From Oscillospiraceae bacterium (GTDB lineage Bacteria; Bacillota; Clostridia; Oscillospirales; Acutalibacteraceae), in NCBI GenBank assembly GCA_015065505.1, contig SVQE01000030.1:1-33125 (forward strand): DNA of 33,125 nucleotides, written 5' to 3'. The notes under the pieces are model-generated. The model had not been told where the DNA came from. It made no database searches and was given only the letters and a program-made list of their open reading frames with translations. Position numbers and translations under genes: made by a program. Positions 1 through 33,125 of this stretch are shown here, piece after piece (the stretch's first letter is position 1; the number at the start of each line of letters is the position of its first letter).

Positions 1-113
1 CCTTTTGAATTGCGAACGGAGGTGCGTCCCCATGGCGAACGAATAGACGCGTCCTCTTTACTTCAGTTCCGGCAACTGAGCGACAAATCATAATTTAAGT
101 ATATCATTAATTC

Positions 114-142
114 TTGCATAATTCAATAATTACTACTATTAT
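114..142 (+). promoter_or_regulatory. Sigma-A-type promoter placed for a leaderless transcript
   Basis: TTGCAT at 114-119 and TATTAT at 137-142 are separated by 17 bp. The expected start point, about 7 nt after the -10, falls on or next to the ATG at 149. No Shine-Dalgarno-like sequence precedes that ATG, and an in-frame TAA lies about ten codons upstream with no alternative start between. The mRNA may therefore have no 5' leader. Confidence 0.5.
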
Positions 143-148
143 ATAGAT

Positions 149-2005
149 ATGGAAAATGTATTTAACGGAAAATGGATTGCCCCTGCAGAGATTAACAAGA
201 ATCTGCACGCAGTTTTTTCAAAAGCCTTCTGTATTGACGAAGCTTTTGAAAATGCAAGAATCAGAATAAGCGCTGATGATTACTTCAGGCTTTATATAAA
301 CGGAGAATTTGTCGGTCAGGGTCCTGCACCGTCTTATTCCTTTGCGTATAATTACAACGAATTTGACATAAAAAGCTATCTGAAAATCGGCGAAAATGAA
401 ATAAGGGTTATTGTTTATTATCAGGGGCTTATAAACAGGGTTTGGGTAAGCGGTGATAATAAAGTCGGAATGATAGCCGATGTTTTCATTGATGATGAGC
501 CTGCTCTTGCAACCGATAAAAGCTGGAAATACCAAATTGATGAAAGCTTCATTGAAAGCGAGACCGTTGGTTATGAAACCGCTTTTCTTGAAAACAGGGA
601 TTTAAGAATACCTTTGGGCAAAGCAAAAAATGCCGTTGAGGTTAATCACGGCTATATTTTTAAAAGCGAGCCCTTCCCTGCCGTTCAGATAACGCCGAAA
701 AAGGCTGAGCCTGTTATAAAAGGAAACACATATTTCTATGATTTCAAGCAGGAATATGTTTGCAATATAAAAATAAATGCCTGCTGTAATGAAGCAGGCA
801 AAAGGCTGATAATTCGCTGTGCCGAGGAGCTTGATGAGAACGGCAGCCTGCGTTTTGATATGCGCTGCGGCGTTAAATATGAGGAATACTGTATTCTTGA
901 TAAGGGCGAAAACACAATGGAGCAGTTTGATTATAAGGCGCTGCGATATCTTGAAATAACAGCTGATGAGGGAATTGAAATTAATGCAGAAATTCTGATA
1001 AGGCACTATCCTTTTGCTGATTTCAGCTTTGAAACAGCTAACAAAAAGCTTAATTCTGTTTTGAACCTGTGCAAAAATACTATTCTGCTCGGCGCTCAGG
1101 AGGCTTTCGTTGACTGCCCAACAAGGGAAAAGGGGCAATATCTCGGCGATACCTTCATTTCGGGCTTTGCTCATTATTATCTTACAAAGGACTGCCGATT
1201 GCTGAAAAAAGCACTTGAGGATTTTGCAAATTCAATAAAGCACAGCGCCAGCTTTCTTGCAGTTGCGCCCTGCGCGTATCATCAGGAAATTGCAGATTAT
1301 TCTCTTTTGTTTTCAAATGCAGTTTATAAATATTTCAGTCTCACAAACGATATTGAGTTTCTTAAAAAAATGCTGCCTGCTATTGATTTTATCAACAGCT
1401 ATTATGCAGAGTTTGAGGACGCTGACGGCTTGCTTATCAATGCCGACAGGCAGTGGAATCTTGTTGACTGGCCCGAGAATATGAGGGATGATTACGAATT
1501 TACCGATAAACACTGTGTTTTAAACGCACACTATATTAATTCAGTAATATATGAAGAAAAAATAAAAGATGCGCTTGGCATCGAGTATAAAAACAAATCG
1601 CAAGCGCTGATTAAAAGCTTTAATAACGCATTTTTAAGTGAAAAAACCGGATTATATGTTGACAATTCATTTTGCACTCATTCCTCCATTCATTCAAATA
1701 TGCTCCCTCTTGCCTTCGGAATAAGCAACAATACGGAGATTGCCGATTATCTGGTTAAAAGAGGTATGGAGTGTTCGCCCTTTATGGCGTATTTATTCCT
1801 TAAAGCACTTTGCGTATCAGGCAGAGAAAAAGAAGCACTGAGTTTTATTACATCAGACAAAAAACACAGCTGGATGAATATGATTAATGAAGGCGCAACA
1901 ACTCTTTTTGAAGCCTGGGGCAAGGACGAAAAATGGAACACAAGCCTCTTTCATCCCTGGGGCGCAGCGCCCTTGCTCATTTATTTTGAATATCTTGAAA
2001 ATTGA
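149..2005 (+). CDS. Alpha-L-rhamnosidase-like (GH78-type) glycoside hydrolase
   Basis: 618 aa, no signal peptide, so probably cytoplasmic. Residues 1-120 look like the beta-sandwich found at the N-terminus of bacterial rhamnosidases (ARIRISADDYFRLYINGE). Residues 190-290 form a second beta domain, and from about 295 there is an alpha/alpha six-hairpin catalytic barrel. DCPTRE at 322-327 and the downstream YLGD correspond to the acidic DCPxRE region of GH78, and the C-terminal NEGATTLFEAW ... HPWGAAP segment is also typical of that family. It should remove terminal alpha-L-rhamnose from oligosaccharides or glycosides taken into the cell. The protein is short compared with many GH78 enzymes (often 800-1000 aa), and an activity on another sugar is possible. 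No transporter gene is next to it. The start is fixed by an upstream in-frame stop, but there is no ribosome binding site. Confidence 0.75.
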   Translation: MENVFNGKWIAPAEINKNLHAVFSKAFCIDEAFENARIRISADDYFRLYINGEFVGQGPAPSYSFAYNYNEFDIKSYLKIGENEIRVIVYYQGLINRVWVSGDNKVGMIADVFIDDEPALATDKSWKYQIDESFIESETVGYETAFLENRDLRIPLGKAKNAVEVNHGYIFKSEPFPAVQITPKKAEPVIKGNTYFYDFKQEYVCNIKINACCNEAGKRLIIRCAEELDENGSLRFDMRCGVKYEEYCILDKGENTMEQFDYKALRYLEITADEGIEINAEILIRHYPFADFSFETANKKLNSVLNLCKNTILLGAQEAFVDCPTREKGQYLGDTFISGFAHYYLTKDCRLLKKALEDFANSIKHSASFLAVAPCAYHQEIADYSLLFSNAVYKYFSLTNDIEFLKKMLPAIDFINSYYAEFEDADGLLINADRQWNLVDWPENMRDDYEFTDKHCVLNAHYINSVIYEEKIKDALGIEYKNKSQALIKSFNNAFLSEKTGLYVDNSFCTHSSIHSNMLPLAFGISNNTEIADYLVKRGMECSPFMAYLFLKALCVSGREKEALSFITSDKKHSWMNMINEGATTLFEAWGKDEKWNTSLFHPWGAAPLLIYFEYLEN

Positions 2006-2013
2006 AATATAAT
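1986..2013 (+). promoter_or_regulatory. Promoter for the cobalamin riboswitch transcript
   Basis: TTGAAT (1986-1991) and TATAAT (2008-2013) are separated by 16 bp and overlap the 3' end of the rhamnosidase gene. Transcription would start near 2020, just upstream of the aptamer, so the downstream gene has its own transcription unit. Confidence 0.6.
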
Positions 2014-2027
2014 GTGATAGTATATAT

Positions 2028-2185
2028 TCGCAGCATACGGAATCGGGTGAGAATCCCGAGCAACCGCCATTACCGTATTTGACGAAAAAAATCCATTATG
2101 CCATTGAGAATTATTTCTTGAGAAGGCGGATTTTACGGGCGCAGTCCTATATCATAAGTCGGGAGACGCGCTGCACATTCAGTAT
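2028..2185 (+). promoter_or_regulatory. Cobalamin (B12) riboswitch aptamer
   Basis: The segment 2039-2078 carries the conserved core of cobalamin riboswitches: GGAATCGGGTGAGAATCCC, then GAGCAACCGCC and TTACCGTA. The B12 box follows at about 2156-2173 as AAGTCGGGAGACGCGCTG, close to the usual AGYCAGGAGACCTGC. The 5' part is short, as in the AdoCbl-variant type. A strong terminator follows at 2247, so cobalamin would be expected to repress the downstream gene by premature termination. The boundaries are approximate because the P1 helix was not resolved. Confidence 0.85.
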
Positions 2186-2246
2186 ATTCTTGGGCAATGG
2201 AAGAATGGGGCTGAAAACGGCATTTATGCCTTTTTTCGCTATGCTT

Positions 2247-2277
2247 AACTCTTCCCTTCCCGGGAAGAGTTTTTTAT
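2247..2277 (+). terminator. Riboswitch expression-platform terminator
   Basis: A 10-bp stem pairs AACTCTTCCC (2247-2256) with GGGAAGAGTT (2262-2271) around a 5-nt loop and is followed by a T run. It lies between the cobalamin aptamer and the ribosome binding site of the next gene, so it is the likely switch rather than the end of the upstream gene. Confidence 0.85.
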
Positions 2278-2296
2278 TGTTTTATTGGAGGAAAAT

Positions 2297-4447
2297 ATGA
2301 AAAGAACATTATCAATTTTATTATCACTTGTTCTTGCATTAACAAGCCTTGGGGCAGGCACGGCTGTTTTTGCAACTGAACAAAAGAAAATCACTGTTGA
2401 ATACAGCGTTTTTGACGGTGAATTCACAAAAGAGCCGACCTCAATCGAGGTTACGGCTGATTTATCGGATAAATACGGACTTACGGATGCCGGAAATGAG
2501 CCGACTGTGCTTGATGCAACGATTGCCGCTCATCTTGATTTGCTGGGCTCTGCAGATTCATTATCAGTTACCGAACAGGGCTGGATAATCTCGGCGTTCA
2601 ATAAAGACGGTTCATCGCTCAGCTACCGCGTCAGCGGCAACTATGCAGGCGGAATTAACGACGCCGTTAAAAACGGCGACTATGTTGAATATATGTTTTA
2701 TCAGGACACTCTGGGCTGGGGCGACGCATATTCCTTCTTCAACACAAGAAGCGTTGATGCAACAGTTAAGCAGAATGTTACCCTCACCCTTTCAAAAGAG
2801 GGATATGACGCAAGCTGGAACCCAGTTGTTGCGCCTGCTGCAAATGCAAATGTAAAAGTTAACGGCGAAGCCTTCGGCACAACCGATGAAAACGGCAGAA
2901 TTAATCTCAGCTTTGATAAAATAGGAACATATAAAATCAGCACCGAGAATAATATCGGCGGAGCTCCGATTTTTGCACCGTGGTGCGTTATCAATGTTTC
3001 AACAAAGCTCTATGATTATGTTAATAAAGAAACCTTCGGCGCTGCCGAATACCTTTTAAACGGCGCCCAAGCCTTCGGCGTTGAAAACGCGGTTGACTTT
3101 TTAACATATCTCAAATCGGGCTATGACACAGGCAAATATGAAGAAGCATTTCTTGCAAGCGTTAAGGCAAATCTTGATGTAAACGGCGGAAAGCTTGTAA
3201 CACCCGCAGTTGCAGGATATAACAGCGAAATGGGAATTTACGGCGCTGTTATTCAGATTCTTTTCATTCTCGGCATCAACCCTGCTGATTTTGAGGGATA
3301 TAATCTTATCGACGCTTTTAAGAGCATTGATTTAAGTGCTTCATATCATCCCTATTATTACAGAGCTGCGATTGAGGCTGCCGACGAGACTTTTGCAAAA
3401 ACGCTCTGTGATAAATATATTGCAGATTTCTATGTTTCAGGCAGCGGTCTTAACTACTGGGGCTTTTCCTGCGACAACACCGCGCATTTCTTAACTTCAA
3501 TCGCAAAATACAAGAGCGATTATTCCCAGTATGTTGCAGATGCCAAAGCCGTTATTAAATCATACACCAAAGAAAACGGCGCTTTCTGCGACCCAACCTG
3601 GGCGCCCGATATTAACGCAGATTCAACCGCACTTGCAATGATGGCATTTGCATCCGTCGGCAATATTGAAACTGCTTTCACCTATTATAAAAACCTTGTT
3701 TCAGGCTTTGAAAGCGAAAAAGCAGGCGTTTTCGGCTACACTGACGATGAGGCTAACGCATATGCAACAAAGGACGCTCTTTTAGCCCTTGAATATTTCA
3801 GAAATGAAATATTCTCTCAGGGCTTCGAGCATCCCGAGGAAGTAATAAAAACAAAAACAGTTAAAGCAACAACAAAGAAAAACGGCAGTATAACCAAAAC
3901 CTGCGTTATCTGCAATAAAACATCTAAAACAACAATCTATTATCCCAAAACAGTTACCCTTTCAAAAACCGCATTCACCTATACGGGCAATGTTATTCAC
4001 CCCAAATTCACGGTTAAGGACAGCAGCGGCAAAACCATATCTTCAAAGAACTATTCGGTTAAATATTCAAAGAATAAGGGTGTCGGAACTGCTTCGATGA
4101 CAATAACCTTCAAGGGTAACTACAGCGGCAGCATAACAAAAACCTTTAAGATTAATCCGAAAGGAACTAAGCTCACAAAGCTTACCAAGGGTAAAAAGAG
4201 CCTTACGGCTAAATGGAACAAGCAGAGCACCAAAACCAGCGGTTATCAGCTTCAGTATGCAACAAACAAAGCGTTCACAAACAACAAAAAGCTTGTTACC
4301 GTTTCGAACAGAAACACAACAAAAAAGACCGTTAACGGTCTTAAGAGCAAGCAAAAGTACTATGTAAGAGTAAGAACCTATAAGGTTGTTAACGGCACAA
4401 AGTACTATTCAAAGTGGTCGGGATATAAGACGGTAACAACAAAATAG
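2297..4447 (+). CDS. Secreted transcobalamin-like (DUF4430) protein with Fn3 domain
   Basis: 716 aa from the ATG at 2297, preceded 5 bp away by GGAGG (2287-2291). Residues 1-27 are a Sec signal peptide (basic start, LLSLVLALTSLGAG core, AVFA cleavage motif). Residues about 35-195 match the DUF4430 fold, which resembles the C-terminal domain of eukaryotic transcobalamin. Residues about 215-505 are helical repeats like the alpha/alpha barrel of transcobalamin, intrinsic factor and prenyltransferase-fold proteins. A basic, Lys/Thr-rich segment with a CxxC pair (about 515-625) leads into a C-terminal Fn3 domain (about 627-716, ending YSKWSGYKTVTTK), probably for cell-wall attachment or binding. 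Control by a cobalamin riboswitch supports a role in extracellular corrinoid capture. That function is inference; no B12 transporter gene is adjacent. The TAG stop is the first part of a heptamer repeat array. Confidence 0.8.
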   Translation: MKRTLSILLSLVLALTSLGAGTAVFATEQKKITVEYSVFDGEFTKEPTSIEVTADLSDKYGLTDAGNEPTVLDATIAAHLDLLGSADSLSVTEQGWIISAFNKDGSSLSYRVSGNYAGGINDAVKNGDYVEYMFYQDTLGWGDAYSFFNTRSVDATVKQNVTLTLSKEGYDASWNPVVAPAANANVKVNGEAFGTTDENGRINLSFDKIGTYKISTENNIGGAPIFAPWCVINVSTKLYDYVNKETFGAAEYLLNGAQAFGVENAVDFLTYLKSGYDTGKYEEAFLASVKANLDVNGGKLVTPAVAGYNSEMGIYGAVIQILFILGINPADFEGYNLIDAFKSIDLSASYHPYYYRAAIEAADETFAKTLCDKYIADFYVSGSGLNYWGFSCDNTAHFLTSIAKYKSDYSQYVADAKAVIKSYTKENGAFCDPTWAPDINADSTALAMMAFASVGNIETAFTYYKNLVSGFESEKAGVFGYTDDEANAYATKDALLALEYFRNEIFSQGFEHPEEVIKTKTVKATTKKNGSITKTCVICNKTSKTTIYYPKTVTLSKTAFTYTGNVIHPKFTVKDSSGKTISSKNYSVKYSKNKGVGTASMTITFKGNYSGSITKTFKINPKGTKLTKLTKGKKSLTAKWNKQSTKTSGYQLQYATNKAFTNNKKLVTVSNRNTTKKTVNGLKSKQKYYVRVRTYKVVNGTKYYSKWSGYKTVTTK

Positions 4448-4490
4448 TGCATAGTGCATAGTTATCGGTTTCTTTCGGTCAATAAATTGA
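4445..4490 (+). repeat. Heptamer array A with partial reverse core
   Basis: TAGTGCA occurs twice (4445-4451, 4452-4458), followed by TAGTTAT (4459-4465). The next bases, CGGTTTCTTTCGGTCAATAA, resemble the reverse complement of the core shared by the elements at 8940 and 24095. The first unit supplies the stop codon of the preceding gene. Confidence 0.55.
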
Positions 4491-4504
4491 TACAAGCATA
4501 AAAA

Positions 4505-4536
4505 CAGGACTTCCTTTTTCGGGAAGTCCTTGTTTG
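4505..4536. terminator. Bidirectional terminator
   Basis: AGGACTTCC (4506-4514) pairs with GGAAGTCCT (4522-4530) around a 7-nt loop. A T-rich tract follows on both strands. It would end both the secreted-protein transcript (plus) and the higBA transcript (minus). Confidence 0.8.
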
Positions 4537-4537
4537 T

Positions 4538-4813
4538 TTATACAACCGAAACCGTTAACTTTAAACCAAGAGGCTGCATAATTTTTATTAAGGTTTCGAC
4601 ATTAGGTGTAGTTTTAAATGTTTCTATTCTTGCAACCGACGATTGAGGAATACCGCAAAGCTGAGCTAATTCCCGCTGGCTTAAGCCCATAGCATTGCGC
4701 TTGTCAATAATTGCGCTCACTATAGACGCAAGCTCCTCAATTTCCTCCATATCTTTTTTAGACTCTTCATCTATACTTTTAACATGTTTTTTATAGTCTT
4801 CCCAAGTTCTCAT
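4538..4813 (-). CDS. HigA-like antitoxin, XRE-family HTH
   Basis: 91 aa. The C-terminal half is a Cro/CI helix-turn-helix (GLSQRELAQLCGIPQSSVARIE, about 43-64) followed by TPNVETLIKIMQPLGLKLTV, a typical antitoxin ending. The N-terminal half is charged and helical and probably wraps the toxin. The start codon overlaps the toxin stop in an ATGA, and AGGAGG lies 8 bp upstream. The toxin-first order is that of higBA systems. It should neutralise the toxin and repress the operon through the palindrome at 5211-5230. Confidence 0.85.
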   Translation of the reverse strand: MRTWEDYKKHVKSIDEESKKDMEEIEELASIVSAIIDKRNAMGLSQRELAQLCGIPQSSVARIETFKTTPNVETLIKIMQPLGLKLTVSVV

Positions 4814-5178
4814 TCTGAAGCCTCCTTTCGTGATATATAATCTGCCCTTTCGGACTTTGCTTTTTCAATTTCTCGTTTAGGCGTCTTTTGTGTTTTCTTT
4901 CTGAAATGATGAAGCAATACAAAAGTGTTTTCCTGAAAGAAAAAGTAAAAAACTCTGTTGTTTCCGGGACGAAGCTCCCATATTCCGTCGTCAAGATGCT
5001 TAGTGATGTTTTCAGGTAATCGAGTTCCGCTGTTTTTCAACAATTCAATATAAAAAGTGATTTGTTTATATTGAATTCGCAAATCTTTGTTGTTTGCAGA
5101 TTGCTTGCGCAGTGATTCAAGAAAATCCCAAAGCTCCGATTCGCCTTTATTGTTCTCATAAAACTCAATATTAAACAT
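4810..5178 (-). CDS. HigB/RelE-type toxin (Gp49-like)
   Basis: 122 aa from the ATG at 5178, preceded by AAGGAA. A longer frame extends upstream, but the promoter and operator lie in it, so this start is preferred. It has the pattern of phage-derived Gp49-like HigB toxins: an N-terminal strand FNIEFYENNKGESELWDFLESL, then LPENITKHLDDGIWELRPGNNRVFYFF and FVLLHHFRKKTQKTP, where the Arg/His/Lys-rich strand is the usual RNA-contacting surface. Members cleave mRNA in the ribosomal A site. It is coupled to the antitoxin by a 4-nt overlap. Activity is inferred from family membership. Confidence 0.85.
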   Translation of the reverse strand: MFNIEFYENNKGESELWDFLESLRKQSANNKDLRIQYKQITFYIELLKNSGTRLPENITKHLDDGIWELRPGNNRVFYFFFQENTFVLLHHFRKKTQKTPKREIEKAKSERADYISRKEASE

Positions 5179-5209
5179 AACATTTCCTTTTCTTTTTGCT
5201 TTCACTATT

Positions 5210-5238
5210 ATGATAGCATTTATGCTATCAAATGTCAA
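5210..5238 (-). promoter_or_regulatory. higBA promoter with overlapping operator palindrome
   Basis: On the minus strand TTGACA (5238-5233) and TATCAT (5215-5210) are 17 bp apart. A 9+2+9 bp inverted repeat (TGATAGCAT/ATGCTATCA, 5211-5230) fills the spacer and -10. This is a good site for autorepression by the HTH antitoxin. Confidence 0.75.
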
Positions 5239-5270
5239 TAATTATTTGCTGTATTCTTGAATTAATACAA

Positions 5271-5336
5271 AATTCCAGTAATTGTTGAGGTTTAATTCCA
5301 GTAATTGTTGAATTTAAAATCCAGTGATTGTGATTT
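5271..5336. repeat. Three tandem copies of a 23-bp repeat
   Basis: Copies begin at 5271, 5294 and 5317, with shared core ATTCCAGTAATTGTTGA. The first two are nearly identical and the third is degenerate. They lie just upstream of the higBA promoter. The function is unknown; they could be protein-binding iterons. Confidence 0.6.
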
Positions 5337-5371
5337 TTTGGTGATAAAACAATATTATATCCTCATAAATT

Positions 5372-5486
5372 GTAGGGGTCGGCGTCCTCGACGACCCGTT
5401 GAGAAGTGTCCCTATCCATAATCATTTAAAAATGAAACAATTGTTTATCCTGTTTGACCGTAGGGGAGGGTCTCCGTGCCCTCCCA
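5372..5486. repeat. Two GTAGGGG hairpin elements in a gene-free gap
   Basis: The gap 5239-5545 has no credible gene. Besides the 23-bp repeats it holds two hairpins that both begin GTAGGGG. The first has GGGTCG (5376-5381) pairing with CGACCC (5392-5397). The second has GGGAGGG (5464-5470) pairing with CCCTCCC (5479-5485). Neither is followed by a T run, so they are dispersed palindromes rather than terminators. Confidence 0.5.
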
Positions 5487-5510
5487 TTATAATTGCGTCG
5501 CAGACCCGAA

Positions 5511-5545
5511 ACTCCTCACTCCTACGTCCTAATTCCTAACTTAAT
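5511..5545 (-). repeat. Heptamer array B
   Basis: Five consecutive 7-nt units on the plus strand: ACTCCTC, ACTCCTA, CGTCCTA, ATTCCTA, ACTTAAT. In reverse complement they resemble the TAGGAAT/TAGGAGT units of the array at 24095. The array ends exactly where the degV terminator begins. Confidence 0.6.
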
Positions 5546-5580
5546 AAAAAACTCGCCCGACTCATTCGAGTCAGGCGATA
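5546..5580 (-). terminator. degV terminator
   Basis: Read on the minus strand, CGCCTGACTC (5577-5568) pairs with GAGTCGGGCG (5563-5554), with one G-T pair and a 4-nt loop, followed by a T run. Confidence 0.85.
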
Positions 5581-5582
5581 TT

Positions 5583-6455
5583 TTATCTCTGGTTTCCGTA
5601 GAAGAAGAGTGCAACTACTCCTGCGCCTGTGTGGCATCCGATAACGGGACCGACATAGTTGATAACAACCTCTTTAACGCCGAGTTCCTTTTTAATCTGC
5701 TTTGCAAATTCCTTAACCTCGTCCTCGCAGTCGCCGTGGCTGATATAAACTGTCTGCTCCTTAGGATTAACAACAGTTTCTTTCATATGGTCAAGAAGTG
5801 CCTGAAGCGAGGCTTTTCTTCCTCTTGCCTTGCCAACATTAACAAGTCTGCCCTCATCATCAACATGCATAACGGGCTTAACATTGAGCGCCGTGCCTGC
5901 AATAGCCGTTGTTGCGCTGATTCTTCCGCCTCTTTTAAGGTGCATAAGGTCGGTTACGGTGAACCAGTGGCAGATGTTGAGCCTTATATCCTCTGCATAC
6001 TTTGCAACCTCTTCAATGCTGCCGCCCTTTTGCTTTTCGTCATAAACATATTTGACAAAAAGTCCCTGACCCATTGAAGCGCAAAGTGAATCAACAACAA
6101 TAATCTTCGCATCGGGATATTTTTCGCCGAGCTCCTCTGCAGTTATTCTTGCGTTCTGGGTTGTTGCGGAAAGTGCCGAAGAAAAACCGAGATAAAGAAT
6201 ATCTCGTCCGCTTTCAAGAATTTCTTCAAATGCCTTTTTGAATGCATCAAGGCTGGGGCACGAGCTTTTTATAACAGCTTTTGCTCTTGAACGGTTATAA
6301 AATTTCTCAAAGCTGATTTCTCTTCCGTCAAGGTAGTTTGTAAATATCTCGCCTTCAATATCAACTGTAAGCGGAACAACGGTTAATCCGAATTTATCTG
6401 CAAGATTCTGTGGTAAATCACATGATGAGTCGGTTGCCAAAACAAAATCTCTCAT
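5583..6455 (-). CDS. DegV family fatty-acid-binding protein (FakB-like)
   Basis: 290 aa from the ATG at 6455, preceded by GGAGAGGAG. The two-domain DegV fold is evident: FVLATDSSCDLP at the N-terminus, KSSCPS at 63-68 (usually TSQPS in FakB proteins), the ligand loop FSSALSATTQ (91-100), then VVDSLCASMGQG and the C-terminal HTGAGVVALFF. FakB proteins bind a fatty acid and present it to the kinase FakA, which makes acyl-phosphate for phospholipid synthesis. The gene is divergent from plsY, whose enzyme uses acyl-phosphate, which supports this role. No fakA is in the window. Cys in the SSCPS motif is a small departure from the common form. Confidence 0.88.
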   Translation of the reverse strand: MRDFVLATDSSCDLPQNLADKFGLTVVPLTVDIEGEIFTNYLDGREISFEKFYNRSRAKAVIKSSCPSLDAFKKAFEEILESGRDILYLGFSSALSATTQNARITAEELGEKYPDAKIIVVDSLCASMGQGLFVKYVYDEKQKGGSIEEVAKYAEDIRLNICHWFTVTDLMHLKRGGRISATTAIAGTALNVKPVMHVDDEGRLVNVGKARGRKASLQALLDHMKETVVNPKEQTVYISHGDCEDEVKEFAKQIKKELGVKEVVINYVGPVIGCHTGAGVVALFFYGNQR

Positions 6456-6492
6456 AATGTTATTCTCCTCTCCTTTTTTAAAAATTTTGTCT

Positions 6493-6521
6493 ATTATATA
6501 TGCTTTAAACAAACAATGCAA
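6493..6521 (-). promoter_or_regulatory. degV promoter
   Basis: On the minus strand TTGCAT (6521-6516) and TATAAT (6498-6493) are separated by 17 bp, about 40 bp from the start codon. Confidence 0.7.
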
Positions 6522-6570
6522 GAAAAAATCATTTTTTATATAAATATTTTATAAATATGAAATAAAAGAC

Positions 6571-6599
6571 TTAACATTTCAAAAAAATGCTGTTATAAT
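6571..6599 (+). promoter_or_regulatory. plsY promoter
   Basis: TTAACA (6571-6576) and TATAAT (6594-6599) are 17 bp apart and lie 36 bp upstream of the plsY start. It diverges from the degV promoter. Confidence 0.7.
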
Positions 6600-6634
6600 T
6601 CAGGTAATATTCAGAAAAAAACAGGTGATAAAAA

Positions 6635-7357
6635 ATGAAAACAGTTCTTCTTCTTTTAATAAGCGCGGTTTTATCATATGTTATCGGAAGCCTGAACAGC
6701 TCTGTAATTATCAGCCGTGTTATTAAAAAAGACGATATACGCAATTCGGGAAGCGGCAACGCAGGCGCAACAAATATGGTTAGAACCTACGGGCAAATCT
6801 GGGGAATTCTTGCATTCATGCTCGATTTTCTCAAGGTGCTTCTTGCATATCTGATTGTTTGGGCAATTTTCAGCAATGTTGATGCCGCCATATTTGAACA
6901 ATATGAATATTTCTTCAAGGTTATTACAGGCTTTTTCTGCTTCATCGGTCATATTTATCCCTGCTTTTTCGGCTTTAAAGGCGGCAAGGGCATAACCGTT
7001 TGCGCAGCTATGATTTGCCTGCTTGACTGGAGAATGTTTGTTCTCGGCTTCATTCTTTTCTTTGCGATAGTTTTCATAACAAAATATATTTCCTTCTCTT
7101 CAATTCTTTTTGCAGTGGTTTATCCCGTTTGCACCTACATTCTTTTTGATAAGGAATACAGATTCATTGAGCACTATATAAAATCAAAAAACACCTTCGG
7201 CGAGGACGAAATGAAATTCAGGTTAATTGCACTTGCAATTTCAATTCTTTTCTCGGTTATCGTTCTTATTAAGCACAGAGAAAATATCAAGCGCCTTCTC
7301 AAGGGTGAGGAAAACAAAATAGGTTCAAAAAAGAAAAATAAGGAAAATGGGCAATAA
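6635..7357 (+). CDS. plsY: Acyl-phosphate:glycerol-3-phosphate acyltransferase PlsY
   Basis: 240 aa integral membrane enzyme that transfers an acyl group from acyl-phosphate to glycerol 3-phosphate, giving lysophosphatidate, the first step of phospholipid synthesis. The three family motifs are intact: GSGNAGATN (39-47), GHIYP (105-109) and GFKGGKG (113-119). Several hydrophobic helices span the chain, starting at residues 4-20. The C-terminus is unusually basic (KKKNKENGQ). AGGTG precedes the ATG. The last 11 bp overlap the clc gene, so the two are probably cotranscribed and translationally coupled. The upstream divergent degV/fakB-like gene serves the same pathway. Confidence 0.95.
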   Translation: MKTVLLLLISAVLSYVIGSLNSSVIISRVIKKDDIRNSGSGNAGATNMVRTYGQIWGILAFMLDFLKVLLAYLIVWAIFSNVDAAIFEQYEYFFKVITGFFCFIGHIYPCFFGFKGGKGITVCAAMICLLDWRMFVLGFILFFAIVFITKYISFSSILFAVVYPVCTYILFDKEYRFIEHYIKSKNTFGEDEMKFRLIALAISILFSVIVLIKHRENIKRLLKGEENKIGSKKKNKENGQ

Positions 7358-8906
7358 AGAAAAAACAACAATTAGAAAGCTTCGTTTCAAAAAAACGGAG
7401 AGCATATATCTGATAATAAGAGGTCTTGAGGTGGGTATCGCCTCAGGACTTGTTTGCGTTTTATACAGATATGCCCTGCAATTTGCCGAAAGCGGATTGA
7501 TGAGCGTGCTTGAATATGTAAAGGGCTCGCCCTCAAAAATTGCGCTGTGGCTTGTGCTTGCGGCTTTGCTCGGCGTGCTTGTTGCATATATAAACAAGCT
7601 TGAGCCAGACGCTGCAGGAAGCGGAATTCCCCAGGTTGCAGGCGAAATAAGGGGCTATTTTTCGCTTAACTGGTGGCGCGTTATTCTTGCAAAATTAATC
7701 GGCGGAACAACCTCGGTTTTCTGCGGACTTTCCCTCGGCAGAGAGGGTCCCTCGGTTCAGCTCGGCGGTATGGCGGCAAAGGGTGTTGCAAGAATTACAA
7801 AAAGCGATAAAACAACCGAGCTGAGAATGATTTCCTGCGGTGCAGGCGCAGGTATGGCAGCGGCATTCAACGCGCCTATTGCAGGAACAATGTTTGTGCT
7901 TGAAGAGCTTCACCGCTCGTTTGATAAAGCGCTTTTAACAATGGGCATTGTTTCGGCAATAACCGCCGACTATGTTTCAAAAATCTTTTTCGGTCAGAAC
8001 ACAATTTTTCATTACGACACCTCAACCCTCGCCCTCAGGCACTACTGGCTTCTTGTTATTATGGGCGTTGTTTTCGGCGTTTCGGGTGTTTCTTATAACA
8101 TTATTATGGTTAAGGCGCAGAAGCTTTTCAAAAAGATTAAGCTTCCCTTGCCTGTTAAGCTTGCAGGTGTTTTTCTTATCAGCGGTGTTATCGGGCTTTA
8201 TGCTCCGCAGATTCTCTGCGGCGGTCACAGCATGGCAAATCTTCTTATAACCGAGCGCCCCGAGCTTAAAATACTAATCATTTTACTGCTTGCAAAATTT
8301 GCTTTCGGTGCGTTCAGCTTTGCTTCAACCGCACCCGGCGGAACACTTTATCCGCTTTGCATTCTCGGCGCATATCTCGGCGCTGTCTTCGGAAATATTG
8401 CAATAGGAACCTTCGGGCTAAAAGAGGTTTTGTTTGAAGAATTTGTTATTATCGGTATGGCAGGACTTTTCGCTTCAATCGTGCGCGCTCCGCTTACGGG
8501 AATAATTCTTGTTTTCGAGCTTACGGGAAATATGAATTCCCTGCTTCCGATTGCAACGGTTTCATTTATTTCCTATGCGGTTGCAAATGTTATAGGAACT
8601 GCTCCGTTTTATTCAATTCTTTTTGAAAAGGCAGTTGAAAAAACAGATTCGCCGTCCCTTGATACAGCGTCAAACGAAAAGGTGCTTCAAACCTTTTCAA
8701 TCCCTGTCGGAAGCTCGATTAACGGTAAGAAAATCGCCGATATAGACTGGGGCAAGCACTGCGTTATTGTTTCCGTTGAAAGAGACGAAACGCCGATAAC
8801 CCCTAAGGGCGACACCGTTCTTAAAGACGGCGACACACTTGTTATGCTTATTTCCCAGCGAAGATTTTCGCAGGATTTAAAGAGAATTAGTGAGATTGTC
8901 AAATAA
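7347..8906 (+). CDS. ClC-type chloride/proton antiporter with C-terminal RCK_C domain
   Basis: 519 aa. Selectivity-filter motifs are GSGIP (91-95), GREGP (131-135, with E133 as the gating glutamate) and GGTLYP (331-336). Tyr422 in PFYS matches the chloride-coordinating tyrosine of E. coli ClC. Glu186/187 (LEELHRSF) sit where the internal proton glutamate lies in antiporters, so H+/Cl- exchange is more likely than a simple channel. The Ser in GSGIP argues against the fluoride-specific CLC-F group. Residues about 445-519 form a TrkA-C/RCK_C regulatory domain. The start overlaps plsY by 11 bp and uses AAGGAA inside the plsY end as its ribosome binding site. Confidence 0.92.
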   Translation: MGNKEKTTIRKLRFKKTESIYLIIRGLEVGIASGLVCVLYRYALQFAESGLMSVLEYVKGSPSKIALWLVLAALLGVLVAYINKLEPDAAGSGIPQVAGEIRGYFSLNWWRVILAKLIGGTTSVFCGLSLGREGPSVQLGGMAAKGVARITKSDKTTELRMISCGAGAGMAAAFNAPIAGTMFVLEELHRSFDKALLTMGIVSAITADYVSKIFFGQNTIFHYDTSTLALRHYWLLVIMGVVFGVSGVSYNIIMVKAQKLFKKIKLPLPVKLAGVFLISGVIGLYAPQILCGGHSMANLLITERPELKILIILLLAKFAFGAFSFASTAPGGTLYPLCILGAYLGAVFGNIAIGTFGLKEVLFEEFVIIGMAGLFASIVRAPLTGIILVFELTGNMNSLLPIATVSFISYAVANVIGTAPFYSILFEKAVEKTDSPSLDTASNEKVLQTFSIPVGSSINGKKIADIDWGKHCVIVSVERDETPITPKGDTVLKDGDTLVMLISQRRFSQDLKRISEIVK

Positions 8907-8940
8907 AGATTTATCGCGCAGGCGGTAAATCTTTATTTTA
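8904..8940 (+). terminator. plsY-clc terminator
   Basis: AAAGATTTATCGC (8905-8917) pairs over 13 bp with GCGGTAAATCTTT (8922-8934), one G-T pair, 4-nt loop, then ATTTTA. The stem begins inside the stop codon of clc. Confidence 0.8.
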
Positions 8941-9058
8941 GTTGCGAGTTCCGCGCTCCAAGTTCCGAGTTCAGGTTACTCGCTGCGCTCAAACAATTAA
9001 TTATAATCGTAGCGAATCGACCCGACAACTCGGAGCTCGGGTCTCGGCGCTTGAAACT
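8940..9058. repeat. MITE-like heptamer element C (array, core, inverted array)
   Basis: The left arm is five 7-nt units (AGTTGCG, AGTTCCG, CGCTCCA, AGTTCCG, AGTTCAG; 8940-8974). The core, 8975-9023, begins GTTACTCGCTGCGCTCAAAC and continues AATTAATTATAATCG. The right arm, 9024-9058, is the same kind of heptamer in inverse orientation (GACAACT, CGGAGCT, CGGGTCT, CGGCGCT, TGAAACT). The left arm starts at the last base of the clc terminator. The core is shared with the element at 24095-24208. Confidence 0.65.
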
Positions 9059-9075
9059 TAAATTGTGATTTATCC

Positions 9076-9104
9076 TTGACATCACAACAACAAGTTGCTA
9101 TAAT
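9076..9104 (+). promoter_or_regulatory. rpsF-ssb-rpsR promoter
   Basis: Consensus TTGACA (9076-9081) and TATAAT (9099-9104) with 17 bp spacing. It is the strongest promoter in the window, as expected for ribosomal protein genes. Confidence 0.9.
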
Positions 9105-9111
9105 GTTAGGG

Positions 9112-9170
9112 CTTGAAGTATCAAGTAAATATCCTTGCGCGAGGAAATATCGCGCCGAATGTCCAGAAGG
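9112..9170 (+). promoter_or_regulatory. Structured rpsF leader, possible S6:S18 autoregulatory site
   Basis: Two hairpins fit in the leader: CTTGA/TCAAG (9112-9125) and GCGCGA/TCGCGC (9137-9142 with 9150-9155), the latter followed at once by CGAATGTCC. Leaders of rpsF operons in many bacteria carry a structure with a CCG element bound by the S6:S18 complex. The CCGAA here (9155-9159) fits that idea, but the match was not tested against a covariance model. Confidence 0.45.
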
Positions 9171-9181
9171 AGGTGCTAAAG

Positions 9182-9472
9182 ATGGCATTAAGAAATTACG
9201 AAATCGTTATGGTTTATTCACTCAAGAAGGGTGACGAGGCAGTAGAAGCTTTAAAGACCAAGTTCACTGACCTTATTTCTAAGAATGGCACTCTTGGCGA
9301 AGTTGAGGATTGGGGCAAGAGAAAGCTTGCTTACCCGATTAATTATGAAGCTGAGGGCTACTATGTTCTTATTAATTTCTCTTGTGATGAATCATTCCCC
9401 GCTGAGCTCGACCGTGTAATTAACATTACAGACGGCGTTCTCCGCTCACTCATCGTAGCAAAAGGAGAATAA
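9182..9472 (+). CDS. rpsF: 30S ribosomal protein S6
   Basis: 96 aa, normal length. It begins MALRNYEIVMVYSLKKGDEA and contains the conserved EDWGKRKLAYPINYEAEGYYVLINF. S6 binds the central domain of 16S rRNA as a dimer with S18, encoded two genes downstream. The ATG at 9182 has AGGAGG 8 bp upstream. A longer frame through the leader lacks a ribosome binding site. Stop is 2 bp before the ssb start. Confidence 0.97.
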   Translation: MALRNYEIVMVYSLKKGDEAVEALKTKFTDLISKNGTLGEVEDWGKRKLAYPINYEAEGYYVLINFSCDESFPAELDRVINITDGVLRSLIVAKGE

Positions 9473-9474
9473 TC

Positions 9475-9915
9475 ATGATTAACACAGTTGCATTAATGGG
9501 AAGATTAACATACGATCCCGAGTTGAGATCAACTCCGAGCGGCGTATCGGTTATTCGCTTCCAGATTGCCTGCGACAGAAACTACCAGAGAGCAGGTGAA
9601 GAGCGTCAGGCTGATTTTATTGACTGCGTTGCATGGAGACAGACTGCGGAATTCATTTCACGCTATTTCCGCAAGGGCTCAATGATTGCTGTTGAAGGTT
9701 CAATCCAGACCAGCAACTACACCGATAAAGACGGTAACAAGAGAAAGCAAGTTGAAGTTGTTGCAAACAATGTTTCATTCTGCGGTTCTAAAGCTGAATC
9801 GGGAATGGACGCTCAACCCAGAGAATACGCTCAGGCTGCACCGAGCTATGCTAATGCAGGCAACAGCGATTTCGAGGAAATCATCGACGACAACGACGAC
9901 GACCTTCCATTCTAA
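9475..9915 (+). CDS. ssb: Single-stranded DNA-binding protein
   Basis: 146 aa. The OB fold spans about residues 1-105 (INTVALMGRLTYDPELR, FIDCVAWRQTAEFISRYFRKGSMIAVEGSIQT), followed by a short acidic linker and the DDDLPF tail that recruits replication and repair partners. AGGAGA precedes the start. Its place between rpsF and rpsR is the standard Firmicutes order. Confidence 0.97.
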   Translation: MINTVALMGRLTYDPELRSTPSGVSVIRFQIACDRNYQRAGEERQADFIDCVAWRQTAEFISRYFRKGSMIAVEGSIQTSNYTDKDGNKRKQVEVVANNVSFCGSKAESGMDAQPREYAQAAPSYANAGNSDFEEIIDDNDDDLPF

Positions 9916-9934
9916 GAAAAGGAGTTAATGAATT

Positions 9935-10168
9935 ATGGCATACGTAAAAGGACCAAGAAAAAACCGCAGAAAAGTTTGTCAGTTCTGCGTAGATAAGGTT
10001 GAAACTATAGATTACAAGGATGTTGCTAAGCTTAGAAAATTTGTATCTGAAAGATCAAAGATTCTTCCCCGCAGAGTAACAGGCACATGTGCAAAGCATC
10101 AGAGAGATCTCACAACAGCTATCAAGAGAGCTCGCCACCTTGCTCTTCTGCCTTACACATCAGACTAA
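9935..10168 (+). CDS. rpsR: 30S ribosomal protein S18 (zinc-binding form)
   Basis: 77 aa. It carries four potential zinc ligands, CQFC near residues 16-19 and TCAKHQ near residue 52, so it is the cysteine-containing form of S18. Conserved core: [31 protein letters not shown] precedes the start. It is the last gene of the rpsF operon. Confidence 0.97.
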
Positions 10169-10171
10169 TAA

Positions 10172-10209
10172 CAAAAAATTGCCGACTCGAAAGAGTCGGA
10201 TTTTTTGTT
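10172..10209 (+). terminator. rpsF operon terminator
   Basis: CCGACTC-GAAA-GAGTCGG (10182-10199) is flanked by an A run and a T run, so it may also stop nadE transcription from the other strand. Confidence 0.9.
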
Positions 10210-10216
10210 TTTAAAG

Positions 10217-10957
10217 TTATTCTATTGCAGTCGGGATTTTCGGGTCGAAAATCGGCATTAATCTGAGCTTGAACTGATTGATTTTGTGAAGGCGGTCTAT
10301 TCTTTCCTTTGTTTCGGGGTTATCAATCTCGCCCGTTCTGATATATCTGTCAAGCACTGCATAGGTGAAACCGAGGTTATCCTCATCTGTTTTGCCGCAG
10401 AGACCGTCAATCGGAACCTTGTTAACAAGAACATCGGGAAGCCCGAGGAACGCGCCGAGCTCCTTCATTTCCTGAACGGTTATATTTGAGCAGGGGCTGA
10501 AATCGCCGACGGAATCGCCGTAGCGCGTCGAATATCCAACCCAGTCCTCTGAAAGATTGCAGGTGTTTGCAACTCTGCCGTTATGGCTCTGAGCAACCGC
10601 ATAAAGCGTTGTCATACGAACTCTCGGCGGAATATTTGTTGCACTCTGAGCAGAAAGCTCAAACGGAACGGCAGCCTTAAGTCCGTCTATCGCATCTTTA
10701 ACATTAATAATATAATGCTTTATTCCGAGGTGGCTGACAAGCAGCTTTGCCATATCAATATCAGCCTGCTCACCATAGGGCATCAAAACGCCGATAACCC
10801 TGTCCTTACCGAGTGCTTCAACGCAGAGCGCCGCAACTATGGAGCTGTCCTTACCGCCCGAAATACCAACTATTGCATTGCAGCCCTTTCCGTTTTCCTC
10901 AAAGAAATCGCGAATCCACTGCACGCATTCATCCTTAACCTTTTTTACATCAAACAT
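10217..10957 (-). CDS. nadE: NH3-dependent NAD+ synthetase
   Basis: 246 aa, the short ammonia-dependent form without a glutaminase domain. The ATP pyrophosphatase P-loop SGGKDSS lies at 33-39. Other conserved segments are ANTCNLSEDWVGYSTRYGDSVGDF and DEDNLGFTYAVLDRYI. It adenylates and amidates nicotinic acid adenine dinucleotide to make NAD+. AGAGGTG lies upstream of the ATG. It is monocistronic, with its own promoter at 11000-11027. Confidence 0.95.
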   Translation of the reverse strand: MFDVKKVKDECVQWIRDFFEENGKGCNAIVGISGGKDSSIVAALCVEALGKDRVIGVLMPYGEQADIDMAKLLVSHLGIKHYIINVKDAIDGLKAAVPFELSAQSATNIPPRVRMTTLYAVAQSHNGRVANTCNLSEDWVGYSTRYGDSVGDFSPCSNITVQEMKELGAFLGLPDVLVNKVPIDGLCGKTDEDNLGFTYAVLDRYIRTGEIDNPETKERIDRLHKINQFKLRLMPIFDPKIPTAIE

Positions 10958-10999
10958 AAAATCACCTCTGCTTTAGTAAAAGCATTTACTTTATATATT

Positions 11000-11027
11000 A
11001 TTATAGCTTATTTTTATAAATCGTCAA
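11000..11027 (-). promoter_or_regulatory. nadE promoter
   Basis: On the minus strand TTGACG (11027-11022) and TATAAT (11005-11000) are 16 bp apart. The rest of the nadE-spoVT gap, 11028-11178, holds a small AGCGT/ACGCT inverted repeat (11110-11127); no convincing spoVT promoter was resolved. Confidence 0.65.
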
Positions 11028-11178
11028 TAATTTTTCATCTGTTTAAATTTCCAAATAGCTCATCATTAGTTATCAGTAATAAAGCTTAAATACAATAACA
11101 AAAAAGATTAGCGTATGATTTAACGCTTTCTGAGCAGAATATTATTGTTAATAATTTTGATAAAAGGGGAAATTTGCT

Positions 11179-11715
11179 ATGAAAGCAACAGGAATAGTCA
11201 GAAGAATTGATGATTTGGGCAGAATAGTTATACCTAAGGAAATACGCCGCTCTTTTCGCATAAAAGAAGGTGACCCTTTGGAGATTTACACCGATGCCGA
11301 GGGTGAGGTTATTTTTAAGAAATATTCGCCGATAGGCGAGCTTTCAAATTTTGCGGGGCAGTATGCCGAGGTTTTGCACAAAAACGCAGGGCTGCCGATT
11401 GCCATCTGCGACAACGACCACGTTATTGCAGTTTCGGGAATCAGCAAGCGCGAGGTGCTTGAAAGACGGGTTACAAAGAATCTTGAAGAGCTGATGGAAA
11501 ACCGCCAGATACACATTAAAACCGAAAAAATTCCTTCAATGAACGCAATCGAGGGTTATTCAAGGCAGGCTGAAATTGTTTATCCGATTATATACGGAGG
11601 CGACGTCAGCGGAGCAATCGCGGTTTTGGAGGATGAAAAGGGCGAGCTTCCGAGTGAGGCGGACATCAAGCTTGTTCAGGTTGCAGCTGCGTTTCTGGGC
11701 AAACAAATGGAATAA
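11179..11715 (+). CDS. spoVT: Stage V sporulation protein T, AbrB-type regulator
   Basis: 178 aa, the normal length. Residues 1-50 are the swapped-hairpin AbrB DNA-binding domain (MKATGIVRRIDDLGRIVIPK, then EIRRSFRIKEGDPLEIY). Residues about 55-178 are the GAF-like domain ending LVQVAAAFLGKQME. SpoVT tunes sigma-G-dependent transcription in the forespore, so the organism probably sporulates. AAAGGGGAAA precedes the ATG. The last ~46 bp are duplicated at 13070-13115, beyond the protease gene. Confidence 0.93.
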   Translation: MKATGIVRRIDDLGRIVIPKEIRRSFRIKEGDPLEIYTDAEGEVIFKKYSPIGELSNFAGQYAEVLHKNAGLPIAICDNDHVIAVSGISKREVLERRVTKNLEELMENRQIHIKTEKIPSMNAIEGYSRQAEIVYPIIYGGDVSGAIAVLEDEKGELPSEADIKLVQVAAAFLGKQME

Positions 11716-11737
11716 TTTTTAATCTGCATAAAAAACA

Positions 11738-11770
11738 AATCCCGCCGGTCTCAGCACCGACGGGATTTTC
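11738..11770. terminator. spoVT/protease intergenic terminator
   Basis: AATCCCGCCGGT (11738-11749) pairs with ACCGACGGGATT (11756-11767) with one C-A mismatch and a 6-nt loop. The T run is short on the plus strand (ATTTTC), and on the minus strand the stem is followed by TGTTTTTTATG, so it may serve both genes. Confidence 0.7.
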
Positions 11771-11828
11771 AGAGCTTTTTGCTTGGCAAAACTTTTTTTA
11801 TTTGATTACAAATATTGCAGCTTGAAAC

Positions 11829-12974
11829 TCACATATAATTCCTTATCAGATACGCATAATCCTTTGCGTTAACTATTCCGTCATCGTTTAAATCAAGCGG
11901 ATAATATCTTTTATTAATATAATCTGCAAAGAGAACTGAGGTTGTTTTTCCGTTGTTATCTGTTAAGATTACGGTTTTTCCGTCAAATGAAAGGATTTCG
12001 GGCTCGGTGCTGTTAATATCAAAATCCGCAAGATTTATCATACCCCAGCCATAGGTATTATCAAAGCCGTTTTCGCCGAGGTCAACCGAATAATTTATTA
12101 AAATCTCCTTTATATCGTCCTGATTAAGCTTTTTATTGCAGGTTTTCAGCAGAGCCGCCGCAGCTGCTGCATGCGGTGCGGCAAGGGAGGTTCCCGTGTC
12201 AACAAACATTATTCGCTTGTATGGAGCAGTGATTGAAACGCCCGGCAAAGCAAAATCAATGCAGGAGCCCGTGTTGGCGTTTTCTCCGATATTATTATTT
12301 TTATCAACGGAGGTTATTGTTAAAACATTATCCTTGTTGCCGGGGTAGCGATCGTTTGCAATTGCTGACTGATTACCCGATGCAACCACAACAACTATGC
12401 CCTTTTTAACAGCCGCATCAATCGCATCGTCAAGAACCGTAACAGAGTGGTTCGGATCCTCAGCGCTGAGGCTCAGATTAATAACATCCGCATTATGTTC
12501 GATTGCATAGTATATGGCTTTTGAAACGTTGCTCATATAGCCCGTTCCGTTTTTGTTGTTAACCTTCAGCGGAAGAACCTTGACGTTTGAAGAGGTTGCG
12601 TCCGCGATAATCCCGCTGACCATGGTTCCGTGATAGTTGCTGTCCTCAATATCCGTGTTTTTATCAATAAAGTTGTAGCCGTCGTCCGTATATCTGCCCT
12701 TAACGTATTTGTTTGAGGTGTTAATGCCTGAATCAACAACCGCAACCTTAACCTCGGGAAGCTCTTTTCCGCTTTTCTCAAGCTTTTCCTGCAGCTTATC
12801 AAGTCCCATACTTTTAACGCCCCAGCTCATATAGCCTAACGAATAACTGTTAAGGGCTTCCTGAACGCAGATATTCTGCTCGTCGGATAAAGAAAGTCTT
12901 GCTCCCGAAAAGGCGCAAACAGAAAAAGCAATAACAAACGAAAGCAATAACGATAAAGCTTTACTGTGTTTCAT
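11829..12974 (-). CDS. Secreted subtilisin-like serine protease with single dockerin-like repeat
   Basis: 381 aa. A signal peptide covers residues 1 to about 24. The S8 catalytic triad is intact: D81 in VAVVDSGIN, H115 in HGTMVSG and S263 in GTSLAAPHAA; N201 in ASGNQ is the oxyanion residue. After the catalytic domain a short beta segment leads to LDLNDDGIVNAKDYAYLIRN at 360-379. This is one calcium-binding dockerin type I half (DxNxDGxVNxxDY); true dockerins have two. It should act outside the cell, and the half-repeat could be a vestige or a calcium site. The prodomain is minimal. The gene lies between spoVT and a duplicated spoVT end, which suggests insertion. The site upstream of the ATG (GGGACGG) is a weak ribosome binding match. 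Confidence 0.9.
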   Translation of the reverse strand: MKHSKALSLLLSFVIAFSVCAFSGARLSLSDEQNICVQEALNSYSLGYMSWGVKSMGLDKLQEKLEKSGKELPEVKVAVVDSGINTSNKYVKGRYTDDGYNFIDKNTDIEDSNYHGTMVSGIIADATSSNVKVLPLKVNNKNGTGYMSNVSKAIYYAIEHNADVINLSLSAEDPNHSVTVLDDAIDAAVKKGIVVVVASGNQSAIANDRYPGNKDNVLTITSVDKNNNIGENANTGSCIDFALPGVSITAPYKRIMFVDTGTSLAAPHAAAAAALLKTCNKKLNQDDIKEILINYSVDLGENGFDNTYGWGMINLADFDINSTEPEILSFDGKTVILTDNNGKTTSVLFADYINKRYYPLDLNDDGIVNAKDYAYLIRNYM

Positions 12975-13006
12975 TTCAGATACCGTCCCTTTAAAATCTT
13001 TATATT

Positions 13007-13035
13007 ATTCTAACATAGTGCACTAAAACATTCAA
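13007..13035 (-). promoter_or_regulatory. Protease gene promoter
   Basis: On the minus strand TTGAAT (13035-13030) and TAGAAT (13012-13007) are separated by 17 bp. Confidence 0.55.
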
Positions 13036-13069
13036 TCCATATTCGGCAATCTTTTTACACTGATTATTT

Positions 13070-13115
13070 GTTCAGATTGCAGCTGCTTTTTTGGGAAAAC
13101 AGATGGAATAATTTT
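13070..13115 (+). pseudogene. Duplicated 3' end of spoVT
   Basis: These 46 bp match the end of spoVT (11674-11719) at 41 positions and would encode VQIAAAFLGKQME followed by TAA. Four of five differences are silent and the fifth changes Val to Ile, so the copy was under coding selection before it lost the rest of the gene. A frame break occurs just upstream (TGA at 13061). It is either the stump of a second spoVT or the original gene end left after an insertion that brought its own copy. Confidence 0.8.
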
Positions 13116-13187
13116 GTGCATATTACACAAATTTTTCGTTCTTTCATTGTTTATTATGACATATGGTTAGAAGATGCAAAAAAGGTC

Positions 13188-13215
13188 TTGCAATTTAAAA
13201 AATGGCGAGTATAAT
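13188..13215 (+). promoter_or_regulatory. Promoter of the structured small RNA
   Basis: TTGCAA (13188-13193) and TATAAT (13210-13215) are 16 bp apart. Transcription would start near 13222, and no open reading frame with a ribosome binding site follows before the terminator. Confidence 0.65.
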
Positions 13216-13221
13216 GAACAC

Positions 13222-13410
13222 GACTTGAGGGACAACGGCTGATAGTTAACTGAGCCACCCTCGTTTACATATAACAACAACGGCTGGCAACAGCCTTGAA
13301 TATATAGTTATTTAACGACCGAAAGGTCTTAAATATATTTAGATTTTTTACATAAATTTTACTCCACCAAATGAAAGAAGCACGGTATCTCGACCGCGCT
13401 TTTTTCATTT
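13222..13410 (+). ncRNA. Structured small RNA of ~190 nt, unassigned (raiA-like possible)
   Basis: Between a promoter and a terminator lie compact hairpins. GAGGG (13227-13231) pairs with CCCTC (13258-13262) and encloses GGCT/AGCC (13237-13240 with 13253-13256). GGCTG-GCAA-CAGCC occupies 13282-13295. TTTAA-c-GACC-GAAA-GGTC-TTAAA occupies 13311-13333. Two GNRA tetraloops suggest tertiary contacts. The final stem AAGC-A-CGGT/ACCG-C-GCTT with a T run (13378-13405) is the terminator. It does not look like 6S, SRP, tmRNA or RNase P RNA. The size and layout recall the Firmicutes raiA RNA, but that is only an impression from memory. Confidence 0.6.
13378..13410 (+). terminator. Small RNA terminator
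   Basis: AAGC-A-CGGT (13378-13386) pairs with ACCG-C-GCTT (13393-13401) with one internal A-C mismatch, then a run of T and ATTTTATTTTT. Confidence 0.7.
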
Positions 13411-13427
13411 TATTTTTCTTATTCTTC

Positions 13428-14093
13428 TTATTCTTCTTCGCGCCACACAAAGGTTGGATTTAAGTCATATTCTCCGTTATCAATAATAATATTCTGCCCC
13501 GACATCGAACGGTTCTTAAGGGTTAAAAACTCGACCCAGTCTGCAAGCTCATTCACCGTCATCCATTTTTTCAGCGGAGTTACCTGCATAATTTTTTCCC
13601 AGCTCTCTTTATCGTTCATAACGGGATTGTTAAGCGAGGTATAAACTCCGCCCGGGCTTATTGCATTAACGGTAACGCCGAGCGGTGCAAGCCTTATGGC
13701 AACATTTTTCATATAGCCCAGCATTCCCGCCTTGGATGCGGCGTACTTCGGAAATTCCTGCCCTGAAACCGCGGAAACAGAAGCATTGAACAGAATTGAC
13801 GTTAATTTGCAGCTTTTTATATATTTTTCCGTAACATTAATTGTTCCTGTCAAATTGTTTTCTATATCGTCATCGCTGTTCTGAAGTCCTGCGTTGTTGA
13901 ATAGAATTTCAGCATCATCTATATCCGGCAGAGCAGATATATCCTTTATATCTGCCTGAAAATGAATATAATTCGACTCGGATATTTCAGCGGGCTTCAG
14001 ATCAATGCCGTAAACCGTATGACCGAGAGAAAGAAATCTGAGTGCAACAGCTTTTCCGATATCCCCCGAGCTTCCTGTTATAATTATCTTCAT
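13428..14093 (-). CDS. Short-chain dehydrogenase/reductase in a preQ1-controlled operon
   Basis: 221 aa, short for the SDR family (about 250). It has the cofactor motif TGSSGDIG (6-13), NNAG (66-69) and the active-site YAASK (117-121), with SPGGVYT after strand 6. D31 after the second strand (YGIDLKP) suggests a preference for NAD(H). Its start overlaps the transporter stop in an ATGA, so it is cotranscribed with and coupled to a queuosine-precursor transporter under a preQ1 riboswitch. The substrate is unknown. A role in deazapurine salvage is possible from context, but such a role for an SDR is not established. Confidence 0.85.
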   Translation of the reverse strand: MKIIITGSSGDIGKAVALRFLSLGHTVYGIDLKPAEISESNYIHFQADIKDISALPDIDDAEILFNNAGLQNSDDDIENNLTGTINVTEKYIKSCKLTSILFNASVSAVSGQEFPKYAASKAGMLGYMKNVAIRLAPLGVTVNAISPGGVYTSLNNPVMNDKESWEKIMQVTPLKKWMTVNELADWVEFLTLKNRSMSGQNIIIDNGEYDLNPTFVWREEE

Positions 14094-14818
14094 GATTTAG
14101 CCCTTCTTTTATTATATTCATTTCCGACGCCGTCCTTCTCCCATCCCTTAAGAACACAGTAACCGATGGGCGAGAATACGATCTCCATCAATAATTCAAG
14201 CCCTGCTCCCAGCAGCGAACAGGTTACGCACTGAATTAATGTCCAGTGAAAGCCGTTCCAGTAAATCGGTGCAAATACCGTAAACGCAAGCAGCGCGAAT
14301 ATTAAATTATCAAAAAACTGCGCTATGAATGTTGAAATGTAGCTGCGAGTTACAAACTCAAGCTTTTCATTTTGCTTTTTGAAGAATAATAAGCCTATTC
14401 CCCAGTTTAAGAAATTATTTATTACGGCTGAGGATATAAATGCAACGGTGCTTGAAAGCAAAATAAACCAGGTGCCGCCGATTACCGTGTTAAATGCCGA
14501 AAAATCATCCTTCGTCGGGATAATACTCACCAGATAAAAAACAAGACAGGCAAACAGATTTGTCAGCATTGCAAACACCGAAAGCTTTGTTGACGCCCTG
14601 GGGCCGAATGCCTTTGTGACGATATCCATACATAAAAAAGACAGCCACGATACAAAAATTCCCCCGTCAATAGCAATAATATCGTTTTGAAAAACGGTTT
14701 TATTGGCAAGAATGTTCATCATTACCACGGATAGCGTGAATAACGCTGTTACAACGGGCGGTATGCTGCGGAAAAGCAGCTTCGTATCTGCGACTGCAGA
14801 CGAAAATTTATCTTTCAT
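14090..14818 (-). CDS. Queuosine precursor transporter, YhhQ/VUT family
   Basis: 242 aa, about six membrane helices. The family signatures MMNILANKTV near residue 33, the glycine pair before the second helix (IDGGIFVSWL) and DIVTKAFGPRAS are present. YhhQ-type proteins import preQ0, preQ1 or queuine for tRNA queuosine modification. The upstream preQ1-I riboswitch, whose 3' end contains the AAGGAG ribosome binding site, strongly supports preQ1 (or a related base) as the substrate. No queuosine synthesis or tgt gene is nearby. Confidence 0.88.
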   Translation of the reverse strand: MKDKFSSAVADTKLLFRSIPPVVTALFTLSVVMMNILANKTVFQNDIIAIDGGIFVSWLSFLCMDIVTKAFGPRASTKLSVFAMLTNLFACLVFYLVSIIPTKDDFSAFNTVIGGTWFILLSSTVAFISSAVINNFLNWGIGLLFFKKQNEKLEFVTRSYISTFIAQFFDNLIFALLAFTVFAPIYWNGFHWTLIQCVTCSLLGAGLELLMEIVFSPIGYCVLKGWEKDGVGNEYNKRRAKS

Positions 14819-14828
14819 ATTTTATTTT

Positions 14829-14868
14829 CTCCTTAGTTTTGTTAGAGCGGGTTGTGCCAAGTACCGCT
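14829..14868 (-). promoter_or_regulatory. PreQ1-I riboswitch
   Basis: On the minus strand the P1 stem AGCGG/CCGCT (14868-14864 with 14850-14846) encloses a TACTTGGCACAAC loop and is followed by CTAACAAAACTAAGGAG. This is the compact class I preQ1 aptamer, whose A-rich tail folds back onto the stem. The tail contains the ribosome binding site of the transporter gene, so ligand binding would block translation. Confidence 0.9.
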
Positions 14869-14869
14869 T

Positions 14870-14886
14870 GTCAACTTTAAGTTGAC
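14870..14886 (-). promoter_or_regulatory. Perfect inverted repeat at the 5' end of the preQ1 transcript
   Basis: GTCAACTT and AAGTTGAC flank a single T. The predicted transcription start is near 14887, so this is either a 5'-terminal RNA hairpin just before the aptamer or an operator at +1. Confidence 0.55.
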
Positions 14887-14893
14887 TTGTGTT

Positions 14894-14921
14894 ATTATAA
14901 CACAGAAAAACAAAAAAGCAA
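14894..14921 (-). promoter_or_regulatory. Promoter of the preQ1 riboswitch operon
   Basis: On the minus strand TTGCTT (14921-14916) and TATAAT (14899-14894) with 16 bp between. It stands back to back with the promoter at 14929. Confidence 0.6.
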
Positions 14922-14928
14922 GTCGATA

Positions 14929-14957
14929 TTGTAAAATTAAAGGAATAATGATATATT
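14929..14957 (+). promoter_or_regulatory. Promoter of zinc-ribbon gene
   Basis: TTGTAA (14929-14934) and TATATT (14952-14957), 17 bp spacing, 18 bp before the start codon. Confidence 0.5.
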
Positions 14958-14975
14958 AATTTAGAGGTGAAAAAT

Positions 14976-16067
14976 ATGAAATGTAAAAACTGCGGAGCAA
15001 AGCTTAAGGATAATACCGAAATATGCCCCAACTGTGGCGCATTTATCGAGGAAGAAGGATATGTTCTGTTAACGGACGATGACGCAATGTTTGATATATC
15101 CGCAACTGTTGACGAGGATGACGAGGAAGCACCCGTTCAGAAGAAAAAAGGCGGCGGATTTATTCGCTTTTTAAGCCTTTTGTTAACCCTTTTGATAATT
15201 GGCGCAGGTGCGTATTACTATTTCACCAAAATATATCAGCCAAAGCCCGACAAACCCGAGCTTACATTTGTTACGGGAAGCGGAGTTATCAACGATGATG
15301 AAGAAATAATCTATGTGCTTCTTGACGAAAAATCAAATATTGAATTCATTCACGGTGTTTCGATTTATGATTACGATAAAACCGATAAGCAAGCCGATAA
15401 AAAGGGCGCTGTTTCAACCGATTACGAATACACAAAGAACATTGATTCAACCTTCAGGGCAATATTCTTTGACGTTGACAAGCTCGGCGAGATTGGCACA
15501 GAAAACACCTACACCTTTGAAATGAGCTTCAGCTTCTACAATTCGGACAAGGTTTATACCTATGAACAGCCGATAACATTTTCCTCGCAGATAACTGATG
15601 AGGCGTCGGATTTGATATTCGACCACACTCTCACTGACGAGCAAAACGAAAAAGAAGATGAATCAACAACGGATAATGCCGAAACAACAACAAAAGCTCC
15701 CGAAACAACAGCTGCTTCGGGAGGAATGGAATTTGTTTATGATTCTTATTGGTTCACCCAGCCCGTTCAAAACGGAAATGAATACATTATTGCCGCAATT
15801 AAAGTCAACCGCGACAGAACCTACACAACAACAAATTATTATAAAAACGGCGACAGCAGCTGGGAATTAACAACCCACAGCGGAAAATACACCGTTGAAA
15901 ACGGATTTATCGTTATTGATAACGGCGAGGCAACTGAAAGCACATTTTATAAAATAGATACCAAAAACCAAACTCTCTATGAAGAAGAAAACGGCGAGAA
16001 AACCGCTGAGCTTTCAGCAAGGAAATATAATTCAATCAAAAACGCAGAGGACTTTTTCGGAATATAA
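14976..16067 (+). CDS. Zinc-ribbon, single-pass membrane protein of unknown function
   Basis: 363 aa from the ATG at 14976 with AGAGGTG upstream; a GTG three codons earlier sits inside that site. The N-terminus is a zinc ribbon (CKNCGAKLKDNTEICPNCG). After an acidic linker and a KKK stretch there is one membrane helix (about 60-84). The outside part has a first beta-rich domain (about 90-220), a Thr/Glu linker (TTTKAPETTA) and a second beta domain with Y/T-rich strands ending NAEDFFGI. The layout of cytoplasmic zinc ribbon plus extracytoplasmic domains recurs in the gene at 19664. I do not recognise the outer domains; the last one resembles lipocalin-like repeats only in its strand pattern. 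Confidence 0.8.
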   Translation: MKCKNCGAKLKDNTEICPNCGAFIEEEGYVLLTDDDAMFDISATVDEDDEEAPVQKKKGGGFIRFLSLLLTLLIIGAGAYYYFTKIYQPKPDKPELTFVTGSGVINDDEEIIYVLLDEKSNIEFIHGVSIYDYDKTDKQADKKGAVSTDYEYTKNIDSTFRAIFFDVDKLGEIGTENTYTFEMSFSFYNSDKVYTYEQPITFSSQITDEASDLIFDHTLTDEQNEKEDESTTDNAETTTKAPETTAASGGMEFVYDSYWFTQPVQNGNEYIIAAIKVNRDRTYTTTNYYKNGDSSWELTTHSGKYTVENGFIVIDNGEATESTFYKIDTKNQTLYEEENGEKTAELSARKYNSIKNAEDFFGI

Positions 16068-16071
16068 TTAT

Positions 16072-16511
16072 AGTGGTCAGTGGCCAGTGGTCAGTGGCCA
16101 GTTTATAGGTGATTATTATGGCAATTTTAGAATATAAGGACCTATTAGTTTGGCAAAAAGGTATGGACATTGTTGAAGAAACTTATCAGCTCACCAAGCT
16201 TTTGCCAAAAGAAGAAATATACGCTCTTTCAAATCAAATGAGACGAGCAGCAGTATCAATTCTTTCAAACATAGCAGAAGGACAGCAGAGAAAATCTACT
16301 AAAGAGTTTGCAAACTTTCTCTCTATATCAAGAGGTTCAGTTGCTGAACTTGAAACACAACTCTATATTTGTGTCAGACTTAATTATTTAACAGCAGAAC
16401 AAGTGAAAAAATCGCTTGATATGTGCGCTGAAATTGGAAAAATGCTAAATTCTCTGATTGAGAAATAAAAACGAAATAACACCGGCCACTGACCACTGGA
16501 CACTGACCACT
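16072..16511. mobile_element. S23 element bounded by 28-bp heptamer inverted repeats
   Basis: The left arm, 16072-16099, is AGTGGTC and AGTGGCC alternating, four units. The right arm, 16484-16511, is the reverse complement of the same with one mismatch in 28 bp. Between them lies only the S23 gene with its own ribosome binding site. The whole unit is 440 bp. The start lies 4 bp after the stop of the upstream gene and the end lies just before the tetR terminator. The classification as mobile is inferred from the ends and from related gene-less copies at 8940 and 24095. Confidence 0.6.
16118..16468 (+). CDS. Four-helix-bundle protein, S23/IVS-encoded family
   Basis: 116 aa from the ATG at 16118 with AGGTG upstream. 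It matches the family first seen encoded in intervening sequences of 23S rRNA genes: LLVWQKGMDIVEETYQLTK, then YALSNQMRRAAVSILSNIAE followed by GQQRKSTKEF, then SRGSVAELETQLYI. Four amphipathic helices are evident. Relatives include Avd, the accessory protein of diversity-generating retroelements, which forms a pentamer binding RNA. There is no reverse transcriptase here and no nuclease motif in the protein. It is bracketed by inverted heptamer arrays, recalling the stem-forming ends of rRNA intervening sequences. The molecular function is unknown. Confidence 0.88.
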   Translation: MAILEYKDLLVWQKGMDIVEETYQLTKLLPKEEIYALSNQMRRAAVSILSNIAEGQQRKSTKEFANFLSISRGSVAELETQLYICVRLNYLTAEQVKKSLDMCAEIGKMLNSLIEK

Positions 16512-16524
16512 AAAAATGGACACT

Positions 16525-16554
16525 AAAAAAAGACAGCCAAAGCTGTCTTTTTTA
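16525..16554. terminator. Terminator of tetR, probably bidirectional
   Basis: AAAAAAAGACAGC (16525-16537) pairs with GCTGTCTTTTTT (16542-16553) around CAAA. The stem overlaps the stop codon of the minus-strand regulator. Confidence 0.85.
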
Positions 16555-17070
16555 TATTCCCTGAAGTGAGGTTGAAAGATTTTTAACTATTGTTTCATAG
16601 TCGCTTGTTTCATTCTGAATGGTTTTAACAACCAGCGATGTGAAAGCGCCTGCCGTATATGAAATAACATAATCGGCGTTCTTTCCGAAGTTTTGTTCTT
16701 CGCTGCGCTTAGCCGAAATAAAATGTTTTATGGCGGTGTTAAAGCTTTTATCAATCATATTGAAGATGAATATGAATTTTGTTGAAACAAGTGATTTTCT
16801 GAAAAGCATATCATATTTATTCAGGAATTCAACAAATCTGTCCTCTGTTGCCTGCCAGTTATCATAATCCAGAGTGTCGCAGATTGCTTTTGTTTCACTG
16901 TCGAATGCCCATTCAAGCATTTCTTTAATATCATCAAAATGATAATAAAAGGTCTGACGGCTGATGCTGCATTTTTCAACAAGATCCGTAACCGTTATTT
17001 TATCAAAAGGTTCTTCATTAACAAGTTCAAGAAAAGCCGTTACCAAAGTAGTTTTTGTTTTCTTTGACAT
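16552..17070 (-). CDS. TetR/AcrR family regulator
   Basis: 172 aa from the ATG at 17070. The N-terminal helix-turn-helix is clear (FDKITVTDLVEKCSISRQTF, then YYHFDDIKEML), and the C-terminal domain is of the short type seen in DhaS-like regulators. The ligand is unknown. It is divergent from the polysaccharide deacetylase gene with a 185-bp shared region, which holds a TetR-sized palindrome at 17144-17155, so it may control itself, its neighbour, or both. Confidence 0.88.
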   Translation of the reverse strand: MSKKTKTTLVTAFLELVNEEPFDKITVTDLVEKCSISRQTFYYHFDDIKEMLEWAFDSETKAICDTLDYDNWQATEDRFVEFLNKYDMLFRKSLVSTKFIFIFNMIDKSFNTAIKHFISAKRSEEQNFGKNADYVISYTAGAFTSLVVKTIQNETSDYETIVKNLSTSLQGI

Positions 17071-17115
17071 CGTTTTATACCTACCAATTAAAAAAATTCC
17101 GAATTTGCTAAACGC

Positions 17116-17155
17116 AGTATAACACATTAATTTCAAAAAATCAATACAAGTGTAT
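17116..17155 (-). promoter_or_regulatory. tetR promoter and candidate operator
   Basis: On the minus strand TTGATT (17144-17139) and TATACT (17121-17116) are 17 bp apart. ATACA-AG-TGTAT (17144-17155) touches the -35 and is the best symmetric site in the intergenic region. Confidence 0.5.
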
Positions 17156-17186
17156 ATATTTTATAAAAATTATTTTTTTATTTTTA

Positions 17187-17215
17187 TTGAATTAATAATT
17201 TCGTGATAGTATAAT
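17187..17215 (+). promoter_or_regulatory. Promoter of the polysaccharide deacetylase gene
   Basis: TTGAAT (17187-17192) and TATAAT (17210-17215), 17 bp spacing. Confidence 0.65.
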
Positions 17216-17255
17216 AAATAATAATATAAATAATATATAAGAATCGAGAGCAGAT

Positions 17256-18584
17256 ATGGCAAAAAAAATCAGAATTGCAGGCGTTATTTTAATTGTTTTG
17301 ATAATAATTGCCGCGTTTTCCGCTATGGCGGTTGTTCAGACGAAAACTGTTTCCGATGTTGAGGGTTTTGAGATTGTAAGCACCTCGGAAGGCAGTGTTT
17401 CTTTAAAATGGAAGAAGGTTTCATCGGCTGACGGATATTTCATATACAAGGCAGAAACCCTTAACGGCGAATACGAAAAAGCCGCGCAGATAAAGAATGC
17501 AAAAACAAAAGAATACAAAATAGATAAACTTGAACAGGCAACCCAGTATAAATTTTATATCACTGCTTATAAGGGCGAAAAAAACGGCGTTGAAAGCAAG
17601 AATCACAAAGAGCTTTCCGCCTGCACCCTTCCTTCAAAGCAGAAAATTGCAAGCCTTGAATCAAAAAATTCAAACGAATTAACTGTTAAGTGGGATATAA
17701 ACAGCAAGGCGCTTGGATATCAGGTTCAGTATGTTCAGGGCGACGGAAAGGATTTTTCGGCAGCAAAAACCGTTAATATTGACGATAAGGCAAAATCTTC
17801 AACAACTGTTGAAAAGCTTAAGGCAAAGAAAAAATACAGCGTTCGCGTGCGTTCATACATCAAATACAATGATTCAAAGCTTTACGGCAAATGGAGCGAG
17901 GTTGCCTCGGTTAAAATTCAGGAAAAAATCGAAATGCCAACGGATATTGACCCGAGCAAGCCGATGGTTGCCCTCACCTTTGACGACGGCCCCGGCTACA
18001 ATCATTCCTCGGATAAAATCCTTGATGTTCTTGAAAAATATAACGCAAGAGCAACCTTCTTCATGGTTGGTCAGAATGCGGTTGACCACCCGAAGAATGT
18101 TAAAAGAAAAATTGAACTCGGCTGTGAGCTTGGAAATCACACCTGGGACCATAACAGCTACGGCGCAAATGTAAGCGCAAACGATATCAAAAAATGCTCG
18201 CAGGGCATTTATGATGTTTGCGGACAGTATCCGACAGCATTCCGTTCACCGGGCGGTAAAACAACTTCCGCTATCAGAACAGAATGCAAAGCGGAAAATA
18301 TGCCGCTTTACTACTGGTCGCTGGATACTCAGGACTGGAAGTACAGGGATGCAAACAAGGTTTATAATGCCGTTATCAACAATGTTGAGGATGGCGATAT
18401 AATTCTTATGCACGAAATATACGACTCAACTGCCGAGGCGGTTGAAAAGATGGTTCCCGAGCTGATTAATCGGGGATATCAGCTTGTTACCTGCGAAGAG
18501 CTTGTTCTTGCAAAAACGGGCAAGCGTCCCGTTGCAGGCGACCAATATGTTACGGCAACATCAGTAAACAACAAAACGTCATAA
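17256..18584 (+). CDS. Membrane-anchored polysaccharide deacetylase with two Fn3 domains
   Basis: 442 aa. A hydrophobic stretch at residues 5-27 is an uncleaved anchor or signal. Two Fn3 domains follow (about 33-125 and 130-223), the second ending LYGKWSEVASVKI like the Fn3 domain of the protein at 2297. The NodB deacetylase domain (about 236-420) has all motifs: TFDDGP (241-246), HTWDH with H295 and H299, RSPGG (330-334), WSLDTQDW and ILMHE with H386. It should deacetylate a cell-wall or surface polysaccharide such as peptidoglycan GlcNAc. The ribosome binding site is weak (GAGAG). A stable hairpin separates it from the PHP gene. Confidence 0.9.
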   Translation: MAKKIRIAGVILIVLIIIAAFSAMAVVQTKTVSDVEGFEIVSTSEGSVSLKWKKVSSADGYFIYKAETLNGEYEKAAQIKNAKTKEYKIDKLEQATQYKFYITAYKGEKNGVESKNHKELSACTLPSKQKIASLESKNSNELTVKWDINSKALGYQVQYVQGDGKDFSAAKTVNIDDKAKSSTTVEKLKAKKKYSVRVRSYIKYNDSKLYGKWSEVASVKIQEKIEMPTDIDPSKPMVALTFDDGPGYNHSSDKILDVLEKYNARATFFMVGQNAVDHPKNVKRKIELGCELGNHTWDHNSYGANVSANDIKKCSQGIYDVCGQYPTAFRSPGGKTTSAIRTECKAENMPLYYWSLDTQDWKYRDANKVYNAVINNVEDGDIILMHEIYDSTAEAVEKMVPELINRGYQLVTCEELVLAKTGKRPVAGDQYVTATSVNNKTS

Positions 18585-18585
18585 A

Positions 18586-18616
18586 TTAAGCCCCGCATCA
18601 TAACTGTGGGGCTTAA
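18586..18616. other. Intergenic hairpin without T run
   Basis: TTAAGCCCCGCA (18586-18597) pairs over 12 bp with TGTGGGGCTTAA (18605-18616), one G-T pair, 7-nt loop. On the plus strand it is followed by A residues, so it is not a standard terminator. It may stabilise or process an mRNA covering both flanking genes. Confidence 0.5.
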
Positions 18617-18638
18617 AAAAACAAAACAGGAGTAAAAT

Positions 18639-19631
18639 ATGAACAGACGATGGTTTAAAGGCGATACCCATCTTCACACAACTAACTCTGACGGAAGCCT
18701 TCATCAGTACGAGCTGATTGAAAGGTGCAAAAAAATTGGTCTTGACTGGATAATCATAACCGACCACAACTACAACACTGTTGATAAAACCTATTCAAGC
18801 GACGGACTCACGGTTATTCAGGGTCAGGAGCTTACGGGCTACGGCGGTCATATTAATGTCTGGGGCAAAAAAATACCCTTTGAGCCCCCATATAAGATTG
18901 ACGATATTGAGGATTATAAAAAGATTACTGAAGCGGCAAGAGAAAACGGCGCTATAGTTAGCGTTAACCATCCGTTTTGCTCAAACTGCCCCTTCAGAAT
19001 GGATATTAATAAATATCCGATGGACTGCGTTGAGGTCTGGAATTCAATTCAGCACAGCGATAACACGCGCAATCTTAAGTGGTGGGAAAGCAAGCTGCTT
19101 GAGGGAATTCATCTTCCTGCTGTTGGCGGTTCGGACTTCCACAGAGATTATGCAAAAATTGATTTTCTCGCAATGCCAACAACAATAACCCACGCAAAAA
19201 GCAATTCCCCCGAGGATATTCTTCAGGCAATAACTGAGGGAAGAAGCGTTGTAACAAACAAGCCAAACACCTCAATGATATACTTAACCGCCGAGGATGC
19301 CGAGCTTGGCGACAGCGTTGAGCTTGGAAACGGAATAACCGGTCAATGCATTGCAACAAAGCTTAAGCCCGGCTTCACATTAAGAGTTTTCAATAACGAT
19401 AAAATCATTTATTCACACACGGCAACGGGCTTTGAAAAAGAGCATAAAGCAGTTTTCGGAATTAAGGAAAAGGGCTTTATCAGAGCCGAAATCGACTACA
19501 CATTAAAGGGAGCCTTCAAAAAAGCTTTTGCGGCATTGGAGCTGAAATTTTTCTCGGCAAAAAATGCAGCAACACCCGAAACGGCGGACGAGCTTTTCTG
19601 GGCGTTCACAAACCCAATCTGGATAATATAA
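18639..19631 (+). CDS. PHP-domain metallohydrolase (CehA/McbA-like)
   Basis: 330 aa. The PHP metal site is complete: H11 and H13 (DTHLHT), D42 and H43 (ITDHN), E64 (GQELT), H71, H111 (NHP) and D166/H168 (GGSDFH). The last ~110 residues form a beta-rich domain typical of the CehA/McbA group, which hydrolyses phosphoesters or related bonds with a trinuclear metal centre. The exact substrate cannot be read from sequence. CAGGAG lies upstream of the ATG. No signal peptide, so cytoplasmic. Confidence 0.88.
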   Translation: MNRRWFKGDTHLHTTNSDGSLHQYELIERCKKIGLDWIIITDHNYNTVDKTYSSDGLTVIQGQELTGYGGHINVWGKKIPFEPPYKIDDIEDYKKITEAARENGAIVSVNHPFCSNCPFRMDINKYPMDCVEVWNSIQHSDNTRNLKWWESKLLEGIHLPAVGGSDFHRDYAKIDFLAMPTTITHAKSNSPEDILQAITEGRSVVTNKPNTSMIYLTAEDAELGDSVELGNGITGQCIATKLKPGFTLRVFNNDKIIYSHTATGFEKEHKAVFGIKEKGFIRAEIDYTLKGAFKKAFAALELKFFSAKNAATPETADELFWAFTNPIWII

Positions 19632-19663
19632 ACATCTAACTCAAGCAATTAACGGGTAAAGCA

Positions 19664-20377
19664 ATGAAATGTAAAAACTGCGGAAATGAATTATTAATAC
19701 CCGACGCATCCTTTTGCGATGTTTGCGGCGCACCCATAGTTTATGATAACGACCCGGCTGCTATCGCTGCAAAAAATAATAAAAAAACCGTTACGATTGT
19801 AATAGTTTCAGTGCTTGTGGCTATTATACTGCTTTCTGCCGCAACAACCTTAGGAATTATAGGTATAAAAAAGCTTCGTAATAACAAAACAACAACCAAT
19901 GAGGTTACTACAACCGTTACCACTCAAGCAACCACAGACAGTGACAGGGCTTCAAATGAAATCCTCACATACAATGTCGAGGTTGAAATACAGGGTGACG
20001 GAAGCGTTAAAGGCACCGGCGAATACACTGAGGGTGAAACCGCAACCCTGATTGCAAGCTCGGACAGTAAATATACTTTCTCGGGATGGTATGTTTCCGG
20101 CTCCAACGAGCTTGTTTCGTCCGATGACACGATTGAATTTGTAGTTGACAGCAATATCACCTTAATCGCGATTTTTAAACCCGTTAAAACAACCGCTCGT
20201 GAATCAACAACATCATATTACGACGATGATTATTACGACGACGATGATGATTATGACGATTACGACGATTATGAGGACTATGAAGACGACTACGATGACT
20301 ATGAAGAAGATGATTATTATGATGATGACTGGGACGACGAAGATTGGGATGATGACTGGGACGACGATTGGGATTAA
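19664..20377 (+). CDS. Zinc-ribbon membrane protein with Asp/Glu/Tyr/Trp-only tail
   Basis: 237 aa. Zinc ribbon at 3-22 (CKNC ... CDVC), one membrane helix at about 42-66, a Thr-rich linker, then one beta-grasp-like repeat (about 100-173, with GEYTEGETATLIASSD and FSGWYVSG) of the kind found in InlB-type surface repeats. Residues 185-237, 53 in all, are only Asp/Glu (37), Tyr (12) and Trp (4). With the N-terminus inside, this tail lies outside the cell. It could bind cations or a basic wall partner. The ribosome binding site is poor. It shares its MKCKNCG start and overall plan with the gene at 14976. Confidence 0.8.
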   Translation: MKCKNCGNELLIPDASFCDVCGAPIVYDNDPAAIAAKNNKKTVTIVIVSVLVAIILLSAATTLGIIGIKKLRNNKTTTNEVTTTVTTQATTDSDRASNEILTYNVEVEIQGDGSVKGTGEYTEGETATLIASSDSKYTFSGWYVSGSNELVSSDDTIEFVVDSNITLIAIFKPVKTTARESTTSYYDDDYYDDDDDYDDYDDYEDYEDDYDDYEEDDYYDDDWDDEDWDDDWDDDWD

Positions 20378-20391
20378 TTGACTAAGCAGAA

Positions 20392-20424
20392 AATAAGAGC
20401 CGATTAAAAATCGGCTCTTATTAT
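20392..20424. terminator. Bidirectional terminator
   Basis: AATAAGAGCCGAT (20392-20404) pairs with ATCGGCTCTTATT (20410-20422). It closes both the zinc-ribbon gene and the long minus-strand operon. Confidence 0.85.
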
Positions 20425-20425
20425 T

Positions 20426-21088
20426 TTAAACAAATTTTAAAACATCAATTATATCTTCAATAACGGGAACATCGCTTCTTAAATCCCGGTCTTTAAACCA
20501 ACCGAAATTCATTCTTATAGCCTTCATTCCTGCATCGAGCGCACCCTTTATATCATTAATCGGGTGGTCGCCGACATAAATGCATTCCTCGGGTTTTAGA
20601 TTAAGCAGCTTCACCGAGTATCTGAAAAAATCGGGGTCGGGCTTATGAATGCCGATATCACCGCTAACAACAACAATATCGCAAAGCTCCCTGAGTCCGC
20701 TTGTGTCCATTTTATGATTTTGCAGATACGAGGGTCCGTTTGTTAAAACGCCCGTTAAATATCCCCTGCTTTTAAGCTCCTGCAAAACCGTTTTTGAATT
20801 TTTAAATATAACATTATGGTCGCCGAAGGTCATATCATAATGATTTGCAAGCTCTTCAGCAGGCGGTGCATCCTTCCAGCCCCACATATCGCAGAGCAGC
20901 GTGCACCATTCAACCCTGTTAACATAACCGCCCTTGCCCGTTACGCGCATATCCTCCTTGCAGACCTCTCTTTCCTCTTCTGTGAGGTTCGGTCTGTAGG
21001 TATCAAGGAAGGTATCCATATAGTGCTCGAAGGCTTCGGTTCTGTCCTGCAGGGTTTCATCAAAATCAAATAATACTGCTTTTATCAT
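20426..21088 (-). CDS. HAD-family hydrolase
   Basis: 220 aa from the ATG at 21088. HAD motifs: DFDET near residue 8 (nucleophile and acid), LTNG (motif II), KPDP (motif III) and GDHPINDIKGA (motif IV). A helical cap of C1 type lies between motifs I and II. It resembles YjjG-like nucleotidases and phosphoglycolate-type phosphatases, but the substrate is not predictable. The start overlaps the end of ribF by 23 bp, so it is the last gene of that operon. An FMN-phosphatase role would suit the neighbour but is a guess. Confidence 0.85.
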   Translation of the reverse strand: MIKAVLFDFDETLQDRTEAFEHYMDTFLDTYRPNLTEEEREVCKEDMRVTGKGGYVNRVEWCTLLCDMWGWKDAPPAEELANHYDMTFGDHNVIFKNSKTVLQELKSRGYLTGVLTNGPSYLQNHKMDTSGLRELCDIVVVSGDIGIHKPDPDFFRYSVKLLNLKPEECIYVGDHPINDIKGALDAGMKAIRMNFGWFKDRDLRSDVPVIEDIIDVLKFV

Positions 21089-21869
21089 ATTCAAGCTGTT
21101 CCTTTAAATCCTCGAGTGAGGAAAATTCTTTTTCTTCCCTTATGTATTTAAGAAGCTCTATTCTTACGGTTTTATTATATAAATCACCGTCAAAATCAAA
21201 TATATGGCTTTCGCAAAGCGGCTCTTCAAGCCTGAAGCTCGGGCGGATGCCGATATTTGTAAAGCCCTTATAAATTCTGCCGTCTATTTCCGCACGGCTT
21301 TCATAAACGCCGAATTTCGGAATAACAAGCCCTTCGGGCAGATGCTGGTTAATTGTCGGGAAGCCTATTGTTCGTCCCCTTTTATCGCCGTTTTCAACTT
21401 CGCTTTCAAAGGTGAAATTATAACCCAGCATTTCGTTTGCATCTTCAATATTGCCGTCTTTAATGCAGGCTCTTATTCTTGAAGAGCTGATGGGCTCGCC
21501 TTTATAATCAAGGTGTTCAAGAATTCTTACCCATATATCATAGGGCTCAAGGTATTCTCTTAAATCAAACGCGGTTTTGCTTGCGTTTTTGCCGAAACGG
21601 AAATTATATCCGCAAAGAAGCATTTCGGCACCGAGCTCATCAATCAGAACGCTTTTAATGAATTCTTCACCGCTCATATTCTTTAACTTATCGAAATCAG
21701 CAAAAACGGCATTGGGATAATGCCGCTCAAATATGCTTTTCTGAAGAAGTGAGAACTCGTTGTTAACGCAGTAAATAACAACATTATCCGCGCCCGTTAC
21801 AACGGTTTTGTGCGCTAAGTGCATTCCGTCGAAATCGCCGAGCGCAACTGCTTTTCTGTTTGTTTTCAT
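21066..21869 (-). CDS. ribF: Bifunctional riboflavin kinase/FAD synthetase, shortened
   Basis: 267 aa against about 310 in most RibF proteins. Conserved parts are GDFDGMHLAHK (11-21), GYNFRFGK, ISSSRIR and, in the kinase half, GRTIGFPTIN, GVYES and TNIGIRPSF. The N-terminus lacks the usual ~15-residue lead, and the TFxPHP-like segment after the first motif is replaced by IYCVNNEFS. The kinase half looks intact, so FMN synthesis is likely; FAD synthesis is less certain. It lies 18 bp downstream of truB, the usual order in Firmicutes. Confidence 0.85.
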   Translation of the reverse strand: MKTNRKAVALGDFDGMHLAHKTVVTGADNVVIYCVNNEFSLLQKSIFERHYPNAVFADFDKLKNMSGEEFIKSVLIDELGAEMLLCGYNFRFGKNASKTAFDLREYLEPYDIWVRILEHLDYKGEPISSSRIRACIKDGNIEDANEMLGYNFTFESEVENGDKRGRTIGFPTINQHLPEGLVIPKFGVYESRAEIDGRIYKGFTNIGIRPSFRLEEPLCESHIFDFDGDLYNKTVRIELLKYIREEKEFSSLEDLKEQLEYDKSSII

Positions 21870-21887
21870 TTAATTACCTTAAATGCC

Positions 21888-22778
21888 CTATCTGTTTATA
21901 AGCAGGCGAAGCACCTTTAGCTCGCCGCCTTCGTTTTTACCTAAACCTAAAAACTGATTATCAAAAGAATAAACCGTGCAAAGTCCTCCGTCATACGGGG
22001 GATTTTTCACTCTTTTTATATCAAGCGCACCGCCGTTTTTAAAACGGACAGTCTGCGCCTCGGAAATTGTAACTCTGTGGTAGCTTTCAAAAATTCTGTC
22101 TATACCGAGAACAAGGTCATCAAAACCCTCGCCCTCATCCTTTCTTCTCTGAAGCTCTGAAAGAGTTACCGCATCCTTAAGCTCAAAGCCGCACGCAAGA
22201 GTTCTTCTGAGCTCTGTCATAACCGCGCCGCAGCCGAGCCTTCTTCCCATATCGTCTATAAGCGAACGGATATATGTTCCCTTTGAACAAAGCACATCAA
22301 TCGTGTATTCATCGCCTTCGTTTGCAATAAGGTTAAGGCTCTTAACTTCAACCTCGCAGGGCTCGCGGTTAATTTCAATTCCCTGCCTTGCCAGATCGTA
22401 AAGGCGCACACCGTCAACGGATTTTGCGCTGAACATGGGGGGATACTGATAAATTGTTCCCGTGAATTTGGGAAGAATATTCAAAACATCCTCTTTTGTT
22501 GCATAAACCTTGTGCTCGCTTGTAACCTTGCCCGTTATATCAAGCGTATCCGTTGTTTTGCCGAGAAGGAATTTTGCTTCATATCTTTTATCGCTTGAAG
22601 GAAGAAAATCGAGGAACTTTGTAGCTCCGCCGAGCATAACGGGCAAAACCCCTGTTGCCATGGGGTCGAGCGTTCCCGTATGTCCTGCCTTTTTTTCTTT
22701 GAGGATTCCCCTGACCTTTGCAACAACGCCGAAGGAGGTTATATCCTTTTCCTTATCAATGCAAATTATTCCCGTCAT
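21888..22778 (-). CDS. truB: tRNA pseudouridine-55 synthase
   Basis: 296 aa. GHTGTLDPMATGVLP contains the catalytic Asp38. Other TruB landmarks are KRYEAKFLLGKTTDTLD, YPPMFSAKSVDGVRLYDLAR and CSKGTYIRSL. It makes pseudouridine 55 in the T loop of tRNAs. A C-terminal PUA-like segment follows. Its start overlaps the end of nrnA by 4 bp (ATGA). Confidence 0.96.
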   Translation of the reverse strand: MTGIICIDKEKDITSFGVVAKVRGILKEKKAGHTGTLDPMATGVLPVMLGGATKFLDFLPSSDKRYEAKFLLGKTTDTLDITGKVTSEHKVYATKEDVLNILPKFTGTIYQYPPMFSAKSVDGVRLYDLARQGIEINREPCEVEVKSLNLIANEGDEYTIDVLCSKGTYIRSLIDDMGRRLGCGAVMTELRRTLACGFELKDAVTLSELQRRKDEGEGFDDLVLGIDRIFESYHRVTISEAQTVRFKNGGALDIKRVKNPPYDGGLCTVYSFDNQFLGLGKNEGGELKVLRLLINR

Positions 22779-23719
22779 TTCAGCAGCTCTTCACATTTTG
22801 CAACAAGGCGCGCCTTAGCTTCCTCAACCGAGCATTCAAAACGGCATGCCGAAGCCTGCTTATGACCGCCGCCGCCAAAGGAAGCGGCAAGAACGGAAGC
22901 ATCAACGCTTTCAAAGGTTCTGATTGAGCATTTGCATTCACCGTTTGGCTTTTCTTTAATTGTAAGCCCAACCTCAACGCCTTCAATCTGCCTTGTAAGC
23001 GGAGCTATAGCCTCGGTGTCCTGCTCCTGGGCGCCTGTTTTGTTATACATTTCCTGTGTTATTGTTATTATACAAACTCTGTCGTCGCAGAAGAACTGCA
23101 TTCCCTCGAGTGCAAGGCGTTCTATTGCGGCATATTGCTTGGTTTTTGTTTCAAACATAACGCGGTTAATAGTGCCGTTATCTGCGCCGAGTGAAACAAG
23201 CTCTGCGGCGATTGCAAAGGTTCTTGCCGTTGTGCTTGCATATCTGAAACAGCCCGTATCGGTTGTTATTCCCGTAAACAGGCAGTCTGCAATCGCTTTG
23301 TCAATTTCAACGCCGAGCATTTTTATTATTTCGAATATTGTTTCGCACGCCGCTGCTGCATCATCAAGCAAAAGCTCTTTTGCATATTCGGTATTTGACT
23401 TATGGTGGTCTATGCATAAATCAACTCTGCTGCCGTATTTATCGCATAAATCGCCCAAAAGATTCGGTGTGCCGACATCAACAGCAACAACATAATCCTC
23501 TTCAAACTCAGGCATTTCAAAGCTTTCAAAAACGCCGTCAAACTTGCTCGGAATTTCATCCGCGCAAATAACCCTTGCCTTTTTGCCGAGCTTAAGAAGC
23601 GCTCTGCAAAGCGCGAAGCCTGCGCCGAGCGTATCACCGTCGGGATGTGCGTGAGTGAGAATAAGAATGTTATCGTGTTCTTTCAGTGATTGCACACATT
23701 TTTCAATACTAATCTTCAT
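22775..23719 (-). CDS. nrnA: DHH-family nanoRNase/pAp phosphatase
   Basis: 314 aa from the ATG at 23719 with GAGGA upstream. The DHH site is intact: HAHPDGD (23-29), VAVDVG, IDHHKSN (D104-H106), and GITTDTGCFR. The DHHA1 domain ends in FGGGGHKQASAC. NrnA degrades short RNA oligomers and dephosphorylates pAp. The start overlaps rbfA by 11 bp. Its location between rbfA and truB is common in Firmicutes. Confidence 0.93.
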   Translation of the reverse strand: MKISIEKCVQSLKEHDNILILTHAHPDGDTLGAGFALCRALLKLGKKARVICADEIPSKFDGVFESFEMPEFEEDYVVAVDVGTPNLLGDLCDKYGSRVDLCIDHHKSNTEYAKELLLDDAAAACETIFEIIKMLGVEIDKAIADCLFTGITTDTGCFRYASTTARTFAIAAELVSLGADNGTINRVMFETKTKQYAAIERLALEGMQFFCDDRVCIITITQEMYNKTGAQEQDTEAIAPLTRQIEGVEVGLTIKEKPNGECKCSIRTFESVDASVLAASFGGGGHKQASACRFECSVEEAKARLVAKCEELLK

Positions 23720-24074
23720 CTTCTGTTTCCTCGGGGATATCAAGTGAATTCAGCTTGTTGAATAAATCAAAGCCCTTTTCGATTGAATCATCGGCAATGA
23801 ACTTAAGCTCGGGAGTCTTTCTTAAGTGAAGGGATGACGAAAGTCTTTTTCTTATAAAACCGCTTGCCGCCTTCAAGCCCTTAACGGATTCCTTCGCCTT
23901 TTCAATTCCGCCGATATCGCTGATATAAATCTTCGCGTAGCTTAAATCATTGCTTACATCAACCTTAACAACGCTCACCATATCGCTTACTCTGGGGTCT
24001 TTAACCTCACGCAGAATATGAATAAGCTCGCGCTTGATATCCTCTGTTATTCTGTCTATTCTGTAACTTGGCAT
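23709..24074 (-). CDS. rbfA: Ribosome-binding factor A
   Basis: 121 aa. It has the KH-like fold signature: RIDRITEDIKRELIHILREV, DPRV, SYAKIYISDI and LHLRKTPELKF. It assists 16S rRNA 5'-end maturation and cold adaptation. GAGGTG precedes the ATG. It is separated from infB by a heptamer element rather than the usual short gap. Confidence 0.96.
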   Translation of the reverse strand: MPSYRIDRITEDIKRELIHILREVKDPRVSDMVSVVKVDVSNDLSYAKIYISDIGGIEKAKESVKGLKAASGFIRKRLSSSLHLRKTPELKFIADDSIEKGFDLFNKLNSLDIPEETEDED

Positions 24075-24094
24075 TCTTACACCTCATACAATGA

Positions 24095-24208
24095 GGAATT
24101 AGGAGTTAGGAATTAGGAGTTTCGGTTATTCGCTTCGCTCAAACAATTATTGACCGAACGAAGTGAGATACCATAATTCGTAATTCGTAATTCGTAATTC
24201 GTAATTAT
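24095..24208. repeat. MITE-like heptamer element E/F between infB and rbfA
   Basis: The left arm is GGAATTA, GGAGTTA, GGAATTA, GGAGTTT (24095-24122). The right arm is TAATTCG four times plus TAATTAT (24174-24208), the inverse of CGAATTA and so related to the left arm. The core between them (24123-24173) contains GGTTATTCGCTTCGCTC and then AAACAATTATTG, matching the core of the element at 8940. TTCGGT (24121-24126) and ACCGAA (24153-24158) form a hairpin. The right arm touches the stop codon of infB. Confidence 0.65.
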
Positions 24209-26568
24209 TAATCGCGGTATTCTTCAACAATATAAGCCTCGAAGATATCGCCCTGCTGAATGTCATCGAATTCTTTAAGCGAAATACCGCATTCATAACC
24301 CGATGAAACCTCTTTAACCTCATCCTTGAATCTCTTGAGGTTAGCAAGCTCAACATCTGCAATCTGCTTGCCGTCGCGGATAACGCGAACCTTTGCATCG
24401 CGCTTAATTGTTCCCGAGGTAACGATTGAGCCTGCAATAGTTCCTGCCGAGGAAATCTTGTAAACCTCGCGAACCTCTGCAGTTCCCGTGTCAACATCAC
24501 GGTACTTGGGTGCTCTCATACCTCTCATTGCGTTTTCAATATCTTCTATTGCATCATAAATGATGTTATATGTCTTAATTTCAATTCCGTCGCGCTCTGC
24601 GCTTTCCTTTGCAACGGGGTCAACATCAACGGTGAAGCCAACAATAATTGCATTTGAAGCATTTGCAAGCATAACATCGCTTTCGTTAACTGTTCCGACT
24701 GCGCCGTGAATAATCTTAACGCGAACCTCATCGTTTTCAATCTTGAGAAGCGACTGCTTAACGGCTTCAACAGAGCCCTGAACATCAGCCTTAACGATGA
24801 TGTTGAGTTCCTTCATTTCGCCATCCTGAAGAGTGTCGAACAGGGTGTCAAGAGTAACCTTCTGGAACGCCTTGAATTCCTCTTCCTTAGCCTCTTCCTT
24901 ACGCTGCTCAACAAGGCGGCGCGCAAGCTTTTCATCAGATACGGCATTGAATAAATCACCGCTCATCGGAGCTGCATCAAGACCCATAATCTCAACGGGA
25001 ACAGAAGGACCTGCGGAATTAATCTTCTTGCCCTTATAGTCTGTCATTGCACGAACCTTACCAACAGCCGTGCCTGCAACAATAACATCGCCTGCTTTAA
25101 GAGTTCCGTTCTGAACAAGAAGGGTTGCGATAGGACCTCTGCCCTTATCAAGCTTAGCCTCGATAACAACACCCTTTGCGCTTCTGTCGGGATTTGCCTT
25201 AAGCTCTGCCATTTCGGCAACAAGACCGATTGTTTCAAGAAGCTTATCAATACCCATCTTTGTTTTAGCTGAAACGGGAACGCAGATAACATCGCCGCCC
25301 CATTCCTCGGGAACAAGCTCGTGCTCGGTTAACTGCTGCATAACTCTGTCGGGGTTTGCGCCCTCTTTATCCATCTTATTAATTGCAACAATAATTTCAA
25401 CGCCTGCTGCTCTTGCGTGGTTGATAGCCTCGATTGTCTGAGGCATAATTCCGTCGTCAGCAGCAACAACAAGAACTGCGATATCGGTTGCCATTGCACC
25501 CCTTGCACGCATTGAAGTGAACGCAGCGTGACCGGGAGTATCAAGGAAGGTAATCTTTGAATCGTCGCTGAGTGTAACCTGATATGCACCGATTGCCTGA
25601 GTAATTCCGCCTGCCTCGGTTGAGGTTACATCTGTGTTTCTGATAGCGTCGAGAATTGAGGTTTTACCGTGGTCAACGTGACCCATTACGCAAACAACGG
25701 GAGGACGCGGAATTGCGTTATCGTCGTTTTCAACCTCTTCTTCAATAATCTGCTCTTCGATTGAAATAACAACTTCCTTTTCAACCTTTGCGCCGAGCTC
25801 GGTTGCAACGATTTCTGCTGTATCGTAATCAATAACCTCGTTAACGGTTACCATCATTCCGAGCTTCATAAGCTCTTTGATAACCTCGTTTGCAGTCATA
25901 CGAAGAAGCGATGCAAGCTCGCCGACTGTTATTTCATCGGGAACGGTTATCTTAATCTGCTGCTTCTTTCTCTGCTCTGCAATACGGGCAAGACGCTGAG
26001 CCTCTGTTTCTCTCTTCTTTGAAACGGGCTTCTTCTTTCTGTACTGCTTTGATTTCTGAGAAAGCTTCTGCTTTTTCTGATTATCGTTATAGCTGCTTGC
26101 AGGCGCAATATCCTCGTACTTCTGATTGTATTTTTCAAGGTCAACAGTGTTTGCTCTTGTGTCAATACGGCGAGCCTCGCCCTTTGTTCTTGCCTGAGGT
26201 GCCTGAGTTGCCTTTTTCTTTGCTTTTTCCTCTGCGCGCTTTGCAGCCTGCTCTGCCATCTGAAGAATTGCAGCCTGGCTCTGATGCTTTTTGCTCTTTG
26301 CATCATCCTTCGGCTTTGCAGCTTCCTTCTTCGGCTTTTCCTCTTTCTTTTCTTCCTTAGCCTTTTTGCTTGCAAAATACTCGTCAAAGCTCTTTGCCTG
26401 AGCTTCCTGAGTTATTTTATCAAAAAGTATATTAAGTTCATCCTCCTCAAGCACTGTGTTTGCTTTTTTTGCCGCACCTTCACAGTACCCGGAAAGTATT
26501 TCTATGATTTCTTTGTTTTGCTTTCCGAAGTCTTTTGCAACATCGGAAACCTTAACCTTAATCACCAT
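24208..26568 (-). CDS. infB: Translation initiation factor IF-2
   Basis: 786 aa from the ATG at 26568 with AGGAGG upstream. Residues 1-60 form an IF2N-type domain, 65-205 a long Lys/Glu/Ala-rich linker, and 207-260 a second IF2N domain. The GTPase has GHVDHGKT (296-303), DTPGH and NKMD. Beta-barrel and C-terminal fMet-tRNA-binding domains follow, ending DIFEAYIVEEYRD. It places initiator tRNA on the 30S subunit. The start overlaps the ylxQ end by 11 bp. Confidence 0.97.
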   Translation of the reverse strand: MVIKVKVSDVAKDFGKQNKEIIEILSGYCEGAAKKANTVLEEDELNILFDKITQEAQAKSFDEYFASKKAKEEKKEEKPKKEAAKPKDDAKSKKHQSQAAILQMAEQAAKRAEEKAKKKATQAPQARTKGEARRIDTRANTVDLEKYNQKYEDIAPASSYNDNQKKQKLSQKSKQYRKKKPVSKKRETEAQRLARIAEQRKKQQIKITVPDEITVGELASLLRMTANEVIKELMKLGMMVTVNEVIDYDTAEIVATELGAKVEKEVVISIEEQIIEEEVENDDNAIPRPPVVCVMGHVDHGKTSILDAIRNTDVTSTEAGGITQAIGAYQVTLSDDSKITFLDTPGHAAFTSMRARGAMATDIAVLVVAADDGIMPQTIEAINHARAAGVEIIVAINKMDKEGANPDRVMQQLTEHELVPEEWGGDVICVPVSAKTKMGIDKLLETIGLVAEMAELKANPDRSAKGVVIEAKLDKGRGPIATLLVQNGTLKAGDVIVAGTAVGKVRAMTDYKGKKINSAGPSVPVEIMGLDAAPMSGDLFNAVSDEKLARRLVEQRKEEAKEEEFKAFQKVTLDTLFDTLQDGEMKELNIIVKADVQGSVEAVKQSLLKIENDEVRVKIIHGAVGTVNESDVMLANASNAIIVGFTVDVDPVAKESAERDGIEIKTYNIIYDAIEDIENAMRGMRAPKYRDVDTGTAEVREVYKISSAGTIAGSIVTSGTIKRDAKVRVIRDGKQIADVELANLKRFKDEVKEVSSGYECGISLKEFDDIQQGDIFEAYIVEEYRD

Positions 26569-26884
26569 GAGCAATTACCTCCTGATTAATTAATTCGTTT
26601 ATTCGCTTGGAAAAGTTTTCATCATTAACAGTTATAACGCCTGCCTTATATCCTAAATTCATATGGATATCGTTGATTGTTTCTTCAATCTTTTCGCATT
26701 TGATATTTTTTAAACTGCATGCTCTTTCAAACTCTTCAATAAGTCTTAATGATATATCCGAGGCAAATATAACCAGTTTTGCTTTGTTTTCCTTAACTGC
26801 CTTCATCGCCATATCATGACCCATTGAAAGCTTGCCTGCTCTGCGAGCCATTCCGAGCATAGATAAATACTTTTTATTCTGCAT
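26558..26884 (-). CDS. ylxQ: L7Ae-family RNA-binding protein YlxQ
   Basis: 108 aa. It has the L7Ae/L30e fold: LSMLGMARRAGKLSMGHDMA, AKLVIFASDIS and the C-terminal YKAGVITVNDENFSKRI. Proteins of this family bind kink-turn RNA. It overlaps ylxR by 11 bp and infB by 11 bp, which implies tight translational coupling. Its cellular RNA target is not known from the sequence. Confidence 0.92.
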   Translation of the reverse strand: MQNKKYLSMLGMARRAGKLSMGHDMAMKAVKENKAKLVIFASDISLRLIEEFERACSLKNIKCEKIEETINDIHMNLGYKAGVITVNDENFSKRINELINQEVIAHGD

Positions 26885-27143
26885 TATTTATTTCTTCTTC
26901 CATTTTATCATAGACGCTGCTGTCTATCTGAACATCAAATGCCCTTTCAAAAGCCTTTTTCTTTCTTGCTTTTTTAAGGCATTCAATATTTTTGCACACA
27001 TATGCGCCGCGCCCTGCTTTCTTGCCTGTTAAATCAAGGCTTATCTCGCCATCCTTTGATTTAACAACACGAACAAGAGTTCTTTTATCAAACATCTCGC
27101 CGCAGCCTGTGCACATTCTCATCGGAATTTTTTTAGTTTTCAT
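26874..27143 (-). CDS. ylxR: YlxR (RnpM) RNA-binding protein
   Basis: 89 aa. The family pattern is complete: RMCTGCGEMFDKRTLVRVVK, DLTGKKAGRGAYVC and ECLKKARKKKAFERAF. YlxR proteins have been described as RNase P modulators (RnpM). It lies 3 bp after nusA in the standard operon order. Confidence 0.93.
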   Translation of the reverse strand: MKTKKIPMRMCTGCGEMFDKRTLVRVVKSKDGEISLDLTGKKAGRGAYVCKNIECLKKARKKKAFERAFDVQIDSSVYDKMEEEINNAE

Positions 27144-27146
27144 AGG

Positions 27147-28196
27147 TTATCCCTCATAAAATCCCGATTCAGGCTTGATGTCTATCTTCCAGCCTGTGAG
27201 CTTTGCTGCAAGGCGAACATTCTGTCCCTTGTTGCCGATAGCAAGTGAAAGCTGGTCGTCAGGAACGGTTGCTCTGCATGATTTTGAACCTTCATCAAGA
27301 ATTTCAACCTCAACAACATCCGAAGGTGCAAGCGCTTCGGAAACGAACTGTGCCGGGTCATCGCTGTATTTAACGATATCAATTTTCTCGCCGCCGAGAG
27401 CGTCCACAATGTTTGAAACTCTCTGACCTCTGGGGCCGATGCAAGCGCCTACGGGATCAACATCCTCATCCTTCGAGAAAACTGCAATCTTTGTTCTTGA
27501 GCCTGCCTCACGCGAAACAGCCTTGATTTCGATTGTTCCGTCGAAAATTTCGGGAACCTCGCTTTCAAAGAGTCTGCGAACAAGACCGGGGTGGGTTCTT
27601 GAAATCATTATTCTCGGTCTTTTATCACCGTCTTTAACGCCAACAACAAAAATCTTTGTTATATCGCCTTCCCTGAGCTCTTCACCCGGAACCTGCTCGG
27701 TTTTGGGAAGAACAGCTTCATTTTTGCCGATTTCAAGAGTTACATTGCCCGTTGTCGGGTCAACTCTTACAACCTTTGCGGAAAGGAGCTCCTGATTCTT
27801 GCTCTGGAATTCCTGAATCATCTGGCCTCTTTCAGCCTCTTTGATTCCCTGACGGATAACATGCTTTGCAGTCTGAACAACAATTCTTCCGAAATCCTTT
27901 GTTTTAAGCGGAATGTCTATTGTTTTTCCAACCTTTGCGGACTTACGGATTAACTGAGCCTGCTCAAGAGTTAAATCTGTGTCGGGGTCTTCGATTTCTT
28001 CAACAACATTCTTTCTGAGATATACCTTTATTTTCTGCTTTTTGGGGTCTATATCGCAGTGAACTATGTCTTTTCCGTTATAGTTGCGCTTTGCGGCAAC
28101 AACTATTGCAGCGGCAATTTTATCATATAAATAATCTGCCGGTATGCCTTTTTCTGCCTCAAGCATTTTTACTGCTTCAAAAAATTCCTTGTTCAT
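27147..28196 (-). CDS. nusA: Transcription termination/antitermination factor NusA
   Basis: 349 aa, the short Firmicutes form without the C-terminal acidic repeats of E. coli NusA. The order is: N-terminal RNA polymerase-binding domain, S1 domain (about 135-200, with EGDITKIFVVGVKDGDK), and KH domains with DPVGACIGPRGQRV and LSLAIGNKGQNVRLAAKLTGW. It controls pausing and termination. AAAGGTG precedes the ATG. Confidence 0.96.
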   Translation of the reverse strand: MNKEFFEAVKMLEAEKGIPADYLYDKIAAAIVVAAKRNYNGKDIVHCDIDPKKQKIKVYLRKNVVEEIEDPDTDLTLEQAQLIRKSAKVGKTIDIPLKTKDFGRIVVQTAKHVIRQGIKEAERGQMIQEFQSKNQELLSAKVVRVDPTTGNVTLEIGKNEAVLPKTEQVPGEELREGDITKIFVVGVKDGDKRPRIMISRTHPGLVRRLFESEVPEIFDGTIEIKAVSREAGSRTKIAVFSKDEDVDPVGACIGPRGQRVSNIVDALGGEKIDIVKYSDDPAQFVSEALAPSDVVEVEILDEGSKSCRATVPDDQLSLAIGNKGQNVRLAAKLTGWKIDIKPESGFYEG

Positions 28197-28236
28197 TTTT
28201 CCAAATCACCTTTCCTTATATGATAATTAGCATTGT

Positions 28237-28716
28237 TTATATAAAATCATTTATATCAAAGTCATCAAGCTTGACGAAAACTGTTTCCTTCTTTTCAACG
28301 CACAGCTTTTCTCCGTCGGGCTTAATAACTGTTATCTGATTGTTTTCAAATGCATCAAGCGTTCCCTTAAAATCACGGACACCGTCTATTGCCCTGATTG
28401 TTCTGAGGAATATCGGCGCACCGATATATTTTTCAAAATGCTCTTTTTTAGTGAGCTCTCTTTCAACACCGGGCGAGGAAACCTCAAGGGTGTAAGCCTG
28501 AGAAATCGGGTCTGCTTCATCAAGAGGAGTTGAAATTGCGTGGGTTAAATCAACGCAGTCGTCAATGCTGACGCCGTCCTCTTTATCAATGAATATTCTG
28601 AGATACCATTCACTGCCCTCTTTTGCAAAACGAACATCCCAGATTTCAAGACCGAGCTCCTTTGCGAAGGGAGTTATTATCTCTTCAACTCTGTTAACCG
28701 TGTTTGGCTTTGCCAT
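28237..28716 (-). CDS. rimP: Ribosome maturation factor RimP
   Basis: 159 aa. N-terminal domain with GLEIWDVRFAKEGSEWYLRI and FIDKEDGVSIDDCVDLT; then DEADPISQAYTLEVSSPGVE, followed by RELTKKEHFEKYIG. A C-terminal SH3-like barrel ends the protein. It helps assemble the 30S subunit. It is the first gene of the nusA-infB operon, with AGAGGTG upstream and a promoter and hairpin in the leader. Confidence 0.95.
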   Translation of the reverse strand: MAKPNTVNRVEEIITPFAKELGLEIWDVRFAKEGSEWYLRIFIDKEDGVSIDDCVDLTHAISTPLDEADPISQAYTLEVSSPGVERELTKKEHFEKYIGAPIFLRTIRAIDGVRDFKGTLDAFENNQITVIKPDGEKLCVEKKETVFVKLDDFDINDFI

Positions 28717-28731
28717 AATTCACCTCTGGAA

Positions 28732-28759
28732 TAAAAAGCGGCGGAGCGTTTGCCCCACC
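28732..28759 (-). promoter_or_regulatory. Attenuator-like hairpin in the rimP-nusA leader
   Basis: On the minus strand GGTGGGGC (28759-28752) pairs over 8 bp with GCTCCGCC (28747-28740), two wobble pairs and an AAAC loop, followed by GCTTTTTAT. It lies between the promoter and rimP, where premature termination would control the operon that encodes NusA. Confidence 0.6.
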
Positions 28760-28788
28760 TCACTTTGGTTTATATTCTTACTAAGCAT

Positions 28789-28816
28789 ATTATATATAAT
28801 TAAAATTATTTGTCAA
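28789..28816 (-). promoter_or_regulatory. Promoter of the rimP-nusA-infB operon
   Basis: On the minus strand consensus TTGACA (28816-28811) and TATAAT (28794-28789), 16 bp apart. No convincing terminator was found between mgtE and this promoter, so some read-through from mgtE is possible. Confidence 0.8.
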
Positions 28817-28852
28817 GGATTTTTTTCAAATAATGATTATCCCTGCAAAACA

Positions 28853-30241
28853 TTATCTGAGCTGCGGAATTACCGCGCTTGAAATTCCGAAGAAAACAAG
28901 CAGTGAAACCGCGTCAACTATTGTTGTGATAAAGGGTGAGCTCATAACCGCAGGGTCGAAGCCTATTTTCTTTGCAAGCATCGGAAGCGAACAGCCGATA
29001 AACTTTGCAAAAACGATTTCAACAATCAGCGTAAGGCAGATTGCAAGGTCGATTATAAGCGTTATTTCATCATTCTGAAAAGCAAGTTTGTCGATGAACC
29101 AGATTTTCAGGAAATTAACTGCTGCAAGGGATACGCCGCAGATAAAGCCAACTCTCAGTTCCTTCCACACAACGCGGAAATAATCCTTGAAATTAACCTC
29201 GCCGAGGCTCATTGCACGAATAACCGTAACGCTTGCCTGACCGCCCGAATTTCCTCCCGTATCCATAAGCATGGGAATGAAGGCGGTTAATATTGTCAGC
29301 GCTGCAAGCTTATCCTCAAACGCGGTTATAATAGAGCCCGTGAAGGTTGCCGAAACCATGAGAAGCAGCAGCCACGGAAAACGGCTTTTCCAGGTTTCAA
29401 ATACCGAGGTTTTGAGATATGTTTTCTCAGTGGGAAGCATAGCGTTCATCTTCTGGATATCCTCGGTGTTCTCTTCCTGCATAACGTCGATAGCGTCGTC
29501 GATTGTGATGATTCCGACAAGACGCTCTTCCATATCAACAACGGGAAGCGCAAGGAAGTTATACTTGCTGAGCTGCTGTGCTGCAACCTCCTGGTCGTCA
29601 AGAGTGTTAACATAGATAACATTTGTTTCCATGAACTCTTCAATAAGGTCGTCGTAGTCGTGCAAAAGCAGCTCTTTAACCGTTGTAACACCTAAAAGGT
29701 GGCGCTGCGCATCGGTTACATAGCAGGTGTAAATCGTTTCTTTGTCAACACCCGTTCTTCTGATTCGCTTAAACGCATCCTCAACGCTCATATCCTTTTT
29801 AAGGTCAACAAACTCAGGCGTCATCAACGAGCCTGCCGAATCCTCGGGATATTTCAGAAGCGCATTGATTGATTTTCTTGTTTCTGCGTCGGTATTCCTT
29901 AAAATACGCTTAACAAGGGTTGCGGGCATTTCCTCAATAATATCAACGGTATCGTCGAGGTAAAGCTCATCAAGCACCTCACGAAGCTCGGTATCTGTGA
30001 TTCCGTGAATCAGCGTTTCCTGTGTGTCGGGGTCGAGCTCAACGAAGGTATCCGCCGCTTCCTCTTTAGGCAGAAGTCTGAAAAGCAGAAGCCTCTGGTT
30101 TTCGGGGAATTCCTCGAGCAAAACAGCGATATCCGCAGGATTAAGCTCGCCCAATATGGTTTTTATCTGTTGAAATTCTCTCTTTTCATAGTGTTCCTTT
30201 ATCGTTTCAACAAGCTCTTCAAGCATTTCATCCATTTCCAC
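28853..30241 (-). CDS. mgtE: Magnesium transporter MgtE
   Basis: 462 aa if it starts at the GTG at 30241, which has AAAGGAG 8 bp upstream; an ATG two codons later is spaced too far. N-terminal MgtE_N helical domain (LNPADIAVLLEEFPENQRLLLFRLL), two CBS domains (about 130-260, with TCYVTDAQRHLLGVTTVKEL and PVVDMEERLVGIITIDDAID), then about five membrane helices with PMLMDTGGNSGGQAS, the pore signature. It imports Mg2+ and is gated by cytoplasmic Mg2+ on the CBS domains. No M-box riboswitch was seen upstream. Confidence 0.95.
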   Translation of the reverse strand: MEMDEMLEELVETIKEHYEKREFQQIKTILGELNPADIAVLLEEFPENQRLLLFRLLPKEEAADTFVELDPDTQETLIHGITDTELREVLDELYLDDTVDIIEEMPATLVKRILRNTDAETRKSINALLKYPEDSAGSLMTPEFVDLKKDMSVEDAFKRIRRTGVDKETIYTCYVTDAQRHLLGVTTVKELLLHDYDDLIEEFMETNVIYVNTLDDQEVAAQQLSKYNFLALPVVDMEERLVGIITIDDAIDVMQEENTEDIQKMNAMLPTEKTYLKTSVFETWKSRFPWLLLLMVSATFTGSIITAFEDKLAALTILTAFIPMLMDTGGNSGGQASVTVIRAMSLGEVNFKDYFRVVWKELRVGFICGVSLAAVNFLKIWFIDKLAFQNDEITLIIDLAICLTLIVEIVFAKFIGCSLPMLAKKIGFDPAVMSSPFITTIVDAVSLLVFFGISSAVIPQLR

Positions 30242-30262
30242 GAATATCACTCCTTTCAAATA

Positions 30263-30330
30263 AGTTGCAAGTTCCGAGTGCCGAGCTCCGAGTTTTTGGT
30301 TACTCGGCGCTCCGCGCCTCAAACAATTAA
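30263..30330 (+). repeat. Heptamer array G with core, one-sided
   Basis: Units AGTTGCA, AGTTCCG, AGTGCCG, AGCTCCG, AGTTTTT (30263-30297), then a core GGTTACTCGG ... CTCAAACAATTAA as in the elements at 8940 and 24095. No inverted right arm is visible: the core ends at the stop codon of the next gene (30331-30333). Confidence 0.6.
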
Positions 30331-31176
30331 CTATACATTTTCATCTTCATCTGTTATGGCAAAGAAGGATGTTTCATCCTCGTCCTCAAGCTTAACAGTT
30401 AAGCGTTTTGCGATTTTTATAAATAAGAATATCAGAAGCACGCCTGCAACGCCGCATGCAATTCCGATATAAAATGCAGGCTTCTGCCAGAACAGCTCAC
30501 CTTCAACAAGAGAGTTAAAATCGGGACTGTTCATCAGCTTTTCAACCTCTTTACAGTTTTTGTCAAGCCTTACAACCTCAAGTGTGTAAACCCTTGTTGA
30601 GCCGTCTGATGCGGTTACTGTCAGAGGTATTTCGAGCTGTTCCTTTTCGCCTATTTCAATCTCTTTGGGAACATTGCAGTATGCGCCCGTATCTTTAGTT
30701 ACCGCATTGAGGTTAATAACGGTTAAATCGCTTGGAATATATAATCTGTATGCGGTGTCATTATCATTTAGTTTCGGGTAAACCTCGCACAGATTGCATT
30801 CAATTTTTTCAAGCAGATTGTTTGAATTAACCTCAAATTCCTGCGGATTTGAATAAACGAATTTATATATAACCGAGCCGTTATCATATTTCAGCGTTAC
30901 GGTTAATCCCGTTTGGTGCTTTGTTTCATTAAGCTCGTAGTTCACAAAAACGGGAACATCGCCGTTGATTTTATAGCTTTTAATCTCGGGAGTTACAGAC
31001 GGGTCGTCAAGAGTTATTGTATAATCAAAAACATCCGATGAAAATTCTTCGTTGATTTTTGCGTTTTTAAATGAAATAGAGGTTAATGCAGGGGCTGTGC
31101 TGTTCCCTTTTGCAAATGCGCTTAAGGGAATCAGAAGGCATAGCGCAAAAATAACCGAAATTACAAATTTTTTCAT
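30331..31176 (-). CDS. Secreted, C-terminally anchored protein with cadherin-like beta-sandwich
   Basis: 281 aa from the ATG at 31176 with GAGGA upstream. The signal peptide covers residues 1-22 (ending SAFA-KG). Residues about 26-110 match the cadherin-like beta-sandwich domain of bacterial surface proteins (LTSISFKNAKINEEFSSDVF, DYTITL). A second beta domain follows (about 115-215, ending RVYTLEVVRL), then a membrane helix at about 232-256 and a short acidic cytoplasmic tail. The function is unknown; it should be a cell-surface protein. It lies 10 bp after the GH-like gene and is probably cotranscribed with it. Confidence 0.8.
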   Translation of the reverse strand: MKKFVISVIFALCLLIPLSAFAKGNSTAPALTSISFKNAKINEEFSSDVFDYTITLDDPSVTPEIKSYKINGDVPVFVNYELNETKHQTGLTVTLKYDNGSVIYKFVYSNPQEFEVNSNNLLEKIECNLCEVYPKLNDNDTAYRLYIPSDLTVINLNAVTKDTGAYCNVPKEIEIGEKEQLEIPLTVTASDGSTRVYTLEVVRLDKNCKEVEKLMNSPDFNSLVEGELFWQKPAFYIGIACGVAGVLLIFLFIKIAKRLTVKLEDEDETSFFAITDEDENV

Positions 31177-31186
31177 AAGAATTCCT

Positions 31187-32266
31187 CTAACTGAAAATAA
31201 TGAAGCTTGTGAGGCTGCTTCTTTCAAGCTGCGCTGTTAACTGCTTTTTGTCAGCTTCGCTGAAAATGCAGTAAACCTTGCTTTTATCAAGCTTTTCAAG
31301 CGCTTTTATTTCATTCTTTAAAGCGGTTTTTGTAACCTTGCCTGTTTCCTTATCCTTGCCGGATATTTCAACATCAACCTCTTCAAGAAGCTTGATATCC
31401 TCATCAATATCGTTATAAAGCCTTTTCGAAAGAGCATCAAAACCGCCGCCGAAATCCTTTGCAATATCCTCGGGCAGCTCGGTATCATTCAGAACGAAAA
31501 CGCGCACGCCCATTGATGCAAGCTCCTGAACAATATCCTTTATATAGTTATATGCAGTTTCGCTTTTCGGATTTAGATAAGTGTTTGAAGCCTCGTCCTT
31601 ATAAAGCTTGCCCTTATCGTTTGTAACAGCCGCGCTCGGAAGAAAATTCGGCGCAATATTATCCTTATAGCACGAAACTCTTGCAATAGTCAGAATATCA
31701 TTTGCCGTAAGCTCTTTAACCGAGGCCTTGAGCTTGGATGATGGTGCGCTGAGGGCGCTGAAGGTTTCAACCGACGCAAGCGAGGATGCATAGCCGATTG
31801 TGCCATCGCTTCTCTTGGCATCAAATGTAATGCTTGTGTAGCCCTGCTCTTCAATTTCATCAATAACAGAGCTGAGCATAACCGAGGAATCAAGGCTTAT
31901 GCTGTCAACTTTAAGCGAGGAAAAGCGAAGCTCGGCTTCAACCATACCCGAATTGCTGCTTTGTGAGGGCGCTTTGGGATTATAGCTGCGCTCCTTAACC
32001 GTCATATAAACATCCATTCCCGTATAGCCTACGCAGATAATGGCAATGCATATAACGGCAATAAGAAGATTTTTCAGCCTCTTCTGACGCTTTGCTTTTT
32101 TCTTAACCGAATTATTATTTTTATCGGGACGCTTTGAATCAAATTTATCGGAGGCATTCTGCGGCTCGATATATTTATCGGCAAAATCTATCTTTCTGCC
32201 CTTTTCTTCTTCCGTCCACTTCTGATTTCGTTTTTTGTTATTATAAAATCGTTTTCTTTTTTTCAT
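31187..32266 (-). CDS. Membrane-anchored protein with GH-like TIM-barrel domain
   Basis: 359 aa. Residues 1-65 are strongly basic and cytoplasmic, 66-88 is a membrane helix, and the rest is outside. The outer part resembles the putative glycosyl-hydrolase-like domain DUF4015: YTSITFDAKRSDGTIGYAS, LTANDILTIARVSCYKDNIA and YNYIKDIVQELASMGVRVFV. The domain is shorter than usual and no catalytic acids can be assigned with confidence. It overlaps rpe by 4 bp (ATGA). A cell-wall or exopolysaccharide role is plausible but not shown. Confidence 0.7.
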   Translation of the reverse strand: MKKRKRFYNNKKRNQKWTEEEKGRKIDFADKYIEPQNASDKFDSKRPDKNNNSVKKKAKRQKRLKNLLIAVICIAIICVGYTGMDVYMTVKERSYNPKAPSQSSNSGMVEAELRFSSLKVDSISLDSSVMLSSVIDEIEEQGYTSITFDAKRSDGTIGYASSLASVETFSALSAPSSKLKASVKELTANDILTIARVSCYKDNIAPNFLPSAAVTNDKGKLYKDEASNTYLNPKSETAYNYIKDIVQELASMGVRVFVLNDTELPEDIAKDFGGGFDALSKRLYNDIDEDIKLLEEVDVEISGKDKETGKVTKTALKNEIKALEKLDKSKVYCIFSEADKKQLTAQLERSSLTSFIIFS

Positions 32267-32904
32267 ATATTGGCATTATCTCTCAGCGTTTCAATCATTT
32301 CATTGGGATTTTCGCTTTTGAAAACTGCGGAGCCTGCAACAAAAACATTTGCGCCTGCTTTTGCGGCAATTTTAACGGTTTCTTCGTTAATTCCGCCGTC
32401 AACTTCAATATCAATTTCACTGTTAATGCTTCTGATTTTTTCAATTTTAGGCATAACCTCTTCCATAAAGCTCTGACCGCCGAAGCCCGGCTCAACAGTC
32501 ATAACAAGAACCATTGAAAGCTTGTCAAGGAAGGGAATAACAACGTCAACATCCGTTTTCGGCTTAACTGCAAGCGCAGGCTTTTTGCCGAGCGAAATTA
32601 TCTTATCAACGGTTTTTTCAATATCGCTGTTGCTTTCGGTGTGAAAACAGATAATATCCGCGCCTGCTGATGCAAAATCTTCAACATAGTCAATCGGATT
32701 GCTAATCATAAGATGAACATCAAAGGGTATGTCGCACACCCTTTTTATTGCCTTAACTATGGGAGCTCCCAGAGTTATATTGGGAACAAAATGACCGTCC
32801 ATAACATCAATATGAATTAAATCCGAATTGCTTATTCTTTGAAGCTCGGACTGAAGATTTGCATAATCGCTTGCAAGAATTGATGGTGAAACTTTGATAT
32901 CCAT
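32263..32904 (-). CDS. rpe: Ribulose-phosphate 3-epimerase
   Basis: 213 aa TIM barrel. Motifs are VSPSILASDYANL, HIDVMDGHFVPNIT (metal and catalytic Asp), DVHLM, VMTVEPGFGGQ, and IEVDGGI. It interconverts ribulose 5-phosphate and xylulose 5-phosphate in the pentose phosphate pathway. GTGGAG lies 7 bp before the ATG. It is the first gene of a four-gene minus-strand group ending in mgtE. Confidence 0.96.
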   Translation of the reverse strand: MDIKVSPSILASDYANLQSELQRISNSDLIHIDVMDGHFVPNITLGAPIVKAIKRVCDIPFDVHLMISNPIDYVEDFASAGADIICFHTESNSDIEKTVDKIISLGKKPALAVKPKTDVDVVIPFLDKLSMVLVMTVEPGFGGQSFMEEVMPKIEKIRSINSEIDIEVDGGINEETVKIAAKAGANVFVAGSAVFKSENPNEMIETLRDNANI

Positions 32905-32935
32905 AGACTACTCCACATTACATAAATGATAATAT

Positions 32936-32964
32936 ATTATACTATTTTAGCGAATGTAAATCAA
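32936..32964 (-). promoter_or_regulatory. rpe promoter
   Basis: On the minus strand TTGATT (32964-32959) and TATAAT (32941-32936), 17 bp spacing. Confidence 0.7.
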
Positions 32965-32981
32965 GGTTAAATTATGATTTA

Positions 32982-33030
32982 AGTTGCGAGTTCCGAGTAC
33001 CAGGTTCCGAGTTAAGGTTAGGCATTAGGG
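32982..33030 (+). repeat. Heptamer array H
   Basis: Seven consecutive 7-nt units: AGTTGCG, AGTTCCG, AGTACCA, GGTTCCG, AGTTAAG, GTTAGGC, ATTAGGG. The first two are identical to the first two of the array at 8940. No core follows. The remaining 95 bp to the window end hold no gene; AAGCAAGG near 33040 and CCTTGCTT near 33103 form a loose inverted repeat. Confidence 0.6.
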
Positions 33031-33125
33031 ATTCGAACCAAGCAAGGTTTTGCCCGTCCCTTTTTCACAAATACTGTGTTAAAGCGTCTTGTAAGGCGCC
33101 AGCCTTGCTTCACCGCTTTGCCTTG

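Follow-up and report, generated by a model that had tools for sequence, protein, structure and literature searches.

A gene of the S23 family in an Oscillospiraceae bacterium and the two inverted arrays of five short words that enclose it probably form one stand-alone, likely mobile element, whose protein is predicted to be a five-subunit ring with one word of an array for each subunit. The gene lies in a stretch of 33,125 nucleotides (contig SVQE01000030.1, GenBank assembly GCA_015065505.1), referred to here as the window. The inverted-array layout is more general than this locus and recurs in several bacterial phyla.

The S23 element and its surroundings

The features of the window on which the analysis is based are as follows.

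16072-16102, plus strand: left terminal array of 31 nt, made up of five AGTG/AGT words spaced by 3 nt; its end is 15 nt upstream of the ATG
16118-16468, plus strand: gene of an S23 / four-helix-bundle protein of 116 aa (PF05635, TIGR02436)
16481-16511, minus strand: right terminal array (31 nt), an inverted copy of the left one, starting 12 nt past the stop codon
24090-24121, plus strand: left array of an array-only mini-element, five AATT/AGTT-type words (32 nt)
24175-24206, minus strand: right array of the mini-element, AATT ACG four times followed by AATT on the minus strand (32 nt)

The left array of the S23 element reads AGTGGTC AGTGGCC AGTGGTC AGTGGCC AGT and the right array, on the minus strand, AGTGGTC AGTGTCC AGTGGTC AGTGGCC GGT, so that both are identical at 29 of 31 positions. 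An earlier reading of this DNA from its sequence only had described inverted repeats of 28 bp with one mismatch, and these are real: the best 28-nt arms share 27 of 28 positions, compared to a maximum of 18 among 500 first-order Markov sequences. Its division of each arm into four 7-nt units is better replaced by five words covering 31-32 nt per arm. The open reading frame between the arrays runs from the ATG at 16118 to a stop codon at 16466-16468 and is the only one of at least 60 aa inside the element, which bears out both the lone S23 gene and the lack of a recombinase or reverse transcriptase noticed before. The tight fit between two host genes was also seen correctly, as the upstream open reading frame ends at 16067 and a convergent TetR-like one at 16552, with a terminator-like hairpin between the right array and the TetR-like gene. 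As RNA, the 440-nt element folds with -135.9 kcal/mol (z -7.0). Elsewhere in the window, a run with a 9-nt period at 20244-20326 consists of GAT/TAT-type codons and encodes the Asp/Tyr-rich tail of the open reading frame 19664-20377.

In seven further species of the genus (G066, G070, G006, G036, G011, G025 and G019), the orthologues of both neighbouring genes lie side by side. The S23 gene is absent between them in all seven, since the gap of 45-183 nt, compared to 491 nt here, is too short to hold it. In two further genomes (G097 and G015) both neighbours are on one contig without being adjacent. One of the seven relatives (G066, contig C22) has at the same intergenic site an exact AGTx5 array of the AGTTCCG type along with remains of different words, which gives the impression of repeated hits at this site.

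An Rfam scan of the window locus found no rRNA, and its neighbours are protein genes. The proposal of a self-contained S23-family element living outside rRNA thus stands, because inverted arrays recur beside other S23 genes and relatives lack the gene at this site.

Inverted arrays beside other S23 genes

The recurrence of such arrays was examined at loci from two sources. Among 60 related genomes, 36 contained PF05635 places, 90 in total, and the flanks of 75 of these were used. They were combined with the flanks of 71 named loci that a single scan of genome contigs had yielded, two of which were dropped due to flanks that were too short. The named loci come from rumen Clostridia, Bacteroidales, Chloroflexi, Calothrix, Rivularia, candidate-phyla bacteria and others. 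Removal of duplicates left 143 S23 loci with 286 flanks; loci and genomes are related by kinship, and P values computed from them overstate independence.

A period-7 segment was present in 122 of the 286 flanks, period 8 occurred in one and the other periods from 4 to 12 in none. The arrays are confined to the first 250 nt from the gene (64 of 136 windows upstream, 54 of 139 downstream), and beyond this distance only 0-3 were counted per bin of 91-136 windows. Flanks of control genes from the same genus contained none (0/54 and 0/38, together 0/92). Within 250 nt, arrays are present on both sides at 39 of the 143 loci, on a single side at 44 and on neither at 60, which gives 83 loci with at least one. 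The rule is therefore common, not universal. Of the 60 loci without a period-7 array, 25 have words spaced by hairpins, described below, and 35 have neither kind. S23 genes of several phyla thus adjoin inverted period-7 arrays, close to the gene, and the check on recurrence that the earlier reading had proposed came out in its favour.

The inversion is consistent. Upstream arrays are in sense orientation at 45 loci, antisense at 5 and ambiguous at 17; downstream arrays are antisense at 44, sense at none and ambiguous at 11. The two arrays of a locus also match each other: at 28 of 75 loci their similarity exceeds the 99th percentile obtained for pairs from different loci, compared to an expected 0.75 loci. 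At 36 two-sided loci, the upstream and downstream units agree in all seven positions in 19 cases, in six in 13 and in five in 4. Different S23 genes of one genome may carry different heptamers, of which one genome (G006) has five. Rfam scans of 17 S23 sources found no rRNA. They detected only a tmRNA close to the S23 gene of L222 and matches to group II introns close to that of L215.

Five words is the commonest array length. When arrays were delimited as maximal lag-7 segments, 57 of 122 covered 30-33 nt with a peak at 31, and a second peak at 37-38 nt corresponds to six words. Counted by words (n=149, with a floor of four set by the seed and two duplicate loci, L065/L175 and L066/L186, included), 81 arrays have five words, 28 have six and 18 have four. 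A few are expanded to 14-30 words.

In a second layout, small hairpins take the place of the 3-nt spacers between words. Hairpin-spaced chains of at least three words were found in 33 of 282 S23 flanks, one of which (L203) is really a period-7 array, compared to 0 of 282 shuffled and 0 of 94 control flanks. This layout occurs at 27 loci, 24 of which encode proteins with the motif GANxxE. Clear cases, with five words and four hairpins, are L104 and the upstream flanks of L102 and L086. The chains have no peak at five, as 12 consist of three words, 9 of four, 10 of five and 2 of six. Hairpin-separated words in the flanks of L046, L076, L086, L102, L103 and L104 mark a second S23 subfamily. At L004, L046, L076 and L103 the two flanks are alike in direct, not inverted, orientation, as if the S23 gene had entered a hairpin-spaced array.

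Arrays without the gene

Array-only copies are scattered through S23-bearing genomes. The mini-element at 24090-24206 of the window belongs to another word class than the S23 element, with AATTAGG words on the left and AATTACG words on the right, and lies between two other genes; the inverted, hairpin-like core between its arrays was read by eye. AATTACG arrays are present at many places in the window's genome (G000), and when up to 2 mismatches are allowed, the AGTGG-type pattern matches 67 times there, at 27 places, compared to one match for the reversed control. Many of these places are solo arrays (12 of 26 examined are 30-34 nt long), and some copies are inverted pairs around a small hairpin. 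Copies also occur beyond terminators and in both orientations. A sample of 200 kb from this genome contained 15 period-7 arrays, 14 of them outside long open reading frames. No array was present in 345 kb sampled across eight S23-negative genomes of the same genus; these stretches were non-random, and two of the eight genomes (G011 and G002) are near kin of the window's genome.

In a survey of 80 genomes of the genus, 40 had an S23 match. AGTGG-type arrays were found in 11 and AATTCGG-type arrays in 16 genomes, all of them S23-positive. The more general AGTx5 pattern matched in 22 of 40 S23-positive and 2 of 40 S23-negative genomes, and AATTx4 in 21 of 40 and 1 of 40; the exceptions are two genomes with one AGTx5 match each and one with a single AATTx4 match. 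When SNxAEG genomes were defined by a PF05635 score above 114 bits, all 9 of them had at least three AGTx5 matches, compared to 8 of the 31 other S23-positive genomes. Reversed control patterns match often in some S23-positive genomes, most of all for AATTx4, perhaps because other array words fit the reversed patterns. Among S23-bearing genomes from other records, AGTx5 matched in 18 of 20, with the control equally or more common in several. Rivularia has 1691 AGTx5 matches compared to 119 for the control, and its arrays lack the 31-nt peak.

Families of related copies were also found. An unusual allele with one AAAGCGG unit is present at 17 places with unrelated surroundings (5 in G033 and 12 in G036), in stretches chosen for holding it, and two AATTCGG units precede this unit in 14 of the 17 copies. 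One copy in G033 is the left end of an S23 element. Several copies end in an array of another word, so mini-elements may join two different words. In another genome (G104), 20 stretches chosen for array hits contained 16 array pairs of 109-145 bp; 20 of their 32 arms are exactly 31 nt long, and in 9 pairs a shared core scores well above the shuffled comparison. No target-site duplication was detected at these 16 pairs, with a mean shared length of 0.94 compared to 1.09 for shuffled pairings and none above the control. A further genome (G031), which is 96% complete, has 61 AGTGG-type matches, yet only one partial, low-scoring S23 match. On its contig C43 (L285, 16050-17200), two near-identical composite repeats of about 250 bp or more are located about 750 bp apart, and both terminate in an AGTGG-type array.

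Protein subfamily and word class

The window protein is a full-length member of the S23 family, with 141.9 bits against PF05635 (cut-off 33.8) and 134.2 bits against TIGR02436 (cut-off 24). Its AF2 model (mean pLDDT 96.0) matches 2gsc and 2rld, the closest solved structures, with five chains in each entry, and more weakly Avd of diversity-generating retroelements (DGRs), which has the same fold (4dwl_D, E-value 4.8e-3, TM 0.78). The scores against the Avd families are just below the cut-off for PF22296 bAvd (38.2 of 40 bits) and 46 of 80 bits for the NCBIfam Avd model. Avd is a pentamer.

An alignment of 36 S23 sequences has 15 invariant columns. The median dN/dS is 0.087, and all 33 pairs compared, which are non-independent and were limited to 70-98.5% nucleotide identity and dS below 2.5, have values below 0.5. 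The S23 protein is under purifying selection.

Word class follows protein subfamily. Among 70 proteins with the motif SNxAEG, 48 have AG-type words, none AAT words, 3 other words and 19 no array, while among 62 GANxxE proteins 15 have AAT words, 1 AG words, 8 other words and 38 no array. The 11 proteins with neither motif include that of the window, whose LSNIAEG is outside the SNxAEG pattern and which was counted as 'other' with AG words. Protein identity and heptamer similarity are correlated across 77 loci (Mantel r 0.50, reached in 0 of 999 permutations), a correlation that would also be expected from common descent of gene and array. Proteins that were too short or had in-frame stops were excluded from this test and from the dN/dS analysis.

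Relation to known systems

By its published description, the intervening sequence (IVS) at helix 45 of the Coxiella burnetii 23S rRNA gene contains an S23 open reading frame within about 430-440 nt, a 28-bp terminal stem and, upstream of the frame, three tandem GACAGAT heptamers with a degenerate fourth (PMC4990558). The window element shares the S23 open reading frame, a length in this range, complementary ends (29 of 31 nt) and upstream heptamers. Unlike the IVS, it lies between protein genes instead of inside an rRNA gene, has matched five-word arrays on both sides, and arrays of its type also occur throughout the genome in places that lack the gene. What S23-bearing IVSs do and where they come from is termed unclear in the same description (PMC4990558).

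Intergenic heptamer arrays have been described independently of S23. GGGAATC of Xanthomonas forms arrays of mostly four units with 70-75 convergent, i.e. inverted, pairs and a role left open, and the arrays of GGGGA(T/C)T in Nostoc are longer and mostly unpaired (PMC4692102). The Xanthomonas arrays resemble those found here in being intergenic, 7-nt-based and convergently paired, and the structure 2gsc comes from the same species, X. campestris. For TAACTGA repeats, a repeat-binding protein has been speculated to be the mobile element (PMC4679880), and G-quadruplexes, regulation or slippage have been offered for heptamer repeats (PMC4692102, PMC4679880). The term 'S23' has no hits in the available text of these two papers, and no S23 link is made there. 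PF05635 is described as resembling Avd (PMC10053308) and is merely mentioned in the accessible parts of PMC8700078 and PMC10910872. In the open-access literature, no tie of stand-alone S23 genes to heptamer arrays was found, and S23 and heptamers appear together only for the one rRNA IVS, as far as the available text goes (PMC4990558).

In its general organization the element is also similar to REPINs. These have short inverted, array-like ends, and their array-only copies coexist with one gene of the cognate protein, the RAYT, which is an HUH/Y1 tyrosine transposase. Inverted array ends and dispersed array-only copies are common to both. The differences are that the ends here are five-word arrays and that S23 is a four-helix bundle without a known nuclease motif; no Y1/HUH transposase gene lies within the element, whose only open reading frame of at least 60 aa is that of S23. 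The lack of target-site duplications at the 16 G104 pairs distinguishes the mini-elements from transposons with terminal inverted repeats and from MITEs. Cyanobacterial STRRs are heptamer repeats as well.

Possible modes of action and movement

The reading of gene and arrays as one element with a ring-shaped protein includes several conditional steps. The S23 protein would be a pentamer like its solved relatives, and each subunit may read one word of a five-word array, a correspondence proposed because the two closest solved structures have five chains. S23 could recognize arrays in cis and bind array-only copies in trans, in the way proposed for RAYTs and REPINs. It would then help host replication or repair to copy the hairpin-forming element into single-stranded DNA between genes. 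This route is suggested because the element is devoid of a transposase or reverse transcriptase and the mini-elements are without target duplication. Copying at the DNA level that relies on host functions, in which S23 binds the arrays, appears to be the likeliest picture, and the movement step is its least certain part.

A wider version of this reading is more speculative, and we would put it forward only tentatively, with the balance somewhat against it. According to it, the S23 pentamer reads a five-word nucleic-acid code, in which the words are of AGT type for SNxAEG and of AATT type for GANxxE proteins and the spacers are either 3 nt or hairpins. The pentamer would drive transposase-free mobile elements across phyla. 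The rRNA IVSs, cyanobacterial STRRs, TAACTGA, GGGAATC and the general heptamer excess would all be its products.

Alternatively, S23 may be cargo between two arrays that are moved by another host or mobile enzyme. To our knowledge, S23 has no catalytic motif or site and no nuclease motif, mini-elements spread without the gene, and the many AGTGG arrays of G031 coexist with only a partial S23, all of which would suit a passenger. A passenger would not be expected to belong to a subfamily that goes with the word class of the arrays, to be under such strong purifying selection, or to have arrays nearly confined to the genomes that carry it, and this explanation is considered unlikely.

Another possibility, which we regard as quite improbable, is a regulator similar to TRAP, a repeat-reading ring that binds one repeat per subunit. 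The S23 ring would bind the five-word array in RNA and control the translation of its own and other genes, and the arrays would be regulatory sites instead of parts of a mobile element. The end of the left array 15 nt before the ATG and the predominance of sense arrays upstream of S23 genes are in line with this. The five chains of 2gsc and 2rld and the five-word mode also agree with the equal numbers of subunits and repeats that a TRAP-like ring would have. Regulation alone does not lead one to expect the inverted array downstream of the gene, copies past terminators and in both orientations, sites without the element or families of mini-elements. Regulator and mobile element could both be true.

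Given the relatedness of S23 to Avd, one could also think of a retroelement that travels as RNA and uses a reverse transcriptase acting in trans. This is in agreement with the fold matches to Avd in 4dwl and in the DGR complexes 8ube and 8ub7, and with the long hairpin into which the element RNA folds. Neither the reverse transcriptase nor the template and variable repeats of a DGR were found: the element has no reverse-transcriptase open reading frame, and RVT_1, the only reverse-transcriptase family searched, was found in 21 of 80 genomes and not in the window's genome, which is 89% complete. Array presence is similar with and without RVT_1, as at least three AGTx5 arrays occur in 5 of 21 genomes with it and 12 of 59 without, and AATTx4 arrays in 6 of 21 and 12 of 59. 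A resident RVT_1 enzyme was rejected as the driver since it has no association with the arrays. The RNA route that the sequence-only reading had allowed for is disfavoured in this form, because RVT_1 was found neither in this genome nor in most array-bearing relatives, and a retroelement appears very unlikely overall.

Polymerase-slippage microsatellites unrelated to S23 have next to no probability: slippage has been hypothesized as the cause of the heptamer excess (PMC4692102) and would account for the few arrays expanded to 14-30 words, but it yields no inverted matched pairs, five-word size, confinement to S23 flanks or tie to S23-bearing genomes (15 arrays in 200 kb compared to 0 in 345 kb), and is contradicted by the flank controls, the matched pairs and the comparison of S23-positive and S23-negative genomes.

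Implications

Bacterial genomes have been noted to contain 7-nt repeats in excess, and the literature available does not agree on the cause (PMC4692102). The link between S23 genes and arrays makes this excess and the function and origin of S23-bearing IVSs directly testable. If the proposed reading is true, the element represents a strategy of mobile elements that manages without a transposase or a resident reverse transcriptase, and the pairing of protein subfamilies with words would be a natural protein-to-word code. A word-reading ring of five parts would then account for the abundance of 7-letter repeats in the genomes of bacteria.
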